Shown here: in pieces, positions 1-64,000 of the stretch
Position numbering within the stretch: the stretch's first letter is position 1
Layout of the letters: each line of letters opens with the position of its first letter
DNA from: Saccharofermentans sp.
GTDB lineage: Bacteria > Bacillota > Clostridia > Saccharofermentanales > Saccharofermentanaceae
Direction of reading: 5' to 3'
Assembly: GCA_024683485.1 (NCBI GenBank)
Contig: JAIKYD010000107.1
Location: 62,001 to 126,000, forward strand
DNA: 64,000 nt
Notes under the pieces: model-generated
Databases searched by the model: none
Told to the model about the DNA's origin: nothing
What the model saw: only the letters and a program-made list of their open reading frames with translations
Translations under genes and position numbers: made by a program

Positions 1-20
1 TCATTAAGTTCTCCTCCTCT
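1..20 (-). promoter_or_regulatory. RBS and start codon of a gene running off the left edge
   Basis: On the minus strand, GAGGAGGAG (19..11) lies six bases before an ATG at 4..2. This is an ideal Shine-Dalgarno arrangement, so a gene begins here and continues outside the window. Only its first codon is visible, so its product cannot be named. Upstream on the same strand there is a TTGACA at 80..75 that could be a -35 box, but no convincing -10 box follows at the right distance. The stretch 21-233 holds no other gene I can support. Confidence 0.7.
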
Positions 21-233
21 ATAACATTACTCATGGATTGATCTTACTCCATATCCCGGCCGGTTATTTTGATATGTCAATAAATCTGCGTCTTTTCCAT
101 TTCTGTGATATGGACCTGAATACAGGCCGCGTTATGCCATATTATTCCGGATCATCTTTCGATTTGAAATGCAACTCAAACAGGATAATTATACATCAAA
201 GCAGCAATGCCCAAAAAGCGGAGGATACACACT

Positions 234-614
234 TTAAACAGGCAAACCGTTAATTGCAAAATAGATAATCATCGATATAAGATCTATCGTAAGTAATGCG
301 CCCAAACCAATAAGCACCCACTTAAGAATGGTTTTTGCCCGCGTCCCGTTCTCTTTGGTAAGGACTTTCTGATCGATCACATCGGCCATGGTCTTGTGAT
401 CGGGAGTCTGGACCGGTTCAATTCCCTTAAGCAGATAATCAGTAGTTACTTCAAAGATATCGCTCATGATCACAACTTTCTCAAGATCAGGAGTAGCCTG
501 TTCGCTTTCCCACTTTGAGACTGCCTGACGGGATACACCGACAGCGTCTGCCAGTTCCTCCTGAGACATGCCTTTTTGTTTTCTGAGACTTTGAATCCTA
601 TCAGCTATTGTCAT
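234..614 (-). CDS. XRE-family helix-turn-helix regulator with C-terminal membrane helix
   Basis: The 126-residue protein opens with a Cro/C1-type helix-turn-helix (about residues 5-60; the recognition-helix region reads [13 protein letters not shown]). A charged linker follows, and one hydrophobic segment (about 98-120) ends the protein. This layout is common in Clostridia, where small XRE proteins are tethered to the membrane and regulate a neighbouring gene. The start is set by GGAGG nine bases before the ATG. The next gene on the same strand starts at 4, so the two may be co-transcribed. The target is unknown. The HTH assignment is secure; membrane tethering is inferred from hydrophobicity alone. 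Confidence 0.85.
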
Positions 615-675
615 TTTGTTTTGCCTCCAAGGTTTAATGGCTTGAGGATATTCTATTTACCCTTTACAAAGCCAC

Positions 676-709
676 CAACCGCACCTTGAACTTTGTCAAC
701 CTGCGGTTG
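676..709. repeat. 8-bp inverted repeat between two minus-strand genes
   Basis: CAACCGCA (676-683) and TGCGGTTG (702-709) are perfect inverted arms, with a shorter TTGA/TCAA pair inside the loop. No T-tract follows on either strand, so it is not a good terminator. It lies between the zinc-ribbon gene and the XRE gene and could be an operator or an RNA hairpin in the intercistronic region. Confidence 0.4.
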
Positions 710-723
710 CAAACCCTGTAATA

Positions 724-1047
724 TCAATACTTATCATACATTGTGCAATGTTCGGACAGACCACATCCCCAGCAGCTTGATCTTCTTCCTGTCTTGGCTC
801 TTTCGCAGTTCGGACTGTCCATGTAATTCTTTTTGGTATTTTCCGATATCCCGTTACCCAAAGCTACTCCGACAGCAGTCCTCAAGATGCCGCTGAGGAT
901 CCCGCCACCGGATCCCCGGTCGTCCTGATAATCATCGGGACCTTGTATATAAGGGTTATATATTTCAGCAGGACAACCGCAGGACGGACATGCCGCAGCA
1001 TGTTCCGAGATCCAGGAGCCACAATCCGGACACTGTATCAATCCCAT
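724..1047 (-). CDS. Small zinc-ribbon protein
   Basis: The 107-residue protein begins with a CPDC...CPSC zinc ribbon (about residues 6-26). Next comes a glycine-rich stretch with a weakly hydrophobic segment (GGILSGILRTAVGVALG), then a cysteine-bearing C-terminus with two further CxxC-like groups. It belongs to the loosely defined group of short zinc-ribbon proteins common in Clostridia; a function cannot be assigned. GGAGG seven bases upstream supports the start. It is followed on the same strand by the XRE regulator after an inverted repeat. Zinc binding is inferred from the four-cysteine pattern. Confidence 0.7.
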   Translation of the reverse strand: MGLIQCPDCGSWISEHAAACPSCGCPAEIYNPYIQGPDDYQDDRGSGGGILSGILRTAVGVALGNGISENTKKNYMDSPNCERAKTGRRSSCWGCGLSEHCTMYDKY

Positions 1048-1224
1048 AACAACACCTCCAGCTGATTATTGGTTTCCCGGGTTCAAAACCATATTCATAG
1101 ATATATAGTACAGGTTTAATGTTTTAATAGTGTTGTGAAAATGTTAATCCCACGAAAATGCACATAAAGAATACACATCCGCATATTATCATTACCTCAT
1201 CAAGATATTAAGGAGATTACGGAA

Positions 1225-1482
1225 ATGAAAAATATGAAAATTAAAGCATGGGGCTGTGTCGGAATCATGATGCTGGGTGTACTTATCGGACTGTCATCAA
1301 TAGCATTCCTCGGCAACGATGTAATGATAGTTCTTATCTGGATTTTGGCCATTATATGTTTCCTGACCGGAATGATACTGCATTTCGTTCTTATAAGATG
1401 CCCTCATTGCGGTTCATATCTCGGAAGACTATATGGTCCAAAGTGCTCCTTCTGCGGCAGGGATTACAACAAGACAGAGTGA
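1225..1482 (+). CDS. Two-helix membrane protein with C-terminal zinc ribbon
   Basis: The 85-residue protein has two hydrophobic segments (about residues 8-28 and 33-56) followed by a CPHC...CSFC zinc ribbon near the C-terminus, which would lie in the cytoplasm if both helices cross the membrane. An AAGGAG motif about nine bases before the ATG fixes the start. It is a single-gene unit closed by a strong terminator 13 bases after the stop codon. No family could be recognised. The reversed order (membrane first, ribbon last) separates it from the zinc-ribbon genes at 724 and 17923. Confidence 0.65.
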   Translation: MKNMKIKAWGCVGIMMLGVLIGLSSIAFLGNDVMIVLIWILAIICFLTGMILHFVLIRCPHCGSYLGRLYGPKCSFCGRDYNKTE

Positions 1483-1494
1483 CTGAATGCCTCA

Positions 1495-1528
1495 GAGGCT
1501 GCCGGAACCATTCCTGGCAGCCTCTTTT
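1495..1528 (+). terminator. Intrinsic terminator
   Basis: GAGGCTGCC (1495-1503) pairs perfectly with GGCAGCCTC (1516-1524). An inner GGAA/TTCC pair extends the stem, and TTTT follows. It ends the small membrane-protein transcript. Its GGCTG/CAGCC arms recur in several other terminators of this window. Confidence 0.85.
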
Positions 1529-1536
1529 GTTATAAT
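1528..1536 (+). promoter_or_regulatory. Extended -10 promoter for the GH3 gene
   Basis: TG, one base, then TATAAT (1531-1536) makes a perfect extended -10 element. It sits directly on the T-tract of the preceding terminator and about 40 bases before the GH3 start codon. No good -35 box is visible, which is acceptable for extended -10 promoters. Confidence 0.5.
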
Positions 1537-1575
1537 ACGTTTTATAACACCCGCAAAGGAAGTTGAAGATCAAAA

Positions 1576-3459
1576 ATGAAGATGAAGAAGTTTTTGGCAG
1601 GACTCCTGCTGCTATCTGTAACTGCAACAAGCGCCTGCACGGCATTGCCACTGGAAGCCGGAAATAACGGTGATACAAATATTTCCGGAGAACAGAACAC
1701 CGCAGCCCGTCTTGCGGATTATTCTTCAATGTCACCTGAGGAAATCTGCAATTCTCTGACATTGGAACAGAAGGCTTCACAGATGATCCAGCCGACAATC
1801 TATAATGTTAATCCCTCCGAGATGAAAAACACTGACTACGGTTCGATCCTGTCAAGAAATGATACCTTTCCGATGCCGTCAGCGGAAGAATGGAAGAATA
1901 TCGTGGACAGTTATCAGAAATATGCCATTCAGTCAGATGCATCTGTCCCGTACTTTTACGGAAATGATAGTCTTCATGGCGTAAATTTCGCATCAGGATG
2001 CGTTATATTCCCTCACAATATCAATATCGGTGCGGCTCATGATGCGGCACTTACTGAGGAATACGGAAAACTAGCGGGAAGCGATATCATGCATACCGGC
2101 ATGATACTGAACTTCTCACCCTGTGTAGCTACAGCAAACGATCCCAGATGGGGAAGAACTTATGAGTCTTATTCTTCTGACAGCAAGATCGTAACGGAAA
2201 TGGCAGTTGCCTATACCAAAGGACTTCTTTCTGAAGGGATCCTGGTATGCCCCAAGCACTTCTTCGGTGACGGTATGACTGCTTATGGTAGCGGCGAGAA
2301 CAGTTCTGTGATGCTCCTCGACAGAGGAGATGCCAAACTCTCGGAAAAACAGATTGCCGATCAGCTCTCTATCTATCAGGCTTTGATAGATGAGGGTGTT
2401 CAGGTGATAATGCTCTCCCACTCATCACTAAACGGCACCAAGATGCATGAGAACGCGAAATATATCAGTATCCTCAAAAACGATATGGGCTTTAATGGTA
2501 TTGTCTTATCGGACTGGGATTCGATAATGAACTGTTCAGGTGCCACATATGAAGAGAACATCATTCTCGGTGTAAATGCAGGTATTGATATGTTCATGAC
2601 AGATACCGAGCATGAACTGGCAAGAAGATACATTATCAAAGGCGTTAAGAACGGCAGGATCAGTGAAGACCGTGTCAATGATGCGGTCACAAGGATCATA
2701 AGAGTTAAGAAGGACGCAGGACTTTTCGAAGATCCGTTCTTAAATAATTATTCACCTTCTTTCCCGTACGGCAGCGACAGATCTCACGAAGTTGCCAGAC
2801 AGCTTGCCGCCGAATCCTTCGTACCTTTAAAGGTTAGTAACAACATATATATTAAATTTGGCATGAAAGTCTATGTAACCGGACCTGCAGCTGACGATGT
2901 CGGCTCCCTTTGCGGAGGCTGGACAAACTGGTGGCAGGGTTTATCAGACAAAGAGATGAGTGAAATGGGAGTCCCTGCAAAGCACTTCAGAAGCGAAGGA
3001 CCTTCTATCCTGGAAGCACTGACCGAAGCATCTGCAGAAGGAGGATTCGAGATCATTACCGATCCCTCAAGGATCAGTGAATGTGATATGGTTCTGCTGT
3101 GCATTGGAGAAGCCCCTTATGCAGAGTGGTATGGAGATACCAAAGAATTATCACTCACAAGTCCCCAGTGTCTTCCGGGAAACGAAGATGCCATCAAATT
3201 CGCCAAGGATTCCGGCAAACCTACAGCTGCACTCATAGTTGCAGGAAGAAACGTAATTGTCAGTGATTACATTGACCAGTGGGATTCATGCATCATGCTC
3301 TACCTCCCCGGCACAGAAGGCGGCAATGCTGTAGCAGATGTGCTGACGCAAAAAGAAAAGCTTACCGGAACACTTCCAATGCCGTACTATTCATCCACGG
3401 ATCAGATAGGAACATCCGAATGCTGGCATGATATCGGATGGAATGCTTATAAGCAGTAA
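1576..3459 (+). CDS. Glycoside hydrolase family 3 lipoprotein (beta-glucosidase-like)
   Basis: The 627-residue protein starts with a lipoprotein signal peptide whose lipobox ends at Cys21 (TSAC), so it should be anchored on the outer face of the membrane. The GH3 N-terminal barrel spans roughly 50-380 and carries the family landmarks: KHFFGDG, and the nucleophile Asp313 in VLSDWDS. The C-terminal alpha/beta sandwich (about 400-600) is present, with the GTLPMPY ending. GH3 enzymes release terminal beta-linked sugars (glucose, xylose or N-acetylglucosamine). The overall form resembles exo-acting 1,3-1,4-beta-glucanase/beta-glucosidase members, but exact specificity cannot be read here. AAAGGA upstream supports the start. 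A small membrane protein follows immediately. Confidence 0.88.
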   Translation: MKMKKFLAGLLLLSVTATSACTALPLEAGNNGDTNISGEQNTAARLADYSSMSPEEICNSLTLEQKASQMIQPTIYNVNPSEMKNTDYGSILSRNDTFPMPSAEEWKNIVDSYQKYAIQSDASVPYFYGNDSLHGVNFASGCVIFPHNINIGAAHDAALTEEYGKLAGSDIMHTGMILNFSPCVATANDPRWGRTYESYSSDSKIVTEMAVAYTKGLLSEGILVCPKHFFGDGMTAYGSGENSSVMLLDRGDAKLSEKQIADQLSIYQALIDEGVQVIMLSHSSLNGTKMHENAKYISILKNDMGFNGIVLSDWDSIMNCSGATYEENIILGVNAGIDMFMTDTEHELARRYIIKGVKNGRISEDRVNDAVTRIIRVKKDAGLFEDPFLNNYSPSFPYGSDRSHEVARQLAAESFVPLKVSNNIYIKFGMKVYVTGPAADDVGSLCGGWTNWWQGLSDKEMSEMGVPAKHFRSEGPSILEALTEASAEGGFEIITDPSRISECDMVLLCIGEAPYAEWYGDTKELSLTSPQCLPGNEDAIKFAKDSGKPTAALIVAGRNVIVSDYIDQWDSCIMLYLPGTEGGNAVADVLTQKEKLTGTLPMPYYSSTDQIGTSECWHDIGWNAYKQ

Positions 3460-3490
3460 ACTGTTGCCATATGCCATCTATTCCCGGAAT

Positions 3491-3952
3491 ATGACAGATG
3501 GCAGCAAACTCCTTGCCAAGATCGAGAAGATCAAGCCCGTACTGATCGGTCTGGGTGTACTATTCGGCGGTGCACTTGTCGTTGTTATTGCATCAAGCAT
3601 AGTGCCTAAGCCGGTCCTTTACATTCTTGAATACCTTGTAGGAGGCGCTCCGGTCTATCTGCCGGTTTTAGGATTTCTTCTGAAATTGAAAATTGAGGCC
3701 GATATAAGCAGGGATATCAAGGACGGCAAAGATAAACTTGCAGAAATAGAGCGTGAATATGAGGAAACCGAAGCTTATATTAAAACCAACGCCGAGGTTG
3801 ATATACCGCCGCGGTTCAGACATGAACCGTCTTTGAACTACATTGTCAAAGGTTTAAAAGCAAGGGAATTCATAACACTCGAGCAGGCACTTTTCAAGTG
3901 TGAGGAAGCTATGACCCGCAGAGAGATTCCAGACAGTTATGTACCGTTGTAA
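3491..3952 (+). CDS. Hypothetical two-helix membrane protein with coiled coil
   Basis: This short protein follows the GH3 gene after 31 bases. Hydrophobic segments at about residues 13-35 and 38-60 precede a charged helical stretch (KDKLAEIEREYEETEAYI) likely to form a coiled coil. The C-terminus resembles a soluble tail. The frame is open upstream, with in-frame ATGs at 3428 and 3443 that overlap the GH3 end. None of the three has a strong ribosome site, so the start is uncertain and translation may be coupled to the GH3 gene. No known family was recognised. Confidence 0.6.
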   Translation: MTDGSKLLAKIEKIKPVLIGLGVLFGGALVVVIASSIVPKPVLYILEYLVGGAPVYLPVLGFLLKLKIEADISRDIKDGKDKLAEIEREYEETEAYIKTNAEVDIPPRFRHEPSLNYIVKGLKAREFITLEQALFKCEEAMTRREIPDSYVPL

Positions 3953-3979
3953 ATTGTCTGGCACAAACATAAATAATCC

Positions 3980-4008
3980 AGAGGCTGTCCCGGAATGGAG
4001 CAGCCTCT
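3980..4008. terminator. Hairpin between convergent genes
   Basis: AGAGGCTG (3980-3987) pairs with CAGCCTCT (4001-4008), with an inner TCC/GGA pair. It lies between the plus-strand membrane gene and the minus-strand leader-peptide gene. The T-tracts are weak on both sides (GTTACTTT on plus, GGATTATTT on minus), so it may serve both directions inefficiently. Confidence 0.6.
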
Positions 4009-4021
4009 GTTACTTTAAGGA

Positions 4022-4150
4022 TTATGTAAGGATATTACTTATCACGCCATTCAGAATAACCGAATTTTCTACATTTGAACTCTTCCATGATCTTGCACCC
4101 AGGCTTCCTCCGATTATCTGATCCAATTCACTCTTTTCCAGTACTCCCAT
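4022..4150 (-). CDS. Double-glycine leader peptide (bacteriocin- or pheromone-like precursor)
   Basis: This 42-codon gene reads from ATG at 4150 to TAA at 4022. GAAGGAG lies eight bases before the ATG, an excellent ribosome site. The N-terminus (MGVLEKSELDQIIGG) matches the double-glycine leader consensus: acidic, with spaced hydrophobic residues and a GG cleavage site. The predicted mature part is 27 residues, begins SLGARSWKSS and has no cysteine. Such leaders are removed by C39-peptidase ABC exporters during secretion; none is encoded in this window. It is an isolated gene between the GH3 locus and the cupin gene. The leader call is strong; the role as bacteriocin, pheromone or other secreted peptide is open. 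Confidence 0.65.
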   Translation of the reverse strand: MGVLEKSELDQIIGGSLGARSWKSSNVENSVILNGVISNILT

Positions 4151-4231
4151 AATATTTTCTCCTTCTGATGTGTTATATTTGATGACATCATTATCACAGC
4201 GGAAGGAAATGCTGCGGGGTAAATAGATATG

Positions 4232-4699
4232 CTATTTCTCTATTACAAGATACTCCAACTGCTCAAATTCCGAAGGACACAAAGCCTTAACCTCTTCCCT
4301 GCCAAGAAGTCTGAAGCCATCGTAAGTGAACTTTGGTGTGGTCGCGCAGGACATAAAACAATAGCTCTCTTTATCGAGATTCTCAGCTGCAAACACAGCA
4401 CCTTCCGGAATGACCACCATTGCAGCCTGTCCTTCACCTGTTCCCAAAACAGCCTCGCTTACCTTCCCGTTCAGGATCATGGTTATCCTCATAGAACAGC
4501 CTTCATGATAAAACCAGATCTCATCGCAGTCTATCTGATGGAAATGTGATATATCTTTTCCTTCAAGCAGAAAATATATGCTTCCCATGAAGGCTCTGCC
4601 TTCAAAACCTGAAGGAGAAGTATAGACTTCCGAGAACCATCCACCCTCAGGATGTATTTCCAGATTGTATTTTTGTTTCAGTTCCTCTGATCTGTTCAA
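4232..4699 (-). CDS. Cupin superfamily protein (DUF985/cupin_5 type)
   Basis: The 155-residue protein matches the cupin_5 family (YML079-like) in length and motifs: HPEGGWFSEVY near the N-terminus, SHFHQIDCDEIWFYHEG in the centre carrying the metal/ligand His and Glu positions, and the late CATTPKFTYDGFRLLGREE segment. These beta-barrel proteins are thought to bind or act on small sugars or related metabolites, but their reaction is mostly unknown. The gene lies 11 bases downstream of a lipoprotein gene on the same strand, so the two are probably co-transcribed. The family call is secure; the function is not. Confidence 0.85.
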   Translation of the reverse strand: MNRSEELKQKYNLEIHPEGGWFSEVYTSPSGFEGRAFMGSIYFLLEGKDISHFHQIDCDEIWFYHEGCSMRITMILNGKVSEAVLGTGEGQAAMVVIPEGAVFAAENLDKESYCFMSCATTPKFTYDGFRLLGREEVKALCPSEFEQLEYLVIEK

Positions 4700-4710
4700 A
4701 ACATAGCCTC

Positions 4711-5646
4711 CTATTCAACACTGAATTCTGCGGCAGCGTAATTGTATTCATCACCGCTATTACCATAAATCAAAAGACGGTACTTCCCCGCAGGGAGTTT
4801 TCCGTATAATCCTGGATAAAAATCCTCCGGCATATCTTCTCCGGGCTGCAAAACGGAATTAGGATAAGGAAAAGTGGTGTATTGATCATCTATGCTCGGA
4901 TCATGGTAAAGGTGATACCATATTCCATCCAACTGCACTTCAACGCCTATAAAGATCGAACGGTCATCATAACTCCACTTTTGACTGCCGTTGTTCTTTA
5001 TCAGGACACGTACAACCTGATATCCGTCTTCCTCACGGACTCCTGTCGTTTCCACTTCGACTCCCGGAGCAAATGAGCTTTCTTCAAACATAGATTCATA
5101 GAGCATATCCGCATTCCATTTTGAATCGGTATATGCAAGCGGCCGGAATCCCTTGTAATGTGTAATATCCTCCAGTTCCGTTTCCCGGCTGGTATCGTTA
5201 TCATCAAGTTTCATAAACGGTTTTAAATCAAGATTGCATTTATACACATCACCGGACGATGTGATCAGGTATCCGTTGGTATAGACAACGGTTGTTCCTC
5301 TGCCTTCGTACCCGTCATTGACCATACGTGGCGAGATTGTCAATGAATATACCGGATACTTGATCTTGTCAGTTGTCCATCCGGTTACTTTTCTTCCTTT
5401 GCATCCGAGAAAACTGTTGACGGATTTATTTAATTTTATTGTTGAATCCTTGTCCCACATGTTCTTACTGATGACGGTCAGTTTCTTGCCGTCATAAATA
5501 CGGAGATCAACATAATAATATCCCGCGTCCATGTCAGCGATCTCCTTGAACTCCGGTATCCTTGTCACAGGGCCGGACTCCGAACACGAACAAACCGTGA
5601 ACAAAACGGATATGATCAATACCAATGCCACGATCTTCCTGAACAT
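4711..5646 (-). CDS. Lipoprotein with C-terminal Ig-like domain
   Basis: The start is set at ATG 5646, six bases after AAGGGA; a TTG two codons earlier is less likely. A signal peptide with lipobox VCSC ends around Cys18, so the protein should be membrane-anchored outside the cell. The middle part (about 40-180) is unassigned. The last 110 residues (VRVLIKNNGSQKWSYDD... LPAGKYRLLIYG) resemble the bacterial Ig-like domain found at the end of many clostridial lipoproteins (Big_14-like). Seventeen residues or fewer separate it from the genes on either side, so it probably shares a transcript with the upstream unknown gene and the downstream cupin gene. Confidence 0.7.
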   Translation of the reverse strand: MFRKIVALVLIISVLFTVCSCSESGPVTRIPEFKEIADMDAGYYYVDLRIYDGKKLTVISKNMWDKDSTIKLNKSVNSFLGCKGRKVTGWTTDKIKYPVYSLTISPRMVNDGYEGRGTTVVYTNGYLITSSGDVYKCNLDLKPFMKLDDNDTSRETELEDITHYKGFRPLAYTDSKWNADMLYESMFEESSFAPGVEVETTGVREEDGYQVVRVLIKNNGSQKWSYDDRSIFIGVEVQLDGIWYHLYHDPSIDDQYTTFPYPNSVLQPGEDMPEDFYPGLYGKLPAGKYRLLIYGNSGDEYNYAAAEFSVE

Positions 5647-5657
5647 AAACAATCCCT

Positions 5658-6194
5658 TCAGATATATTTTTTTATTATCTTGTCACTCCAGATATGTGCC
5701 TCGATATACCGCTCAGGTCCGTTGGCACCGTCATCATTCCAATCCTGTGGGAGCCCGTACTTAGCAATCACATTCAGGATCTCATCATAAGTATAAAGCT
5801 TCTTGCGGTACTCTTTTCCATCATTAACCTTATCACTGAAAGTCGGCATTGAATCGCCATATGTGAACGACACAGTCTTTAGATCAAATTCCTCAATAGG
5901 AATTCTAATATATGCCGGCTTTTCGAACCAGGTATAAAGCCATGGACTGTACTCAACCACCATATAATGAGGGGAACTGATCTCCATAACTCCGCCCTTT
6001 TTTGCGAATTCCCTGCGGAGTATTGCCTCGCAGTTGTGCCGGTATTCAACATACTTATCATGACGCTGTGCACACTGTGAATCCGGACGTTCCACTTTGA
6101 TCTTCTCGATGACCGATTTGGCATCTTCAGCAGAAAGCCTGGTCAAGCTTTTGAAAGGTCCTGTTCTGATGTCATAGAAATGATAAAGGTACAT
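5658..6194 (-). CDS. Hypothetical protein
   Basis: The start is placed at ATG 6194 (MYLYHFYDIRTGPF) because AAGGAG lies six bases upstream; a longer frame to 6245 has no ribosome site. The 178-residue protein has no signal peptide and no membrane segment, is rich in aromatic and charged residues, and ends with a lysine-rich tail. I recognise no family. It lies 11 bases upstream of the Ig-like lipoprotein gene and is the likely first gene of a three-gene unit with the lipoprotein and the cupin protein. Confidence 0.55.
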   Translation of the reverse strand: MYLYHFYDIRTGPFKSLTRLSAEDAKSVIEKIKVERPDSQCAQRHDKYVEYRHNCEAILRREFAKKGGVMEISSPHYMVVEYSPWLYTWFEKPAYIRIPIEEFDLKTVSFTYGDSMPTFSDKVNDGKEYRKKLYTYDEILNVIAKYGLPQDWNDDGANGPERYIEAHIWSDKIIKKYI

Positions 6195-6255
6195 TTCCCG
6201 CTCCTTAGCACACGTTTGAATGCGGTGTTGTTCTGTTGTATACATTTTGATATTA

Positions 6256-6278
6256 TTGAATTACTTTTAACAATTCAA
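6256..6278. repeat. Inverted repeat in the divergent intergenic region
   Basis: TTGAATT (6256-6262) and AATTCAA (6272-6278) form a perfect 7-bp inverted repeat with a 9-base spacer. It sits in the short divergent region between the unknown minus-strand gene and the YegP-like gene. Its position suits an operator for one or both genes; it could also fold as a hairpin before TCTTTTT. Confidence 0.35.
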
Positions 6279-6303
6279 CAGTCTTTTTATCAGGAGGTTT
6301 TTT

Positions 6304-6672
6304 ATGGCAAAATTTGTTTTATCAGAAGCAAAGAACGGCTTCAGATTCAATCTGGTTGCAAGCAACGGTGAGATAATCGCTTCCAGTCAGGTCTATAAAT
6401 CTGCAGTAACCGCTAAAAAGGGTATAGCTTCAGTCTCTGCTAATGCACCTGTAGCAAACATCGAAAACCAGACGGAAAAGGACTTCAAAACTGAAGTAAA
6501 TCCTAAGTTTGAAGTCTATAAAGATAAAAAAGGTGAATTCCGTTTCCGCTTAAAGGCAAAGAACGGTCAGATCATTGCAACCAGCGAGGGTTATTCAAAG
6601 ATCGACAGTTGCTTAAAGGGCGTTGCTTCAGTAAAGAAGAATGCCGTCGGTGCAAAGATAGAAGAAAAGTAA
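6304..6672 (+). CDS. Tandem YegP/DUF1508 domain protein
   Basis: The 122-residue protein consists of two copies of the approximately 50-residue YegP (DUF1508) fold. Repeat 1 spans about residues 2-48 (KNGFRFNLVASNGEIIASSQVY) and repeat 2 about 66-115 (KGEFRFRLKAKNGQIIATSEGY). Each contains the F-x-x-KAxNGxxIAxSExY signature and the GIASVxxNA end. The function of the family is unknown; two-copy forms are common in bacteria. AGGAGG eight bases before the ATG fixes the start. It is a single-gene transcript closed by a strong terminator 24 bases downstream. Confidence 0.9.
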   Translation: MAKFVLSEAKNGFRFNLVASNGEIIASSQVYKSAVTAKKGIASVSANAPVANIENQTEKDFKTEVNPKFEVYKDKKGEFRFRLKAKNGQIIATSEGYSKIDSCLKGVASVKKNAVGAKIEEK

Positions 6673-6695
6673 TAACCAAATAGATTTATATAACC

Positions 6696-6730
6696 AGGCT
6701 GTCTCAAAAAAATGCTGAGGCAGCCTTTCT
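6696..6730 (+). terminator. Intrinsic terminator
   Basis: AGGCTGTCTCA (6696-6706) pairs with TGAGGCAGCCT (6716-6726), an 11-bp stem with one G-U pair, followed by TTCTTTTT. It closes the YegP-like gene and belongs to the recurring GGCTG/CAGCC terminator group of this window. Confidence 0.88.
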
Positions 6731-6874
6731 TTTTGGTCCGGACAGGCGTCTTACACGCGTGTTTCCGCGCTTCCCGGTACGATTTATATTGAAAACCGCA
6801 CGGGAAAATACTAAAATATTTTTGGAATAAGAACAGGAATTCCAGTAAGAACGGAATTTCAGGAAAAGGTAATT

Positions 6875-6903
6875 CACAGGGCAGTTAAGGGCTGGTCCCT
6901 GTG
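6875..6903 (+). promoter_or_regulatory. 5'-leader hairpin before the TPM-like gene
   Basis: CACAGGG (6875-6881) pairs with CCCTGTG (6897-6903), and inner CAG/CTG arms extend the stem. The hairpin ends seven bases before the ribosome site AAGGGGG (6910-6916). It may influence translation or mRNA stability; no known riboswitch class was recognised. Confidence 0.4.
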
Positions 6904-6924
6904 ATGATCAAGGGGGTAGATAAT

Positions 6925-7788
6925 ATGTCAAACACATACAGCAATGATCAGAACAAGACAAAATTCCATTGGCGTGGACCGGAGCGTTATTACGCTGTTG
7001 CAGGCCGCCAGCTGGATGAGAAGACCAATGACGGAACAGACGGTTATATCACGGAACAATCCAAGCCTTTAAAGATAACCCTGATAACGTTAGCAGCATT
7101 AACAATTCTGGCGCTGGCGATAATCGTTCCAATCTGGCGCGGAACATTCGTAAATGCTCCTTTTAAGCTTTCAGGCAATTACACACCGATCGTTCATGAT
7201 GATGCCGGCCTGATAAGCAACATGGGAGCACTGGCAGAAACTCTTAATGAGTTTTATGATCTTACCGGTATATGCCCTGTAATCTACACTGTTTATGATG
7301 AAGACTGGGAAAACGATTATTATGATGTAAAAACGTTTACCAACCAGACTTATCTGGACAACTTCAAAGACGGAAAGCATTTTGTAGTTGTCTTCTCTGT
7401 TAAAAAGGATGAAGCTGACCAGTTCAGACAGGGAAATTTAGATAATCTTGAATACACATGGGCTTCCATCAAGGGTAAATCCACTAATGGTTTCTTTACT
7501 TCGCACATGATCTACGAGTTCGTAAACACGGTAGAGACTGACAGAGTCAAGGGGCAGAGCTGTGGTGTAGCTATAAATGATGCATTCCAGGTTGCGGTTG
7601 AAGATGCTCAAGGCAGGATTATTACGTCACTCGGAGAAAAGATCAAGTACTGTATTGTTGATTTCCTGCCATTAGTTATCGCACTTGTAGTTTTTGCGGT
7701 AATCTTTATTATCGTAATCAGGAAATACAGAAAAGAGAAGAACGCCTGGAAAGAGGACAAGGCACGCACTGATGCAAGACTGGCCTGA
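6925..7788 (+). CDS. Membrane protein with extracytoplasmic TPM-like domain
   Basis: The start is set at ATG 6925, eight bases after AAGGGGG; ATGs at 6904 and nearby have no proper site. The 287-residue protein has a cytoplasmic N-terminus, a helix at about 47-68, an external domain of about 170 residues, a second helix at about 240-262, and a basic cytoplasmic tail. The external domain starts with IVHDDAGLIS followed by a helix and the FVVVFSV strand, which resembles TPM domains (YgcG/TPM phosphatase type). That match is from pattern only. The gene stands alone and converges on the acetyltransferase gene. Confidence 0.6.
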   Translation: MSNTYSNDQNKTKFHWRGPERYYAVAGRQLDEKTNDGTDGYITEQSKPLKITLITLAALTILALAIIVPIWRGTFVNAPFKLSGNYTPIVHDDAGLISNMGALAETLNEFYDLTGICPVIYTVYDEDWENDYYDVKTFTNQTYLDNFKDGKHFVVVFSVKKDEADQFRQGNLDNLEYTWASIKGKSTNGFFTSHMIYEFVNTVETDRVKGQSCGVAINDAFQVAVEDAQGRIITSLGEKIKYCIVDFLPLVIALVVFAVIFIIVIRKYRKEKNAWKEDKARTDARLA

Positions 7789-7796
7789 AAAGTCCG

Positions 7797-8255
7797 TTAT
7801 CCGTTGTGCTTCCTCATATATACAAAAACCAGTTCATCGGTAATTTTCTTCTGACTGCAGATCTCATATCCGGCTTTTTTATAAAGCCGGATATTTTCTA
7901 TGCTTCTGGTACTGGTAAACAATTCGCATATCATACCAGGATAGTATTTCTCGATCTCTGACAGAAGTCTGCTTCCGTATCCGTGACGCCTGTGATCCTG
8001 ATGAACCATCAGTTTGCCTATGTAAGCAATACCATCTTTCTGATAGGCACGAACGGAACCTATGATCTCATTATCATCTGTCACCAGTTTCAAAACCACA
8101 CCGTTGTTATATTGGTCCTGAAGTTCATCCAGTGTTTCTTTCAGCGGTGGGATATCTTTGTTCCCGAACAATGCAGCTTCGCTTTGATAAGCCAGATACT
8201 GCAGTTCGAGTATTACCGGAAGATCCTGATATTCAGCCTTGCATATACGGCTCAT
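7797..8255 (-). CDS. GNAT-family N-acetyltransferase
   Basis: The 152-residue protein shows the full GNAT pattern. It opens with an N-terminal strand and helix. Then comes a central strand with GSVRAYQ, and the acetyl-CoA pyrophosphate-binding motif A (IGKLMVHQDHRRHGYGSRLL, ending in a Q/RxxGxG/A loop). The C-terminal part reads NIRLYKKAGYEIC. Members acetylate amino groups of small molecules, proteins or antibiotics; the substrate here is unknown. GAGGAG upstream of ATG 8255 fixes the start. It converges with the preceding plus-strand gene with only 8 bases between the stop codons. Confidence 0.9.
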   Translation of the reverse strand: MSRICKAEYQDLPVILELQYLAYQSEAALFGNKDIPPLKETLDELQDQYNNGVVLKLVTDDNEIIGSVRAYQKDGIAYIGKLMVHQDHRRHGYGSRLLSEIEKYYPGMICELFTSTRSIENIRLYKKAGYEICSQKKITDELVFVYMRKHNG

Positions 8256-8490
8256 GCTTTTTCTCCTCGATAATCATTTATGAAAATATTACGGGGTCAT
8301 CACCTTTACCAGGAGACGACTCCATAACAGTCTTTATACCTTTACGGCATCATCTGACTATTATTTTAACTTCAATATCTGATCAGGGTAGATATAGTTT
8401 TCAAACGGAACATTCTTATGAATAGATAAATGCTTCATGTTAAAATCACAGAAGATACAAAGAAGATTTCTATTTCCAGGAGGAACATTT

Positions 8491-10488
8491 ATGAGATTCA
8501 CAGACGGTGCATGGAGAACGGCAAAAGGTTTTGATATCCACCAGGCCAAAGAAGTCAGATTTATTCAGAAGAAAGATGACATGGTAACACTGACCATGCC
8601 CACTTACCATATATACGTCAGAGGCATGACCTTAAGCGGACCCTATATAACCATGGAGATCACTTCTCCCTGCGGGAACGTTTTCCGGATCAGGACTTAT
8701 CATTTCAAAGGTGACAGATCCCTTGAGCCTTCATATTTAACACCGGCCACAGAAAACATCCGGCTTGACACCGCAGAAGATGAAAAGACCGTTACCATCA
8801 AGAGCGGAGAAAGTATGCTTGTAATTAATAAAGAAAACTACGGCTACGAGCTTATCAGAGACAGCCGCACTGTAACCGGTTCCTGCGAAGGCGCGCTGGC
8901 ATATATAGACGGAAGCCACGGATGCTTTATGAGGGAACAGCTGAGCTTAAGCGTTGGCGAGCATGTCTATGGTCTTGGGGAACGCTTCGGAAACTTTATC
9001 AGGAATGGCCAAAGCATTGATATCATCAATAATGACGGAGGTACATTCTCCGAACAATCCTACAAGAACATCCCATTCTATATAACTGATAACAACCTTG
9101 GCGTTTTCGTGAACCATTCGGAAGAGATCAACTTTGAGGTTGCCTCAGAGAATGTCTCTAAAGTCCAGTTCTCAGTTCGCGGTGAATGTCTGGATTACTT
9201 CCTTATGGCAGGAGAATCCATGAAAGATGTCATCACTCTTTATACAGGTCTTACCGGAAGGGTTCCGAAGCTGCCAGACTGGTCATTCGGTCTTTGGCTC
9301 TCCACTTCTTTCTCCACTGACTATGATGAGAAAACCGTGCTTTCATTTGTTGACGGGATGCGGGATCGCGGGATCGATCTGTCGGTATTCCATTTCGACT
9401 GCTTCTGGATGAAAGACAGTCACTGGTGCAACTTCATATGGGACAGCGACATGTTCCCTGATCCTGAAGGACTCATTGCAAAGCTCCATGAGAGAGGTCT
9501 TCATGTCTGCGTGTGGATCAATCCTTATATTGCCCAGCAGTCTGAGATCTTCGATGAGGCTGCAAAGAACGGCTATCTGATCAGGAAGACTGACGGAAGC
9601 ATATGGCAGACCGACCTGTGGCAGGCAGGAATGGGGATCGTTGACTTTACGGACAGCAATGCGGCCAAATGGTATCAGGACAAGCTCAAAACGCTTCTTG
9701 ATATGGGCGTTGACTGTTTCAAAACGGACTTCGGCGAGAGGATTCCAGTTGAGGATGTTGTTTTCGCAGACGGTTCGGATCCTTTGAGGATGCATAATTA
9801 CTATACATATCTTTACAACAAGACTGTTTTTGAACTGCTCGAAAAGGAGAAAGGCAAGGGCGAAGCCGTTCTGTTCGCCAGAAGCGCCACTGCAGGCTGC
9901 CAGAAGTTCCCGGTCCATTGGGGCGGCGACTGCCACTCGGACTATCCGTCAATGGAACAGACCATAAGAGGCGGCCTCTCACTAATGCTCTCCGGCTTCT
10001 CTTACTGGAGTCATGATATCGGAGGGTTCGAGGACAAATCAACGCCCGATGTTTACAAACGCTGGTCGGCTTTTGGCCTCCTGAGTTCCCACAGCAGGCT
10101 TCACGGAAGCACATCCTACCGCGTACCGTGGAACTACGATGAGGAAGCCGTGGAGGTCTTAAGACACTATGTAGATCTCAAGAAGTCACTTATGCCTTAT
10201 ATCAATGAAGCGCGTACGGAAGCTGAGGAATCAGGCTTCCCTGTTATGCGACCCATGGTCCTGGAATTCCAGGACGACCCGGTCTGTGCATTCCTGGACA
10301 GACAGTACATGCTGGGCAGCAGGATACTCGTGGCACCTGTCTTTGATAAGGCCGGATGGGTTCAATTCTATCTTCCGGAGGGCACATGGGTTTCCGTTGA
10401 CGGCAAAGACAAACGCGTAATCACAACCGGAAGATTCTTCAAAGAAAAACGCGGTTATCTTGAGATGCCGGTATATATACGGGAGTAG
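8491..10488 (+). CDS. Glycoside hydrolase family 31, alpha-xylosidase-like
   Basis: The start is ATG 8491, directly behind CCAGGAGG; the frame opens earlier but without a ribosome site. The 665-residue protein lacks a signal peptide, so it acts in the cytoplasm. It carries the N-terminal beta domain (about 1-240) and the GH31 barrel. The nucleophile Asp413 lies in KTDFGERIP and the acid/base Asp480 in GGDCHSDYPSM. Both segments match the YicI-type alpha-xylosidases, although the protein is about 100 residues shorter than E. coli YicI. It probably removes alpha-linked xylose (isoprimeverose-like) or glucose from imported oligosaccharides. A cytosolic ligand-sensing GGDEF protein follows in the same direction. 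Confidence 0.88.
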   Translation: MRFTDGAWRTAKGFDIHQAKEVRFIQKKDDMVTLTMPTYHIYVRGMTLSGPYITMEITSPCGNVFRIRTYHFKGDRSLEPSYLTPATENIRLDTAEDEKTVTIKSGESMLVINKENYGYELIRDSRTVTGSCEGALAYIDGSHGCFMREQLSLSVGEHVYGLGERFGNFIRNGQSIDIINNDGGTFSEQSYKNIPFYITDNNLGVFVNHSEEINFEVASENVSKVQFSVRGECLDYFLMAGESMKDVITLYTGLTGRVPKLPDWSFGLWLSTSFSTDYDEKTVLSFVDGMRDRGIDLSVFHFDCFWMKDSHWCNFIWDSDMFPDPEGLIAKLHERGLHVCVWINPYIAQQSEIFDEAAKNGYLIRKTDGSIWQTDLWQAGMGIVDFTDSNAAKWYQDKLKTLLDMGVDCFKTDFGERIPVEDVVFADGSDPLRMHNYYTYLYNKTVFELLEKEKGKGEAVLFARSATAGCQKFPVHWGGDCHSDYPSMEQTIRGGLSLMLSGFSYWSHDIGGFEDKSTPDVYKRWSAFGLLSSHSRLHGSTSYRVPWNYDEEAVEVLRHYVDLKKSLMPYINEARTEAEESGFPVMRPMVLEFQDDPVCAFLDRQYMLGSRILVAPVFDKAGWVQFYLPEGTWVSVDGKDKRVITTGRFFKEKRGYLEMPVYIRE

Positions 10489-10543
10489 TTAAGTGACTTT
10501 CAGTATCAGTATATGCGTAAACAAGGTGTAATTCCTTTTAATT

Positions 10544-10552
10544 TGGTATAAT
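10544..10552 (+). promoter_or_regulatory. Extended -10 promoter
   Basis: TGG followed by TATAAT (10547-10552) is a perfect extended -10 element 62 bases before the next start codon. It gives the LacI-GGDEF gene its own promoter, separate from the GH31 gene. No clear -35 box is visible. Confidence 0.5.
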
Positions 10553-10613
10553 TTAGAGATAAGTAATAGAGTCAAATTAGTGATGAACTGATCTGACGCG
10601 GAGGAAAAAGGTA

Positions 10614-12536
10614 ATGAACAAGCGGATAGCTATATTCACCAATGGATTCAGCAACGAATTTGTTGAGCATATAGTTACAGGTTTCCATAAAAAAGCCGCT
10701 GAAGACAGCGTTGATGTGTTTGTGTTCGTTACATACTGCAGCCCGGGTGATCACCAACTCCAGAATAAGTGTCAGCTTAATATATTCCATCTTCCTGACC
10801 CCAAGGATTTTGACGGGGCTTTAATGCTCACCAACACTTATAATTTCCCCGATGAACAGGAACGTGTATGTGCGCGTTTTCAGAGAGCAGGTGTACCAAT
10901 GCTTTCTCTCGAAGTTGATGTGCCCAATATGTCTTGCATCAAGACCGAGAATTATGAAGGTGTAAGGGAACTTGCGCTTCATCTGATAGAGCACCATAAT
11001 GCAAAAAAGATCATATTTGTAAACGGCGTAAAGGGTAATGTTGAGAACACCACAAGACGCCAGGCACTTGTCGATGTCCTTAAAGATCATAATATTGAAC
11101 TGTATGATGAGTTTATTTGTGATTTCGGGTTCTATACAGCCTATCTTCAGATGAAGTGGTTCCTGGAGGCCGGGAAAGAACTCCCTGATGCGATCGTTTG
11201 CGCAAATGACAATATGGCTCTTGGTGTTAATTCCGCATTAACAGAAAAGGGCTACAGCGTTCCCGAGGATGTCCTTCTGACCGGATTCGATATGATAAAA
11301 GACGGTCAGTATACTTTTCCTATTATCTCAACGGTATCAAGAGGATGGGATAAGTTCGGCGAACTGGCTTATGACAAGCTCAAATACCAGATTGAGAATC
11401 CGGATGAGAGGTTTACCGAAGAATACAAGTCTTATTTTGTTCCATCAGAAAGCTGCGGATGCACCGCATCTGAAGAGGCTGTCAAGAACCGTTATAACGC
11501 AATAAGGAATTCGTATTTTGATAATCTTCAGAAAGAGATCATGGACATATTCTTCATGGGTATGCAGATTCCGTTATCCTTTGCCGTAAGAAAAGAGGAT
11601 TTCTTTGAAAAGGGTATCAAGAGCATCAATGATATACCTCAGCTGGGGCCGGACTACTGTTTGTGTACCGAACCGGAATTTTTCGAGATGAATGATGAGC
11701 ATTATCCTGAAAGAATAAGAGGATATGGTTCTGATATGGATATTCTTTATGAACTTAGTGAAGGAAAGAGATTATCATTGAGGCACTTTGATTCCAAAAC
11801 CATTTATCCGGGATATAAACACGAGGATGGCAAATCGAATCTTTATATCTTTGCTCCGCTCAACTATCTGAACTACATCATTGGTTATATCGCAATAAAG
11901 AACACCCCGACACTTCTTTACAATCTCGGGTTAAGCAAATTCATCAAGAGTATGAACGCCCAACTCTTCAGCATGCGCCGCCATATCTTCTCGGAGCGGA
12001 CAAACAAGGAGCTTAAAAAAGTCTATATGAATGATGCTCTTACCGACATGTATAACCGCATGGGATGCCAGAAGGTTCTTTATGATTTCATTTCCTCCAG
12101 AAAGGAAAACAATGAAAAATCCATACTTGTTTTCGCTGACATCGACAGAATGAAGACGATCAATGACGTGTATGGACATCTCAACGGTGATTTCGCCATA
12201 AGGGCTACCGCGGAAGCATTCAGAACCTGTTCTCCCAAGGAATGGCTTTTCGGAAGGTACGGAGGGGATGAGTTCATCGCGGTCGGACCTTGCCCGGACT
12301 CTGATACCATCGAGCAGCTTATCAAAAAGATATCAGAGTCAATGAGCAATGAATTCAAGTCCCTTAACCTTGCATTTATGCTTCATGCAAGCATCGGTTA
12401 TACCATTATTGAGCCAAATGATGAAGCAATGATCGATGACTACATCGACCGTGCTGACAAATATATGTATGCTGAGAAAGAGAAGTATCACCAGTTTATC
12501 GATTCGATCAACCACAAGAAGGAATCATCTGACTGA
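10614..12536 (+). CDS. LacI-type ligand-binding domain fused to GGDEF (diguanylate cyclase)
   Basis: The 640-residue protein begins with a type I periplasmic-binding fold as in LacI/GalR effectors (about 1-275), but with no DNA-binding HTH and no signal peptide, so it is a cytosolic sensor. A PSESCGC motif marks the domain end. A central region (about 290-460) follows, perhaps GAF-like, then a GGDEF domain (about 475-630) with the intact catalytic RYGGDEF and DIDRMKTIND. The RxxD inhibitory site is absent (W at -6, P at -9). It should make cyclic di-GMP in response to an internal ligand, probably a sugar. Paralogues lie at 13450 and 45815. GAGG-type ribosome site upstream. Confidence 0.88.
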   Translation: MNKRIAIFTNGFSNEFVEHIVTGFHKKAAEDSVDVFVFVTYCSPGDHQLQNKCQLNIFHLPDPKDFDGALMLTNTYNFPDEQERVCARFQRAGVPMLSLEVDVPNMSCIKTENYEGVRELALHLIEHHNAKKIIFVNGVKGNVENTTRRQALVDVLKDHNIELYDEFICDFGFYTAYLQMKWFLEAGKELPDAIVCANDNMALGVNSALTEKGYSVPEDVLLTGFDMIKDGQYTFPIISTVSRGWDKFGELAYDKLKYQIENPDERFTEEYKSYFVPSESCGCTASEEAVKNRYNAIRNSYFDNLQKEIMDIFFMGMQIPLSFAVRKEDFFEKGIKSINDIPQLGPDYCLCTEPEFFEMNDEHYPERIRGYGSDMDILYELSEGKRLSLRHFDSKTIYPGYKHEDGKSNLYIFAPLNYLNYIIGYIAIKNTPTLLYNLGLSKFIKSMNAQLFSMRRHIFSERTNKELKKVYMNDALTDMYNRMGCQKVLYDFISSRKENNEKSILVFADIDRMKTINDVYGHLNGDFAIRATAEAFRTCSPKEWLFGRYGGDEFIAVGPCPDSDTIEQLIKKISESMSNEFKSLNLAFMLHASIGYTIIEPNDEAMIDDYIDRADKYMYAEKEKYHQFIDSINHKKESSD

Positions 12537-12562
12537 TACTCCGGATACAGGCAGTTTCACCT

Positions 12563-12904
12563 TTAAGCCACGTTATCTCTGAGCTGATCAAAAGCTTTCC
12601 TTGCAACCTGCTTTACATTAATATCTGTTTCTGTAAAAGCCAGTTTCTTTATGTATTCCTCACAATGCTTTGCATGGATTGCGGCTGCAGATTCACATGC
12701 CGTTGCTCTTACAATAGGCGAACTGTCACGTAAAAGCGGAATCAAAGCCATACCTGAATCATAAGTAGGTATCATGCCCAGCGCCAATGCTGCTGTCATT
12801 CTTACATCCTCGTTGGGATTGCTTACATACTTGATTACGGCTCCCAACTTTTGCTTGGATCCGAGTTTCAGGATCTTATCTTTTAAACCATCATTAAGTG
12901 CCAT
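12563..12904 (-). CDS. HEAT-repeat protein (copy 1)
   Basis: This 113-residue all-helical protein contains tandem HEAT-like repeats, recognisable by PNEDVRMTAALALGMI and SPIVRATACESAAAI. Such repeats usually form a protein-binding scaffold. It is closely related to the gene at 20122: 73 of 113 aligned residues are identical by hand count, with the blocks DKILKLGSKQKLGA and ALGMIPTYDSGM unchanged. GGGGAGG upstream supports the start, and a TATAAT at 12948..12943 may be its -10 box. It converges on the upstream GGDEF gene. Partner and role unknown. Confidence 0.8.
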   Translation of the reverse strand: MALNDGLKDKILKLGSKQKLGAVIKYVSNPNEDVRMTAALALGMIPTYDSGMALIPLLRDSSPIVRATACESAAAIHAKHCEEYIKKLAFTETDINVKQVARKAFDQLRDNVA

Positions 12905-13030
12905 AGTCTTAACCTCCCCACGATTATTTCTTTTATATAATCATTATAGGAATGGCACTAATACCGAGTAATCAATACATCTTTAATTCTCTGTAAACAT
13001 TTATTAGAAGATTATTAACGCAAACAGAAA

Positions 13031-13393
13031 TCAATCATCCTTCTTGCTGCCTTTACGGAATGGCTTAAGAGCTTCCTTAAACTCTTTTGGATTATACCCG
13101 TGCTCTTCAGCATAAAGATACAGATCACTCTTGCTTGAATTGCGCAGGCTGTCAAGTTCACCTTCAGACAGAATATGTCTGTCTGACTTGCTGATGCAGA
13201 GACCTGTTACTTCGTATGGCGTCTTTGCATCATTTGACTTTGAATTAGGTATGACAGTAAGCGTGTCGCCATCAATTGCGATGATTATATAATCAACAAA
13301 ATATGTATTCTTTTTACGGAGAGATTTCCGCAGAAGTTTGCGAATGCTGTCACCGAAATAGATCGTTACCGTTCCGCCTGTTTTGAATTCCAT
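13031..13393 (-). CDS. Hypothetical protein
   Basis: The 120-residue protein is soluble and has a beta-rich first part (GGTVTIYFG, VDYIIIAIDGDTLTVIP) followed by a helical, lysine-rich tail. The last 40 residues (SDLYLYAEEHGYNPKEFKEALKPF) look like a small helical domain. I recognise no family. AAGGAA precedes the ATG. The gene lies 56 bases downstream of the minus-strand LacI-GGDEF gene and may be read from the same transcript. Confidence 0.5.
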   Translation of the reverse strand: MEFKTGGTVTIYFGDSIRKLLRKSLRKKNTYFVDYIIIAIDGDTLTVIPNSKSNDAKTPYEVTGLCISKSDRHILSEGELDSLRNSSKSDLYLYAEEHGYNPKEFKEALKPFRKGSKKDD

Positions 13394-13449
13394 ACATTAT
13401 TCCTTTTCATTTTCATTTGAATTATTTGTGTCAGATACCTGGATGCAGA

Positions 13450-15357
13450 TCACAAAGACTTTTTGCTTTTTTTCGCTGCTTTGTCCTTATACATCTCCTC
13501 GTCCGCACGCTTGGCAACATCAGCAACAGTCCTGTCGGTATTGCTGTCAAATACCGATATGCCACAGGCCACAGACACATAATCGTCCGGTAACGGCAGT
13601 GTATCAGAATACGGACTCATCTTCTCATTTATCATCTTCAGATTGGCATCGCGGTTATCATAATCCTCACCGCTCAATACCGCTACGAATTCGTCTCCTC
13701 CCATCCTGTATACGGGACTGTGCTTGAATACGTCACATATAAGATGGCAGGCTCTTAACAGATAAGCATCTCCGGCCTCATGCCCCAGCGAGTCGTTTAT
13801 CATCTTCAGATTATTCACATCGAAAACGACAAGGGCAAATTGAACATCAGGTTCTGAATTGATCAGGGACTGAAGATACTTTTCCTTATCATCGTATGCC
13901 ATACGGTTATTAACATTAGTCAGCGGATCACGCCCCATCAGATCAAGCAATCTCTTATTGATGTGATCCAGAGTCAGAGCATGACGGAATTTCTCAAAAG
14001 CCAGAGCCATACGGTTGTAATATGTAAGAAGGAAGTGATTCTCCACCTTATCTATGCAGTCTCTAAAAACAATATATCCGTAAGCGGAATCCGCCTCATG
14101 CAGAGGCAGGAACACATAAAGATGATTTGCTCCGTCAGCATCATATCCGGGTATCAGTTCGCGTGAATCGAACACGTCACCCTTAAAAGGCACACCATCT
14201 TCAGTAGAATATATGATTTCCATATTCTTACTGTATCTGTCAGTATTCAGTTTAATATTGGAATCATATATGGAAAGACCGAAATTCGGTTCCAGAAGCA
14301 CATGGAAGGAATCGCCTTCATAATCATGGTTTTCCGTAAGAAGGTCGTGAAGATTCTCCTTAAGTTCCAAATGGGTAAGGCATGACAAAACCGTGGAGTC
14401 TATTATGTTGAGCTTGCGTTCAAAGTATGTGGTCATAGCCCTCTTCGAGAATGCCTCGCGTCCCATACGCCTTCTGAGCTTATCGCTGTTTCTGTGCTCA
14501 TAACAGTTGCAGCTCTCTCCCGGAATAAACCTGCACGGGATCATCTCACATATTCCGCTTTTTTCTCCGGATAACAGCTTTCTCCATAACCTTATTGCTG
14601 CCGCTCCCATCTCATCAAAGCATTGGTCAACAGACGCTATGGAGGGATCAAATATCTTACTTCCGTCTATATAATCAAAACCGGTGACCAGAACATCTTT
14701 GGGAACTTCATATCCGTTATTGCTGAGTGAAACGCAGGTTTCCATTGCCAGTCCGTCATTTGCACATATAAACACATCAGGCAGTTTTGCGCCTGTCTCA
14801 CATAATTCGTTTATGTGCCTTGTAACTGCCGCATTCTCCCAATCCGTATAGAACACTTCTATAAGATCATCTTCGCAGTTGTTCTCTCTCATATAATCAC
14901 GGACGGCATTCACCCTTAATTCAGAATCATGGGAATCTCTCGTGCCGGCAATAAAAGAAATGGTCTTTGCCCCATGTTCATTTCTGACATGCGCGCAGAG
15001 ATCTCTTATGGCCTGGTTATTATCGGATCCCACGAAGCTTATGCCTTCTCTTCTGGTACCCTGAATTATGACCGGAATACCGGCTTCATTGCTTCTTTCT
15101 ATTATCCTGTCTATCCTGTCCTGATAATCCAGCGCGCTTGCAAATATAACCGTGCCATCGAAATCATGAAGGTCAGGAAGGTTGAATATATTCATCTCTC
15201 CCTGTTTTGTGGATGCATTGTCAATGTAAGCAGGGTAACAAAGAAAAAGGAAAATATCCGCTTTCTCTCCGCTAAGTTCATTCATCATGCCTGTGAGGAA
15301 CTGGCTCAGGATCTCGGAACACCATCCTGTAGTAAACACTGCTATCTTTTTCTTCAT
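13450..15357 (-). CDS. LacI-type ligand-binding domain fused to GGDEF (second copy)
   Basis: The start is ATG 15357 (MKKKIAVFTTGW), eight bases after GGAAGGA; the longer frame to 15384 lacks a ribosome site. The 635-residue protein has the same three-part order as the gene at 10614: a LacI-like effector domain without HTH (about 1-275) ending in PGESCNC, a central sensor-like region (about 290-455), and GGDEF (about 470-625) with intact YRMGGDEF and FDVNNLKMIND. The RxxD inhibitory site is missing. It should be a cytosolic, ligand-controlled diguanylate cyclase. The ligand is probably a carbohydrate, judging only from the LacI fold. Confidence 0.88.
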   Translation of the reverse strand: MKKKIAVFTTGWCSEILSQFLTGMMNELSGEKADIFLFLCYPAYIDNASTKQGEMNIFNLPDLHDFDGTVIFASALDYQDRIDRIIERSNEAGIPVIIQGTRREGISFVGSDNNQAIRDLCAHVRNEHGAKTISFIAGTRDSHDSELRVNAVRDYMRENNCEDDLIEVFYTDWENAAVTRHINELCETGAKLPDVFICANDGLAMETCVSLSNNGYEVPKDVLVTGFDYIDGSKIFDPSIASVDQCFDEMGAAAIRLWRKLLSGEKSGICEMIPCRFIPGESCNCYEHRNSDKLRRRMGREAFSKRAMTTYFERKLNIIDSTVLSCLTHLELKENLHDLLTENHDYEGDSFHVLLEPNFGLSIYDSNIKLNTDRYSKNMEIIYSTEDGVPFKGDVFDSRELIPGYDADGANHLYVFLPLHEADSAYGYIVFRDCIDKVENHFLLTYYNRMALAFEKFRHALTLDHINKRLLDLMGRDPLTNVNNRMAYDDKEKYLQSLINSEPDVQFALVVFDVNNLKMINDSLGHEAGDAYLLRACHLICDVFKHSPVYRMGGDEFVAVLSGEDYDNRDANLKMINEKMSPYSDTLPLPDDYVSVACGISVFDSNTDRTVADVAKRADEEMYKDKAAKKSKKSL

Positions 15358-15475
15358 ATCAGGTGTCCTTCCAAAAAGCCTCACATGTCTGCATTGCGGA
15401 TCAATAACCTTCTTTGACCATTATACAATAGAAAAGACCGGCACTTTTTATGTTACACACTTTATTGCAAAGTAT

Positions 15476-16339
15476 TTACAGGCCGTTAATAAAATGATCC
15501 AACAGCCCGTAGATCCAGTCATTTACTGAAGAGAATTCAAATCCTAGCGATTCAGCTTTATCTGTATTTATGCTGTATTCAGGTTCGCCGTTATACGGGG
15601 CATCATCACCTTCAGCATCAATAACCGCCCTCTTCCCTGTTCTCTTCTCCACATGATCAAGAATATCCCTTACTGAGACCGTTCCTCCTGAACTGCCGTT
15701 TACCGCACCATTGAAATCTTTACCGGCAAGAAATGACATGAACTTTCCGGCCTCGTCAGACCTGATAAAACCCATCTGGCAATCAGGGTTATCTATGTTC
15801 ATAGGAATCTGCTTTGCAACATGTTCAACATAGAATAACAGTCTCTTAGTGTAATCATCTTCTCCGGTTACGAACGGATATCTTACAGCGATCCAGTTCC
15901 TGTCAGGATATTTCTGCCACAAGGCATATTCGGCTTGCCTTTTTATCTCGGCATACGGATAATCCGCTCTGTCACACCAGACCAGTTTGCCTTTCAGTCC
16001 ATCGAAATCATCTTCCACGGTATTTATGTGTTTGGGATCATATATTGCAGTACTGGACATATAGATATATTTGTCGCAATCAACCGCATCCATAATACGT
16101 CTGATGTCATTAGAGCAGTATGCGATCTTGTCTATAACCACATCGAAACGCTTCCCCGATACCGCTTCTCTTACACTTTGCTCATCGGTCCTCTCAACAC
16201 AGATCCTTGAAACCGCATTTCCGAATCTGTCAGGGGTTTTTCCTCTGGTGGCAATGGTAATGTCATGACCTTTATCCAGCAGGTCATTAACCATATGAAT
16301 TCCAAAAAAGCGCGTACCGCCAAAAACTAATATCTTCAT
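15476..16339 (-). CDS. NAD-dependent epimerase/dehydratase (extended SDR)
   Basis: The 287-residue protein opens with a Rossmann nucleotide-binding motif (VFGGTRFFG) and holds the SDR catalytic pair YxxxK (YPYAEIK), preceded by MSSTAIYD. This is the atypical SDR group that includes NAD-dependent epimerase-like and CSP41-like proteins, whose substrates are usually nucleotide sugars or unknown. Asp/His residues near the C-terminus do not define a substrate. The start has only a weak ribosome site (CGG), so it is less certain. It stands between the LacI-GGDEF gene and the double-glycine peptide gene, all on the minus strand. Confidence 0.85.
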   Translation of the reverse strand: MKILVFGGTRFFGIHMVNDLLDKGHDITIATRGKTPDRFGNAVSRICVERTDEQSVREAVSGKRFDVVIDKIAYCSNDIRRIMDAVDCDKYIYMSSTAIYDPKHINTVEDDFDGLKGKLVWCDRADYPYAEIKRQAEYALWQKYPDRNWIAVRYPFVTGEDDYTKRLLFYVEHVAKQIPMNIDNPDCQMGFIRSDEAGKFMSFLAGKDFNGAVNGSSGGTVSVRDILDHVEKRTGKRAVIDAEGDDAPYNGEPEYSINTDKAESLGFEFSSVNDWIYGLLDHFINGL

Positions 16340-16374
16340 CAGATAACCGTAACTGACAGATATACTTTATACTT

Positions 16375-16650
16375 TTATGATTCAGGGCGTCTTCCGATTC
16401 CCACACTTGCCCCGCAGGTGCCGCATCTGTAGAAGATGCCTCCTACATCTACACCGTTCTGCATGATAACGTAATCAACTTTCTGACATGTGCCGATGGT
16501 AAAGCATTCGCCACACTGGACATCGGGAGCATCTTCGATAACAGTATAGGTGCCTTCAATCCAGTCTGCAGGTGTCCACTGCCCGCCTGTTACCTGGTCG
16601 AGCTGTTCGGGTGTCAGTTTATTCATTCTGTCACTAGGATTATCAATCAT
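16375..16650 (-). CDS. Double-glycine leader protein with cysteine-rich mature part
   Basis: The start is placed at ATG 16650, eight bases after GTGAGG. The upstream in-frame ATG 16707 has no ribosome site. The 91-residue product has a leader reading MNKLTPEQLDQVTGG, a classic double-glycine (bacteriocin-type) signal. The rest (about 68 residues) holds a CGEC...C...CGTC pattern that could bind zinc or form disulfides, and ends GIGRRPES. Such leaders direct export by C39-peptidase ABC transporters, none of which lies in this window. The gene is divergent from the C-S lyase gene. Secreted peptide is the likeliest role; a zinc-ribbon protein with a chance GG motif is the alternative. Confidence 0.65.
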   Translation of the reverse strand: MIDNPSDRMNKLTPEQLDQVTGGQWTPADWIEGTYTVIEDAPDVQCGECFTIGTCQKVDYVIMQNGVDVGGIFYRCGTCGASVGIGRRPES

Positions 16651-16767
16651 ATGAAGAACCTCACTGATATATTTATAAATATAATCTAACACATTATCAG
16701 ATAACATATCCCGATTTTTTTAGTTGTTGTTCACTTCAGGTATAATTGAATCCGGAGGGGAAATGGT

Positions 16768-17895
16768 ATGTATGATTTTGACAGCATAGTAAACAGAAAT
16801 ACACCTGACGATATCAAATATGAGCAGATAAAAGGAATCAACGATCTGATCCCTATGTGGGTTGCAGATATGGATTTCAAAAGCCCGCCTGAAGTCATAG
16901 ATGAACTGGTCCGTGTTGCTTCAAACGGGATATATGGATATTCAGAAGCTGATAAATCTTACGATGAAGCGGTAATAAACTGGTTCGGCAAACGGTTTGA
17001 CTGGAATGTAACAAGTGATCAGATCATTAAACTCCCGGGAGTTGTCCTTGCGATCTCCTATGCTATCCGCGTGCTTACTAACGAGAACGACCACGTCATG
17101 ATCTTTGAGCCTGTTTACGGACCATTCAGACGCTGTGTTGAAGGCAATGACAGGAAACTCACAGTTGAAGAACTGAAGATCGTAAACGGTCATTTTGAAA
17201 TCAATTTTGAAGAGATGGAAAGAAAGATCATAGAAGATAATGTAAAACTTCTAATATGGTGTTCTCCCCACAATCCCGGTGGCAGGGTCTGGTCCGAAAA
17301 AGAACTCCGTTCGGTTTCTGACATCTGCAAAAAGCATGGTGTCTTTATTGTGAGCGACGAGATACATGCAGACCTTACTTTGTATGGCAAAAAACATATC
17401 CCGATGGCAAAGATTGCAGGTGATGACTGTGTTGTACTGACTGCACCCACAAAGACATTCAATATTGCAGGAATCCAGGCAGCGAATATCATCTCAGGCA
17501 ACCGCGCAGTTCTGCGCAGGATCGACCGGGAGGCTGTAACAACAGGGGCTTTTGGACTTAACAAGATGGGTATTGCCGCCACAAGAGCAGCCTACATATA
17601 CGGAGAACCATGGCTGAATGAACTTCTGTCTTACATTGAAGGCAACATTGATCTTCTGCGTGAAGAACTGAAAGATACCGGACTTGTCATGATGGAACCA
17701 GAAGGAACATACCTCGTATGGATCGATGCCTCCGCTTATCCGGACCTCGCGGAAAGACTCCTCAAAGAAGCCCATGTCCGCGTTTCCGAAGGAAGTTTCT
17801 TCGGCTCTTGCGGCAATAACTTTATAAGGCTTAATGTTGCATGTCCGAGGAGTATCCTTAAGGAAGCTCTTCAGAGGATAAGAGCAATCCTGTAA
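16768..17895 (+). CDS. PatB/MalY-family C-S beta-lyase (aminotransferase fold I)
   Basis: The 375-residue protein shows the PLP-dependent fold-type I class II aminotransferase pattern. It opens with the MalY/PatB signature (IPMWVADMDFKSPPEV). The substrate/cofactor segment is CSPHNPGGRVW, then SDEIHADL, and the PLP lysine lies in APTKTFNIAGI. PatB/MalY enzymes split cystathionine or cysteine conjugates into a thiol, pyruvate and ammonia; some also act as regulators. GGAGGGG precedes the ATG, and a TATAAT at 16741-16746 is a likely -10 box. It stands alone between minus-strand genes. Length fits the family. Confidence 0.92.
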   Translation: MYDFDSIVNRNTPDDIKYEQIKGINDLIPMWVADMDFKSPPEVIDELVRVASNGIYGYSEADKSYDEAVINWFGKRFDWNVTSDQIIKLPGVVLAISYAIRVLTNENDHVMIFEPVYGPFRRCVEGNDRKLTVEELKIVNGHFEINFEEMERKIIEDNVKLLIWCSPHNPGGRVWSEKELRSVSDICKKHGVFIVSDEIHADLTLYGKKHIPMAKIAGDDCVVLTAPTKTFNIAGIQAANIISGNRAVLRRIDREAVTTGAFGLNKMGIAATRAAYIYGEPWLNELLSYIEGNIDLLREELKDTGLVMMEPEGTYLVWIDASAYPDLAERLLKEAHVRVSEGSFFGSCGNNFIRLNVACPRSILKEALQRIRAIL

Positions 17896-17922
17896 CAGGA
17901 TCTGTAATCACACCTGGAAAGA

Positions 17923-18354
17923 TCAATCAGTCCCGGACGTCTCCATGGTCTGGAGATACGATTTGGCTTCCTCGGCTTTGGCCATATATTTGTTAACCTG
18001 TGGAACGAGGATTGCTCCCATGACGAATATACTGAGTATTGTTCCTGCGATTGAAAGAATAAGTCCGGTTACCGCCGCGCCTTTAGCACGGGAATTCTTC
18101 TTAGCAATACCGGCTATCGAGAAGATAAGTCCCAGCAGTCCTGTGAGTACCGGGAGGCCAGGGACCCAGCAAAATACTATGGTAAGTATTCCCATTACAA
18201 GTCCTGCTATGGCTATTCCGTTAGGGCGTTTCTCAGGCTGGGTTTCAACAACAGGCGCAGGTGCCGGAGCAGAAGGATCCGGAACAGGTGTTCCGCAGTT
18301 GGAGCAGACGGTGCGCTTGCTGGGTATATATGAACCGCATTTATTACAATACAT
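17923..18354 (-). CDS. Zinc-ribbon, DUF4190-type membrane protein
   Basis: The 143-residue protein starts with a CNKCG...CSNCG zinc ribbon (about 3-22) and a proline/alanine-rich linker. Two hydrophobic hairpins follow (GIAIAGLVMGILTIVF, then GAAVTGLILSIAGTILSI), the pattern of DUF4190 proteins. The C-terminal 30 residues are charged and helical. DUF4190 proteins are small membrane proteins without a known function. AAGGAG before the ATG supports the start. It converges with the C-S lyase gene. Confidence 0.8.
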   Translation of the reverse strand: MYCNKCGSYIPSKRTVCSNCGTPVPDPSAPAPAPVVETQPEKRPNGIAIAGLVMGILTIVFCWVPGLPVLTGLLGLIFSIAGIAKKNSRAKGAAVTGLILSIAGTILSIFVMGAILVPQVNKYMAKAEEAKSYLQTMETSGTD

Positions 18355-18628
18355 AAGATTTCTCCTTGGTATAGATTTTCGCGAACAACGCTAAATAATT
18401 ATCAAACTTTAATACATTAACATATTGGTCTTCAGATGTATTCATCAATCTATTACAAGACCTTCATAGATTCTTAAATCATTCACATATTTCAGATGCT
18501 ACAATTAAGACAGTTTTCAATCCTTCTATGAAGATGTATTTAGCAATTGACGAAGCTCCCGGTATTTCTCTCCTTTCTTACGGGAGCTTTTTCATTGCTT
18601 ACCAGGCTTCAGGACTGAGCGTTTTGAG
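18355..18628. other. AT-rich intergenic region with a plus-strand terminator
   Basis: This stretch holds no open frame with a ribosome site. On the plus strand AAGCTCCCG (18553-18561) pairs with CGGGAGCTT (18581-18589), followed by TTTTTC. That is a textbook terminator, but no plus-strand gene precedes it closer than 17895. A short RNA starting around 18500 (after a TACAAT at 18500-18505) is possible but not supported by a good -35 box. On the minus strand the stem has no T-tract. Confidence 0.45.
18553..18594 (+). terminator. Intrinsic terminator without an obvious gene
   Basis: A perfect 9-bp stem (18553-18561 with 18581-18589), a 19-base loop and TTTTTC tail point to the plus strand. Genes on both sides are on the minus strand, so it would end an unannotated plus-strand transcript or read-through from the C-S lyase gene. 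Confidence 0.7.
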
Positions 18629-19924
18629 TTATTCCGCCTTGTAAGCAGTGTGTGAACCGACATATTCAAACTTATCGGGATCACCGGAAGCGAATGTGCG
18701 CTTGTAGCCCTTGCCGTATTCCAAATACTCCTTATCCACTGTGTAGTACAGCAGCATAACTGTACCGGGTTCAGGTGCGGAACCATCAGTATACAGAACA
18801 CTGTTTATCGCCTTATCCGTATAAGTAATAATCTGACCGTCCGCTGTATATGTCACGGTATCCACAACACCTGTCTCATAATACCATTCCCCCGATATAT
18901 TGAGCTTATCAACGTAAAGTGACTCGATCATCTCATCGGTTACCTGTGTCCGTGTGCTCTCCGTAACGCCATTGAGCTTCTCGATGGCAGGATTCCACTT
19001 TGTCTCAACTGTCATTCCCTCAGCCGCTCCTATAGCAACATAGATGCCCATTCCGACCGCAACTCCGATACACGCCACTGCCATAAAGATCTTGAAGACC
19101 AGTGCGCCCGGATGAGTCATTACCGGAGACATGATGTTCTCGGGATGCCTTGGATCGACCTTGATCGGAACTGACTGTCCCAAAACAATATCTGAATCCT
19201 CTTTAGTTACAAATTCATCCCATACAGCTTCATATTGAACTCCGTCAACAGAATAACTGAACAACGGGGAAATACATATGAATGTGAAGCTTCCGTGGTT
19301 CTCACCTGTTTCACGGTTAACATAACGAACATAACCTGAACAAGTTGCATTAACTTCCTTGGTGTAGATCAATTTCCCGGAAACAGCTTTAAGGATACTT
19401 ACAACAAGTAAGACCAAACCAGCGATCCCGAATACAAGAACAAAGATCAGGATAAAAAACTCCGCTTCACCAAAATGGCTTCTGAATATAATGAGAAGCA
19501 GAATCAGGAACGAAGCAAGTGCTATTCCTGTTCCCATTATCCTGTTAAAGAAAGCTTTGCTGGTTGATTCGACGATCTCACCTTTTCCGGATATAGCTAT
19601 TGATATACCTGCAAACAGCATAACCGCGCACGCTATATATCCGAATAGCAATATCTGCTTGCAGATAAGTGAGATTATAAGAGCAGCGAAAATAACGATT
19701 CCGCAGGCAAGTCCGATCATGCCTTTTTTCCGTCTGGATTCCTGCTGTTCAGGTGTGCCGGTCTCCTTAACGCCGTAGAACTTCGAATTTATGTCGCGGA
19801 CATCAGTGGTAAACATACTCTTGCAGAGCTCGTTATATTCCTCCACAAGTCTGTAATACTCTTCCCGGCTGAGATACTGCTCTTCGCTGAACTGCCACTG
19901 GGGGTTATCCCTGTTATAAAACAT
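18629..19924 (-). CDS. Multi-pass membrane protein with DUF3592-like domain
   Basis: The start is ATG 19924, eight bases after GGGAGG; the frame to 19948 lacks a site. The 431-residue protein has an N-terminal charged region, several membrane helices between about 70 and 195, and an external or cytoplasmic domain. That domain (SYSVDGVQYEAVWDEF and VPIKVDPRHPENIMSP) matches the DUF3592 pattern. A further helix at about 290 and a C-terminal globular part follow. DUF3592 proteins have no known function. It is monocistronic on the minus strand. Confidence 0.65.
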   Translation of the reverse strand: MFYNRDNPQWQFSEEQYLSREEYYRLVEEYNELCKSMFTTDVRDINSKFYGVKETGTPEQQESRRKKGMIGLACGIVIFAALIISLICKQILLFGYIACAVMLFAGISIAISGKGEIVESTSKAFFNRIMGTGIALASFLILLLIIFRSHFGEAEFFILIFVLVFGIAGLVLLVVSILKAVSGKLIYTKEVNATCSGYVRYVNRETGENHGSFTFICISPLFSYSVDGVQYEAVWDEFVTKEDSDIVLGQSVPIKVDPRHPENIMSPVMTHPGALVFKIFMAVACIGVAVGMGIYVAIGAAEGMTVETKWNPAIEKLNGVTESTRTQVTDEMIESLYVDKLNISGEWYYETGVVDTVTYTADGQIITYTDKAINSVLYTDGSAPEPGTVMLLYYTVDKEYLEYGKGYKRTFASGDPDKFEYVGSHTAYKAE

Positions 19925-20045
19925 ATGCCATTCCTCCCTTAATTCCAAAAGGAATTATAGCATATTTACAAACATCTTTTACATTTTGGGACAGTGAACA
20001 AGAAGACAAACTCCTCAGGTAATAACGTAAAAAAACGTAGAAGAA

Positions 20046-20078
20046 AATTATAAAGGCTGCCCTGTTTTTGAGCAGCCT
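20046..20078 (-). terminator. Intrinsic terminator for the HEAT-repeat gene
   Basis: On the minus strand AGGCTGC (20078..20072) pairs with GCAGCCT (20060..20054), followed by TTATAATTTTC. It lies about 45 bases after the HEAT-repeat gene and shares the GGCTG/CAGCC arms seen in other terminators here. Confidence 0.75.
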
Positions 20079-20121
20079 GTGACAATTCTGATTAAAAAAG
20101 TAAAGTAACCTTTCCGCTTGG

Positions 20122-20469
20122 TTAATAGGTAATTACGTTGTCCTTCAATTTCTCGTATGCCTTCTTGGCAATTTCCCTTGCATTAGGATCGGGATCTGCC
20201 AAAGCCAGTTTCCTTATGTACTCTTCGCAATTCTTGGCATGTATCTCAGTTGCGGAGTTGATCGCAGTAGCTCTTACCATAGGAGAAGGATCACGTATAA
20301 GTTCAATCAGACCCATACCCGAGTCATAGGTGGGGATCATACCCAGAGCCATTGCTACTGCAATTCTTACATCATCACTTGGATTGTCTAAATATTTAAG
20401 TATTGCGCCGAGTTTTTGTTTGGATCCTAGCTTAAGTATCTTATCTCTTAAAGCGTCTTCACGTGCCAT
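20122..20469 (-). CDS. HEAT-repeat protein (copy 2)
   Basis: The 115-residue protein is a close paralogue of the gene at 12563. The blocks DKILKLGSKQKLGA, ALGMIPTYDSGM and VRATA are identical, and HEAT-type repeats are visible as DDVRIAVAMALGMI and PSPMVRATAINSATEI. The two copies lie about 7.2 kb apart on the same strand with unrelated genes between, so this is a dispersed rather than tandem duplication. A GGAGT-type site precedes the ATG, and TATAAT at 20512..20507 may be the -10 box. Probable protein-protein interaction module; partner unknown. Confidence 0.8.
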   Translation of the reverse strand: MAREDALRDKILKLGSKQKLGAILKYLDNPSDDVRIAVAMALGMIPTYDSGMGLIELIRDPSPMVRATAINSATEIHAKNCEEYIRKLALADPDPNAREIAKKAYEKLKDNVITY

Positions 20470-20712
20470 ATGTTTCAGACTCCTGCCTTCATCAATTACG
20501 TTACATATTATAGGTCAATCGAATGTGGCTGGGTTGAACAAATTTTGCTCTATTTTCAGATTTCCAAATCCTCAAAAACCATATTATTTGGCAATTTTCT
20601 GTCAGGCAATATAGCACTTTTGGTCAAATGGCGGTTTTTAGGGTCTATTTTTTCCGCAAATATGGCAAAAAGACACTTATTAACTTATGGTGCACGGTCT
20701 GCACCTCAGTCA
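20470..20712. other. Intergenic region without a visible gene
   Basis: This AT-rich stretch separates the HEAT-repeat gene from the leader-peptide remnant. It carries a TATAAT on the minus strand (20512..20507) that may serve the HEAT gene. A TTGACC next to it is too close to act as the -35 box. No open frame with a ribosome site, no strong hairpin and no RNA gene was found. Confidence 0.5.
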
Positions 20713-20930
20713 TTAGGATACCCCGTAGACTTCCTTGATGATCAGGATAATATCCTCTTTGGTATTCTTTCCCGGGATAAAGAAGTATCTGGGCAACAGA
20801 TCCAGTGCCCTATCCAAAGACCAGTTATTGTCTTTCCGCTCCTGGGCTGTCTCACGTGCTGTTTATTTATCTCTTCAACAGTAACTGACGGGGCATCATA
20901 AACCGTGCCGCCTGCAACCTTGTCCAGCAT
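20713..20930 (-). pseudogene. Frameshifted remnant of a double-glycine leader peptide gene
   Basis: Reading from ATG 20930, the frame starts SEMLDKVAGGTVYDAP (S and E precede the ATG), again a double-glycine leader pattern, and continues TVEEINKQ. After that the natural continuation lies in another frame (ARETAQERKDNNWSLDRALD, then LLPRYFFIPGKNTKEDIILI), ending at TAA 20715..20713. The two halves differ by one base of phase, and each frame hits noise or a stop beyond the junction near 20855. The ATG has no ribosome site and the usual longer leader start is missing. I read this as a decayed gene about 72 codons long downstream of the TrmH gene. Confidence 0.5.
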
Positions 20931-20962
20931 CTCACTGTTAATATGTCGTAAATCTCAAAAAA

Positions 20963-21808
20963 CTATTTCATCAGCTCCCAGAAACTGATAGCGCTGGCCG
21001 CAGCCACATTTAAAGAATCCACACCATGGTACATCGGGATCATGACACGGTAATCGCTCGCTGCAATGACTTCCTTTGGAAGGCCAGTCCCTTCTGTGCC
21101 GAGCAGAACAGCTATCTTCTCATTTGAACGGATCTCATCATTGTCAACACTGGTTGAATCATCTGTCAATGCCATGGCAACCGTCTTAAACCCGTATGAA
21201 CCAAGGAGCTTCATCATCGCAAGTCCTTCAGAATCCTCAAGTGAAGCCTGTGCCCACGGGATCTGAAAGACGGTGCCCATACTGACTCTTGCAGTGCGTC
21301 GGGTAAGAGGGTCAACCGAGGCATGGGTAAGGAGAACCCCATCCATTCCGAGAGCAGCCGCTGACCTGAAGATCGCTCCGACATTTACAGGATTAACCAC
21401 GTCAAACAGAACTGCGATACGCCGTTTGTCCTTACAGAAATCCTCCACACAGGTCTCAGGTTTCCTCCTGAGTGTCATCCAGAGTCCCCTGACCAACGTG
21501 TGACCGGTAAGGTTAATCAGGATCTCACGCTCCGCAATATAAACCGGGATAGTGTCAAGCTTCTCTCTGCCACAGTACTTTCCGACTGCATCGAGAACAG
21601 GACCTGCTTCAACCTCAAGACGGCCCTTCTCCACAAGCATCGACAGCGGTTCGTATCCGGCCTCAAGGGCACGGAGTATCACATTTGCACTCTCTGCAAG
21701 GAATATCCCTTCATCAGGCTCATAATATGTTCTCAATTGGCGCTCGGTTGTCCTGGCGAAAACATCCATCTCCGGCGCATTTATATCTTTTATCCCGATA
21801 AGATTCAT
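20963..21808 (-). CDS. TrmH/SpoU-family RNA 2'-O-methyltransferase
   Basis: The 281-residue protein carries all three SPOUT motifs. Motif 1 is NPVNVGAIFRSAAALGMDG. Motif 2 is LLGTEGTGLPKEV. Motif 3 is IPMYHGVDSLNVAAASAI, with the knotted cofactor-binding loop. The N-terminal 110 residues form an RNA-binding region. These enzymes use S-adenosylmethionine to methylate ribose 2'-hydroxyls in tRNA or rRNA; the target is not predictable. The start overlaps the end region of the upstream lipoprotein gene (7-base gap) with only a weak ribosome site, which suggests coupling. Confidence 0.9.
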   Translation of the reverse strand: MNLIGIKDINAPEMDVFARTTERQLRTYYEPDEGIFLAESANVILRALEAGYEPLSMLVEKGRLEVEAGPVLDAVGKYCGREKLDTIPVYIAEREILINLTGHTLVRGLWMTLRRKPETCVEDFCKDKRRIAVLFDVVNPVNVGAIFRSAAALGMDGVLLTHASVDPLTRRTARVSMGTVFQIPWAQASLEDSEGLAMMKLLGSYGFKTVAMALTDDSTSVDNDEIRSNEKIAVLLGTEGTGLPKEVIAASDYRVMIPMYHGVDSLNVAAASAISFWELMK

Positions 21809-21815
21809 TGCTGCA

Positions 21816-22304
21816 TTACCAGCCGTACGAGAAGCATTTCGGATCCATACCCGGGAAATATTTTTCTATCCTGTCCCAAAAGTCCTTATCCATATCTTCT
21901 ATATAATCACGCTTTATTCTGTTATCACCGTCATAGTCAGCATCATAAGGAGCTTTACTGTGAACAAGACAGGTGCAGTCATAGATCAGATAAGTTCCGT
22001 CAGACAACGTAAGTTCAATACCGTACTGTCCACTGTAGAAATAATCCGTATGTCCAAAATGGCTGGCTATGGGAGTTTTCCTGATCTCTTCAACAAGAGC
22101 GTCAAGCTGATCTTCGGGTGCCTCAATCTCGATCAATTCATAATCTTTATTATTTTTGGTCCAGACTCTTGCCGCCACGACATTCTCATCATTACCTAAA
22201 TATTCCAGAAGGTTCTCGCTGGATTTGACAGGCTCGAAAAGAAAACATCCGCCTAATGAAAGAACAACCAGGACCAACATAATTGCCGCTATAATTCTAT
22301 TCAT
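21816..22304 (-). CDS. Lipoprotein of unknown function
   Basis: The start is taken at ATG 22304 (MNRIIAAIMLVLVV), because the signal peptide begins there and CGGGG lies just upstream; the frame extends to 22334. The lipobox LGGC places the mature protein on the outer membrane face. The rest (about 140 residues) has a repeating pattern of strands with an aspartate-rich stretch (YDADYDGDNRIKRDYIEDMD) that could bind calcium. No family was recognised. It probably forms a two-gene unit with the TrmH gene, 7 bases downstream. Confidence 0.65.
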   Translation of the reverse strand: MNRIIAAIMLVLVVLSLGGCFLFEPVKSSENLLEYLGNDENVVAARVWTKNNKDYELIEIEAPEDQLDALVEEIRKTPIASHFGHTDYFYSGQYGIELTLSDGTYLIYDCTCLVHSKAPYDADYDGDNRIKRDYIEDMDKDFWDRIEKYFPGMDPKCFSYGW

Positions 22305-22421
22305 ACCTATACCCCGTTTCTTGACTGGATACACCGGTTCTATATCAAACTATACTTCTCGCAATTCTTGAAAACAAGGGCAAAAAATGGTATTAGATAT
22401 TGGTGTTTCAAGGTAGCCTGT

Positions 22422-23774
22422 ATGAAAAAGTATAAAACGCAATTCGACATGATGACACAACAGACTATACCGAGCCTGATAGTCAAGCTAGGTATTCCGA
22501 CGATGATCAGCATGTTTGTCACCACCCTCTACAACATGGCGGATTCCTACTTTGTAGGTCAGATAAACACATCTGCAAGCGGTGCAACAAGTGTTGTTTT
22601 GGGACTTATGGCAATACTGCAGGCGATGGGGTTTATGTTCGGACACGGAAGCGGAAGCATAATAAGCAGGAAACTCGGACAGAAGGATATCGAGAGCGCA
22701 AGGACTTTCTCGGCAACGGGTTTCTACTCTGCGCTGTTTGCGGGATTTACTATCCTTATACTCGGAAGCCTGTTTCTCACACCGCTTATGCTTCTTCTCG
22801 GCAGCACAGACACCATACTTCCCTATGCGAAAACATATGCGATATGCATCCTCTGCGCTGCTCCTGCTTTGGTATCGAGCTGTGTAATGAACAATATCCT
22901 GAGATATGAGGGCCAGGCGTTTTTTGCCATGATAGGCCTCACTTCCGGCGGTATCGTAAATATCTTTCTTGATGCTCTTTTCATGCAGAAGATGAACATG
23001 GGGATCCTTGGAGCAGGGCTTGCAACAGCAATCTCGCAATATCTGTCATGGTTCCTTCTGCTCACTATGTTCCTGCTTAAAAAGACACAGACTTCGCTGT
23101 CCTTCAAATATGTAAGATTCAATATCTCAACGCTGGGCAACATCGTAACGACAGGTCTTCCGAGCCTTGCGCGCCAAGGGCTTGCCAGCATCTCGACAAT
23201 GCTCCTCAACAATGCAGCAGGTGTTTACGGCGATGCGGCAATAGCAGCGATGGGTATCGCAGGCAGGATCAGCATGTTCATCTTCAGTGCCGCACTAGGC
23301 ATAGGACAGGGGTTCCAGCCGGTTGCGGGATTTAATTTCGGAGCAAAAAAATACAGCAGAGTGCGTCAGGGATTCTTTTTCACTTTATCTTTCGGATCGG
23401 TAATGCTCGGCATCGCGGCTATTGCAGTATACTTTAACGCCGGGGCATGCATCCAGGTGTTCAGGAATGACCCCGAGGTCATCAGGATAGGAATACCTGC
23501 TCTGCACGCCCAGTGCATCGGTCTGTTCTTCGTACCTTTCCAGGTATGCAACAATATGATGTTCCAGAGTATAGGTTATAAGTTCAACGCAACGTTTCTT
23601 TCATCCTTAAGGAACGGTCTTTGCTTCATTCCAATACTTCTTGCTGCCAGCTGGCTGTTTGGCCTTGCCGGAATACAGGTGGCCCAGGCCATAGCTGATG
23701 TTATTACATGCCTTGCGTGCATACCATTTACTGTCAGTTTTTTCAGGAAGATATCGAGAGAGGAACTGTCTTAG
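22422..23774 (+). CDS. MATE-family multidrug exporter
   Basis: The start is ATG 22422 (MKKYKTQFDMMTQQTIPSL), with AAGG eight bases upstream; a TTG at 22368 would add 18 unrelated residues. The 450-residue protein has the twelve-helix MATE layout and typical family sequences: LVTTLYNMADSYFVGQ near the N-terminus and FQPVAGFNFGAKKY in the middle. MATE proteins export cationic drugs or metabolites, using proton or sodium gradients. The substrate is unknown. A second MATE gene lies at 43492. It is a single-gene unit. Confidence 0.9.
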   Translation: MKKYKTQFDMMTQQTIPSLIVKLGIPTMISMFVTTLYNMADSYFVGQINTSASGATSVVLGLMAILQAMGFMFGHGSGSIISRKLGQKDIESARTFSATGFYSALFAGFTILILGSLFLTPLMLLLGSTDTILPYAKTYAICILCAAPALVSSCVMNNILRYEGQAFFAMIGLTSGGIVNIFLDALFMQKMNMGILGAGLATAISQYLSWFLLLTMFLLKKTQTSLSFKYVRFNISTLGNIVTTGLPSLARQGLASISTMLLNNAAGVYGDAAIAAMGIAGRISMFIFSAALGIGQGFQPVAGFNFGAKKYSRVRQGFFFTLSFGSVMLGIAAIAVYFNAGACIQVFRNDPEVIRIGIPALHAQCIGLFFVPFQVCNNMMFQSIGYKFNATFLSSLRNGLCFIPILLAASWLFGLAGIQVAQAIADVITCLACIPFTVSFFRKISREELS

Positions 23775-23815
23775 TTCCAGGCCGCTCAGTTACAGCGCAT
23801 GCAGGAGTGTTGACT

Positions 23816-24172
23816 CTAATATCCGCCGACAACAGCCACGGATTCACCGTCACTGTCAATTAACTCAAATGCATTGATCCCTACCATATCCTTATCTTCA
23901 TCAACGATTATGTGACAATATATAAGTTTCTTATAAACAATGCCTTCATCTTCAACATCATAATTGTCTTTGGTATCTTCAGCGAACAGATCCACAAGCT
24001 TGTCAATATCCTCGTTCTTTATATACTTGAACACTTTAAGTGCTGTTTTGCGTTCCTGACGGCGCGGCTTGGCATCAGCACCGATATAGCAGCTGCACAG
24101 ACAGGCAGCAGTAAACACACACAATAACAAGGCAAGCAGTCTTTTCAGGCATTGTCCTCTTAGTCGAACCAT
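23816..24172 (-). CDS. Small lipoprotein
   Basis: The 118-residue protein has a basic N-terminus, a hydrophobic stretch and a lipobox (CLCSC). The mature part is short: a helix ending KNEDIDKLVDLFAEDT, then a strand-rich end. The helix motif recalls DUF5104 lipoproteins of Clostridia, but this is only a resemblance. Its start codon lies inside the end of the GGDEF/EAL gene (13-base overlap), so translation is coupled to it. A role in the envelope next to the cyclic-di-GMP phosphodiesterase is inferred from position. Confidence 0.6.
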   Translation of the reverse strand: MVRLRGQCLKRLLALLLCVFTAACLCSCYIGADAKPRRQERKTALKVFKYIKNEDIDKLVDLFAEDTKDNYDVEDEGIVYKKLIYCHIIVDEDKDMVGINAFELIDSDGESVAVVGGY

Positions 24173-26433
24173 TGCTTCTCAAAATCCTCCACAGAGACCG
24201 GTTTGGAGAAATAATAACCCTGATACAGTTTACACCCCATAGCGTAGAGATTCTCAAACTGCTTTGCAGTCTCGACACCTTCGATAAGCGTATCTATCTC
24301 AAGATCTTCGGACATACTGATAATGTGCTTGATTATAAGTCCGGCCTTCATGTTGCGCTCGGAATCCTTCAGGAACTGCATGTCGATCTTGATCACATCT
24401 ATATTCATGTCTTTGAGCAGATTAAGTGATGAATATCCGCTGCCGAAATCGTCCATCTCAATGATAAACCCGTAATCGCGGAGCTCACTGACAACCTTAT
24501 GAATATCAACCGCATCATCCATAACGGCAGACTCCGTAATCTCTATCCTTAGCTTGACCGGATCGATACCATGCTCTTCCACAAGACTCTTAAGTTCTGA
24601 TACAACATCCATATAATATAAATCCTTGGGAGAGATGTTGATTGAGATAAAGTTGCCAATGCCCCTCGATTTCCAATCTGAGAGCTTCTCACACGCGCAT
24701 CTCCACATATAACGGTCAACTTCAGCAATAAGGCCGTTGCGTTCAAACAGGGGGATAAACATGCCCGGGTTCATAAAGCCTTCCTCAGGATGGATCCATC
24801 TGACAAGGGCTTCCGCTCCCGAGAGCATACCGCGCGAATCCACAATGGGCTGAAGATAAGGTCTGATCTGTTTTGAAGCGATGGCATCTTTGACCTGGTT
24901 GGATATCAGCTGATTATGGATGATCTCATTTCTGAGCTTATCATCGTAATAAACGACAGGATTATGATTGTCATCACGGATCATCGTCGTGGCAAGACGC
25001 GCACTGTCAAAGAACAGGGGGACATCGATCTCATCATCAGGGCTGATATCATAGAGACCAAAGTGTATTATCAGGCGGTGCTCCAGATTGTCATCCTTAA
25101 CTGCAAACTTCTCAAGGATACCCTGGACACGCTTATCATCAAAAGTGGGTTTATCAAGCAGAATACCAAAAGCATCATCTGAAAGCCTTCCGTATATACA
25201 CTTTTTACTTGTGCTTTTATCTATGAATTCAGCAATCTTCTTAAGCGCAAATTCACCGAACTTTTTTCCAAACACGTCATTTATGACCTTGAAATTAGCT
25301 ATCTCAATATATCCGATCATATAATTGGTTGAATGATCATTTTCGAGTCTCCGAATGATATTCTCGAAAAGATATTCCTTAGTATAAAGGCCGGTAAGGT
25401 GATCATGAGTGGACCGGTACATCTCACGCTTCATCTCGAGCTGTTCCTCAGTGATATCACGCACACTCAGATACGATCCGGTAACATTGCCTTTCTCATC
25501 CGCAACAGACCTCATCGCCAAATGAGTATACTGAGCCTCATCACCTTCCCCGATCGTAACTCTCTTAAACCAGCCCGTGCTTCTGAAATCAATATCACCG
25601 AACAGGAACTTAAGATCCTCATTGACTTTATCATAATTGTCCCCGGAGATACCAATGAGCTTTTTCGCGGGTTCATTGGTCCATATGCACTTTCCGCTCT
25701 TGTCAAAGAAGAATAATGCTTCCGGCATCTCAGACGCCATCCCGGACAGCATGCGGTCCAAAAGTCTCATTGGTCTGTAATGAAGTGCAAAGAAATAAAC
25801 AAGCAGGCCGAACACTCCAAATCCGATCATCGACATATCCATAGGCTGCCTTGAGAAGATATAGTATGTCTCAACCGCACCCGTTATGATCATAGACAAA
25901 AGGATCACCCAGTACTTCTCGGCATATATTCTCGCGGTCTTTATGGTCTTTACCACGAAAATGACCAGTACTGCAAAGAACAGTCCGTAGCATACAACTC
26001 TATGATATGTCTGCCCTATGTAAGGAACGAGCCTGAAATATGCGCGGCCCTCTACCTTTATCATGTCGGTGGAAAAAGACAGTCCCAAAAACGGATTAAG
26101 AATATACTGGACAATATCTAGACCAAAGAGCGTAAATATCAGCACCTGCAATGCACGCTTCGGTTTGCCCATATCACAATATGCATGCGCGAAATACCAT
26201 ACTGAATAAACTGCGGCATCCATGCCAATGAAATAGACGTAATATCCAATATTTGAAACAAACGGATCAGATGAAATTATCAGTATCAGGTTGCCGGTAA
26301 CAGGCGCGGCCATACCCGCCAGCAATAATGCTACGGCATATCCAATGTTTTTCTTTGAATGCCTGGCGAATATCAGGCACACAAAGAGCGCAATTACCAG
26401 TATGGAAAAGATTACCGATAATGCCAGTCTCAT
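24160..26433 (-). CDS. Membrane PAS-GGDEF-EAL protein, probable cyclic-di-GMP phosphodiesterase
   Basis: The 757-residue protein starts with seven membrane helices (about 1-220, resembling the N-terminal 7TM sensor region of histidine kinases). A PAS domain (about 225-340), a GGDEF domain (about 350-505) and an EAL domain (about 515-755) follow. The GGDEF site is degenerate (SDDAF), so it likely has no cyclase activity and may bind GTP to regulate. The EAL domain keeps its catalytic residues: EALVRW, SINISPKDL, EITES, DDFGSGYSS, KID and EGVET. It should therefore degrade cyclic di-GMP. It is followed by a coupled small lipoprotein gene. Confidence 0.9.
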   Translation of the reverse strand: MRLALSVIFSILVIALFVCLIFARHSKKNIGYAVALLLAGMAAPVTGNLILIISSDPFVSNIGYYVYFIGMDAAVYSVWYFAHAYCDMGKPKRALQVLIFTLFGLDIVQYILNPFLGLSFSTDMIKVEGRAYFRLVPYIGQTYHRVVCYGLFFAVLVIFVVKTIKTARIYAEKYWVILLSMIITGAVETYYIFSRQPMDMSMIGFGVFGLLVYFFALHYRPMRLLDRMLSGMASEMPEALFFFDKSGKCIWTNEPAKKLIGISGDNYDKVNEDLKFLFGDIDFRSTGWFKRVTIGEGDEAQYTHLAMRSVADEKGNVTGSYLSVRDITEEQLEMKREMYRSTHDHLTGLYTKEYLFENIIRRLENDHSTNYMIGYIEIANFKVINDVFGKKFGEFALKKIAEFIDKSTSKKCIYGRLSDDAFGILLDKPTFDDKRVQGILEKFAVKDDNLEHRLIIHFGLYDISPDDEIDVPLFFDSARLATTMIRDDNHNPVVYYDDKLRNEIIHNQLISNQVKDAIASKQIRPYLQPIVDSRGMLSGAEALVRWIHPEEGFMNPGMFIPLFERNGLIAEVDRYMWRCACEKLSDWKSRGIGNFISINISPKDLYYMDVVSELKSLVEEHGIDPVKLRIEITESAVMDDAVDIHKVVSELRDYGFIIEMDDFGSGYSSLNLLKDMNIDVIKIDMQFLKDSERNMKAGLIIKHIISMSEDLEIDTLIEGVETAKQFENLYAMGCKLYQGYYFSKPVSVEDFEKQWFD

Positions 26434-26516
26434 AACCTGCCTGCCCCCTGATCATTCTATGGATAAATTCTATCATTTATAGAGAATAATCTCATTCACA
26501 GGCGATTCACCCAATT

Positions 26517-27509
26517 TTAACAGTTTGGTAAGGTCTTTCTCTTCTCTTTTCTTGCAATTCTCTTGAGTCTGGCATCATATTTGTCCCTGATCAGGAAGAA
26601 ATAGATCAGTCCGGAAATGCTTGCAGATAAAGCAAGAAGGATGAGGCAGAAGGCAGATGCCCTGTCATAAGCATTTCCCATGCCCAGTATATTCTCCAGA
26701 TATGTCATCATAGTCAGACTCGTTCTCATAACATCATAAGGACGTGACAGGAGGCTTGGTATCTCGCTCATGGCAAGCCCGTCCACTACCGAAAGAACGA
26801 CTATGAAGAACATGATCGGACGCATACAGGGTAATGTAATGTGAAAGAAAGTATGGAACCTTGACGATCCGTCCATTTCCGCAGCTTCGAATATCTCAAC
26901 AGGAATACTGGTCAATCCGGTAACAGCATAAATAAACGTGATCCCGAAATGCACAAAAACACTTACGACAATGATAAAGAAATGCTCTGATAGAAAGAAT
27001 TCAAAATCTTTATCTGTCACACCAAACCCGTTGATCGCAGCTGCAATAAGGGAAAGGCTTACAACACTTCCGACAAAACTTATGATGTTATCCAGGACCA
27101 TATAACCCAGAGTGGAACCTGTCATAAGATTTGGAAAGAAGAACGCTGTCTTAAAGAAAGATCTTCCCTTGATCTTAAGTCTCCTGTCAGTCATTGTTGC
27201 CGCCAGCCAAAATGCCAGTATCCACTCTGGAATAGTCTGGGCTATCCATAATTTGAATGTGTTCTTAAATGAGATTGCGAATGACGATGTTGCTAAAAGA
27301 TCCGTGAAGTTTTTATACCACGGCAGACCTGCATCAACCAGCAGGGTAGGATTATCTATACGGGAAGTATGCTTCAGATCGCAGAATGCGAAGAGCACAG
27401 TATTCCCCATTGGCCAAAGATGAAAGATAAGGAACGCAACAATAAAAGGGATTGCGAAAATGTATCCCCATTTATTATAGTGTCTCTCTATTGATCTTCT
27501 TTTCCCCAT
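26517..27509 (-). CDS. ABC transporter permease, MalF type
   Basis: The 330-residue protein has six membrane helices after an N-terminal basic stretch (GKRRSIERHYNKWGYIF) and the conserved EAA loop (EIFEAAEMDGSSRFHTF) that contacts the ATPase. This places it with the MalF/UgpA-type inner-membrane subunits of carbohydrate importers. No substrate-binding lipoprotein or ATPase is nearby; the companion MalG-type gene lies directly upstream in the opposite direction. The real partner genes may lie elsewhere and share a common ATPase such as MsmK, which is usual for Firmicutes. Substrate unknown. Confidence 0.88.
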   Translation of the reverse strand: MGKRRSIERHYNKWGYIFAIPFIVAFLIFHLWPMGNTVLFAFCDLKHTSRIDNPTLLVDAGLPWYKNFTDLLATSSFAISFKNTFKLWIAQTIPEWILAFWLAATMTDRRLKIKGRSFFKTAFFFPNLMTGSTLGYMVLDNIISFVGSVVSLSLIAAAINGFGVTDKDFEFFLSEHFFIIVVSVFVHFGITFIYAVTGLTSIPVEIFEAAEMDGSSRFHTFFHITLPCMRPIMFFIVVLSVVDGLAMSEIPSLLSRPYDVMRTSLTMMTYLENILGMGNAYDRASAFCLILLALSASISGLIYFFLIRDKYDARLKRIARKEKRKTLPNC

Positions 27510-27596
27510 AAAGCCCCGTCAGCTGCGCCATGCAACAGCAACAATATAAATCGACAGAAGTATTATATAGTACACTCAGGAAAATATACAGAAAAT

Positions 27597-27625
27597 TTGA
27601 CATGTCACGGCTATGCAAATAGAAT
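27597..27625 (+). promoter_or_regulatory. Consensus promoter for the MalG-type permease, with palindrome
   Basis: TTGACA (27597-27602), a 17-base spacer and TAGAAT (27620-27625) match the sigma-A consensus closely. TGACATGTCA (27598-27607) is a perfect palindrome covering the -35 box, a likely repressor site. A further GTCTGA/TCAGAC repeat (27639-27658) lies in the leader. Confidence 0.7.
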
Positions 27626-27676
27626 AACTTTTAGATCAGTCTGACAGAGTCTTCAGACGATGCGGGGGATACAGGT

Positions 27677-28513
27677 TTGGGTGATAATGTAACAGTCAAA
27701 ATATCAAGACAGAGACACGAGTTGATACTGAAGGTAATCGTTTACAGCGTATCGGTTGTCCTGACATTCATGACTCTGTATCCGTTCCTTATGATGCTTC
27801 AGGACTTTACTGGTTTCCGGGCTAATAACCCTGCAAGAATTCTGAAAGTGCTTCCTCAAAGATGCCAAGAACTGGTCGCTTTCTTCAAATCGAGAGTTGT
27901 CACAGGGTTTATAAATTCAGTAATCGTGGCGGCATGCAGCACATTCCTGAATGTCTATTTCTCAGCGCTTACCGCGCATTCAATTTTCGCTTACAAATGG
28001 AAAATGAGGAAAGCGTTCAGCAACTTTATCCTTGCACTTATGATGATCCCTAACATTGTCGCAACAGCGGGATTTATTCAGTTAGCCTACAGATTTCATG
28101 TAAACAACAGCCTTGCCCTGCTGATCCTTCCCGCTATCGCAACTCCAATATCCGTAGTCTTTATGAGGCTCTATCTTGAGTCATCCTTCTCACTGGAGCT
28201 TATGGATTCAGCCAGGATCGACGGTGCAGGAGAGTTCCGTATCTTCAATCAGATAGTCCTCCCTATCCTGAAGCCGGCTATAGCCACACAGGCAATCTTC
28301 GGACTTGCCAACAGCTGGAACGAGACTTTCCTTCCGCTTGTCCTTAACATAGAGGAAGAGAAGAAAACCCTTCCGGTCATTTTGATCCTCAATTATGCCA
28401 AGGGAGAGAACACCATACCGATGTTTGTTACAACGATCCCTCTGGTAATCGCTTTTCTCTTCCTGTCAAGACACATCGTCGAAGGCGTCCAACTGGGCAG
28501 TGTTAAGATGTAA
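27677..28513 (+). CDS. ABC transporter permease, MalG type
   Basis: The 278-residue protein has six membrane helices and the EAA loop (MDSARIDGAGEFRIFNQIVLP) of MalG-type carbohydrate permeases. The start is taken as TTG 27677, behind GGGGG. Nearby ATGs are out of frame or stop at once, and the next in-frame Met is inside helix 1. It is transcribed away from its MalF-type partner from its own consensus promoter. This is unusual, since such pairs are normally one operon. Substrate-binding protein and ATPase are absent here. Confidence 0.88.
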   Translation: MGDNVTVKISRQRHELILKVIVYSVSVVLTFMTLYPFLMMLQDFTGFRANNPARILKVLPQRCQELVAFFKSRVVTGFINSVIVAACSTFLNVYFSALTAHSIFAYKWKMRKAFSNFILALMMIPNIVATAGFIQLAYRFHVNNSLALLILPAIATPISVVFMRLYLESSFSLELMDSARIDGAGEFRIFNQIVLPILKPAIATQAIFGLANSWNETFLPLVLNIEEEKKTLPVILILNYAKGENTIPMFVTTIPLVIAFLFLSRHIVEGVQLGSVKM

Positions 28514-28563
28514 CAGATATATCGCGATATCATTCAACCCGCAATTCTGACCGGATATTACTA

Positions 28564-28572
28564 TGATATAAT
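28564..28572 (+). promoter_or_regulatory. Extended -10 promoter for the M13 peptidase
   Basis: TGA followed by TATAAT (28567-28572) forms a perfect extended -10 element 36 bases before the start codon. The best -35 candidate (TTCTGA) is poor. Confidence 0.5.
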
Positions 28573-28608
28573 CGTCAGGAAATTCTTGCTTGAGGATCGG
28601 TACGGGGT

Positions 28609-30660
28609 ATGCATTTAATAACCAAGAGAATAATCTGCCTGGCTCTTACAGGCGCATTGTGCCTGTCTTTTGCTTCCTGCTCAGAAAGCAATAAAACAGG
28701 TAAATATGCATGGATCGATTCAGATCTCATAGATAACCAGGACCTTTCAGGCAGCTGCAGATTACAGGATGATTTTGCCGCTTCGGCAAATTCTGACTGG
28801 ATTATGAATCACACCTACGATCCTTTAGGTCCGAACGGTTCCTTCGAAGATACCAAACTAACCGTTGACCAGCAGAAAAGAGCCCTTTTGGATGATGCCT
28901 CAAAGACAAGCAAAAACCTTGAGCTGATCAGATCTTATGACAGCCTCTTCTCAGACTGGGACTACAGGGATCAGACTGGTGTTGAGCCACTTCGAAAATA
29001 TATCGGTTACATCGATGATATAAGCACCCTCGAAGATGCCGGAAAATATATGCTCGACAACGTTAAAAACCCTTTTGCGGTATCGCTCGTAAAACTGTCA
29101 GCCGCTAAGCACCAGGGCGAGGATCAATACAAGTGTCTCGAGATAAACCAGCCTGATTACTCGCTCGGAAAAGCGTCCGAATACTATTCGATCCGAGATA
29201 AAGGACTTCAAGAAAGAGACAGGACAACGGCCACGGTCAATTGCCTTATGACAAAACTCGGTTACTCCAGAGAGGATTCACGCAGGCTTTTGAATGAGTG
29301 TTTCGCATTCGAGACCAAACTTGCCGACATCAATCCTGAAGGCATGTCACTTGATGCCTATAATCTTATCGTAACCAGGGATCAGGTCCTTGAGGCCTCA
29401 GGTGGTTATCCATTAAATGATATGCTCGAACACTATTGTCTCGGCAAAGCAGTTGCCTACAATGCGGATCTGATCTATCTAAAGGGATTGGACAGTGTGT
29501 TTACGGCTAAAAACCTTGAAGGAATAAAAGCATATTTTAAAGTAAGGCTCATGATGAATTCACTGCCATTACTGGATGAGGAATCTTTCACTCTCTACAG
29601 GGAAAACATGGTTGACAGAATGAATCCTTTCGGCTCGGTAAGCGAAGGACGCCCGGACAGATATCTGTTCCATATCCTGGGAAATAGCTGTCTTAATGCC
29701 GCTATGGATCAGGCATATCTTGATGAATACTACGACGAGAATGTCTTTCAGGATCTGACTGACCTCTCCAATATGCTTATCGACGGATACAGGGAAATTC
29801 TTGACAGCAAAGACTGGATCTCAGATGAGAATAAAGCACGTCTTAACGAGAAGCTTGATAATATGGCTCTTCTGATCATAAATCCTTCAAACACAGCGGA
29901 TTTTGGTAACATGTCTTTTGTTTCTAAAGAGGATGGCGGCTCACTTCTTGATGCTTACTGCAAGATCAATGAGTTTGAGATAAGACATCTTGGTGATATT
30001 ACCACTATGAGATTCGACCGGACATACTGGGACATCTATGACGTTACCATCTCCACCACTGCCACCGGATCTGCCTATGCTCCCTGGCTCAACGTACTCT
30101 ACATCCATATCGGGATCTTGTCAGGAAATATCTATTCGCCTGATATGACAATAGAGCAGAAGCTTGGTGCTATCGGAGCCGTAATCGGTCACGAGATGAC
30201 ACATGCATTTGACTCCAACGGGGTAAATTATGATTTTTACGGCAATAAAAAAGCTGTTATCGAAGGCAACGATATGGAAACCTTCTCTTCTTTGTCATCA
30301 AAGGTTACAAGTTACTATGAAGGGATCACACCATTTAAAGGTGCCGATACATACGCGATCGATAATATCTTAAGCGGTGAAGCTATTGCTGATATGGGTT
30401 CAGTCAAATGTGCGCTTATGATCGCCAAAGATATTGAAGGCTTCGATTACGATCTGTTCTTCAGGAGTTATGCCACACTCTGGCGCAGCATGTGTCCAAA
30501 GGGCGACGTCATATGGTATATGAGAGAAGATGATCACCCTCTCCACTACCTCAGGATAAACGTAACCCTGCAGCAGTTCGATGAGTTCTATATCACCTAT
30601 AACATCCAGCCGGGAGATAATATGTATCTTGCTCCTGAAGACAGGATAGCGATCTGGTAA
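28609..30660 (+). CDS. M13-family metallopeptidase lipoprotein (neprilysin-like)
   Basis: The 683-residue protein has a lipoprotein signal (lipobox FASC at about residue 24). The zinc site is complete: HExxH with His528, Glu529 and His532 (GHEMTH), and the third ligand Glu591 in GEAIAD. Both M13 subdomains are present, and the length fits the family (about 630-700). Neprilysin-type enzymes cleave short peptides, so this one probably trims peptides at the cell surface. A membrane protein gene follows after 12 bases. Peptide specificity unknown. Confidence 0.92.
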   Translation: MHLITKRIICLALTGALCLSFASCSESNKTGKYAWIDSDLIDNQDLSGSCRLQDDFAASANSDWIMNHTYDPLGPNGSFEDTKLTVDQQKRALLDDASKTSKNLELIRSYDSLFSDWDYRDQTGVEPLRKYIGYIDDISTLEDAGKYMLDNVKNPFAVSLVKLSAAKHQGEDQYKCLEINQPDYSLGKASEYYSIRDKGLQERDRTTATVNCLMTKLGYSREDSRRLLNECFAFETKLADINPEGMSLDAYNLIVTRDQVLEASGGYPLNDMLEHYCLGKAVAYNADLIYLKGLDSVFTAKNLEGIKAYFKVRLMMNSLPLLDEESFTLYRENMVDRMNPFGSVSEGRPDRYLFHILGNSCLNAAMDQAYLDEYYDENVFQDLTDLSNMLIDGYREILDSKDWISDENKARLNEKLDNMALLIINPSNTADFGNMSFVSKEDGGSLLDAYCKINEFEIRHLGDITTMRFDRTYWDIYDVTISTTATGSAYAPWLNVLYIHIGILSGNIYSPDMTIEQKLGAIGAVIGHEMTHAFDSNGVNYDFYGNKKAVIEGNDMETFSSLSSKVTSYYEGITPFKGADTYAIDNILSGEAIADMGSVKCALMIAKDIEGFDYDLFFRSYATLWRSMCPKGDVIWYMREDDHPLHYLRINVTLQQFDEFYITYNIQPGDNMYLAPEDRIAIW

Positions 30661-30672
30661 GAGAGGCTTGAT

Positions 30673-31491
30673 ATGAGAGATATTTTCGTGGAAGAAATAA
30701 AAAGGATCACCGGCCTTAAGAGATTCAGGATAATGTGTTTGCTGTTGTTAGCCGGCTTCATTGCCTGGGTGATCTATACCAAAGTCACATTCTGGAACGA
30801 CTTCATGTATTTAGTCAGAGTTCAGAATTATATGCTTTACTTCTTCAATCTTGGATCATTCGTAACTGTGATGCTGGGTCTTCACAGAAGAAAGTTCACA
30901 TCTAACAGCATAGTTCTCGCAAACGGACACGGAGGCTCAAGGGCTAAGACCGTTCTCGGGAAATGGCTGACCGGTATATGCCTGATATTCATTATGTATG
31001 CCGTTCTGGCAGTCTTTGTTATACTAATGAGCCTTATCCTTGGGGCACATAGCAGCGGAGACCAGATCGGTGTAATGATGCTGTCCATCCTGATGAATGC
31101 CATCTCGGTAGCGGGAAGTTACGGTCTTTATATGATGTTCCAGTTTCTCACGGCATTCCCTGCCGTCTCAATACTGCTGGCCACAATATCAATTGAGATC
31201 CTTCCTGCTTTTATAGACAGATACGGATTTGATCTTTTCCCGGAGCTGGTCATAATCAATAATCTTCTCATGTACGGCCGCACCAGGGCAGGATTCTCGG
31301 GCATATTGCTGGGTATGCCGAGGTTTGAATTCCTTCTATTCTTTCTTATTTACTCCGCGGTTGGTGTTCTCTTCTCCATGCTGATCTTCAAGCTGAAACG
31401 CGAAAAGAAACCCCGTAAGAGCAGGAAGAAAGATCCCGAAAAAGAACAAACTCCGCAGGAAGATATTAGTATAAGTACTCCTGCTGTTTGA
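30673..31491 (+). CDS. Multi-pass membrane protein, ABC-2 permease-like
   Basis: The 272-residue protein has about six hydrophobic segments and a long, lysine- and proline-rich cytoplasmic tail (KREKKPRKSRKKDPEKEQ). Its order of helices and the loop HRRKFTSNSIVLANGHGG recall ABC-2 family membrane subunits, but no ATPase gene is adjacent, so the assignment is tentative. It lies 12 bases after the M13 peptidase gene in the same operon. The stop codon is only 7 bases from that of the convergent serine hydrolase gene. Confidence 0.55.
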   Translation: MRDIFVEEIKRITGLKRFRIMCLLLLAGFIAWVIYTKVTFWNDFMYLVRVQNYMLYFFNLGSFVTVMLGLHRRKFTSNSIVLANGHGGSRAKTVLGKWLTGICLIFIMYAVLAVFVILMSLILGAHSSGDQIGVMMLSILMNAISVAGSYGLYMMFQFLTAFPAVSILLATISIEILPAFIDRYGFDLFPELVIINNLLMYGRTRAGFSGILLGMPRFEFLLFFLIYSAVGVLFSMLIFKLKREKKPRKSRKKDPEKEQTPQEDISISTPAV

Positions 31492-31498
31492 TATGCGG

Positions 31499-32809
31499 TC
31501 ATCCCCGTGGGATATCCCACTCCCCGTCGACGCCCAGAAAAGCCCTGGCCATATCTTTGGAAAAATCAAGTCCGTTGTCACTGTTTGTAAGAATAACAGC
31601 ATATTTATTCTGTTCAGGATACAAAACACAGAGACTCTGGAATCCGGGATTTATGCCTGAATGCCAATATGTCGTTTCCGCTTCTCCTGTCTGTTCTATA
31701 GCTATTCCAATGCCCCATGCGTTTCTGTCATCTATGGTTACAGAGGGGAGAAACATTTCATTAAAACCGTCACCGGGATCTTTGGCCTTATTCATGAGTT
31801 CGTTGCAGAATACCGACATGTCCCTGGCTGAGGATTTAAACGTATATGCACAATTTGCTTTCTTTGCAATGACATCATTAGTAACAGGAATACCATATGG
31901 AAGCGCGAATGCCAGCACAGCAAATAACAATGTTACAACCGGTATAAAGAGGTAAAAGAGTTTGCTTTTCTTTCCGGTAATAAACAGGCCAGTTCCCAGA
32001 AGTGCAAAACAGGCAAGGAACAACGCGAATACCTTTGATACAAAGAAGAACAACAGGAAGACCGAGTTGATTATCCCTGCTGCCAAAAAGCATACAGCAA
32101 ATGCGGCCTTAAAAGAAAAGTATCTGAACCCGGTTAACTTTCCTGTTATTCCTGCGGCAGCAAGAAGCAAAATGAATGACAATACAAAAACAGCCATTGC
32201 GTAGAGAAACGCTGAACCCGGACCCATATATGGAAGAACAGTTGCCCTGCCTTCAAACGTACTGTTATTCATTCCAAGCGGCTCAAAAACATAATGTGAA
32301 GCGGCCTGCTCCAGAGTCATTCCGCTTGCATTCTCGATCACACTCTGCAGGTAGATATACCCTACGCCCGAGTAACAGAATCTGGTCCCCGGATTGGAAT
32401 ATATCTTCTTATCCGTTCCGAGCTCATAATTGGGCGAGAACCCTGCCGTATGGCACAGAAGCTGCCTGAGCGTTATATCATCAAGTCTTTCATCATCAGT
32501 GATAAGATCCGGATCAAGATACTGGGCTATCCTGTCATCAAGAGACAAAATACCCTCTTCTGTCATAGCAAGAGCAATATATGCCGCAACGGTCTTGCCA
32601 TTCGAGGCGAGTTCAAATACAGTATCCTCATCCGTCCCCTTACCATAGTTCCTATACTCTGCAGAACCGTTATCATAGAGGACAGCTGAATAATTATTTA
32701 TTCTGTACTTCTCTTCAAGTGTCTGATCCTTTTTGATACCGCAAGCGGCAAAAGTCAGAACAGAAACAACCGTCATTACTATCAATACAGATTTTATTTC
32801 TGCTCTCAT
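31499..32809 (-). CDS. Serine hydrolase of the beta-lactamase/DD-peptidase fold with an internal membrane block
   Basis: The start is ATG 32809, six bases after GGAGG; the longer frame to 32860 has no site. The 436-residue protein is a lipoprotein (lipobox FAAC). The N-terminal half holds the serine motif (ASNGKTVAAY) and the YSG motif (RFCYSGVGYIYL), as in class C-like penicillin-recognising enzymes. About 120 residues with four or five membrane helices then interrupt the fold (FLYAMAVFVLSFILLL onward). The C-terminal half resumes with the HSG motif (YWHSGINPG). The membrane block is unusual and may attach the enzyme close to the membrane. Likely peptidoglycan or ester hydrolase; substrate unknown. 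Confidence 0.82.
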   Translation of the reverse strand: MRAEIKSVLIVMTVVSVLTFAACGIKKDQTLEEKYRINNYSAVLYDNGSAEYRNYGKGTDEDTVFELASNGKTVAAYIALAMTEEGILSLDDRIAQYLDPDLITDDERLDDITLRQLLCHTAGFSPNYELGTDKKIYSNPGTRFCYSGVGYIYLQSVIENASGMTLEQAASHYVFEPLGMNNSTFEGRATVLPYMGPGSAFLYAMAVFVLSFILLLAAAGITGKLTGFRYFSFKAAFAVCFLAAGIINSVFLLFFFVSKVFALFLACFALLGTGLFITGKKSKLFYLFIPVVTLLFAVLAFALPYGIPVTNDVIAKKANCAYTFKSSARDMSVFCNELMNKAKDPGDGFNEMFLPSVTIDDRNAWGIGIAIEQTGEAETTYWHSGINPGFQSLCVLYPEQNKYAVILTNSDNGLDFSKDMARAFLGVDGEWDIPRG

Positions 32810-32936
32810 ATACATCCTCCGGATAGCCTGTAAACCAATGCATTTGTCTTGTCTGTTCACAGGTTAGACGGAGAATTATGGATTTCGTTACAAAGTGTTT
32901 TTTTGGGTCAGTGGTGTCAAATGGACGGAAATAATA

Positions 32937-34085
32937 TCAGTCGTAAGTGATGACCTGGTGGCCAAACGTATTCTTAAGCCAGTCACCGCTGCTGTTGTCA
33001 GAGGACGGGAAAACAACCGTGTTCGGATCACCGTCTGAGATATATCTTTTCCCTGCGTTAAGCTGGGAGAAATTCATCTCAATATCCCATTCAGTTCCGC
33101 CATTGTCATAGCCGCGGATCCTTCTGATCGCCATATTGTTATAGTCTCTTACGAACGGAGAATATGACCTTGTCCATGCGCAAAGAAGCGCAGCCTTCGT
33201 GGAATAAGTGAATCCGTCATATGTTCCCGAGAAGATCCTGTCATACTGCGGTTTGCCGGAACCTATATTTTCGGGCGAACCAAATGGAAGAGCCACAATA
33301 TCAACATATTGTCCGGGGATGATCTCATCAAGCTTCTTAAACATGGAACCGACCTGTTTCTCAATCTCGTCAGCATCACAGTCTCCGAGTTTTTTGTGGT
33401 CGCGTGTGTGATTGCCGATATCATAACCGTTATCGACCATCCACTTCATGACTTTGCGGTCTTCTTCCTCACCGTTCTCGAAAAGCTGAGAGTTCACAAA
33501 AAACGTTGCCGTAACATTATAGTCCGGATATTCGGATTTGATCTTCTCCAGTATGCCTATTGCACAGGTGGGATCAAAAACCGGTGTTCCGTCATCATTC
33601 CAGCCCTGAAGAACAACATCCCTGATCCCGTCATCAAAAGTCAGTATGAGAGGACTGTATCCGAAAGGCACATCGATATATCCGTCAACAAAATCAGTGA
33701 GCCGCATCATGCGGTAACCCTGTTCATAATACCTTCTCAGATCCGCCTCAAATGCCTCGGAAGTCCTGTTGTATCCGTCCTTATCAACATTGCCGCCGGT
33801 ATACTGTGTCTCGGCATTGGTCATGCCATAGACTCTGTGATACATAAGGATAGGCACCGAGTTAAGTTCATTAACTCCGGCATTCCTGTATTCTTCCGCA
33901 GTATAAGTCACAAAAGCACTTGTCTCGGGCACAGTTTCCGTAATCTCAGTCGTGGCCGCAGTGGTTTGTACGGAAGTAGATATGGCATCCATCACTGAAG
34001 TCTCAGTATCACTTTTGCATCCGGACAGCAGAGATGCCGCCATTGATGCAATAAGTGCATATACCGTGACTTTTCTGATATTCAT
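32937..34085 (-). CDS. Polysaccharide deacetylase lipoprotein (NodB-like)
   Basis: The 382-residue protein has a lipoprotein signal (lipobox LLSGC), a low-complexity threonine-rich linker and a carbohydrate esterase 4 (NodB) domain. Motif 1 is TFDDG, motif 2 NHTRDH (metal-binding His pair), and motif 3 is weak: LPFGSP replaces the usual RxPxG. It probably removes acetyl groups from a wall or capsular polymer at the cell surface. A second, complete NodB enzyme lies 3 kb away at 37147. No clear operon partners. Confidence 0.88.
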   Translation of the reverse strand: MNIRKVTVYALIASMAASLLSGCKSDTETSVMDAISTSVQTTAATTEITETVPETSAFVTYTAEEYRNAGVNELNSVPILMYHRVYGMTNAETQYTGGNVDKDGYNRTSEAFEADLRRYYEQGYRMMRLTDFVDGYIDVPFGYSPLILTFDDGIRDVVLQGWNDDGTPVFDPTCAIGILEKIKSEYPDYNVTATFFVNSQLFENGEEEDRKVMKWMVDNGYDIGNHTRDHKKLGDCDADEIEKQVGSMFKKLDEIIPGQYVDIVALPFGSPENIGSGKPQYDRIFSGTYDGFTYSTKAALLCAWTRSYSPFVRDYNNMAIRRIRGYDNGGTEWDIEMNFSQLNAGKRYISDGDPNTVVFPSSDNSSGDWLKNTFGHQVITYD

Positions 34086-34151
34086 AACTTATAAGATCCT
34101 TGTCCGTATATTCTTTACGGTTGAAGTATATACGAATTCTTCATAAAAATC

Positions 34152-35573
34152 TTAATGTATCATGATTTCCGGCAATAATTCCTTTGTCTCCTGCAAAGTA
34201 TTTCCGCTGATGTAGTAAGTAACACCATTTGCTTCAAACCTTATAAAACTGTCTGCATCAACGTTAATGAAAGTGCGGCAGTCTTTCTCCCCGTTTACTA
34301 TGAAAGTCCCGGTAAAATATGGAGACATTCCGACACCAACCTGCCTGTGAAGTGTCAGGCCTGATGTATCCTCACAAAGTTCTGCATCCCTGATATCAGA
34401 TAAAGGGATCTTATAGATATCCACCAACTGGTTGCATATCAGGGTATCATTCTCGATCCTAAGCCTCATTGAAGTCTTTCCCAGTGTTAAGAAGAAAAAC
34501 ATAACTGCCAGTGTTCCGGCAACAAGCAAAATGGCGGCAGCCATGATCACTTTTCCGGCAGGATGGGCAATATTGATCGTGCCTCCGATACCCATTCTCT
34601 TTGCAACATTGAGTCTCCTGTCATCCGGATTGTAATAAAAAGAGCCGAAGATCCACTTATCATCGTCATCGATATCGATAGTAGTCTCTTTGCGGTATCT
34701 TTTATCGATGGCAAGTGACTTCTTTACCAGAACAGTCATTGCAGCCATGAGCAGGAACATATAGACCAGTGTCTGGATAATAACCACTGTGTCGCTTTTC
34801 ACGAAGAACAGGAGCACGGCATATAAAACAGATACTATGACATTAGCCCAGACCATAAGCACAAATGTGTCTGCAAAGACCTTTTTCCTGGCTCTGTTGT
34901 AATTCCTGTTGGTCTCGCTGTCAGCCGAGATTACCTCATTGCGGATTCGGTCCATCATGACTGCTATTGGTATCAGCATAAGACCAACAAGCAGGAATGA
35001 TCCTGTCATCGCCGTCATCGCGAAGGAATTTCCCGGATCTGCTGCCGGTACATATCCGGAAACATCAACAGCACCGGCATCTAACAGTAGAGAAACAATA
35101 AAGATAAATGCCAGTACCGCATTGGGGATGATTATGTTTATAACTTTAAGTGCGCGCAGTGAACCTGCTCCCTTAAGATCCGTATAAGTTGTTCCTGAAG
35201 CAGCCTTTATGCCGATCTCCCTTTTAAGACTCTTCATCTCACGGTTGGATCTCATGAACGGAACCATTGTTAAGAACAGCACTGCGAAAATAACTATCAC
35301 CCAAATGCTTAAGCGGACAGTATAATCCGGTATCAGCATGATCATTGCCATCAGGACGAATGAGCTGATCATCATTATAAGCGCCTGTTTTCTTGTCGAT
35401 GATACGATCCTGTCTATAGCTGAAGCGGCCTTATCCTCTTTGAACTCTTCACGGTTCCTTACACCGAAGATAAATTTCCTGTCTCTCCACTTTGAGGGAT
35501 ATTCATAGAAAAACATTATCAGCAATGTCGGCACCATTATTACCAGCATTATGATATCTGCAAAATAATCCAT
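34152..35573 (-). CDS. Multi-pass membrane protein with DUF5808 and PH-like domains
   Basis: The 473-residue protein has about eight membrane helices, in the pattern of SdpI/DUF1648-type proteins. It carries the DUF5808 signature (WIFGSFYYNPDDRRLNVAKR) and ends with a soluble PH-like domain (about 375-473). It is the last gene of a three-gene operon with a GntR-type regulator (37 bases upstream) and a CPBP protease-like gene. This is the arrangement seen around membrane-stress or bacteriocin-immunity clusters in Firmicutes. A role in envelope defence is inferred. Confidence 0.75.
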   Translation of the reverse strand: MDYFADIIMLVIMVPTLLIMFFYEYPSKWRDRKFIFGVRNREEFKEDKAASAIDRIVSSTRKQALIMMISSFVLMAMIMLIPDYTVRLSIWVIVIFAVLFLTMVPFMRSNREMKSLKREIGIKAASGTTYTDLKGAGSLRALKVINIIIPNAVLAFIFIVSLLLDAGAVDVSGYVPAADPGNSFAMTAMTGSFLLVGLMLIPIAVMMDRIRNEVISADSETNRNYNRARKKVFADTFVLMVWANVIVSVLYAVLLFFVKSDTVVIIQTLVYMFLLMAAMTVLVKKSLAIDKRYRKETTIDIDDDDKWIFGSFYYNPDDRRLNVAKRMGIGGTINIAHPAGKVIMAAAILLVAGTLAVMFFFLTLGKTSMRLRIENDTLICNQLVDIYKIPLSDIRDAELCEDTSGLTLHRQVGVGMSPYFTGTFIVNGEKDCRTFINVDADSFIRFEANGVTYYISGNTLQETKELLPEIMIH

Positions 35574-35610
35574 TATCTTATCCTCTTAAATCTCTTTTGC
35601 TTTCCGGCCT

Positions 35611-35982
35611 TCAAACATTGCCCAGATAGTACTCGTCGATCAGTTTCTGGATCTCTGCTTTGGGAACTCCCGACAGTCTTGCTTCCGACACTATCCTTTT
35701 TAATTCATTCTTGTTCTCTTCGGAGATAACTCCCGATTTCTCGATCTGCTGCCTTACCCTGGCACCGTTCTTGCGGTCAGTCATGATATAGCCCTCGTTC
35801 TTCAGCATCTGGTATGTCTTACTGACCGTCATCGTATTAATTCCGATCTCCAGAGCCAAAGCCCTTACCGTCGGGAGCTGCTCACCGGCTTTGAGTTCTC
35901 CGGAGGAAATGCCCATCACGATCTGATTTCTAATCTGCATATATATGGGCACATCAGAATATTCATCTATCTTTATAACCAT
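35611..35982 (-). CDS. GntR-family regulator, YtrA subfamily
   Basis: The 123-residue protein has a winged-helix N-terminal domain (about 10-75; PTVRALALEIGINTMTVSKTY is the recognition region) and only a short C-terminal helical extension. This is the reduced form that defines the YtrA subfamily. YtrA-type repressors control ABC or membrane-protein operons and bind palindromes. A suitable palindrome (TTGTATTA/TAATACAA) lies in the promoter of its own operon at 36998-37020. It sits 18 bases after the CPBP gene. Confidence 0.92.
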   Translation of the reverse strand: MVIKIDEYSDVPIYMQIRNQIVMGISSGELKAGEQLPTVRALALEIGINTMTVSKTYQMLKNEGYIMTDRKNGARVRQQIEKSGVISEENKNELKRIVSEARLSGVPKAEIQKLIDEYYLGNV

Positions 35983-36000
35983 CTCATTTTCCTCTGCGCA

Positions 36001-36939
36001 TTAAACTGCCACAGCTTTTTTCTTATCTTCTTTAAGTACGATTACAGCCATTACCACTGCGATGATCAATGTAGGGATAATGCTGACAAGTCCGTGAGGT
36101 GCAGGTCCGAAAATAAGGAGTCTTGCGATCTTTTCCTCATGGTCTGCGTTAAGCACCAGCTGATAAAGCGTGGCTGCTGCGTTGATCGAACCGTGAAGCA
36201 ATGCAGGGATCCATATGCACTTTGTCTTATCGTAAATGATCTCGTGGAACATACCCCAGACAATACATGTAAGCGTGAAAGCAGCAAGGCCCAGTATAGG
36301 CGCACCGATATAATCCGTTCCGTATTCATAACCTGCGAGGAGCATAGCCGGGAAATGAAATGATGCCCATATCGCACCTCCGATGATCCATGTAACAGGT
36401 CTTGAGAACTTCTTTTTAAGTTCAGGATAAAGGAATCCTCTCCACCCTGCTTCTTCACCGATAGCCAAAAACATATTTAAAAACGGAGCATATGTCACAC
36501 ACTGAAGCACCGTGATCAGAGACATCATCTGCATTGTCATTCCCGACTGCTCTAATGCCTGCTTATACTCTACGGGATCCATTCCCGCAGATTCCACTGC
36601 CTTCAGCATAAAAGAACCGTCAAAGCCGAACAGGTCAGGCCAGATCATAAAGAAGATCACAAAGCCTGAAAATGTGAAAATAACAGGAAGGAAAACAGCA
36701 AAGAATATCCATTTTACCTTTCCCTTGAGCCTGGGCTTCCATCCGATGCTCTTAACTCCTGTCTTTGCAATTATCGAAGCGATCAGCGGCGTAAACATGA
36801 CGACCATCATGCCGACCTGGAAGATCAGTATTCCTGCGTAACCTTCAATGTTGCGGCTGATGAGACATACAATGATCTGAATGAGCCAAGACATACCCAA
36901 TGCCAAAGCAATAAACTTAATAACTTTCTTCTTATCCAT
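36001..36939 (-). CDS. CPBP-family intramembrane metalloprotease-like protein
   Basis: The start is ATG 36939, seven bases after GGGAG; the frame to 36969 has no site. The 312-residue protein has eight predicted helices and the CPBP (Abi) motifs EExxxR (GEEAGWRGF), FHxxx (SFHFPAM) and the late HGSINA, which should hold the catalytic Glu and His ligands. CPBP proteins are intramembrane proteases, some giving immunity to bacteriocins. It opens the operon with the GntR regulator and the DUF5808 membrane protein, so it is probably repressed by that regulator. Confidence 0.88.
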   Translation of the reverse strand: MDKKKVIKFIALALGMSWLIQIIVCLISRNIEGYAGILIFQVGMMVVMFTPLIASIIAKTGVKSIGWKPRLKGKVKWIFFAVFLPVIFTFSGFVIFFMIWPDLFGFDGSFMLKAVESAGMDPVEYKQALEQSGMTMQMMSLITVLQCVTYAPFLNMFLAIGEEAGWRGFLYPELKKKFSRPVTWIIGGAIWASFHFPAMLLAGYEYGTDYIGAPILGLAAFTLTCIVWGMFHEIIYDKTKCIWIPALLHGSINAAATLYQLVLNADHEEKIARLLIFGPAPHGLVSIIPTLIIAVVMAVIVLKEDKKKAVAV

Positions 36940-36997
36940 ACCACCACTCCCTTTCATGGCTTTCCGCATACAGCATTATTCCGGATGCGTGTGTGCT

Positions 36998-37048
36998 TTG
37001 TATTAGTTGTTATAATACAAACTATACAACCTTTCCTGTAATTGTCAA
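36998..37048 (-). promoter_or_regulatory. Promoter with GntR/YtrA-type operator
   Basis: On the minus strand TTGACA (37048..37043), a 16-base spacer and TATAGT (37026..37021) form the promoter of the CPBP operon. Directly after it, TTGTATTA (36998-37005) and TAATACAA (37013-37020) are perfect 8-bp inverted arms with a 7-base spacer, covering the expected start site. This is where a YtrA-type repressor encoded by the second gene would bind and block initiation. Confidence 0.65.
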
Positions 37049-37146
37049 TATATTTCCAAACAATTCAATTTTGTTACAAAAGGAGCGTCAATCTTTCAAT
37101 TTAACTGTTATGGTAATATATTAAAGTTCATTTTAAGGAAGGAATA

Positions 37147-38451
37147 ATGACTCTTTCTAAAGCAAACCGTATGAGAAAAAAGAAATCACCGGGACTGTAC
37201 TTAATTATCCTGATAATATTGGCAGCTGCAGTTGCTTTCATATTATATGAAGTCTTTATTGTTAAAAGAGGCTGGATACACACCGATGCCGGCACATATT
37301 ATTACGACAACAAAGGTAACCCTTATTCCGGAATGAAGCAGATGTCTGACGGCACTGTGAGGTATTTTGATCCTGAAACGAACCTGATGGTCACCGGTGC
37401 CAAAGAGATAGACGGCAACGCCTACTATTTCGACAGCGAAGGAGTTATGCAGACCGGCCGTTATACTGAAAACGGCATCTCCAGATTCTATGATCCTTCC
37501 ACAGGAATAATGATGACAGGATGGATCGAGATAGGAGACGGCAAGTATTATTTCGACCAAAATGACGGAACAGGAGCCTCAGGACTGACGGTCATTGACG
37601 GAAAACAATACTATTTTGATAAAGACAGCGGCCTGATGGCAACAGGCAAGGTCAATGTCGATGGTGAAGACTATATTTTCGATGAAAATACGGGAGCAGG
37701 TCTGGACGGATTCATAGATTTTGACGGTTCCCTGCATGCATTCATCGGTGGAAAGATGTTAAAGGGCGTAAGAGCTTACGCCGACAATCACCTTTATTAT
37801 TTCGATGACAGCGGCGTAGTAATCCGTGAAGTCGATGGAAGCAAGCCCATGGTTGCCCTGACCTACGATGACGGCCCTTCCAAATACACCGACTCCATTC
37901 TCGACACATTTGAAGAATATGATGCCAGATGTACTTTCTTCCTTGTAGGCGACAGGATCTCATGGAATGAGGATCAGGCCCGCCGTGAGGCAGCACTGGG
38001 ATGCGAACAGGGAAACCACACATTCAGTCATAACAGACTTACCGATCTTGATGCTGAAGGTATGCGCGAAAAGCTCAAGGGAACCGATGATGAACTTATC
38101 AGGATCTCAGGCAAACCCTCAACATGCTTAAGACCTCCTGAAGGCAAATGGAATGAGACCCTGCAGCAGGTCTGCGAAAGCCCGATCATACTTTGGAGCA
38201 TTGATTCACGCGACTGGGCCAGCAAAGATGCTGATCAGATCTGCAGCCGTGTAATCGGAAAGGTCCAGGACGGCGACGTTGTTCTAATGCATGACCTTTA
38301 CCAGGCAACTGCAGATGCCACCAAGAGGATCGTACCTGCACTTATCGAAGCCGGTTTCCAGCTGGTTACAGTCGAGGAATTGGGTCTTATCAAGACCGGC
38401 GGCAATGGTCTTACAGACGGAGAGGTATATTACTCGATCCCCAACAGATGA
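37147..38451 (+). CDS. Cell-wall-binding repeat protein with polysaccharide deacetylase domain
   Basis: The 434-residue protein has an N-terminal signal anchor (about 18-38). It carries about six cell-wall-binding (choline-binding-like) repeats of the type TYYYDNKGNPYSGMKQ and NAYYFDSEGVMQTGRY (about 45-225), and a NodB deacetylase domain (about 232-425). The deacetylase motifs are complete: YDDGPS, NHTFSHNRL, RPPEGKW, SIDSRDW and LMHD. It should bind the wall through the repeats and deacetylate peptidoglycan or another polymer. Repeats plus NodB in one chain is known but uncommon. A terminator follows. Confidence 0.92.
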   Translation: MTLSKANRMRKKKSPGLYLIILIILAAAVAFILYEVFIVKRGWIHTDAGTYYYDNKGNPYSGMKQMSDGTVRYFDPETNLMVTGAKEIDGNAYYFDSEGVMQTGRYTENGISRFYDPSTGIMMTGWIEIGDGKYYFDQNDGTGASGLTVIDGKQYYFDKDSGLMATGKVNVDGEDYIFDENTGAGLDGFIDFDGSLHAFIGGKMLKGVRAYADNHLYYFDDSGVVIREVDGSKPMVALTYDDGPSKYTDSILDTFEEYDARCTFFLVGDRISWNEDQARREAALGCEQGNHTFSHNRLTDLDAEGMREKLKGTDDELIRISGKPSTCLRPPEGKWNETLQQVCESPIILWSIDSRDWASKDADQICSRVIGKVQDGDVVLMHDLYQATADATKRIVPALIEAGFQLVTVEELGLIKTGGNGLTDGEVYYSIPNR

Positions 38452-38477
38452 TATTCCAGTATGTTTCATACGGTTAG

Positions 38478-38513
38478 CGGGACTGTCCGTAAGGCTGCGG
38501 ATGTCCCGTTTTA
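38478..38513 (+). terminator. Intrinsic terminator
   Basis: CGGGAC (38478-38483) with GTCCCG (38503-38508), continued by TCCG/CGGA after a small bulge, forms the stem; TTTTACTGTT follows. It ends the deacetylase gene. Confidence 0.75.
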
Positions 38514-38563
38514 CTGTTATAAAAATACTTAATGAATGAAATGTAACAATACTCACAGGCGTG

Positions 38564-38592
38564 TTAACTAAACCCGATTGATAAAGTATAAT
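38564..38592 (+). promoter_or_regulatory. Promoter of the BMP/ABC operon
   Basis: TTAACT (38564-38569), 17 bases and TATAAT (38587-38592) form a good sigma-A promoter 34 bases before the lipoprotein start codon. I found no purine riboswitch in the leader. Confidence 0.6.
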
Positions 38593-38626
38593 CACCTAAG
38601 ATGAACAAGAACAAGGAGGAATCTTT

Positions 38627-39778
38627 ATGAAGAGAAGATCATTTTTGGCTTTTGCCGGTGCGTTCCTTGCAGGTTCGCTCTTATTTACGGCATGCAGCGG
38701 CACTAGCGGCAATAACGGCAGCACCGGTGGTGACAAGGGACTTAAGATTGCTATCGTCAGCTCCCCTTCAGGTGTAGATGACGGTTCTTTCAACCAGGAG
38801 AATTACAACGGTATCCTGAGTTTTATTGAAGCTCATCCCGGCTCAACTGTAACTCCCGTTCAGGAGACAACAGGTGACACAGCTGCAGCGATCAAGGCTG
38901 TTGAGGATATAGTTGTTGACTATGATGTAATAGTATGTGACGGATTCCAGTTTGCAGGTATCACAGATATCGCCAAGGACAACCCCACAAAGAAGTTTAT
39001 TCTTGTGGATACATCCCCTTCTGATGCAGATGGCAATGAAGTAACCGTTGATAACATCTATGCCATGACATTCAAGGAACAGGAAGGCGGATTCGCAGCT
39101 GGATTAGCAGCAGCTTTAAAGTCCAAGACAAAGAAAGTAGCTGTAGTAAACGGAATCGCATTCCCCACAAATGTAAACTATCAGTACGGATTCATGTCCG
39201 GCGTTAATTATGCTAACAAGCACTATGGCACCAATGTTGAGATCGTTGAACTCGCATCCTATGCAGGAACTGATGTCACCGGTGCAAATGTCGGTGGTAA
39301 CTATATCGGATCCTTTGGAGATCCCGCAGGCGGTAAGGTAATCGGCGAAGCACTCATCAAGGAAGGCTGTGACGTAATCTTTGTTGCTGCAGGTGCTTCC
39401 GGCAACGGTGTCTTCACTGCAGTCAAGGAAAGTGCTGCTGAAGATTATGTAATCGGCTGTGATACAGACCAGTTCGCAGACGGAGTCAACGGCAGCGAGA
39501 ATGTTGTTCTCACATCATCCCTGAAGGTTATGGGCGCAAATGACAAGAGAGTCCTCGAGACCGTTCTCGACGGTACTTTCAAGGGCGGCAACTACCTTCT
39601 CGGTGCTGACTCAGATTCCACCGGTTATGTAAACGATCCGAGCAGATGCCAGCTCACATCAGATGACATTGCAAAGATCGATAAGGCATTTGCACTCGTT
39701 AAGAATGGAACTATCGTTCCAGCTGCAAACTTCAGCGGAACAACACCTGATAATTTCCAGGGCATCGACGCAGAGTAA
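38627..39778 (+). CDS. BMP-family substrate-binding lipoprotein (nucleoside importer)
   Basis: The 383-residue protein has a lipoprotein signal (lipobox LFTAC) and the basic membrane protein fold: KIAIVSSPSGVDDGSFNQ at the start of domain 1, VIVCDGFQFAG in its middle, and EQEGGFAAGLAAAL around the hinge. BMP proteins bind purine nucleosides and deliver them to the BMP-type ABC importer encoded directly downstream. An AAGGAGG site precedes the ATG. A terminator between this gene and the ATPase gene is likely to give much more binding protein than transporter. Confidence 0.92.
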   Translation: MKRRSFLAFAGAFLAGSLLFTACSGTSGNNGSTGGDKGLKIAIVSSPSGVDDGSFNQENYNGILSFIEAHPGSTVTPVQETTGDTAAAIKAVEDIVVDYDVIVCDGFQFAGITDIAKDNPTKKFILVDTSPSDADGNEVTVDNIYAMTFKEQEGGFAAGLAAALKSKTKKVAVVNGIAFPTNVNYQYGFMSGVNYANKHYGTNVEIVELASYAGTDVTGANVGGNYIGSFGDPAGGKVIGEALIKEGCDVIFVAAGASGNGVFTAVKESAAEDYVIGCDTDQFADGVNGSENVVLTSSLKVMGANDKRVLETVLDGTFKGGNYLLGADSDSTGYVNDPSRCQLTSDDIAKIDKAFALVKNGTIVPAANFSGTTPDNFQGIDAE

Positions 39779-39796
39779 TCATTACTGACATAAAAA

Positions 39797-39830
39797 GGCT
39801 GCCTCATAAATTGAGGCAGCCATTTATTTT
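39797..39830 (+). terminator. Partial terminator between lipoprotein and ATPase genes
   Basis: GGCTGCCTCA (39797-39806) pairs perfectly with TGAGGCAGCC (39812-39821), followed by ATTTATTTTT. It lies inside a functionally single operon, where partial read-through would set lower ABC-transporter expression. It shares the GGCTG/CAGCC arms with other terminators here. Confidence 0.8.
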
Positions 39831-39845
39831 TGGGGGAGTTTTATC

Positions 39846-41396
39846 GTGAGCAATCCTGAATACATCATTGAGATGAAACACATCACGAAGAGGTTTCCGG
39901 GTCTTACCGCAAATGATGATGTTACGATACAGATCAAAAAGGGCGAGATCTATGCGCTGTTAGGCGAGAACGGTGCAGGTAAATCAACACTGATGAGCGT
40001 ACTTTTCGGTATGTACGAGCCGGATGAAGGCGAGATCTTTATCCGGGGCGAGAAGGTTAAGATTGCCTCACCCCGCCAGGCCACAAAGCTCGGCATAGGC
40101 ATGGTGCACCAGCATTTCAGGCTCGTATCGAATTATACGGTCGCTGAGAATATCATTCTGGGTTCAGAACCCCAGAACAAGCTGATGGGATTCATTCCGC
40201 GTGTCAATATAAAGAAAGCCAACGAAGATATTGCTAATCTGTCCGAGAAGTACGGACTCAAGGTTGAACCGAAGGCGGTCATAAGCGATCTGAGTGTCTC
40301 TGCGCAGCAGAGGGTCGAGATATTGAAGATGCTCTACCGCGATGCCGAGATCCTCATCTTCGATGAGCCTACGGCGGTATTGACTCCCCAGGAGATCGAG
40401 TATCTTCTCGACATCATCAGAGGCTTGCGTGACAACGGTAAAACAATAATAATAATCACCCACAAACTTGAAGAGATCAAATCAATAGCTGACAGATGTG
40501 CCATCTTAAACCGCGGAAAACTCATAGACATCCTCGATGTCAAGGAAGCCTCGACCGCAGAGATGGCAAGGCTTATGGTCGGCCGTGAGGTATCATTCAG
40601 TTCCGGCAAGACGGAAGCCAAACCTGGTGACGTGGTACTAAAGGTGGAAGGCCTTACTGTCAACAACGAAGTCGGATATGAAGCAGTTAAGGGAGTCTCG
40701 TTCGAGATACGTTCAGGCGAGATATTTGCCCTTGCCGGAGTATCGGGCAACGGCCAGAACGAGCTAGCCGATGCAATTGCGGGCCTCCGGAAATGCAAAG
40801 GCGGCAAGATAACTCTGTGCGGCAAGGATATAACAGATCTCTCGATCAGGAAAAGGACAGAAGAGGGTATTGCCTATATTCCCGAAGACAGACAGAGCGT
40901 TGGTCTTATTATGGGATTCTCATTAAGCGACAACCTGGTGTTCAAGACTTACTATAAGAGCAGTTTTTGCAAAAACAAGGTGCTTGACGGTAAAGCTATC
41001 GAAAAGAATGCCGACCGCCTTATTGAGGAATACGATATCAGGAGCAGCAGAGGCAATAAGACTATCACTAGTTCAATGTCCGGCGGCAACCAGCAAAAAG
41101 CCATAATCGCCCGTGAGATCGACTTAAAGACCCCTCTTATCATCTTTATGCAGCCGACCAGAGGTCTTGATATCGGAGCGATCTCCAATATCCATAAGCA
41201 GATGATAGCCGAAAGAGACAGAGGAGCAGCAGTTCTTCTGATCTCCCTCGAACTTGATGAGATCATGGACTGTGCCGACACGATCGGTGTTATCTTCGAC
41301 GGAAAGATCAACCGTATCGCGAAAGCTTCCGAACTCACCGTCAACGAAGTCGGAAAGTTCATGATGGGTGTAACGGAAGGAGGCAAGAGCGCGTGA
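39846..41396 (+). CDS. BMP-type ABC transporter ATPase (two nucleotide-binding domains)
   Basis: The 516-residue protein has two fused nucleotide-binding domains, typical for the YufO/NupO type. Domain 1 has Walker A GENGAGKST, the linker/Q-loop region with VSAQQRVEILKML, and Walker B ILIFDEPTAVLTP. Domain 2 has a degenerate Walker A (GVSGNGQNE) and signature SMSGGNQQKAIIARE, a pattern normal for this family and for ribose-type ATPases. It powers nucleoside import with the two permeases downstream. The start is GTG behind GGGGGAG. Its stop overlaps the next start by 4 bases. Confidence 0.92.
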   Translation: MSNPEYIIEMKHITKRFPGLTANDDVTIQIKKGEIYALLGENGAGKSTLMSVLFGMYEPDEGEIFIRGEKVKIASPRQATKLGIGMVHQHFRLVSNYTVAENIILGSEPQNKLMGFIPRVNIKKANEDIANLSEKYGLKVEPKAVISDLSVSAQQRVEILKMLYRDAEILIFDEPTAVLTPQEIEYLLDIIRGLRDNGKTIIIITHKLEEIKSIADRCAILNRGKLIDILDVKEASTAEMARLMVGREVSFSSGKTEAKPGDVVLKVEGLTVNNEVGYEAVKGVSFEIRSGEIFALAGVSGNGQNELADAIAGLRKCKGGKITLCGKDITDLSIRKRTEEGIAYIPEDRQSVGLIMGFSLSDNLVFKTYYKSSFCKNKVLDGKAIEKNADRLIEEYDIRSSRGNKTITSSMSGGNQQKAIIAREIDLKTPLIIFMQPTRGLDIGAISNIHKQMIAERDRGAAVLLISLELDEIMDCADTIGVIFDGKINRIAKASELTVNEVGKFMMGVTEGGKSA

Positions 41397-42514
41397 AAAA
41401 GATCCTGGTAAAACTCCTTGGCGGAGAAAAACTTCAGATGGTAAGGATCTCGCTTTTTGCGATCCTGATAAGTCTTATCGTAGGTACGATCATACTCGCA
41501 GTCTTAGGCAAGTCACCTCTGGCAGCGTATACCAATCTGCTTCAGGGTTCCGGACTTTTCCCAAAGCCCCAGTACGCCGGCCGTCAGAGCATGTTCACTG
41601 ACTTCATGAGTTTTCTTGATGCCCTGACTCCAATGATCTTTGCGTCACTTGCTGTTGCAGTGGCATTCCGCGCCGGCATGTTCAATATCGGTGTATCCGG
41701 AATGATGCTTGCGGCAGGATTTTTTGCAAGTGCAACAGTCGGTCAGTCCGCAATGGCAGCACCAATCGCAAAGCCTCTGGTACTGATCATCGGTATCGTT
41801 GCGGGAGCTCTTGTAGGTGCTTTGATCGGATGGCTTAAATACAGATTTAATATTAATGAGGTCGTGTCATCGATAATGATCAACTACACTTTGATGTATA
41901 TCTTTACCTTCTTCATTAATACATTTTTCGTGGATTCTGTATCAAGACAGAGCAAGACCATATCGGATGCCTCAAGGCTTACACTTCCGGCAGTCCAGGC
42001 TTTCGGCCTCAAATTCAATATTCCGCTTGCATTTCCCCTCGCGGTCATAGCCGCAGTCCTCATGTGGTTCATCATGAACAAGACAACCATCGGATACGAG
42101 ATCAAGGCTGTAGGTATGGGAAAGAAAGCTGCACGTTATGCAGGTATAAGTATTTCAAAAAACATCATTCTCGCTATGACGATCTCAGGTGCACTTGCAG
42201 GCATCGCAGGCGTCACATATTTCTGCGGATATAATGCATCCATCCAGCCCGGTGTTGTACCGAGCATGGGATTTAATGCTATCGCTGTAGCGCTGCTCGG
42301 AAACAGCGACCCAATAGGGTGTATCTTCTCATCCATCCTCATCACGATACTCTCGAAGGGTTCTATCTACATGAGTTCCCAGCAGGGTGTCGACATCGAG
42401 ATATCGGATCTCATAACGGCAGTTATACTTATCTTCGCCGCATGTTCGGAGTTCATAAAGATGTATATAGGAAAGATCAGTATGGAGACTAAAAAGGAGG
42501 TGCATAGAACATGA
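41393..42514 (+). CDS. BMP-type ABC transporter permease 1 (YufP/NupP-like)
   Basis: The 373-residue membrane protein has about ten hydrophobic segments, including FRAGMFNIGVSGMMLAAG and AALAGIAGV-type loops (SGALAGIAGVTYFCGYN), which mark the branched-chain amino acid/ribose-type permeases used in nucleoside importers. It pairs with the next gene as a heterodimer. The GTG start overlaps the ATPase stop by 4 bases (GTGA), so translation is coupled. The length and order match Bacillus NupP. Confidence 0.9.
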   Translation: MKKILVKLLGGEKLQMVRISLFAILISLIVGTIILAVLGKSPLAAYTNLLQGSGLFPKPQYAGRQSMFTDFMSFLDALTPMIFASLAVAVAFRAGMFNIGVSGMMLAAGFFASATVGQSAMAAPIAKPLVLIIGIVAGALVGALIGWLKYRFNINEVVSSIMINYTLMYIFTFFINTFFVDSVSRQSKTISDASRLTLPAVQAFGLKFNIPLAFPLAVIAAVLMWFIMNKTTIGYEIKAVGMGKKAARYAGISISKNIILAMTISGALAGIAGVTYFCGYNASIQPGVVPSMGFNAIAVALLGNSDPIGCIFSSILITILSKGSIYMSSQQGVDIEISDLITAVILIFAACSEFIKMYIGKISMETKKEVHRT

Positions 42515-43473
42515 TCGAGACAATCATAATTGACGGACTGGCTTTTGCACTTCCAATGTTCATAATGGCTATCGGCGGCATCTTCAGCGAGAAGAGCGGC
42601 ATCACCAACCTCGCCCTTGAAGGTCTTCAGGGCTTCGGTGCTTTCACAGGTGCGTTTTTCGCTGTGATCCTGATGCAGTCTATGGAAACAACTTCACAGG
42701 TGCCATACTATCTTTCTTTTGTAATAGCGGCTGTTGGCGGAATGCTCTATGCATACGTTCACGTTATTCTGTGCATCAAGCTGAAAGCCAACCAGGTCAT
42801 AAGCGGTGTCGTTGTCAATATTCTTGCAATGGCTCTGACGAGTTTTCTTACAAAGCGTATCAACGAAGGATTCTTCGGTCAGAAATCAAACAAGTTCGTT
42901 CTCGGAACGAGCGTGCGTTTCTCGGTTCCTGTGTTATCCGATATTCCTGTTCTCGGAGGTTTCTTCAAGAATATCTACCCCTTCGAGATCATGATCATCG
43001 TAATCGCGCTGATCATGTGGTATGTCATGTACAAGACACCGTTCGGAATGCATCTGAGAGCTTGCGGTGACAATCCTCATGCTGCTGATGCTGCAGGAAT
43101 CAACGTTAACCGTGTAAGAACTATAGCTGTCGTTATCTCCGGCGGCCTGTCAGCTATCGCAGGCATGAGTTACGCTTATTCGATCTCGGCGAATTTCTCA
43201 CCTGATATCTATCTGGGATTCGGTTATCTCTCGATTGCGGCACTCATATTCGGTAACTGGTCTATTCTCCCCACGCTTTGCGCATGCCTGTTCTTCGGCT
43301 TTGCAAGAAGCGGCGGCCAGGCTCTGATCCAAAAACTCGGAATGCCTTCAACATACAATGACCTTGTAAGGATACTGCCTTATGTGCTCACGCTGCTGCT
43401 TCTGATCTTCTTCAGCAAGCATAATAATGCACCGCGCGCATTGGGCGAGATCTACGACAAAGGTAAAAGGTGA
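42511..43473 (+). CDS. BMP-type ABC transporter permease 2 (YufQ/NupQ-like)
   Basis: The 320-residue membrane protein has about eight to nine helices. Its typical segments are GGIFSEKSGITNLALEG near the N-terminus, and GMHLRACGDNPHAADAAGIN followed by SGGLSAIAGMSYAYS. It is the second permease of the nucleoside importer. ATGA overlap with the preceding gene, behind AAGGAGG, shows coupled translation. It is the last gene of the operon and converges with the MATE gene. Confidence 0.9.
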   Translation: MIETIIIDGLAFALPMFIMAIGGIFSEKSGITNLALEGLQGFGAFTGAFFAVILMQSMETTSQVPYYLSFVIAAVGGMLYAYVHVILCIKLKANQVISGVVVNILAMALTSFLTKRINEGFFGQKSNKFVLGTSVRFSVPVLSDIPVLGGFFKNIYPFEIMIIVIALIMWYVMYKTPFGMHLRACGDNPHAADAAGINVNRVRTIAVVISGGLSAIAGMSYAYSISANFSPDIYLGFGYLSIAALIFGNWSILPTLCACLFFGFARSGGQALIQKLGMPSTYNDLVRILPYVLTLLLLIFFSKHNNAPRALGEIYDKGKR

Positions 43474-43491
43474 TCTTCCGGAGTCCCCGGC

Positions 43492-44868
43492 TTACTTAAC
43501 AATATTTCTTATCCAAATGCCTGATCTGACAAAAGCAAATGCGATCAGGCATTTTAATACTTCCGTCCCGCGGATAATGGCTACCATCCAGGTTACGCTC
43601 ATATCCGTGTAACGGCTCATGCAGTAAGCCAGCGGTACAACAAGCACCCATGTGAACACACTGTCAAAAAGAACAGTAATCAGCGCATTTCCGCCGGATC
43701 TTATGATGAAATACGAAGCATGTGTGTATGCGCAGAAAGGCATGTTAAGGGCTCCGAGCAGGATAAAGCCTGCTGCAAGTCCTCTGATATAATCGCTTGT
43801 ATTGTAGAGAAGCGGAAACAGATAAGATATGGAAGCCATGATCAAACCGAAAACCATTCCGCAAATAACCGTGGCTCTCCTCATAATTCCGGCCTTCTTC
43901 TTTGCTTCTCCTAATTCGCCCGCACCGAGAATATGTCCCATCATGATACCGACCGCTTCACCCATCGCTATAAAAGCCACACCCATGAGATTCCACAGCG
44001 TGGATTCGATATTGAGCGCAGCGACAGCATCAAGACTGCGGTATGAATAGCACTGGTTGATAGTAGTCATTCCAAGAGACCATAAAGTCTCGTTTGCCAT
44101 AAGCGGCAATGCTTTAAGGAAAAACTTTACAGCCAGATTCCCCGGTATGCTGAAATGCCTGAATGCTCCTTTTATGAACGGGAACAGATTTGGATGTCTG
44201 CCCGTATAGATAACAAGGATCCCGAGTTCCACAAATCTGGATATAACAGTTGCTATGGCAGCACCCTCAGCACCAAGTGCCGGAAGTCCGAAATGGCCAT
44301 ATATCAGCAGATAGTTACCGGTAAGATTGACAAATATCGCACAGATCGATGCAAACATAGGGACCTTCGTGCTTCCGATGTCCCTAAGCGTTCCTGCATA
44401 AGCCTGTGTAATTCCGATCGGAATAAGGCTTATGAGGATGATATTCATATAGCTCGTTCCGATCTTAAGTGTCTCGGCCGCATCTGCAGGATCACCCTCG
44501 CCCAAAAGGAACAGGTTAATAAGGAAAGGTGAACCGAATGCTAATATAGCAACACATATCGCTGCAATAACCGTATTGAATACGAGTTTGAAACGGAATG
44601 ACACACGTATCCCGTCATCATCGCCTTTACCCTTGTATTGTGCGGTAAATATTCCGACTCCTGCAGTGGCACCGAAAATAACAAGATAGAAAACGAATAT
44701 CAGCTGGTTGGCAATAGCAACGCCAGAGAGCGCATTAGTACCGACCTGCCCGATCATGAGATTATCGAGAAGGTTTACAAAATTAGAGATGCCGTTCTGA
44801 ACCATCATGGGGATGGCGATCTTCAGAAGCGTCTTTATATAGCTTTTGTCGTCCTTAATGCCTGTCAT
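43492..44868 (-). CDS. MATE-family exporter (second copy)
   Basis: The 458-residue protein has twelve predicted helices and MATE-type sequences: PMMVQNGISNFVNLLDNLMIGQVG at the N-terminus and the central ETLWSLGMTTINQCYSYRS region. It belongs to a different subgroup from the gene at 22422, with a different ending. Its substrate is unknown. It is a single gene converging on the BMP operon. Confidence 0.9.
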   Translation of the reverse strand: MTGIKDDKSYIKTLLKIAIPMMVQNGISNFVNLLDNLMIGQVGTNALSGVAIANQLIFVFYLVIFGATAGVGIFTAQYKGKGDDDGIRVSFRFKLVFNTVIAAICVAILAFGSPFLINLFLLGEGDPADAAETLKIGTSYMNIILISLIPIGITQAYAGTLRDIGSTKVPMFASICAIFVNLTGNYLLIYGHFGLPALGAEGAAIATVISRFVELGILVIYTGRHPNLFPFIKGAFRHFSIPGNLAVKFFLKALPLMANETLWSLGMTTINQCYSYRSLDAVAALNIESTLWNLMGVAFIAMGEAVGIMMGHILGAGELGEAKKKAGIMRRATVICGMVFGLIMASISYLFPLLYNTSDYIRGLAAGFILLGALNMPFCAYTHASYFIIRSGGNALITVLFDSVFTWVLVVPLAYCMSRYTDMSVTWMVAIIRGTEVLKCLIAFAFVRSGIWIRNIVK

Positions 44869-44973
44869 TTCCTGTTCCGTATTAACATTAATTTTTTCGA
44901 TTCGAGAATTGTATCAAAAAGACATATAAAAAAACAATAGGGAAATTTGTTATCAAAAATGACTATTTTAAAA

Positions 44974-44982
44974 TGTTATAAT
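44974..44982 (+). promoter_or_regulatory. Extended -10 promoter that sets the ankyrin gene start
   Basis: TGT followed by TATAAT (44977-44982) is a perfect extended -10 element. It overlaps the ATG at 44981, so that ATG cannot be the start; the transcript should begin near 44990. Confidence 0.6.
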
Positions 44983-45037
44983 GACTTCCGGAGCAAATGT
45001 CCCGCTTCAATACTTTAGGGATAACAGGGATTCTATT

Positions 45038-45778
45038 ATGGCTTTTGCAGGAATGTTTCTCGGCGTGGTCTTCATAATCATAATCATCACTGCCTTTGTG
45101 ATAGCTTTTATTGAACTTATCATCGGCATTATCCTCATGTGCAAAAAGAAGAAAGTTCCGGCAATCATTCTGTTTGTACTGTCAGCAATACCGGGAGTTG
45201 TTGCAACCGGCTTTATTGTGTTTGCTGTTTGCAGCACTCTGTTCCCCAAATATGAGACCTATAACGGCAAGGAAGTTATGGTGAGTATGCGCGCTGTCAG
45301 GAATATGAAAACACTCATTAAAGAAAACGACATGGACGGGCTTGATGAGCTGCTGGACAAACATCCTGAACTGATCTATTACCAGGATAACAATCACGAG
45401 ACTCTCCTTGAATACGGACTGCATGACCGCAACGTCGAGATAATGGAGATCGCATTAGATCATGGTGCTGAGTTTGATGCGGAACCGACATTCAGGTATT
45501 TGAGATATGACTGTTCGCTCGATCACTTCTTTGATGATGAATACTGGTTTTTCATCCCGGGGTATGAACCGGATCAGTCAAAGCTTACCGAAGGCGAGAC
45601 GACCGATGAGATGATCGAAACTGCCAGGTTTGCCGTCGATCACGGTGCATCAACGGTATGGTCCAGACAGATAGGCCGCTGGACTCTTGCTGATTCGGTG
45701 GAAAACTGGATAAACAGAGATAGCTTCATCAGCGATAAGGACCGGGAATTCCTGGATTATGCGCGCTCGGTAAGCTGA
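45038..45778 (+). CDS. Membrane-anchored ankyrin-repeat protein
   Basis: The start is set at ATG 45038 (MAFAGMFLGVV) because an ATG at 44981 overlaps the -10 box; ACAGGGA lies seven bases upstream. The 246-residue protein has two membrane helices (about 5-27 and 40-65) and then an ankyrin-like region: MKTLIKENDMDGLDELLDKHP, followed by NHETLLEYGLHDRNVEIMEIALDHGAEFD. A second, weaker repeat includes ETARFAVDHGA. Ankyrin repeats bind proteins; the partner is unknown. A single-gene unit. Confidence 0.8.
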   Translation: MAFAGMFLGVVFIIIIITAFVIAFIELIIGIILMCKKKKVPAIILFVLSAIPGVVATGFIVFAVCSTLFPKYETYNGKEVMVSMRAVRNMKTLIKENDMDGLDELLDKHPELIYYQDNNHETLLEYGLHDRNVEIMEIALDHGAEFDAEPTFRYLRYDCSLDHFFDDEYWFFIPGYEPDQSKLTEGETTDEMIETARFAVDHGASTVWSRQIGRWTLADSVENWINRDSFISDKDREFLDYARSVS

Positions 45779-45814
45779 TTCTGAATATTCTTAAACCTGA
45801 ATAATATCAAGCCT

Positions 45815-47650
45815 TTAATCCCTGTTCTTTTTCTTAGCCTTCTTCTCGAGATACATGGCTTTATCAGCCTTATTCATGCAGTCTGCAACGTCATGCCATT
45901 TGGTAAGGTCACAGGTGCCGATACTGGAACTGATCTCAAACTCATACTTGCCTGAAAGATTGATCTCTTTTATGCTGTTCCTGACGTTTCTAATGAACTT
46001 ACCGACTCTGCCGACTTCAGACAGAATAAGGATCGCAACAAACTCATCTCCGCCCATCCTTGCAACGAATTCATCGCTGTTTAAGGCTTTTTCAATATAG
46101 TTTGCAGTCTCCTTTATGGCCTCATCACCTGCGTTATGTCCGAAATTATCGTTAATGTACTTAAGACCATCCATGTCGATAGATACGACCGCAAGCTCCT
46201 TCTTCGCATTTCCATCCTCATCAAAGAGTTCGGAGATTTTCTGCTCAAATCCACGCCTGTTGAGAGACCCGGTAAGAGGATCCCTTATGTAAAGGCTCAT
46301 AACGTCAGAGATACCGAAGAGCTTCTCGTAAAGTTCGAGCTTGTTTATATTCTGGCCAACCTGTGTAAGAAGATATTCTATCTTAAAATTTATAAATGTG
46401 TCATAGGATGTATCAACCTCAAGAGCGGCATAACCGTACACTTCGTTCTTATATGACAGAGAAAAAAAGATAACCATGCCTTTGTCTTTGTCTCTGAAGC
46501 CATCAGGAAGCAACTGTCCGTTCGGGAACGGGATATCCCCTATTACATTCTCACCCTTATCAATAAAATATCCGGACATAACCCTGTCGGTTTCACGGTA
46601 TCCACAGAAGTAGCAAGACTTTACACTATCGACTTTTTTAAACTCATCGAGAGCAACAGACAATGAATCTTCCCTCGTGAGTGCACCTTCGAAAAGCGCA
46701 TTTATGACAACGAATTCTCTCATATCATCCATCGAGATGGAGGATGCGACATTCTGCTCGCACAGAACTCTGTAAACATCTCTTTCTTTATCTTCTATGC
46801 CCGTACTCTCACGGGGAATAAGCTTTGAAGAAACAGCTGCGTTATATTCGGGATTCCCGCCTCTCTGAAGTTCTTCAAGGATCCCCATCGCAAGATCAAC
46901 AAAATCAGCTTTGCTCATCTCGATCGTAGTGATGGACGGAATATGGTTCTGTGATTCAACGGCATTATCAACGCCGCTTATCAATGTATCCTGTGGAATA
47001 GAATAGCCCCTCTGTATCAGTTCATTACATAGGGCGATCGCCTCATAATCGTTAGAGCATATGACCGCTTCTGGAAGAGTGCCGTCTTCCTTGATAAAGA
47101 AATCAGCCATCTCAGGGCCTTGTGTGATCCAGTAATTGCCGTGGAAGATCTTATCCTCTGACACTTCATAACCAGCCTCATGCATTGCATCTTCAAAGCC
47201 CTGACGCCGCTCGTAAGAGTCAGCCAGCTCATCCATGCCGGTAACGAATCCGATATCATCCGTCTTGCATTTCGAGATAACATATTGGGCGATCTCATGC
47301 ATCAATCCCCTGTTATCCGGAACGACATTGTAGAAACCTGATATCTCTGCCCTTATGCACACGACCGGAGGAGCTTCAGTATCAGTCATTAGTTCCTCGA
47401 CAAGATCCTTGGCCATTCCCTCGTGAATAAGCGTGTCATAGCAAAGAATGATACCGTCATATTCATGCACAGGAGGAAGGGACAGAATGCTTTTAAAACC
47501 AATGATATGAAGAGGATTCTTGGAAGTGATCGAGCATGTGCCAAAAACATCAATACTATGCCCCTTTTCCCTTGCATAGTAATCAAGATGCTTTATTATC
47601 GACAGGGCAAAATCCCTGTACATATCGCCGATAAAAACACAGATCTTCAT
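45815..47650 (-). CDS. LacI-type ligand-binding domain fused to GGDEF (third copy)
   Basis: The 611-residue protein has the same order as the genes at 10614 and 13450. A LacI-like effector domain without HTH or signal (about 1-270) ends at PRESTGIEDKE, where the two conserved cysteines seen in the other copies are replaced. A central sensor-like region (about 280-440) follows, then GGDEF (about 450-600) with intact ARMGGDEFVAIL and DMDGLKYINDNFGH. The RxxD inhibitory site is absent. It should be a cytosolic diguanylate cyclase controlled by an internal ligand. A membrane-bound cyclase gene lies directly upstream on the same strand. Confidence 0.88.
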   Translation of the reverse strand: MKICVFIGDMYRDFALSIIKHLDYYAREKGHSIDVFGTCSITSKNPLHIIGFKSILSLPPVHEYDGIILCYDTLIHEGMAKDLVEELMTDTEAPPVVCIRAEISGFYNVVPDNRGLMHEIAQYVISKCKTDDIGFVTGMDELADSYERRQGFEDAMHEAGYEVSEDKIFHGNYWITQGPEMADFFIKEDGTLPEAVICSNDYEAIALCNELIQRGYSIPQDTLISGVDNAVESQNHIPSITTIEMSKADFVDLAMGILEELQRGGNPEYNAAVSSKLIPRESTGIEDKERDVYRVLCEQNVASSISMDDMREFVVINALFEGALTREDSLSVALDEFKKVDSVKSCYFCGYRETDRVMSGYFIDKGENVIGDIPFPNGQLLPDGFRDKDKGMVIFFSLSYKNEVYGYAALEVDTSYDTFINFKIEYLLTQVGQNINKLELYEKLFGISDVMSLYIRDPLTGSLNRRGFEQKISELFDEDGNAKKELAVVSIDMDGLKYINDNFGHNAGDEAIKETANYIEKALNSDEFVARMGGDEFVAILILSEVGRVGKFIRNVRNSIKEINLSGKYEFEISSSIGTCDLTKWHDVADCMNKADKAMYLEKKAKKKNRD

Positions 47651-47736
47651 GCAGATATTATACTAACGATATTTTCAGACTGCAAAAGGAATTTATAAAT
47701 GACGGGGTTTCCTTGGGAAACGAATAATGTTGTTCT

Positions 47737-48900
47737 TCAGTTCTGAGCATAAGCTCTTGCTTTTTTGTTTCTGTACAGCGCTTCATCAGCTTCGCTGAGA
47801 GCTTTCTGGAATGCAAAAACATCCCCTGTATAACTCGAATACCCGATACTTGCCGACAGTTTATAAGCAGCACCGGCAGCATCGTTAATCCTGATAAGCG
47901 CCTTATCGATGTTTGCACACAGATCCCTGACAGTATCCTCATTATCGGTCTTTATGATTATGATGAATTCATCACCGCCGTAACGCGCAATAAATGTCTT
48001 GAGCGCACGGTCGGAACATGCATCTTTGAGGGCATCGGCTGTCCTCTTAAGAGCAATATCCCCTTCGATGTGACCAAACTGGTCATTGATCTGCTTGAAT
48101 TTGTTGAGGTCTATCATAAGGATGTAGTGGACTGCCTTCTCAGCACCCTGCTTCGAGGATTCAGCAACCACATATTTCATGAGCTGTGTGCGGTTATTTA
48201 GTTTGGTCAGTTCGTCCAGAGATACCAGATCGTTAAGTGAGATGATATAAACATAGAGCATCATTATCGTTGAACCAAAGCAAAAGATCGGAGCATTAAT
48301 CCAGACCGTCTGGAGAATTCCAAAGATAGTCAGGAATACAGGATATAACGCACAGACCAGCAACCTGGATCTGACTGCATAGTTCTCTTTCCTGAATGCA
48401 CGAAGGAAAGATCTTACCGAACTTACGGAAATATACAGCGCCGGTACCGCAATAAAAATGACATAGTACGTTGCTGTCAGTTCAGTGTTATCACCGGCAA
48501 CGGTCTTAGGAAAGACCGAGAACAGGAATATCATTACAACTGTCTCGATCATTGCCGGAACCAAAGCGATGATCCGTGCTTTAAACTCTGTAATGTATTT
48601 CTCGCCCTGCGATAATTCGACATATACAAACCAGAACCCTGTGATGGCGCTCAAAAGGATAGCATTTAATATGTTAAAGAATGCAACTGATAAGTCAGTA
48701 CGCAGAATATAACCGCCAAGGATAAGTACCCACCCGATATCACTAACAAAATACAGCATGTGGGAAATTATTATATTAACGAATATAATCTGCTTAGCCT
48801 GTCTGCCGACAGCGCCAAAATCCCTCATCATCATCAGGATGAAGATAGCAATGCAAACAATATTAGCTTCAACATAAAAAAATGTATAGTTCAGTTCCAT
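47737..48900 (-). CDS. Membrane GGDEF protein (diguanylate cyclase), apparently leaderless
   Basis: The start is ATG 48900 (MELNYTFFYVEANIV). The 387-residue protein has seven to eight membrane helices (about 8-215, an MASE-like sensor) and a GGDEF domain (about 225-385) with intact ARYGGDEF and MIDLNKFKQINDQFGH, so it should synthesise cyclic di-GMP. The RxxD inhibitory site is absent. A perfect extended -10 element ends only six bases before the ATG and there is no ribosome site, so the mRNA would start at or next to the ATG. The gene is divergent from the radical SAM gene. Confidence 0.82.
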   Translation of the reverse strand: MELNYTFFYVEANIVCIAIFILMMMRDFGAVGRQAKQIIFVNIIISHMLYFVSDIGWVLILGGYILRTDLSVAFFNILNAILLSAITGFWFVYVELSQGEKYITEFKARIIALVPAMIETVVMIFLFSVFPKTVAGDNTELTATYYVIFIAVPALYISVSSVRSFLRAFRKENYAVRSRLLVCALYPVFLTIFGILQTVWINAPIFCFGSTIMMLYVYIISLNDLVSLDELTKLNNRTQLMKYVVAESSKQGAEKAVHYILMIDLNKFKQINDQFGHIEGDIALKRTADALKDACSDRALKTFIARYGGDEFIIIIKTDNEDTVRDLCANIDKALIRINDAAGAAYKLSASIGYSSYTGDVFAFQKALSEADEALYRNKKARAYAQN

Positions 48901-48906
48901 ATTTGG

Positions 48907-48915
48907 ATTATAGCA
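48907..48915 (-). promoter_or_regulatory. Extended -10 promoter six bases before a start codon
   Basis: On the minus strand TGC is followed by TATAAT (48912..48907), and the ATG lies at 48900..48898. The expected start of transcription, 6-8 bases after the -10 box, falls on the start codon itself. This supports a leaderless mRNA. Confidence 0.55.
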
Positions 48916-48996
48916 TGGCAGACACATCCCGATTGTTAACTAAATGTTAGAATATAGGCAGACCTATTAACAAATGTTTAAACAGGAAGGCCGAAC

Positions 48997-49875
48997 ATGC
49001 ATTTCGTTGAGGCTAAGGGTATCTTAAAAGGCAGCGGCAAGGACATTGGTATGAACATTTACCGCGGCTGCTCGCACGGCTGCATCTACTGCGACAGCAG
49101 GAGCCTGTGCTATCAGTTCACACACCCTTTCGAAGACATCGAAGTCAAGATCAACGCACCGGATCTGCTTGAGAAAGCTCTCTCGTCCAAGCGTAAGAAA
49201 TGCATGATAGCAACAGGCTCAATGTCCGATCCTTATATGCATTGCGAGAAAGATCTGAGGCTCACGCGGAAATGCCTTGAGGTTATATACCGTCACGGTT
49301 TTGGGGCTGCTGTCCAGACAAAGTCTGACCGCATACTTGATGACATTGACCTTCTCGACAAGATCAATCAGGACACAAAGTGTGTTGTACAGATTACTCT
49401 CACCACCTACGATGATGACCTATGCAGGATAATTGAACCGAACGTATGCAACACAAAACGGCGGATCGAAGTTCTTGAGGAAATGCAGAAACGCAATATT
49501 CCCACGGTAGTCTGGCTCTCGCCCATTCTTCCCTTCATTAACGACACCGAAGAGAACATAACATCTATCCTGAATGAATGTGTGCGCGTTGGTGTTAAAG
49601 GCATTATCTGCTTCGGAATGGGACTGACACTAAGAGAAGGCGACCGCGAGTATTTCTATGCGGCTCTCGACAAACACTTCCCTTACCTGAAGCAGAAATA
49701 CATTGCCACATACGGTAACTCATACGACGTTCCGAGCCCTGATTCAAAACACCTTATGCAGGTCTTCAAAAAAATCTGCAAAGAAAACAACATAATCTCC
49801 GACCCGGGCAAATGCTTTGAATATATGCAGGAATTTCCCGAAGACAAAAAGCAGATCAGCATCTTTGATCTTTGA
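48997..49875 (+). CDS. Radical SAM protein, SPL (spore photoproduct lyase-like) family
   Basis: The 292-residue protein carries the CxxxCxxC cluster motif (YRGCSHGCIYCDSRS) that binds the 4Fe-4S cluster for S-adenosylmethionine cleavage. It then has CMIATGSMSDPYMHCE and a QITLTTYDDDLCRIIEPN strand of the radical SAM barrel. The form matches the SplB-related, Rv2578c-like group, common in Clostridia and mostly uncharacterised. True spore photoproduct lyases are longer. AAACAGGAAGG precedes the ATG. It is divergent from the leaderless GGDEF gene. Confidence 0.88.
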   Translation: MHFVEAKGILKGSGKDIGMNIYRGCSHGCIYCDSRSLCYQFTHPFEDIEVKINAPDLLEKALSSKRKKCMIATGSMSDPYMHCEKDLRLTRKCLEVIYRHGFGAAVQTKSDRILDDIDLLDKINQDTKCVVQITLTTYDDDLCRIIEPNVCNTKRRIEVLEEMQKRNIPTVVWLSPILPFINDTEENITSILNECVRVGVKGIICFGMGLTLREGDREYFYAALDKHFPYLKQKYIATYGNSYDVPSPDSKHLMQVFKKICKENNIISDPGKCFEYMQEFPEDKKQISIFDL

Positions 49876-49881
49876 TTCCTG

Positions 49882-50976
49882 CTAAGACAGATAATCCGCA
49901 AATACGGCTGCCGCCGTTTCCTCCAGGCTCCTGACCGCATCCTCAGTTACCATTGTCGGATTAATTAGCGGTATTATGCGCGAAAAACCAGCCTTAAGGC
50001 ACTCCTCATAGCCGTCCCCGAGAATGCCTGTGATGCCGTAAACCGGCTTGTTATACTTTTGGGCAAGCTTCAAGATTTTAAATGGTGCTTTTCCGTTAAC
50101 AGTCTGGCTGTCCATCCTGCCCTCACCTGTTATAACAATGTTACAGTCCTTGATTTCAGGCTCTGTCCCGGTAATCTCCATGACCATGTCAGCACCTGAT
50201 CTGATTTGAGCTCCAAGGATGTTTTTGAGTGCAAAACTCATTCCACCGGCAGCTCCCGTTCCTTTCCCGTAAGGGTCAAAACCGGTAATCGAGGCATAAT
50301 GCTCAAGCCATCTGTCCATCTCCCTGCATTCTTCCAGCGAAGCACCCTTTTGAGGTCCGTAAATAAAACTCGCGCCGTCCGGTCCGCATAAAGGATTTGT
50401 CACATCGCTTGCAACTGTAATGGTTGTGTCTCTGCCGATAAGTTCTGTCAGATCAACAGAATGCAGATCCTTAAGACCTGCAGCACCTTTAGAGATATCA
50501 TTTCCGGAGCTGTCAGTAAGTCTTGCGCCCAAAGCCTGAAGCATTCCGGCACCCCCGTCATTGGTTGCACTGCCGCCTATACAGATAACAAGTTTCCTGA
50601 CTCCCCGTTCTATTGCGTCCTTCATCAGTTCCCCCACACCATAAGTTGTCGATATGAGAGGATTGCGTTTATCTTTCTCTACCAGGGTCAGACCTGAAGC
50701 CTTTGCCATCTCAATATATGCGGTTCCGTTAACGGACGAATAGACATACGAAGCACAGACAGGCGATCCAAGCGGACCTGTAACAGTTACAGTGCGTGAG
50801 ATTCCGTTAACAAAAGGAGCTATCGCATCAATTGTTCCTTCACCACCGTCAGCCAAAGGCAGTACCGTGACATCAGCATCAGGACACACTTTCAGGATAC
50901 CTCGCCTGACAGCGTTGCCAGCTTCAAGAGAAGTAAGACTTCCTTTGAATGAATCCATGGTTGCTACGACTTTCAT
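49882..50976 (-). CDS. Glycerate kinase (GK-I type)
   Basis: The 364-residue protein matches the glycerate kinase family along its full length. The N-terminus is VVATMDSFKGSLTSLEAGNA, followed by ADGGEGTIDAI, and the conserved CIGGSATNDGGAGMLQALG; the C-terminal lobe holds TGEGRMDSQT. It phosphorylates D-glycerate with ATP, giving 2- or 3-phosphoglycerate for lower glycolysis. The start is set by GGAGG before ATG 50976. It stands alone and converges with the radical SAM gene. Confidence 0.93.
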   Translation of the reverse strand: MKVVATMDSFKGSLTSLEAGNAVRRGILKVCPDADVTVLPLADGGEGTIDAIAPFVNGISRTVTVTGPLGSPVCASYVYSSVNGTAYIEMAKASGLTLVEKDKRNPLISTTYGVGELMKDAIERGVRKLVICIGGSATNDGGAGMLQALGARLTDSSGNDISKGAAGLKDLHSVDLTELIGRDTTITVASDVTNPLCGPDGASFIYGPQKGASLEECREMDRWLEHYASITGFDPYGKGTGAAGGMSFALKNILGAQIRSGADMVMEITGTEPEIKDCNIVITGEGRMDSQTVNGKAPFKILKLAQKYNKPVYGITGILGDGYEECLKAGFSRIIPLINPTMVTEDAVRSLEETAAAVFADYLS

Positions 50977-51036
50977 TCTGCCTCCAGGTTTTCGTGTTTT
51001 CTATTATTATACTTAACCGGCCTGAAGTAAGCCTGC

Positions 51037-51065
51037 TTAATTCACTCCCCGATAAAAGGTATAAT
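51037..51065 (+). promoter_or_regulatory. Promoter of the sigma-WYL gene
   Basis: TATAAT (51060-51065) with a weak TTAATT (51037-51042) at 17-base spacing lies 47 bases before the start codon. The -10 box is perfect; the -35 box matches only half of the consensus. Confidence 0.45.
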
Positions 51066-51111
51066 TTATGAAATACTACGCAGAACGGTCTACATTTTTA
51101 AGGAGTTTTCC

Positions 51112-52758
51112 ATGATCAAAAAAGACATCAAGCCAAAAGAATCCACAAAAATATACAGGAACAGTCTTACCATCGAAGAGGAAAAACAATGTATCCGTAT
51201 GATCCGCAATGGCACCGAGGAGGAATATGAAGCTGCCTGGGGCAAGATCTATGCGGAATTCATAGATCTGATCGCAAGCGTGGTGAGAAAAAAGATGAAT
51301 CTCTTGATAACCAATCCTTACGATCAGGAACTGGAAAAAGATCTGACACAGGCTGGTTATCTCGGTGTTGTCTCGGCAGTCAGGAAATACAAGCTGACTT
51401 CTAAAGCTAAGCTGACAACTTACGCTATGTATTACATAGAGAGAAATATAAGTTACGAGTTCATGCTTCAGATGAGTTCGGGCACAAAAAACAATTCAAG
51501 AAGACGTGCAAAAAGATCAACTGTAAAACAGAGCAGCAAGATAAAGCCTGTAAGAACGTCCCGAAAATCAGTCAGCACAGAAAAGAACAATACATCTGAA
51601 CAAGGCAAATACGGAAGTGAACGTCTTACTTTGCAGCTTTTGGATGTGATCCGCAAGGAAACAGATATCAATAACAAGAAGTCATCCCTTGAACTCAGAA
51701 AGGCCCTCAGCGCCTATATCAAAGACAGTCACGGAAATACCGTACCGCAGGCCGATGAGGACGGCAAGACTATCCATAAGATACTTGCAGAAATGGCTTT
51801 CGAACTGGATGATGAAGTGTGCATAGATGACGAGGATTTCTTCAGCAAGATCAAGATGAATGAATCTGACAGCATGAGCGTCCGTGTAAAGTCGGCGCCA
51901 TCCTGCAAGAGCGTTTTTTACAAGCATCTTTTCGATGACAGCGAAATGGACAAACTTATACAGCTTGTCTGTTCTTCCGAACAGTTAACCGACAAAGAGA
52001 AGAAATCACTCGTGAATAAACTCATCTCCACCAAGAGCAATTACTACTCAACACCTCTCTGGGACAGGAAGAAAAATATTCCAATGTTCGATCCGAAAGG
52101 CATACACGGCAGATACAAAGACAACAAGCGTCTTACTGGAAACATTAAGACTATCCAGGAGGCCATCAACTCACGCGCACAGATATCATTCAAATTCAAC
52201 CGTTACACCGAAGACAAGGAACTTGTTTATACGACAGGGAAAGAACACATCGTCAACCCGTATCACATCGTGATCTATCATGATAATTACTACCTGATCT
52301 GCACAAACAGGCGCTCACCTGTGATCCAGCATTATCGTCTTGACCTCATGACTGACGTCTCAGTACGCAAGGATAAAAAGTCCAGCCAATATATTCCTGT
52401 TGAATATGACTCGCTGTCCGATGTGCCCCGCTCAGTCCGCTATTTGAACTGGAATCCCTCTCAATACATGTCCGAACACCTCTATATGGGATATGACAAA
52501 CCCCGCAAGATCACATTCAGAGCAAAAAAGAGCGAAGAAAAGATCTTCACGACTTTCCACGACTGGTTTGATGATAATTTCACCTCCCGTGATGACCGCC
52601 AAAACCCCGGTTCGATAATTCTGGAAGTAACGACCTCCCCTTCCCTGATCGTCCCCTTTGCACTTCAATATTCAGACATGTTCGAAGTGGTGAATCCGGA
52701 GATAAGAGAAGAAATATATAAAAAGATATCTGAGCTAAGACGGAAATACAAAGAATAA
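51112..52758 (+). CDS. Fusion of sigma-70 region 2 with a winged-helix/WYL regulator
   Basis: The 548-residue protein combines two transcription modules. Residues about 40-120 match sigma-70 region 2: DLTQAGYLGVVSAVRKYK followed by LTTYAMYYIERNISYEF, which cover core-binding and -10 recognition. A basic linker (about 123-160; SRRRAKRSTVK) follows. Residues about 171-245 resemble the winged helix of WYL regulators (LQLLDVIRKETD). The WYL domain lies at about 345-420 (HIVNPYHIVIYHDNYYLICT, QHYRLD) and a WCX-like end at about 465-548. Sigma region 4 is absent. AAGGAG precedes the ATG. The eight genes downstream carry a repeated palindromic upstream element that may be its target. Confidence 0.8.
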   Translation: MIKKDIKPKESTKIYRNSLTIEEEKQCIRMIRNGTEEEYEAAWGKIYAEFIDLIASVVRKKMNLLITNPYDQELEKDLTQAGYLGVVSAVRKYKLTSKAKLTTYAMYYIERNISYEFMLQMSSGTKNNSRRRAKRSTVKQSSKIKPVRTSRKSVSTEKNNTSEQGKYGSERLTLQLLDVIRKETDINNKKSSLELRKALSAYIKDSHGNTVPQADEDGKTIHKILAEMAFELDDEVCIDDEDFFSKIKMNESDSMSVRVKSAPSCKSVFYKHLFDDSEMDKLIQLVCSSEQLTDKEKKSLVNKLISTKSNYYSTPLWDRKKNIPMFDPKGIHGRYKDNKRLTGNIKTIQEAINSRAQISFKFNRYTEDKELVYTTGKEHIVNPYHIVIYHDNYYLICTNRRSPVIQHYRLDLMTDVSVRKDKKSSQYIPVEYDSLSDVPRSVRYLNWNPSQYMSEHLYMGYDKPRKITFRAKKSEEKIFTTFHDWFDDNFTSRDDRQNPGSIILEVTTSPSLIVPFALQYSDMFEVVNPEIREEIYKKISELRRKYKE

Positions 52759-52892
52759 AATCTTCTTCCTCTTTATCTTGAAACAACTGAGTTTCATATA
52801 TAGATTCTAAAAAACCTCCAAAATAAGTGAGTCTTCAGTAATTTTTTGAAAATCACACCACTTAATCCTTTTCAGCTGCGCGATAACAGTCA

Positions 52893-52933
52893 CCGCAAGA
52901 TTTTGCGGTTGCCATCTCCATAATATTAGCAGA
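52893..52933 (+). repeat. 41-bp upstream element, copy 1
   Basis: CCGCAA (52893-52898) and TTGCGG (52903-52908) are perfect inverted arms around GATT. After eight variable bases comes TCCATAATATTAGCAGA. The same element occurs at 53544; 35 of 41 positions agree by hand count, with the same spacing. If CATAAT is a -10 box, the palindrome sits at about -31, where a -35 contact is expected. It lies 32 bases before the start codon of the next gene. Confidence 0.75.
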
Positions 52934-52964
52934 TACAAAATTACGTTAAGGGAGGTGGACTTTT

Positions 52965-53528
52965 ATGAAATCCATTCAAGTAGCAGCAGGCAGGACAACA
53001 GATCTTAAGAATGTTATAGACATCGACAGAGGAAACGTATTTCTTCTCAGGTGCGGCAAGAGAAACAGCACATATGTAATTTATATTGGAAGAAGACGCA
53101 AGCTAAATTATAAGGCAGAAGAAATGTATCTGATCCTTCATGTCAAAAATCATTACGAGATCGAGAGGCTGGAACCCGGGGAAATTAACCTTGTCGATCA
53201 CATCAGAAGCAAGGGATATAAATGCCAAACACTGAATTATTGTGATCACGTCAATAACTACAAAGAAAAGCTTTTAATCTACAATACCGGATTCGGCATG
53301 TTTACGGAAAACGGATATGCGTTCCAAATACTCAAGTGGACTTTGTCCGGTGCGTTTTTCAAATTTCTGATAGTCCCTTGCGGAAAACCTTTAGACGAAC
53401 TGGATTTTGTCTCAGATTATGACTTTATGGGCAGATACCGCAAGATTATTAAGAAATTTCTGACTGAACCAGAAAACTACGCACAGAACTACGACGAATT
53501 ATTGTCTAAAGCCGAAATCAATTTCTAA
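52965..53528 (+). CDS. Hypothetical protein, first gene of the accessory block
   Basis: The 187-residue soluble protein has a beta-rich N-terminal part (VFLLRCGKRNSTYVIYIG), a central KGYKCQTLNYCDHVNNYKEK segment and a helical end. I recognise no family and see no signal or membrane segment. GGGAGGTGG before ATG 52965 is a strong ribosome site, and the first 41-bp element lies immediately upstream. The gene is followed by the second element, so it can be expressed separately from the other block genes. Confidence 0.55.
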   Translation: MKSIQVAAGRTTDLKNVIDIDRGNVFLLRCGKRNSTYVIYIGRRRKLNYKAEEMYLILHVKNHYEIERLEPGEINLVDHIRSKGYKCQTLNYCDHVNNYKEKLLIYNTGFGMFTENGYAFQILKWTLSGAFFKFLIVPCGKPLDELDFVSDYDFMGRYRKIIKKFLTEPENYAQNYDELLSKAEINF

Positions 53529-53543
53529 ACCACAATTTTATCT

Positions 53544-53584
53544 CCGCAATATTTTGCGGTTGATGTTTCCATAATATTTGCAGA
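53544..53584 (+). repeat. 41-bp upstream element, copy 2
   Basis: CCGCAA (53544-53549) and TTGCGG (53554-53559) surround TATT. Eight variable bases and TCCATAATATTTGCAGA follow. Architecture and spacing equal those of the copy at 52893. It starts 16 bases after the stop codon of the first block gene and precedes the leader of the second. Confidence 0.75.
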
Positions 53585-53588
53585 AAGA

Positions 53589-53624
53589 ATCTGAACTGCC
53601 TTGTTTTCGGCAGTCTTTTCAGAT
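53589..53624 (+). promoter_or_regulatory. Leader hairpin, possible attenuator
   Basis: ATCTGAACTGCC (53589-53600) folds against GGCAG (53609-53613) and TTCAGAT (53618-53624) with a four-base bulge. A shorter fold, ACTGCC/GGCAGT followed by CTTTTC, looks like a weak terminator. It lies downstream of the second 41-bp element and before the ribosome site of the second block gene, so it may reduce or regulate read-through. Confidence 0.45.
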
Positions 53625-53665
53625 GCAAGATTTTTCATTATTCAATTTGTTAAAGGAGGAAGAAC

Positions 53666-54013
53666 ATGAAAGATTATGTAATGTTTGTAGAGAGAAGCTA
53701 TGTGTGGGTTGATAACAACATGGGTTATTACCACGAATTCATTGAGGCATGGGGATTAACGTCAAAAGGCGTGATCGATGAGATCAAAGATCCGAATGAC
53801 ATTTATCATTATTTGTTCATAGAAGAAATCAAGAAGGACGTTGATTGGAAAGAATTCTATTCTCATACGAAGCACTTTGTTCTGACAACGGTCTATATCC
53901 GTGAAGATCATTTGGAACTCTATAACATTAGGCGAAAGAGAGGCAGACCCGCTAAAAATGTGATGAAGCTCATGGCTCAGGAAATAGGAGGTGATGAAGA
54001 TGAGAACGTTTAA
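53666..54013 (+). CDS. Hypothetical protein with AT-hook-like motif
   Basis: The 115-residue protein is rich in aromatic and acidic residues in its first 90 positions (YVWVDNNMGYYHEFIEAWG). Then comes a basic RRKRGRPAKNVM segment whose core RGRP is the AT-hook motif that binds the minor groove of AT-rich DNA. The end is acidic (GGDEDENV). I recognise no family. AAAGGAGG lies before the ATG. Its last 14 bases overlap the start of the next gene, whose ribosome site lies inside this one. Confidence 0.55.
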   Translation: MKDYVMFVERSYVWVDNNMGYYHEFIEAWGLTSKGVIDEIKDPNDIYHYLFIEEIKKDVDWKEFYSHTKHFVLTTVYIREDHLELYNIRRKRGRPAKNVMKLMAQEIGGDEDENV

Positions 54014-54992
54014 CGAGATCAGACCAGAGAGCATTAAATGTGACAACATCTGGAAACTCTATATGGTATTAGTCACATTGGACTCCCCTTACTTAAAGAC
54101 TCGGCTTAGAGGTGATGATACAGAGTATCTGTACCTGATCAAGAGTGTCAGCCTTGAATCCGGAGAAGTTGACTACACGTTTGATCATATGTGCAACATG
54201 GAACTGCCGTACCGTAAGAATGAGACTATCCACTTATGCCTTAAACGCATGCTGTGCAATGAAGAGATCTCGAAGGAACTTGATATAAGCGTCAACTCAT
54301 ATTCTGCCTACGACAGAAAACTTACAGCAAAAGGAATCTTGGACAGACATAACGTTGCTCTCCCAAATAAGGACGAATTGAATAAATCATCTTTCGTACG
54401 GGACATGCCCGTTACATATATCGAGGAAAAGCCTAAACACAAGACAGGTCGTCCACATAAAGGATGGAGGTTAACAAACCAGGAAAGAGCCGCGAGATTC
54501 AAAGCTTTTCTCGATGATAAGGATATTTGGTATATGTGTGATACCGATCTTGGTGTTCCGCACATCACGATGGTTTTCGAGATCCCTGATTGTCTTGTTA
54601 GATGTATTGAAAGCAGTATCTGGTTCTTTGAACGTCATGCAGAGGTCAAGACTTACTATCCGGAAGTGGTGTCCAAGATGTGCGAATGCGGGTGTTTAGA
54701 TGAATTGCTGAAGCTTCTTAACTATATGAATGCCTATGTAATCCCGGGTAATTCCGAAGGCGAAGTCAATCTCTCGCCGAGGTTCTATAACAACCCTGCC
54801 GACTTTTCCATCGTTGAAAGGACGGTCATCAATTACAAGTTCTGGGATGCATTGCCCGATACAGAAGAATACATTACCGGGTGCTGTCCGGAACTTCTTA
54901 ACGACCTTGCACCATTCATCGTAGGTGTTATTACAGGCAATCTTACTTCCGGCAAGGCAATGGAACTGATCGAGACAAACATTCTGAATTAA
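54000..54992 (+). CDS. Hypothetical protein with HTH-like and AT-hook-like segments
   Basis: The start is ATG 54000, eight bases after AGGAGG; GTG 53991 and ATG 53994 fall in or next to that site. The 330-residue protein has a region (about 78-110: CNEEISKELDISVNSYSAYD) that reads like a helix-turn-helix. It also has a basic KTGRPHKGWR segment (about 152) close to an AT hook. The C-terminal 170 residues are mixed and unassigned. DNA binding is plausible from these two features but unproven. It overlaps the previous gene by 14 bases. Confidence 0.55.
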   Translation: MRTFNEIRPESIKCDNIWKLYMVLVTLDSPYLKTRLRGDDTEYLYLIKSVSLESGEVDYTFDHMCNMELPYRKNETIHLCLKRMLCNEEISKELDISVNSYSAYDRKLTAKGILDRHNVALPNKDELNKSSFVRDMPVTYIEEKPKHKTGRPHKGWRLTNQERAARFKAFLDDKDIWYMCDTDLGVPHITMVFEIPDCLVRCIESSIWFFERHAEVKTYYPEVVSKMCECGCLDELLKLLNYMNAYVIPGNSEGEVNLSPRFYNNPADFSIVERTVINYKFWDALPDTEEYITGCCPELLNDLAPFIVGVITGNLTSGKAMELIETNILN

Positions 54993-55008
54993 GAAAGAGG
55001 TGATGAAG

Positions 55009-55287
55009 ATGAGCAACAATAAAGATTTCGTTGTCAGCGTTGAGTTTTACGCGAATGAATCAGACAAGAAGAAAGGAGTTTGCAAAGACAGGTGCACCGT
55101 TAACTTTCCGAAGGATAAGTGCGCGGGGAAGCTCCGGAGGATTACCGCTATCGAGGATGAAAATGAACGTGAGAATGAAATGTGCAGACTGAAGTTCAAA
55201 GTGAAGAGCGCTGCTCTTGATCAGATCAGAAACAAAATCGGCAATGAAGGAATCTTAGTAGCTAATATCGAGGAGGATGCAGTATGA
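55009..55287 (+). CDS. Small hypothetical protein
   Basis: The start is ATG 55009, eight bases after AAAGAGG. The bases GAGGTGATGAAGATGAG around the start are the same as at the preceding gene. The 92-residue product is charged and lysine-rich with a beta-like first half (DFVVSVEFYANES) and three cysteines. I recognise no family. Its stop overlaps the next start by 4 bases, so translation is coupled. Confidence 0.5.
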   Translation: MSNNKDFVVSVEFYANESDKKKGVCKDRCTVNFPKDKCAGKLRRITAIEDENERENEMCRLKFKVKSAALDQIRNKIGNEGILVANIEEDAV

Positions 55288-56036
55288 GAAACATGATGAA
55301 AGAATATCTTGGTGACGATTATTCAGATAACTGTGTCAGGAACTTCTGTCTTTACTGGATAAAGGCTTCACAGGGGAGCGGGTCTGAATGGCGCAAAAAT
55401 AATGATCTTGACTGTCTGTACTATAACGGTGATCTCCGGGCTGACACATTGATGAGCGCGTGGTCACCTGTCAAGATGGTCGCCGATTATCTTAACAGGG
55501 ATACCGGAAAAGTATTCTTCAAAAAGAGAGCTGATTGTGACGATCCGTTTCACGATCTTAGACTCCTGGCAGAGGATACAGATGCATATCTTCCGCCAAA
55601 GCACAGGCTGGTCATTAAACTTAACAAGTTCCTGAAACTTGCGGAGCAGGCTTGCAATTATTTCCTTCTGCCGGACAGCAGGATGAATTGTGAAAGGTAC
55701 AGGATCAACATAAACGGCAAAGCCGTCTGGCTCTTTGATCAGGTGCCCGCAACACTTGCTCATTTGTTTGATAAGGAAAGCCTCGGCAAGTATTTCCTTG
55801 ATGAAAAAGGAAATGTTGACCGGAAAAAGCTGACTGAATGGTTAGTTAATGAAAAACTCACGTTCGGATTTGAGGACGGAAAGACCGATAAAGATCACAT
55901 AAAGCCGCTTATCAAAGGACTTGATCCGTATAAAGCCAAGTGGCTTACAGACGAAGATGAGATTGACGAAGCACTGACATACATGATGTCTTTACTGAGC
56001 GAAAGAAATAAATCATTTGGTAATGAGGAGGTATAA
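55284..56036 (+). CDS. Hypothetical protein
   Basis: The 250-residue protein is soluble and largely helical, with conserved-looking tryptophans (CLYWIKASQGSGSEWRKN, MSAWSPVKMVADYL). A long central helix region follows (PPKHRLVIKLNKFLKLAEQ), and then an acidic C-terminal helix. The later part (KKLTEWLVNEKLTFGFEDG) might be a small helical domain. I recognise no family. The start overlaps the previous stop (ATGA); the next gene starts three bases after the stop. Confidence 0.55.
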   Translation: MRNMMKEYLGDDYSDNCVRNFCLYWIKASQGSGSEWRKNNDLDCLYYNGDLRADTLMSAWSPVKMVADYLNRDTGKVFFKKRADCDDPFHDLRLLAEDTDAYLPPKHRLVIKLNKFLKLAEQACNYFLLPDSRMNCERYRININGKAVWLFDQVPATLAHLFDKESLGKYFLDEKGNVDRKKLTEWLVNEKLTFGFEDGKTDKDHIKPLIKGLDPYKAKWLTDEDEIDEALTYMMSLLSERNKSFGNEEV

Positions 56037-56039
56037 CCC

Positions 56040-56552
56040 ATGTTGAAGAATAATGAAAACAAGATGATCGGACAGGCAAGGCTTAAGCTTTTACTGATGC
56101 TTATGCTCAAGGATATTCCTGAACTCGATGTGAGTGTCAAAGGCGGTCACGGCAAGAATGAGAATCAGATGTACTACTGGATCAAGTGCAATTATTCAGG
56201 ACACGAGTTTTGGATAACTTTTTTCGGGAAGTGGTATGATGCTGAATTCGATATGTACCATAACAACCATGACACCGTCATGTTCGTGCATGCAAAACCC
56301 GGAACAGGCAGAACTTCTCCGAGCAGTTTGTATTCAAAGGACTCTGCATCCAAATCACTCGAATGGACAAATCCTTTGGAATACCTGGAAAATAAGGATG
56401 GTATGTATTACATTACTTCTAAAGACATCCTGGAATCCGATAAACTTGCGGAAGATGTGATCGGAGCGTTTGCCCTGTTTATACTGACTCATACCGATGA
56501 GTTCTTTATCGACTGGATGAGATCATTAAAGTTTAACAAGGAGACTGAATGA
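56040..56552 (+). CDS. Hypothetical protein
   Basis: The 170-residue protein starts with a hydrophobic but short helix (ARLKLLLMLMLKDIPELD), followed by a strand-rich part (MYYWIKCNYSGHEFWITFFG) and a helical end (AFALFILTHTDEFFIDWM). It has no clear membrane anchor. I recognise no family. GAGGAGGT precedes ATG 56040, and its stop overlaps the start of the HD-domain gene by 4 bases, tying it to the enzyme genes downstream. Confidence 0.55.
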   Translation: MLKNNENKMIGQARLKLLLMLMLKDIPELDVSVKGGHGKNENQMYYWIKCNYSGHEFWITFFGKWYDAEFDMYHNNHDTVMFVHAKPGTGRTSPSSLYSKDSASKSLEWTNPLEYLENKDGMYYITSKDILESDKLAEDVIGAFALFILTHTDEFFIDWMRSLKFNKETE

Positions 56553-57115
56553 ACAAGTATTCATTAAGTGACATAGATGAGATAAGAGATTACAACAGGG
56601 ACAGATTCACAGAATTCTTCCCTGCTTCTCTTCAGAGCGAGGAATTGCTTGATTATCTTTACAACAACGCTTACTTCACTGCCCCGTCCGCATGCGGTAT
56701 CCACGGGGCGTGGATAGGCGGCAATTACGATCACAGTATGAAGGTCACAGAATATCTCTTGCAATATACCAAAGATGAGAACCTCACCTGGGAACGCGAA
56801 GAATCGCCGTATATAATCGGTATGTTCCATGATCTCTGCAAGAGCGATATCAGAGACTTCAAAATGACCAAAGACGGAAAGCTTAAGGTGATCACGGTTC
56901 CGAACAAAGATAAGCGTCATGCCGAGAAATCACTGGAACTGATCGCGCCGTTTATCGAGCTTACGATCGAGGAAAAGCTCTGCATCTATTACCACATGGG
57001 CAAATACGATGAGACGCTTGATTACATCGAACTGATGGACAAAGTCGCCCTGAAATATCCCAACATTCTCTGGACGCAGAAAGCTGATACGAGAGCAGCC
57101 AGAGAAGGAATTTAA
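56549..57115 (+). CDS. HD-domain phosphohydrolase
   Basis: The 188-residue protein shows the HD-superfamily metal-binding set: NYDHSMKVTEYL (first His), GMFHDLCKSD (HD pair), HAEKSLELI and YYHMG (further His), and a late Asp in KADTRAA. HD enzymes hydrolyse phosphate esters of nucleotides or related compounds; small forms such as this are found in phages and genomic islands. The substrate is unknown. It is coupled to the preceding unknown gene and lies 11 bases upstream of the metallophosphoesterase gene. Confidence 0.82.
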   Translation: MNKYSLSDIDEIRDYNRDRFTEFFPASLQSEELLDYLYNNAYFTAPSACGIHGAWIGGNYDHSMKVTEYLLQYTKDENLTWEREESPYIIGMFHDLCKSDIRDFKMTKDGKLKVITVPNKDKRHAEKSLELIAPFIELTIEEKLCIYYHMGKYDETLDYIELMDKVALKYPNILWTQKADTRAAREGI

Positions 57116-57126
57116 AAGGAGAATAC

Positions 57127-57840
57127 ATGAAGGTATTAATCATTCCCGATGTCCATCTTAAGCCGTGGATCTTCGATCAGGCTGAAGACATAATGAGAGA
57201 AAAAGATTTTGACCGCGCAGTATTTATCGGCGATCTGGTAGATGACTGGAATCGTCAGAACGATGCCGGTCTTTATGAGGAAACATTGAAACGTGCTGTG
57301 GAGTTCGCAAAGAATCATCCCGATATGCTTTGGTGTTACGGCAATCACGATCTTGCTTATCTATGGGATATATATGATCATCCCGGGTTTTCCGATGATG
57401 CAAAAGATATTGTCTGTGAGTATTTCAACATCCTTGAGGACACTTTGGAATCGCCGGAAAACATAGCAATATTGCACCGCATCGACAATGTGCTTTTCTC
57501 CCACGCAGGACTCGTCAAAGGTTTTGTTGACGATTATTTGGATGACATAAGAGACGGTATTGACGCGGTCATCGATACAGTTAACGGATTTGACCAGAAC
57601 GAACTCTGGGACGATATAAGCCCGGTATGGGCAAGGCCACAGTACCGGAACGGTTTTGAGAATATGTATCCGCCGGAATTCTTTCAGGTGGTCAGACACA
57701 CACCTGTCCCCTGGGTCTTAAAGCAGGGAAATCTTCTTACGACCGATACCTTCTCAACGGCAAGTGACGGAAGACCTATCGGCACTAATGAGTTCAGCTG
57801 GGTGGATACCATGACCAGGGAAGGAGGACCAATCGAATGA
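57127..57840 (+). CDS. Calcineurin-like metallophosphoesterase
   Basis: The 237-residue protein has the metallophosphoesterase motifs in order: DVH (IPDVHLKP), GDLVDDW, GNHD (CYGNHDLAYL) and SHAG, spaced as in PPP-type phosphatases and ApaH-like enzymes. A final His motif is less clear (RHTPVPW). It should be a two-metal phosphodiesterase or phosphatase, acting on nucleotides or a phosphoprotein. It overlaps the next gene by 4 bases. The three phosphohydrolase genes together look like one functional unit. Confidence 0.88.
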   Translation: MKVLIIPDVHLKPWIFDQAEDIMREKDFDRAVFIGDLVDDWNRQNDAGLYEETLKRAVEFAKNHPDMLWCYGNHDLAYLWDIYDHPGFSDDAKDIVCEYFNILEDTLESPENIAILHRIDNVLFSHAGLVKGFVDDYLDDIRDGIDAVIDTVNGFDQNELWDDISPVWARPQYRNGFENMYPPEFFQVVRHTPVPWVLKQGNLLTTDTFSTASDGRPIGTNEFSWVDTMTREGGPIE

Positions 57841-58343
57841 TCGGGAAAATCTTTTTTGATATGGACGGTGTCCTTGCAGACTTCGACAGGGGTGTGGAAG
57901 AACTATGCCACATGCCACCGCAGAATATTAACGGCAAGAGGGATCTTCAAAAAGATGATGAGATGTGGCTTCGGATAAAAAAGACCGGTCACTTCTATGA
58001 CAAACTCGAAATGATGCCCGGCGCATATGAGATGTTTGATCAGATCTACAGCAAATATCCCGGCTGCTGCGAGATCCTTACCGGTATCCCCAAGCCGAAC
58101 CGCGGCATCACTACTGCAGGCGAAGATAAGACCAATTGGGTCCGCAGACTTCTTTCCAAAAACATCAAAGTCAACATCGTTTTCCGTGAAGAAAAACCCC
58201 GTTACTGCTCTGGAACAGACTGCATCCTTATCGATGATTCTATCGAGAACATCAATGACTGGATCAGGTTTGGCGGCACGGGAATACTTCACAAAAGCGC
58301 GGATGAGACAATCGCCAGACTTAAAGAACTCGGCATCTTATGA
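57837..58343 (+). CDS. HAD-superfamily 5'-nucleotidase-like protein
   Basis: The 168-residue protein has the HAD motif 1 FFDMDGVLADFDRG with the nucleophile and acid/base aspartates, a Thr in LTGIP (motif 2), the lysine KTNWVRR (motif 3) and LIDDSIENINDW (motif 4). The order and length are those of the NT5C-like deoxyribonucleotidases often carried by phages. It should dephosphorylate a nucleoside monophosphate. Its ATGA start is coupled to the metallophosphoesterase gene. It is the last gene before a strong terminator. Confidence 0.88.
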   Translation: MIGKIFFDMDGVLADFDRGVEELCHMPPQNINGKRDLQKDDEMWLRIKKTGHFYDKLEMMPGAYEMFDQIYSKYPGCCEILTGIPKPNRGITTAGEDKTNWVRRLLSKNIKVNIVFREEKPRYCSGTDCILIDDSIENINDWIRFGGTGILHKSADETIARLKELGIL

Positions 58344-58411
58344 TCTGATTAACCTGACTCTTCTATAGCCTTAAGGCAAACCAACAAAAACTCCAATTGT
58401 CAACATTATTG

Positions 58412-58452
58412 CGGGGCGTCTCACTAACTTGGGCGAGATGTCCCGTTTTTTT
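58412..58452 (+). terminator. Intrinsic terminator of the accessory block
   Basis: CGGGGCGTCTC (58412-58422) pairs with GAGATGTCCCG (58435-58445), an 11-bp stem with two G-U pairs, followed by seven T. It ends the transcript that begins at the second 41-bp element. Confidence 0.88.
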
Positions 58453-58518
58453 GTGGTCAAAAAGATTAGAAGAGTGACTGTTTTGACGGATTTCTAGAAA
58501 ATTTCTAAAATCGATCAG

Positions 58519-58570
58519 TTTTGTGAAAAATCAAGGAATATCACCTCATATTTCTAAATTTTTCACAAAA
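58519..58570. repeat. 13-bp perfect inverted repeat in an AT-rich spacer
   Basis: TTTTGTGAAAAAT (58519-58531) and ATTTTTCACAAAA (58558-58570) are exact inverted copies with a 26-base spacer. Three TTTCTA repeats lie in and around it. No gene is present in 58453-58650. The element could be a protein-binding site, a cruciform or the trace of an insertion boundary. Confidence 0.5.
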
Positions 58571-58621
58571 TGCTCCTGTTATTATGAAAATTACAGAAAT
58601 CGGGTTTTCATCTTGAAAAAT

Positions 58622-58658
58622 CGAAAAAAATCCAAAAATACCATCCGGGTTCATCCCG
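58622..58658 (-). terminator. Possible terminator for the GH36 operon
   Basis: On the minus strand CGGG (58658..58655) pairs with CCCG (58649..58646), spanning the TGA stop codon of the alpha-galactosidase gene, and a T-rich run follows. The stem is short, so termination may be weak. Confidence 0.4.
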
Positions 58659-60996
58659 CTTTCCCGATCTTATAGATACGCGATCCAAAGTCAGGATAAT
58701 AGCGCGTGTTCTCGTTGTAGCCCAACGAGGCAAAACGCTGCTTGATGTGAACACCTGCATACATCATGGCATCGCCGTACATCTCGTGAGACTCCTTCTC
58801 GGAAGGCATCTTGTAGAACTTTGCAATAACCCTGTGAACGAAGCTGTCCTGCTTAACATGGAAGGGTGCGACATAGTTGACGAGACCGCCGAAGCCTCTC
58901 AGATCATATGTGTTCTCACGGACTTCGATATGGTATTTAACATCATCGTTAAGACCGCGGACATAAAGAACATCATGGCTCTCGTTTGGCGTTGCAAGGC
59001 TCTGCATGATGAGTGACATCGCTTCGCTGCCGTCTTTGGCAGAAACTGTCCATGAAAGGATCTTTCCTTCATCGAACGAGCTGACCCGCCACAGGCGTCC
59101 GTACTGCATGAGTTTGCGGTTTGCTTTTATAAATTCTATCTGGCGTTTTACCTCTTCGAATTCTTCTGCCGGAAGATCACAGAGGTTGCACTCGTAGCCT
59201 GTGTTGCCAAACAATGCAACATTAAAACGCGTATCGAGAGGCGTTCTTCTCAAAGTCTGATGATTGGGAACATCGGAGACATGGCATGTGTAGCAGGACT
59301 GCGGATATGCATATGAATATCCGTTCTGTATTATGGCTCTCTGATATGCATCGGTGTCATCAGATGCCCAGATCTGCGGGAAATAAGAGAATATCCCCAG
59401 GTCGAACCTGTTGCCGCCTGAAGCGCAGCCTTCAAAGAGAATATGCGGAAACCTGCCTGTCAGAGTATTCATAATACGGTAGAGTCCGAGTATGTATCTG
59501 TGAGCAGCTTCGCCCTGTCTGTCAGCAGGCAGAGACGTTAAATAAACATCTGAGAAGTTGCGGTTGTAATCCCACTTAACATAGGAGATATCAGCAGATG
59601 AGAATACCGATGACATTGCATCGATTATGTAATCCTGAACCTCAACACGGGTGAGATCAAGGATCATCTGGTTGCGCCCTGTCGAATGCGCTTTACCTGG
59701 AATCTTCATTGCCCAATCAGGATGTGCGCGGTAAAGATCGGAATTCTCGTTTACCATCTCAGGCTCGACCCATATGCCGAATTCCAGACCAAGTTTGCGG
59801 ACTTTGTCACAGATGCCTTTTATTCCATGCGGGAGTTTCTCCGCATCAGGTGTCCAGTCACCCAAAGATGACGAATCGTCGTTACGGCCCTTGAACCAGC
59901 CGTCATCCATGACGAACAGTTCGACTCCTGCTTTCCGCGCGCGCCGGGCGAGTTTTAACAGCCTTCTCTCGCTGATCTTAAAATATGCCGCTTCCCACGA
60001 ATTCAGCAGAACGGGCCGAAGACGTTCCTTCCACTCACCACTGACAATATGACTGTTTACAAAGTCATGCATGCCGTGGCTCATCGTGTTGCAGCCTGAA
60101 GCAGAAAATGTCATTACTGCTTCCGGACTTCTGAAGGACTCTCCTTTCGCAAGTTTCCATGAAAATCCCTGAGGATTGATACCTGTGACGAGACGGACTT
60201 TGCCCGACTGATTCTTCCCGACACAGGTGTAGTGATTGCCGCTGTATATGAGATTGATCCCGTAAACTTCACCATAGTCCTCATCGAATGCTCCGCGTCC
60301 CAGCATGACAAACGGATTTGCCTTGTTTGAGGATGATCCGCCGCATGAGGAATTAACAAGCTTAACAGCTCCCACTTTCTGAATGTTCTTATTCATCTCA
60401 CGGGCCCACGCGCCATTAAAAGTCACGAGAGAATAATCGCCCGGATCAAAGTCAAGCTGGGTGCTCATCAGGCGTTCAATAACGACATCCCCTTCGCCGT
60501 TATTTATTAGTTCACTTGATCTTGTGATAACATCACACTCTTCGAAAACAGCATATGCAAGAACCAGTGTCAGTGAGTTCTCTCTGTCCTCCAATGTGAT
60601 CTTCAGAACATCAGCATCCGGACCATAAGAGCCGGGGATGTCAGCTTCGCGTTCTTTACCCTTCTCCAAAGCGTAACTCCTGAACACGAAGTCTGACGTT
60701 CTGCTGCCGTCAGTATTTATCAGTTCGGCAGCAGGCTCCCTGACATCACCCTTACCGATGGTGCTAATCTCCAGCCTTATGTCTTCCATTGAGAACTTGC
60801 CGTTCTCAGCGTTGTATATATTTGTGTTTCCGGGCGCGAACTCGGACTGTTCCAACAAACCATCGTCTGAATCAATATGGATCTTACGCCCGTAATGCAG
60901 GTGCTCAAGATGACCTGTATCCATCACGCGGAAAGCGTAGGTCGTTCGCGAAGTATTAAGGACAAATAACTTGCCGTCTGATAATACGGTGATCAT
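58651..60996 (-). CDS. Alpha-galactosidase, glycoside hydrolase family 36
   Basis: The start is ATG 60996, six bases after GGGAGG; the frame to 61110 would overlap the transporter gene. The 781-residue protein has the N-terminal beta-sandwich, the GH36 barrel and the C-terminal domain. The nucleophile Asp476 lies in YVKWDYNR, and the acid/base Asp lies in the SDDTDA segment (546-549). No signal peptide, so it acts in the cytoplasm on imported alpha-galactosides such as raffinose or melibiose, as the adjacent GPH transporter suggests. Only one base separates it from the transporter gene. Confidence 0.93.
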   Translation of the reverse strand: MITVLSDGKLFVLNTSRTTYAFRVMDTGHLEHLHYGRKIHIDSDDGLLEQSEFAPGNTNIYNAENGKFSMEDIRLEISTIGKGDVREPAAELINTDGSRTSDFVFRSYALEKGKEREADIPGSYGPDADVLKITLEDRENSLTLVLAYAVFEECDVITRSSELINNGEGDVVIERLMSTQLDFDPGDYSLVTFNGAWAREMNKNIQKVGAVKLVNSSCGGSSSNKANPFVMLGRGAFDEDYGEVYGINLIYSGNHYTCVGKNQSGKVRLVTGINPQGFSWKLAKGESFRSPEAVMTFSASGCNTMSHGMHDFVNSHIVSGEWKERLRPVLLNSWEAAYFKISERRLLKLARRARKAGVELFVMDDGWFKGRNDDSSSLGDWTPDAEKLPHGIKGICDKVRKLGLEFGIWVEPEMVNENSDLYRAHPDWAMKIPGKAHSTGRNQMILDLTRVEVQDYIIDAMSSVFSSADISYVKWDYNRNFSDVYLTSLPADRQGEAAHRYILGLYRIMNTLTGRFPHILFEGCASGGNRFDLGIFSYFPQIWASDDTDAYQRAIIQNGYSYAYPQSCYTCHVSDVPNHQTLRRTPLDTRFNVALFGNTGYECNLCDLPAEEFEEVKRQIEFIKANRKLMQYGRLWRVSSFDEGKILSWTVSAKDGSEAMSLIMQSLATPNESHDVLYVRGLNDDVKYHIEVRENTYDLRGFGGLVNYVAPFHVKQDSFVHRVIAKFYKMPSEKESHEMYGDAMMYAGVHIKQRFASLGYNENTRYYPDFGSRIYKIGKAG

Positions 60997-60997
60997 G

Positions 60998-62815
60998 TTA
61001 TGCCTCCCTGGATTTGAGTTCCTTTGCGATCTCGCTGAGCTTCTTATCTGTAAGTATATACTTACTCTTGAAGATAAGCAGTGCAACCACGAGAACAATG
61101 ATCGGTGCAAGAGTCATGACAAGTCTTAATCCGACGATCGAACCTGAACTGATCGTATCTACGACATGGTTTCTGTAGTCGTCGATCTTTCCGAGCATTG
61201 AGGAACATGTGATTACAGCTTCTGAATTCTCCTTAATGTTAAAGATCGAGAGACAGACAGATGCAACGAGTGCAGCTATGCCGGATGCAAGTTTAACGAC
61301 GAATGTCTGCATTGAGAAGATTACTGACTCATCTCTTCTGTTGTTCTTGAGGTGACCATAGTCAACGGTGTTCGCAAGGAAGATAGTAACAACGACATTG
61401 AGCATGCCTACCGCCGACATAATGAAGAATCCGGGAACGAAGAAAGGATAAACGCTCTTCAGTCCGGCAAGCGCCATGACGAGCAGTATCACATATCCTC
61501 CGATAGCTGCGAAAACACAAATGTAGAAGATCTTCAGTGTGTTGAAAGCTTTCCTTAAAAGCGGGAAGAACAGCATCATTGCAAAGATCTGTATTCCGCC
61601 CGAAAACATGTTGAATAATGTGTAATTGCCTGTCCAGTTGGAACCTGCAAGATCGTACTTGAAGAAGTAGATCAACAGATTCGAAGTTATATAAGTTGCG
61701 GAGTTAACAAGAACTATCGTGATAACGATGGTCATTGCCTGATCGTTCTCAAGAAGCGCCTTGAACATCTGCTTAACTGAAGGAGTCTTAAGATCTACTG
61801 TTGATTTCTCCTTAACGAAGATGCATGTGACAGTGATGAATACCACGAACAGTATGCCAACGATAATTGAGAAGTATTTGAAGCCCACACGTTCAACTTC
61901 AAGAGTTGACTTCATTGTGAGATCGGCATTGACTGATGACATAGCTGCAAAATCCCAGAACTCCTCGGAAGGCACTCCGATAACAAGAACCGGCGGTGTC
62001 TCCACAACTTCAGTCTGTTCCTCATCAGCGTAATCACCCATGACATACTCGACTCCGTAATTGGAAATATCCCTGCCGAATATCATTCCGGAAATATCAG
62101 CATTGGAATCGTTTACATCGATGATGCCTTCAAAGATCTTCTCTGTTCCTGTTATGCTGACGTTAAGTGTGCAGCCCGGAAGTTCAAAGACTTCCCCGGT
62201 GGGATTGTTATCAGCATCTCTTTCCATAATGAAAACAGTTGCATCAGAAGAATTAAATTCTTTGGTGACCATTTTCGCCTCACCCTTGGAGAATGCATTG
62301 CCCAATGCAGCAACACACATAACCGTGAGGATGGATACTATTGCTGAACCGACACCAGCTGCGGATCTTGCGAGAGTTGTAAGTCCTTCACGCTCTTTTC
62401 CGCCTTCGGTGAATGCTGGTATCATGGACCAGTATGGAATATCCATCATGGTGTATGTGATGCCCCAAAGAATATATATAACTGCTGCATACGCGACGAG
62501 TCCGCCTCCGTCAAGCGACGGCGGAGCAGCAAACATGACGATCAGTATGACCGCATTCGTTAACGTGCCGATCATGAGCCAGGGGCGGAATTTGCCCCAC
62601 TTCGTCTTGGTCTTCGCGACTATGACACCCATTATAGGATCGTTAAAAGCATCGAAAACACGAGCAATCATGAGGATGATTCCCATGGCGATCGCAGATA
62701 CGCCGAGGATATCCTGATAATAATAGAGGACATAGCTCGCTGAGAGCATATAGACCATATCTTTGCCGACGGCACCAAGTCCGTACGCAACCTTCTCCTT
62801 AAGTGTAAGTCTCAT
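60998..62815 (-). CDS. GPH-family (MelB-type) sugar transporter with a large external insertion
   Basis: The 605-residue protein begins with the GPH signature (KEKVAYGLGAVGKDMVYML) and carries ARVFDAFNDPIMGVI and KTKTKWGKFRPWL, typical for cation-coupled glycoside:pentoside:hexuronide carriers. About 120 polar residues are inserted between helices 5 and 6 (from LGNAFSKGEAKMV to VERVGFKYF), where most family members have only a short loop; this explains the length (usually 450-500). It probably imports an alpha-galactoside for the GH36 enzyme. Its ATG overlaps the stop of the upstream gene. Confidence 0.88.
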   Translation of the reverse strand: MRLTLKEKVAYGLGAVGKDMVYMLSASYVLYYYQDILGVSAIAMGIILMIARVFDAFNDPIMGVIVAKTKTKWGKFRPWLMIGTLTNAVILIVMFAAPPSLDGGGLVAYAAVIYILWGITYTMMDIPYWSMIPAFTEGGKEREGLTTLARSAAGVGSAIVSILTVMCVAALGNAFSKGEAKMVTKEFNSSDATVFIMERDADNNPTGEVFELPGCTLNVSITGTEKIFEGIIDVNDSNADISGMIFGRDISNYGVEYVMGDYADEEQTEVVETPPVLVIGVPSEEFWDFAAMSSVNADLTMKSTLEVERVGFKYFSIIVGILFVVFITVTCIFVKEKSTVDLKTPSVKQMFKALLENDQAMTIVITIVLVNSATYITSNLLIYFFKYDLAGSNWTGNYTLFNMFSGGIQIFAMMLFFPLLRKAFNTLKIFYICVFAAIGGYVILLVMALAGLKSVYPFFVPGFFIMSAVGMLNVVVTIFLANTVDYGHLKNNRRDESVIFSMQTFVVKLASGIAALVASVCLSIFNIKENSEAVITCSSMLGKIDDYRNHVVDTISSGSIVGLRLVMTLAPIIVLVVALLIFKSKYILTDKKLSEIAKELKSREA

Positions 62816-64000
62816 TATTTCAGTCCTCCCTTCTTAAGTTCCAATGCAAGCTTCACAGCATTGTATGCTCCGTCATATATTCCGATCTTTTTGTTCAAAT
62901 CGATAGCATCACACATATTCTTTAACGTGACACCGTCATCAACGAACAGCCTTATCATCTGAAGTGTGTGCGGTATATCTCTGCATTCAAGAGTCCCGTC
63001 ACCCATCTCTGCCGAATGGATCGCACCCCACTGTTCATGTCCCCCGATCCTCTTGATAAAAAGCTTCGGAACAGGATAGTATGCAAGTTCAGAGGGCTTT
63101 GTGACGAGAACATCGCATGATCTCATGAGGAGGTTCGTGGCATATACGGCTTCGAAAATATTCTCATGACAGAATATATTTATTCCTTCAACATCACCCT
63201 CAAGGGCATCCTCACAGAACTTCTTTGTCTCTTCCCAGTCATTAAAATGTGTTTTGGTAACAGATGCCATCTCAGGAGAAAGCCTCTTCAGATCCTCCCA
63301 GACATTCATATAGTCACCGATATTAATATAAAGAGCTGCTTTTCCCTTCTTTATGTCAGGCATGAGTTCATTTACGATCGCTGCAAATATCTCTTTCTGG
63401 GCACCGGCACCGCCGATCGTTAACAGGAACCTCATCGGTTTTCCTTCTGCTTTGCGGGCAAGTCTTCTTGCATTATCGATCCCGATATTGCGGACCAGTT
63501 CATCGTCAATAAAATGTCCCGTGCAGACGATCGAATCCTCAGGCATCGGCTTCAGAACTGTCTTGCCTGCCATACCGTTCATGGTTCGGTAGCCGAGATA
63601 AACCTGATGCGTCTGGACGGCATGCACCGCTCCTTCCGAGAAGTGCAGCGCCATCGCCCAGTTATCGGGAACGGCATTTACAACATACTTCATACCGGCA
63701 TGAAGAGCTGCCTGGGCGGGCCACACGTGCGTTCCTATGACAGGAATGTCCTTTGGCACATTTTTATATACCGTTGCCATAAGTTCCGCATTCATCTGGT
63801 CGGGCGCGTTATATGACAACTGCTTGAAACCTGTGTAATTAATCGGTTCCCAGATAAACTTGTTGAAGAGTCTGCTCTTCTGTGAGATGCGGGAACCTTT
63901 TGAATAGAGATCATTCTGGGCCGAGATGACTTTGGTGCATGTGGTCTCCGGATATGAATTAAGATCCATCCAGTAAGGAACAAGACCCATCGAATTTGCA
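62815..64000 (-). CDS. Partial GT-B-like glycosyltransferase-related protein
   Basis: The frame is open to the window edge (codons before the ATG at 63990 read Ala-Asn-Ser), and that ATG has no ribosome site, so the gene is probably cut at its start. The visible 391+ residues include a GT-B-like C-terminal half: FLLTIGGAGAQKEIF, CDVLVTKPSELAYYPVP and KRIGGHEQWGAIHSAEMGDGT. This resembles MurG/MGDG-synthase-like nucleotide-sugar domains. I could not name the family with confidence. Its stop codon overlaps the transporter start by one base, so translation is coupled within the GH36 operon. Confidence 0.6.
   Translation of the reverse strand, partial: ANSMGLVPYWMDLNSYPETTCTKVISAQNDLYSKGSRISQKSRLFNKFIWEPINYTGFKQLSYNAPDQMNAELMATVYKNVPKDIPVIGTHVWPAQAALHAGMKYVVNAVPDNWAMALHFSEGAVHAVQTHQVYLGYRTMNGMAGKTVLKPMPEDSIVCTGHFIDDELVRNIGIDNARRLARKAEGKPMRFLLTIGGAGAQKEIFAAIVNELMPDIKKGKAALYINIGDYMNVWEDLKRLSPEMASVTKTHFNDWEETKKFCEDALEGDVEGINIFCHENIFEAVYATNLLMRSCDVLVTKPSELAYYPVPKLFIKRIGGHEQWGAIHSAEMGDGTLECRDIPHTLQMIRLFVDDGVTLKNMCDAIDLNKKIGIYDGAYNAVKLALELKKGGLK

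Follow-up and report, generated by a model that had tools for sequence, protein, structure and literature searches.

The window, as the whole 64,000-nt stretch of Saccharofermentans DNA analysed here is called, contains the gene of a protein (SigWYL) in which, judging from its sequence and predicted fold, the half of a sigma factor that opens promoters is joined to a DriD-like ligand-sensing DNA-binding regulator. SigWYL probably acts as a self-contained switch, bringing RNA polymerase to a small set of genes of its own. The account that we favour, and hold to be reasonably probable, is that of a ligand-responsive sigma chimera in one chain: a WYL dimer at a dyad would replace region 4, and the protein's own region 2 would read the -10 element, switching on its own cassette. 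Somewhat probable, too, is the description of a one-component sigma factor having a dimeric WYL regulator in place of regions 3 and 4, an orthogonal promoter class and a regulon controlled in trans. The usual view is that sigma factors require region 2 as well as region 4, and their control by ligands normally falls to separate proteins, anti-sigma factors or activators. A single chain with the core-binding/-10 module and a dyad reader gated by a ligand would show how activators can become sigma factors.

The domain organization is summarized in Table 1. As a single sequence, SigWYL matched Pfam WYL above the cut-off (E 6.8e-9) and Sigma70_r2 below it (E 2.7e-4, residues 76-113), while NCBIfam sigma families were matched at E ~2e-6 and a PHROG sigma family over residues 17-114 (E 1.6e-10). 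When the N-terminal alignment of 12 members was used as a profile against the PDB sigma factors, an E value of 1.6e-14 was obtained, which settles the sigma identity of the N-terminus. The FliA_WhiG model of NCBIfam was matched by 10 of the 12 members and Pfam WYL was present in all of them. Residues 21-121 of the AlphaFold model superposed on S. aureus SigB in the RNA polymerase open complex (Z 13.6, rmsd 1.8 Å, 91 residues), and a separate model of the N-terminal part also superposed on sigma in such complexes (Z 12.8, rmsd ~1.8-1.9 Å). Residues 323-548 superposed on DriD with a Z of 14.6; the predicted fold of residues 166-548 aligned along the entire DriD chain, and BrxR and CapW were also found as fold matches of the C-terminal part. 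Regions 3 and 4 gave no match in any of the 12 members in profile searches. Fold and homology are established. The sequence-only reading had placed region 2 at residues ~40-120, followed by a winged-helix/WYL/WCX regulator in the C-terminal two thirds, and had noticed the lack of region 4. The profile search that it proposed for the N-terminus proved significant and region 2 is present, with its boundaries corrected to ~17-122 and region 1.2 included; the other two assignments were borne out.

The residues of the sigma part, among them those of region 2 for core binding and melting, were compared using the numbering of E. coli sigma-70; the rows own_L043 and own_L044, read in a wrong frame, were left out. 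The equivalent of D403 is D or E in 12/12 members, and those of K426, T429 and the aromatic residue 430 (Y/F) are each kept in 12/12. Q406 was found in six of the twelve, E407 in two, and N409 and W433 in none. The poor retention of E407, N409 and W433 speaks against a chimera; SigF, a functional sigma factor, keeps the same subset of residues as SigWYL and also lacks these three, so that SigWYL may or may not bind core and melt DNA. Since regions 3.2 and 4 are missing, core affinity and initiation by SigWYL may be weak. The positions that read T at -12 in sigma-70, Q437 and T440, are altered in all members, being R111 and S114 in the window protein and Ile at the 440 equivalent in two members. 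Q437H and T440I are known suppressors of a T-to-C change at -12 (PMC2613000). The sigma part was found to be under purifying selection, with dN/dS values of 0.08-0.24 between close SigWYL pairs.

In the WYL motif, the first arginine of the ligand pair RxxR (R409) is present in 12/12 members and the second is Leu in 12/12 (DLM, not DRM). In the WYL domain of PafB these arginines contact ssDNA, the second being R214 (PMC11804915). SigWYL, whose membership in the WYL family stands, has only half of the pair, so that ssDNA is no safe guess for its ligand. It was also considered that the sigma-like domain is a non-transcriptional reader of ssDNA that aids damage sensing by the WYL part and has no role at promoters. 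Region 2 does bind single-stranded -10 DNA, and the WYL domains of DriD and PafBC bind ssDNA. This explanation is nevertheless very improbable, since the leucine stands in place of R214 throughout the family and the class of promoters with C at -12, described below, would be left unexplained.

The 12 full-length SigWYL genes, the window's included, have the same layout and come from 11 of 85 Saccharofermentans genomes; the relatives are 30-41% identical to the window protein. Two more genes, in G056 and G034, are truncated at contig ends, and the fusion-bearing genomes of the genus total 13, with 72 lacking the fusion. The genomes surveyed are drafts, that of the window being a 2.5-Mb draft. 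Five members, as called, begin after region 1.2; their start codons are uncertain and region 1.2 may be missing. The family is established, and an assembly join of two genes, a possibility raised in the sequence-only reading, is ruled out by the recurrence of full-length homologues with one layout. Outside the genus the fusion was not found among 391 genomes of the class or 398 of the phylum, nor in viral contigs, plasmids or phages, where the WYL part only was met; the pattern scan of genome contigs is a weak search. No published sigma-WYL fusion was found in literature searches of open-licence PMC.

As had been pointed out earlier, SigWYL heads a same-strand block (52965-58343) made mostly of proteins with no assigned function, and it probably controls this block. 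The flanking genes, coding for glycerate kinase and GH36 melibiase, directly adjoin each other in G120, which shows that the block is an inserted accessory cassette. In other genomes, the SigWYL cassettes combine these gene families in mosaic fashion. NT5C is doubtful as a core cassette gene, as it adjoins glycerate kinase in G006 without SigWYL. A relationship of famC to the DUF6994 protein that replaces it in G050 and G103 was rejected (hhalign probability 0.1%).

Table 1. Features of the SigWYL locus, in coordinates of the window
Feature	Position	Strand	Basis or remark
Imperfect dyad GAAGTAAGC-CT-GCTTAATTC	51024-51043		upstream of SigWYL gene
TATAAT, -10 of the SigWYL gene's own SigA-like promoter	51060-51065	+	sequence
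SigWYL gene (sigma-70 regions 1.2-2.4 + wHTH + 3HB + WYL + WCX)	51112-52758	+	548 aa; ATG start, no internal stop
Sigma-70 regions 1.2-2.4, residues ~17-122	51160-51477	+	family profile against PDB sigma factors; superposition on SigB
Linker, residues 123-163, predicted disordered, basic, no region 3	51478-51600	+	pLDDT < 50
Winged-helix DNA-binding domain, residues ~166-250	51607-51861	+	DriD fold match from 166/168 to 548; plain WYL regulators begin here
Three-helix bundle + WYL (residues 344-417) + WCX (residues ~465-545), span 270-548	51919-52758	+	Pfam WYL; DriD/PafBC/BrxR fold
Candidate SigWYL promoter 1	52890-52938	+	upstream of famA; dyad CCGCAAGATTTTGCGG (52893-52908), then CTCCATAAT; -10 hexamer CATAAT (52919-52924)
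famA, 187 aa	52965-53528	+	kept in other cassettes and in unlinked G029 operon
Candidate SigWYL promoter 2	53541-53589	+	upstream of famA2; dyad CCGCAATATTTTGCGG (53544-53559), then TTCCATAAT; -10 at 53570-53575
famA2, 115 aa	53666-54013	+	homologue in G056 cassette
famB, 333 aa	53991-54992	+	homologues in G005, G051 and G102 cassettes
95-aa ORF	55000-55287	+	no homologue found
famC, 250 aa, most conserved partner	55284-56036	+	10/85 genus genomes, all 10 with SigWYL
famD, 170 aa	56040-56552	+	cassette comparison; also in unlinked G029 operon
HD-domain phosphohydrolase	56549-57115	+	Pfam HD above cut-off
Calcineurin-like phosphoesterase	57127-57840	+	Pfam Metallophos E 2.7e-8
5'-deoxynucleotidase NT5C	57837-58343	+	loosely tied to cassette

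A link to phage defence, proposed on the basis of the WYL family, is not supported: PADLOC returned for the window cassette only WYL/MzaA-type (sigma-type) matches to SigWYL itself and sub-significant matches. A distant famC homologue (L143 8624-9301; G261, of another family) belongs to the cargo of a conjugative element, with no SigWYL nearby. It lies beside proteins that read, from their sequences, as a DNA methylase, an HNH-like and a GIY-YIG-like protein, and this restriction/endonuclease-like cargo is the one lead towards defence. In G025, a 1166-aa helicase-like protein with DISARM DrmD-like PADLOC matches (L035 1701-5201, best E 9.6e-17) is encoded ~7 kb upstream of a SigWYL gene. In G103, a gene for a microbial PARG-type macrodomain (L055 677-1480, PF10021, E 1.1e-28) ends 17 bp before the SigWYL gene, which hints at ADP-ribose chemistry.

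A different cassette was observed at the same glycerate-kinase locus in G051 (L032 1097-4611 and 5107-8647) and G006 (L040, L104). It encodes two full-length small sigma factors (259-262 aa; regions 2, 3 and 4 in the one tested), paired paralogues of ~350 aa and a 688-aa protein. The genus also contains WYL regulators apparently fused to leucine-rich repeats (L012 298-2502 and L011 1204-2745), one of them with an extra C-terminal domain, and WYL regulators of similar length, 740-770 aa, at L013, L015, L019 and L020.

A repeat search revealed a 49-nt direct repeat in both gaps after the SigWYL gene; its two copies, 82% identical, are candidate promoters 1 and 2. The intergenic gaps of other cassettes have the same design with different dyads: a dyad of ~16 bp is followed by CTCCATAAT, four bases and GTGAAA, usually 25-50 nt ahead of the start codon. 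In total, 23 sites were found in or near cassettes across all 13 fusion genomes, with the operator dyad centred at about -30. In 20 of the 23, the distance from the dyad centre down to the -12 base is 18-19 bp, and the dyads pair at 7-8 of 8 positions in 11/23 sites, against 0.8% of shuffles. A palindromic sequence, the putative SigWYL operator, is thus found near the -35 of the target promoters. The best match to a -35 hexamer was 1.96 of 6 for the 23 sites, below the 2.57 of shuffled sequences, and the target promoters therefore look activator-dependent.

This bears on the alternative that SigWYL is a repressor, covering the promoter as BrxR or CapW do and using the sigma-like domain as a DNA-binding accessory. 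BrxR and CapW are repressing WYL regulators of defence islands, their folds match that of SigWYL, and the dyad overlaps the promoter. We regard repression as quite improbable because promoters with such poor -35 elements appear to depend on an activator, and because the retained sigma fold would be needless.

A k-mer count over 45 upstream regions, made without selecting on the motif, gave CATAAT, CCATAAT and CTCCATAA as the commonest 6-, 7- and 8-mers (13, 10 and 7 regions), the maxima in 100 shuffles being 12, 8 and 5 regions. When a pattern leaving -12 free was used, C was found at this position in 15/15 matches. Two -10 variants, CCATAATnAGGGTGAAA and CCATAAAGTAAGTGAAA, go with the two SigWYL paralogues of G029, and the sites of G050 and G103 use CCATATT. 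This covariation of the -10 with the fusion clade is suggestive; it could be due to common descent. Four bases after the -10, GTGAAA is conserved (e.g. L033 7206-7253, L107 9275-9322 and 52919-52938 of the window). A weak inverted repeat (GTGAA..TTCAC) was observed downstream at some sites, and GTGAAA may serve as a discriminator, as initial transcript or in a 5' hairpin. The last of these was discarded, since the RNA folds were weak and inconsistent and no Rfam match was obtained. The imperfect dyad upstream of the SigWYL gene was also rejected as a conserved operator; it is not conserved in the upstream regions of relatives, most of which have plain TATAAT-like boxes.

The specificity of the promoter class was evaluated with a sequence-only model (R1) trained on 16 sites, with the window and G056 sites held out. 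Over the 85 genomes it gave 19 matches at E<1e-3, all in fusion genomes. No significant site was detected in the 72 genomes without the fusion, where the best value, 0.0019, is roughly what chance would give in so many genomes. The training set did not include three of the 19 matches: the G056 site, another site in G051 and G029:C22. This last site is unlinked to both SigWYL genes of its genome and precedes famA, famD and a phosphoesterase; being unlinked and yet upstream of the same gene families, it suggests regulation in trans. Promoters 1 and 2 ranked first and second in the 64 kb of the window (E 3e-4 and 0.096). A weight matrix from one clade, restricted to the -10 and the downstream part, placed sites of other clades in the top five of 377 kb. 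The motif model learned from sites in these cassettes and is partly circular, so that independent evidence comes from three sources: the sites held out, the scan across clades and the 72 genomes without the fusion. That the promoter class exists and is confined to genomes with the fusion is established.

The dyad in the -35 place, the lack of a -35 element, the C at -12 and the replacement of Q437 are most simply explained by a fused region 2 that reads the -10, with the WYL dimer standing in for region 4. A WYL-family dimer would bind the ~16-bp dyad via its winged helices, at the -35 place, and the tethered region 2 would dock on the RNA polymerase clamp. Region 2 of SigWYL, rather than that of SigA, would then melt the dedicated -10, CTCCATAAT with C at -12. 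The switch would be gated by the WYL/WCX core on sensing a ligand, and SigWYL would activate, not repress, its own accessory cassette and, in G029, one unlinked operon of the same families. The earlier proposal of a self-contained, ligand-gated sigma factor has in this way gained strong circumstantial support from the dyad that replaces the -35 and from the C at -12; its ligand gate would follow from homology.

The main rival is SigA assisted by SigWYL. Here a WYL dimer on the dyad would act as an activator of the DriD/PafBC type and help the SigA holoenzyme to use a poor promoter; its fused region 2 would provide an extra contact with polymerase or DNA instead of replacing SigA. CATAAT agrees with the SigA -10 consensus at 5/6 positions, so that the SigA holoenzyme could use these promoters with SigWYL as a plain DriD-like activator; moreover, the closest folds, DriD and PafBC, work on SigA-type holoenzymes at promoters whose -35 and -10 elements are weak and whose -35 is covered by the operator. 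Neither the C at -12 in 15/15 matches nor the conserved CTC/GTGAAA context is a SigA feature, however, and two copies of region 2 would compete for the single clamp site. Plain WYL activators do without a sigma domain, whereas that of SigWYL is under purifying selection. Overall, we consider assisted SigA unlikely and prefer the sigma chimera. If the chimera is true, SigWYL would be a compact switch for inducible, orthogonal transcription from a defined promoter. With the promoter class known, the idea can be tested directly in vitro, and the expression signal of the conserved proteins famA-famD can now be sought.

Among known systems, DriD of C. crescentus and PafBC of mycobacteria occupy the -35 region and make poor promoters work with the housekeeping sigma (PMC12340889, PMC11804915). 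SigWYL shares with them the wHTH-3HB-WYL-WCX architecture and fold, a putative operator at the -35 position and a poor -35; in contrast, they have no sigma domain and carry the canonical pair of ssDNA arginines, of which SigWYL keeps the first only. The sigma factors closest to SigWYL in region 2 are FliA/WhiG and the SigF-type of group 3. Their regions 3 and 4 and their -35 hexamer are lacking in the SigWYL system, and the FliA -10 is GCCGATAA, whereas the SigWYL promoters have CTCCATAA. MzaA (NCBIfam NF041931), a sigma-70-like protein of the MZA anti-phage system, resembles SigWYL in having a region 2-like stretch within an accessory system, and one SigWYL member matches it at E 5.8e-7; the MzaA profile is longer (683 positions in PADLOC), and the SigWYL cassettes showed no Mza genes. 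The ECF sigma factors that carry a sensor of their own (ECF41, CorE and OrbS) are, like SigWYL, single chains with a sigma part and a sensor; in their case region 4 is retained and the sensor is an addition to a complete sigma, while SigWYL has no region 4. The SigO-RsoA pair of B. subtilis illustrates that a region 2 (RsoA) lacking region 4 can work when another DNA reader is given (PMC8103513). That second reader is a separate protein with sigma region 4, whereas in SigWYL it would be a WYL regulator in the same chain.

Follow-up and report, generated by a model that had tools for sequence, protein, structure and literature searches.

The window, a stretch of 64,000 nucleotides, holds an accessory island of ~7.4 kb in a gut-type Clostridium. 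The island consists of the gene of a one-piece sigma/WYL regulator, here called SW, and nine further genes, as follows.

50977..58411, no strand, island boundaries as given by the empty site (on the left, homology stops at ~50976; on the right it resumes at ~58411, at a terminator)
51037..51065, + strand, possible housekeeping promoter of SW, TTAATT-17-TATAAT (from sequence)
51112..52758, + strand, SW, one-piece sigma/WYL regulator (profile versus PDB, Pfam, AF2 model)
52965..53528, + strand, g1, 187 aa, no family (ORF)
53666..54013, + strand, g2, 115 aa, no family (ORF; homologue in L002)
54000..54992, + strand, g3, ~330 aa, no family (homologues in L006, L020, L029 and L033)
55009..55287, + strand, g4, ~92–95 aa, no family (ORF)
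55284..56036, + strand, g5, 250 aa, no family, the unknown protein with the widest spread among the islands
56040..56552, + strand, g6, 170 aa, no family (homologues in L029, L030 and L031)
56549..57115, + strand, HD phosphohydrolase (PF01966, E 1.3e-4)
57127..57840, + strand, calcineurin-like phosphoesterase, MPE (PF00149, E 2.7e-8)
57837..58343, + strand, HAD phosphatase of NT5C type (PF06941, E 3.1e-8)

The block 52965–58343 had been read in the first-pass annotation as eight genes, five of them lacking a family. The ORF list gives nine, and family searches leave six (187, 115, 333, 95, 250 and 170 aa) without a family; the start of g3 was shifted from the GTG at 53991 to an ATG fitting the Shine-Dalgarno sequence. 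The naming of the last three genes as HD, calcineurin-like and HAD (NT5C) enzymes agrees with their Pfam matches. A single coupled operon had also been proposed. All the genes do lie on the same strand and most are coupled, with a short gap between g3 and g4, 4-nt overlaps at g4/g5, g6/HD and MPE/HAD, and spacings of 3 nt (g5–g6) and 11 nt (HD–MPE), but g1 is set apart by gaps of 206 bp (SW–g1) and 137 bp (g1–g2), each containing one promoter-like composite element. Since the gene families of the block recur jointly in 17 other islands, their association goes beyond chance. The block is half of a system, the other half being the regulator SW upstream.

SW, already recognised in the first reading as a sigma-WYL gene, comprises sigma-70 region 1.2/2 (~aa 14–123), a predicted wHTH (~165–300), a WYL domain (~344–419; PF13280, E 6.8e-9) and a WCX-like C-terminus (~465–547). 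Sigma factors match its profile over positions 6–126 (profile versus PDB, E 7e-11), and its AF2 model matches sigma domain 2 with Z of 11–12.8 and rmsd mostly of 2–3 Å; on sequence and fold, SW carries sigma-70 region 2. Fold matches of the model include DriD (E 4.5e-8) and PafBC (E 7e-8), with BrxR and CapW also among them, and WYL regulators of 345 aa align to SW positions 136–524, in keeping with a wHTH-WYL-WCX build. The sigma matches reach profile position ~170 at most, and the residues that follow align with wHTH-WYL regulators. The model is weak in this middle part (pLDDT < 50 for residues 121–278), and the wHTH assignment therefore rests on homology to the 345-aa regulators.

The sigma and WYL halves occur separately in ~790 sampled class and phylum genomes, and a scan of 391 class and 398 phylum genomes found no full fusion that lay outside an island. 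A literature search limited to open-access papers yielded no report of sigma-WYL fusions. Near stand-alone wHTH-WYL relatives adjoin a PPP gene (48–52% identical to the island PPPs) and an NT5C gene.

The island is an insertion, as two relatives, G097 (L089) and G031 (L090), lack it and the genes flanking it here are neighbours there. Within the genus g5 was found in 10 of 85 genomes and SW in 13 of 85, placing the island in ~10–15% of the genus; a related island sits in a relaxase/recombinase element. The islands are modular, combining g1, g3, g5 and g6 with HD, calcineurin-like, NT5C-HAD and PPP enzymes, of which an island usually has one to four; the phosphatase types replace one another and cassettes are shuffled between islands. 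A housekeeping cluster, which the first-pass annotation had set against its own proposal, does not fit this patchy distribution and the empty site. A prophage or phage module was rejected as well: SW and the nine genes are accompanied by neither phage structural genes nor an integrase, no phage genes surround the block, and searches of 50,697 phage records and of IMG/VR contigs did not detect g5. The proposal itself, a self-contained accessory system including the sigma-WYL regulator, is borne out by the patchy occurrence, the insertion between genes adjacent in relatives and the confinement to the block of the composite element, located as follows.

52893..52935, + strand, composite element 1 before g1 (PWM), dyad CCGCAAGATTTTGCGG at 52893–52908, CATAAT at 52919–52924, start-region motif to 52935
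53544..53586, + strand, composite element 2 before g2 (PWM), dyad CCGCAATATTTTGCGG at 53544–53559, CATAAT at 53570–53575
53593..53619, + strand, terminator-like hairpin that directly follows element 2 in the leader of g2, weak and failing a strict terminator scan

The element is built of a 16-bp dyad, 8 or 9 bp, TCCATAAT and then approximately GTGAAAA. With PWMs trained without the group of the island in question, it precedes genes on the correct strand in 18 of 18 islands; elements 1 and 2 score 24.0 and 27.0 with their own group held out, both with 0 mismatches in the genome scan. The same threshold gave 20 false hits in 3.57 Mb of Markov-1 sequence, a control modelled on the loci and distinct from real unrelated genomes. 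Real-genome controls were a scan of the 2.52-Mb genome, with matches before g1 and before g2 only (control 0), and five genomes of the genus that have no strong match to SW, from which the other clade's version, seen only inside islands, is absent. Viral contigs gave no match to the element. CATA is invariant in 31 of 31 elements and is followed by a conserved start region; the dyad centre lies ~18 bp ahead of CATAAT, with no TTGACA. An upstream motif stands at fixed distance from the −10 box, as in WYL activators. The CATAAT box could also be read by SigA. The arms of the dyad co-vary (156 of 208 cells complementary versus 133 shuffled, 0/5000), and the dyad-box gap (8 versus 9 bp) changes once on the SW tree (sp8 clade, 100/100); element and regulator have thus evolved together.

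In about one-third of the elements the nucleotides immediately ahead of CATAAT are able to base-pair with the Shine-Dalgarno region, the mean of 5.0 exceeding the 4.35 of re-paired controls (0/5000), and the element may hence also act in RNA. It is nevertheless highly improbable that the elements serve not as promoters but as structures of RNA leaders or as recombination points in cassette shuffling, for all that this pairing and the shuffled cassettes speak in that direction. Their orientation and spacing are fixed, an Rfam search found no family, the dyad centre is AT-rich and a −10-like box follows. Moreover, in several islands the start of the element is only a few bases from the stop codon upstream, leaving no space for another promoter.

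The reading that we favour, with a modest degree of confidence, is that SW is a WYL-gated sigma factor and the block its dedicated regulon, in a private stress or conflict response. SW would be expressed from its housekeeping-type promoter and stay idle as long as no ligand is bound to its WYL domain; by analogy the ligand would be ssDNA, as for PafBC, DriD and CapW, or some other nucleic-acid or nucleotide signal. An SW dimer would bind the dyad at the −35 position via its wHTH domains, which would take the place of sigma domain 4, and its sigma domain 2 would be given to the RNA polymerase core, opening the CATAAT −10 box. The promoters before g1 and g2 would thereby switch on g1 and the eight-gene run from g2 to HAD.

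SW may instead be an activator of the SigA holoenzyme like PafBC and DriD, which work with the housekeeping sigma (PMC11804915; PDB titles), its sigma-2-like domain only aiding docking while SigA reads CATAAT, a box near TATAAT. We consider this rather unlikely: SigA and SW, each with a sigma domain 2, would be rivals for the core, SW has preserved region 1.2/2 as a complete fold, and the invariant CATA together with the conserved start region exceeds the needs of SigA. A repressor that overlies the promoter at the dyad and is released on binding of the WYL ligand, as BrxR and CapW, is more doubtful still. Such an overlap is the classic repressor layout and both regulators are among the fold matches of SW, but the −35 region lacks TTGACA, the dyad keeps a set distance from the box that has changed once, in step with the SW clade, and a repressor would not need a sigma domain. 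Furthermore, a leave-group-out scan found no composite element before the SW gene of any island, which argues against autorepression.

Compared with known systems, the dedicated sigma factor envisaged here is closest to PafBC of mycobacteria and DriD of Caulobacter, whose wHTH-WYL-WCX build SW has by fold match. When bound to ssDNA, the WYL activator PafBC displaces domain 4 of sigma on the −35 side of the promoter (PMC11804915); action on that side and a nucleic-acid-sensing WYL domain are proposed for SW. PafBC and DriD depend on a housekeeping sigma supplied in trans, whereas SW has sigma region 1.2/2 in the same chain, and its element is confined here to its own island. Of the two PafBC ssDNA-binding arginine positions only one is kept in an alignment by eye (in alignment A4 R409 and also H407 are invariant, and the position three before R409 varies), so the ligand of SW may not be ssDNA. 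With SigF, SigK, SigB and FliA, SW has in common regions 1.2–2, a CATAAT-like −10 box and a small dedicated regulon; unlike these alternative sigma-70 factors, it has no recognisable region 3/4, the predicted wHTH-WYL-WCX module lies in that position, and a dyad would stand in for the −35 hexamer. BrxR and CapW are likewise WYL regulators beside accessory genes in patchy islands, but they are described as regulators of BREX- and CBASS-type systems, of which the SW island has no genes.

Among the proteins of no known family, g1 (1–2 copies in about half of the islands) has no relative in a profile search of the PDB. It is fused behind g5 in L020; such a fusion as a general trait was rejected, the usual C-terminal extension of g5 being a different domain. 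g5 also occurs on an ICE-like element (L038) and a Paenibacillus plasmid (L039), and its AF2 model (pLDDT 60) has no PDB match by Foldseek. A weak AT-hook-like RGRP motif, below the Pfam cut-off, was seen in g2, and by eye a counterpart of g4 in the DNA before g5 of L002. The gene after SW in L030 and L031 belongs to DUF6994 (PF22507; E 1e-14 and 8e-16), a family for which the Pfam authors suggest an HNH-like fold (PMC11701544) and which is absent from the island in the window. HMM-HMM comparison of the unknown families gave no convincing link; weak matches joined g5 to the DUF6994-type F13 (E 0.02) and F4 to F13 (E 0.011), and a PPP-g3 match over 20 columns was judged an artefact.

The catalytic motifs of the phosphohydrolases are intact. 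HD-family motifs align across 5 islands, MPE has DVH, GD, GNHD, H and (G/R)HTP, and the HAD active-site motifs (DMDGV...) are conserved in 6 islands, with a match to phrog_2643 (E 3.8e-30). The island enzymes share fold and catalytic motifs with the NT5C 5'-deoxynucleotidases, HD hydrolases and calcineurin-like phosphatases that are common in phages and Bacillota; unlike those, they are interchangeable members of an island presumably controlled by SW. Phage relatives are distant for the HD and HAD of the block and hardly exist for MPE, and all three are far closer to other islands' copies than to phage copies.

Together with these phosphohydrolases, g1–g6 would have as targets nucleotides or the phosphate ends of damaged nucleic acid, the trigger probably being stress or the entry of a phage or mobile element. 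Inducible nucleotide depletion or dephosphorylation as phage defence is a tentative assignment, suggested by the combination of a WYL regulator with HD, NT5C-HAD and calcineurin-like enzymes; attack on the nucleotide pool by immune effectors is an established theme (PMC12265719 and PMC12715507). Nucleotide salvage and the processing of a signalling nucleotide, also put forward in the first-pass annotation, are equally hypothetical roles. A known defence system was not recognised, since PADLOC scans gave only weak generic matches besides WYL and none convincing for the effectors, and no known defence genes were noticed beside the islands whose gene content was listed. Somewhat less likely again is that the enzymes mend or clean the phosphate ends of damaged RNA or DNA: in a review of jumbo phages such processing of ends is ascribed to calcineurin-like and HD-like phosphatases (PMC7824862) and several phosphatase types interchange between islands, but no ligase, kinase or RtcB-like gene was recognised in the islands examined.

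Whether SW represents a new class of sigma factor is, in our estimation, evenly balanced. Such a factor would join domain 2 and a ligand-sensing wHTH-WYL-WCX replacing domain 4 in one chain, with a type of promoter that occurs only on its own mobile island and cassettes partly insulated from read-through by a Shine-Dalgarno-sequestering arm or a leader terminator, the effectors being made only on demand. WYL activators like PafBC reprogram the housekeeping sigma; in SW, sensor and sigma domain seem to have become joined during evolution. SW and its element would form a one-protein, one-promoter-type circuit travelling with its cargo, and the pair could be an orthogonal inducible promoter system. 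The element also defines a family of unknown proteins (g1, g3, g5 and g6) that would work with phosphohydrolases, and the identity of the WYL ligand would reveal the event that the island answers.

The block under study comprises nine open reading frames on one strand, not the eight of the first-pass annotation, and lies downstream of SW, a regulator gene combining sigma-70 region 1.2/2 with a wHTH-WYL-WCX portion.

51112–52758: SW
52893–52935: composite element (promoter-like motif) before g1
52965–58343, forward strand: nine genes of 187, 115, 333, 95, 250, 170, 188, 237 and 168 aa (g1–g6, HD, MPE, HAD)
53544–53586: composite element before g2

The three terminal phosphohydrolases proposed earlier were recovered as an HD hydrolase, a calcineurin-like phosphoesterase (MPE) and an NT5C-type HAD phosphatase, with catalytic motifs intact across the available island sequences, among which the MPE copy of locus L033 appears partial. 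Genes without a family were also present, but number six (g1–g6) instead of five; searches of Pfam, NCBIfam and PHROGs gave no convincing family match for them, and the sole PADLOC matches were for g1 (E about 0.007). The suggestion of one tightly coupled operon holds for the densely packed genes from g2 to HAD, but not for g1, which is set apart by gaps of 206 bp before and 137 bp after it.

In genomes G097 and G031, the glycerate kinase and alpha-galactosidase genes that flank the island adjoin, or are separated by one gene of a 292-aa type, and homology to the window ends at about 50976 and restarts at about 58411. The island is therefore SW plus nine genes, about 7.4 kb, delimited by this comparison without an integrase, as the earlier reading had it. 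G106 carries its own SW island adjoining glycerate kinase, with the 292-aa gene in between. Within the genus, g5 occurs in 10 of 85 genomes and SW in 13, g5 lying within an SW-headed locus with few exceptions, accounted for by contig ends; the best match to g5 (82% identity) is in a Saccharofermentans MAG, which makes Saccharofermentans the probable genus of the genome.

In the Lachnospiraceae genome G510, the island (L006) sits behind the 3′ end of a gene identified by eye as rlmD, and this tail recurs, 76% identical and in the same orientation, at a distance of 16.5 kb. The interval holds a relaxase of MobA/L type together with a serine recombinase, the latter, by eye, split into two ORFs. 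Thus at least some SW island copies lie inside an integrative element, here one of 16.5 kb (contig C4, 8105–24784; L006 and L048) bordered by direct repeats of the gene 3′ end. Beyond SW islands, g5 is also carried by L038, which is ICE-like, and by L039, a plasmid from Paenibacillus. The L038 homologue (10624–11301) has neither SW nor composite element in its region, which contains relaxase-like and coupling-protein-like ORFs (by eye) and a weak GIY-YIG match. On the plasmid, pART37, g5 is present as two ORFs (9995–10892) followed by a 54-aa fragment resembling PPP, a further island phosphohydrolase type; dpdA, annotated with queuosine-pathway genes, lies some 9 kb from the split g5.

Eighteen islands were compared (the window, L002–L006, L019–L023, L029–L031 and L033–L036), several of which end at contig ends. 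SW is common to them wherever the contig extends to its position, and the remaining genes come from a pool of g1, g3, g5, g6, an F4- or DUF6994-type gene behind SW, and the small families F9, F10 and F14. Islands usually carry one to four phosphohydrolases, out of five types. A rule of ‘always a phosphatase’ is ruled out by L036 and L004: the available stretch of L036 contains no phosphohydrolase, and that of L004 a GNAT acetyltransferase only. A second group of MPE-like paralogues (about 48% identity; L024 9450–10160, L025 9683–10393) lies outside SW islands in G011 and G029, adjoining an ABC transporter cluster conserved in both genomes.

Against the PDB, a ten-protein SW profile matched, among the matches listed, sigma factors only (positions 6–126; SigF, E 7e-11); a WYL domain occupies the C-terminal half. 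The AF2 model is of low confidence overall (mean pLDDT 48); its N-terminal domain resembles sigma domain 2 (Z 11–12.8, rmsd mostly 2–3 Å, about 95 residues), the C-terminal half DriD and PafBC. Across 391 genomes of the class, profile matches were either sigma factors (about 6–140) or WYL regulators (within about 136–524), the latter mostly of 320–370 aa, both halves being united in island proteins only. A phylum sample of 398 genomes yielded no further full-length SW-type protein, and the portion consulted of a survey of WYL architectures does not mention a sigma domain (PMC6789036).

The composite element was first noticed as a 49-nt repeat, 82% identical, in the block's two longest gaps, and then by reading all intergenic island gaps. 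Its layout is a 16-bp dyad with an AT centre, a gap of 8 or 9 bp, TCCATAAT and approximately GTGAAAA. Scoring matrices were built from instances picked by eye, with one set of related islands excluded at a time; the independent tests are therefore the whole-genome scans. The held-out scan placed the element before genes, on the right strand, in every held-out island and before no SW gene; 3.57 Mb of Markov-1 control sequence gave 20 matches at threshold 13. SW itself is preceded by an ordinary-looking promoter (51037–51065). In its own genome, the pattern with up to three mismatches occurred twice, both times in the block (control, zero). A second version was confined to islands in twelve other genomes and absent from five genomes lacking a strong SW match. 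The dyad arms co-vary, and the 8/9-bp gap maps as a single change on the SW tree, L033 showing, weakly, both lengths once. The centre of the dyad is about 18 bp upstream of CATAAT, i.e. at −35, and TTGACA is absent. It is whole-genome counts, held-out scans and the SW tree that support the element, not its first sighting.

In 9 of 33 elements, the stretch just 5′ of CATAAT can pair by at least 6 with the Shine-Dalgarno region, exceeding the re-paired control (e.g. window 52910–52965; L021, L031, L036). Seven of the 33 leaders include a terminator-like hairpin, placed after the start site and ahead of the gene (2/1650 in shuffled leaders), cases being L019 9200–9290, L005 8875–8960, L004, L006, L023 and L035. 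No element combines both features and 17 have neither; the leaders are mutually related, making these counts non-independent, and the pattern was found post hoc. The hairpins could serve attenuation or insulation. We hypothesize that cassettes are insulated from read-through: upstream read-through would be silenced, and transcripts starting at the element would lack the blocking arm.

We commit to the reading that SW, gated by its WYL domain, serves a private regulon as a sigma factor or as a sigma-like activator; which of the two it is, sigma factor or activator of SigA, is a matter of inference. Its ligand may be other than ssDNA, because just one of the two key arginine positions seems to be retained. 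Defence through nucleotide attack and nucleic-acid end repair would both fit as the island's role. Stand-alone wHTH-WYL loci beside PPP, NT5C or UDG-superfamily (or similar-looking) proteins include L062, L063, L065, L066, L075, with an HD_4-UDG fusion, and L094. In other Clostridia, close stand-alone WYL relatives adjoin PPP (48–52% identical to island PPPs), NT5C and UDG-like proteins, and an association between such regulators and phosphohydrolases may therefore predate the sigma-WYL fusion.
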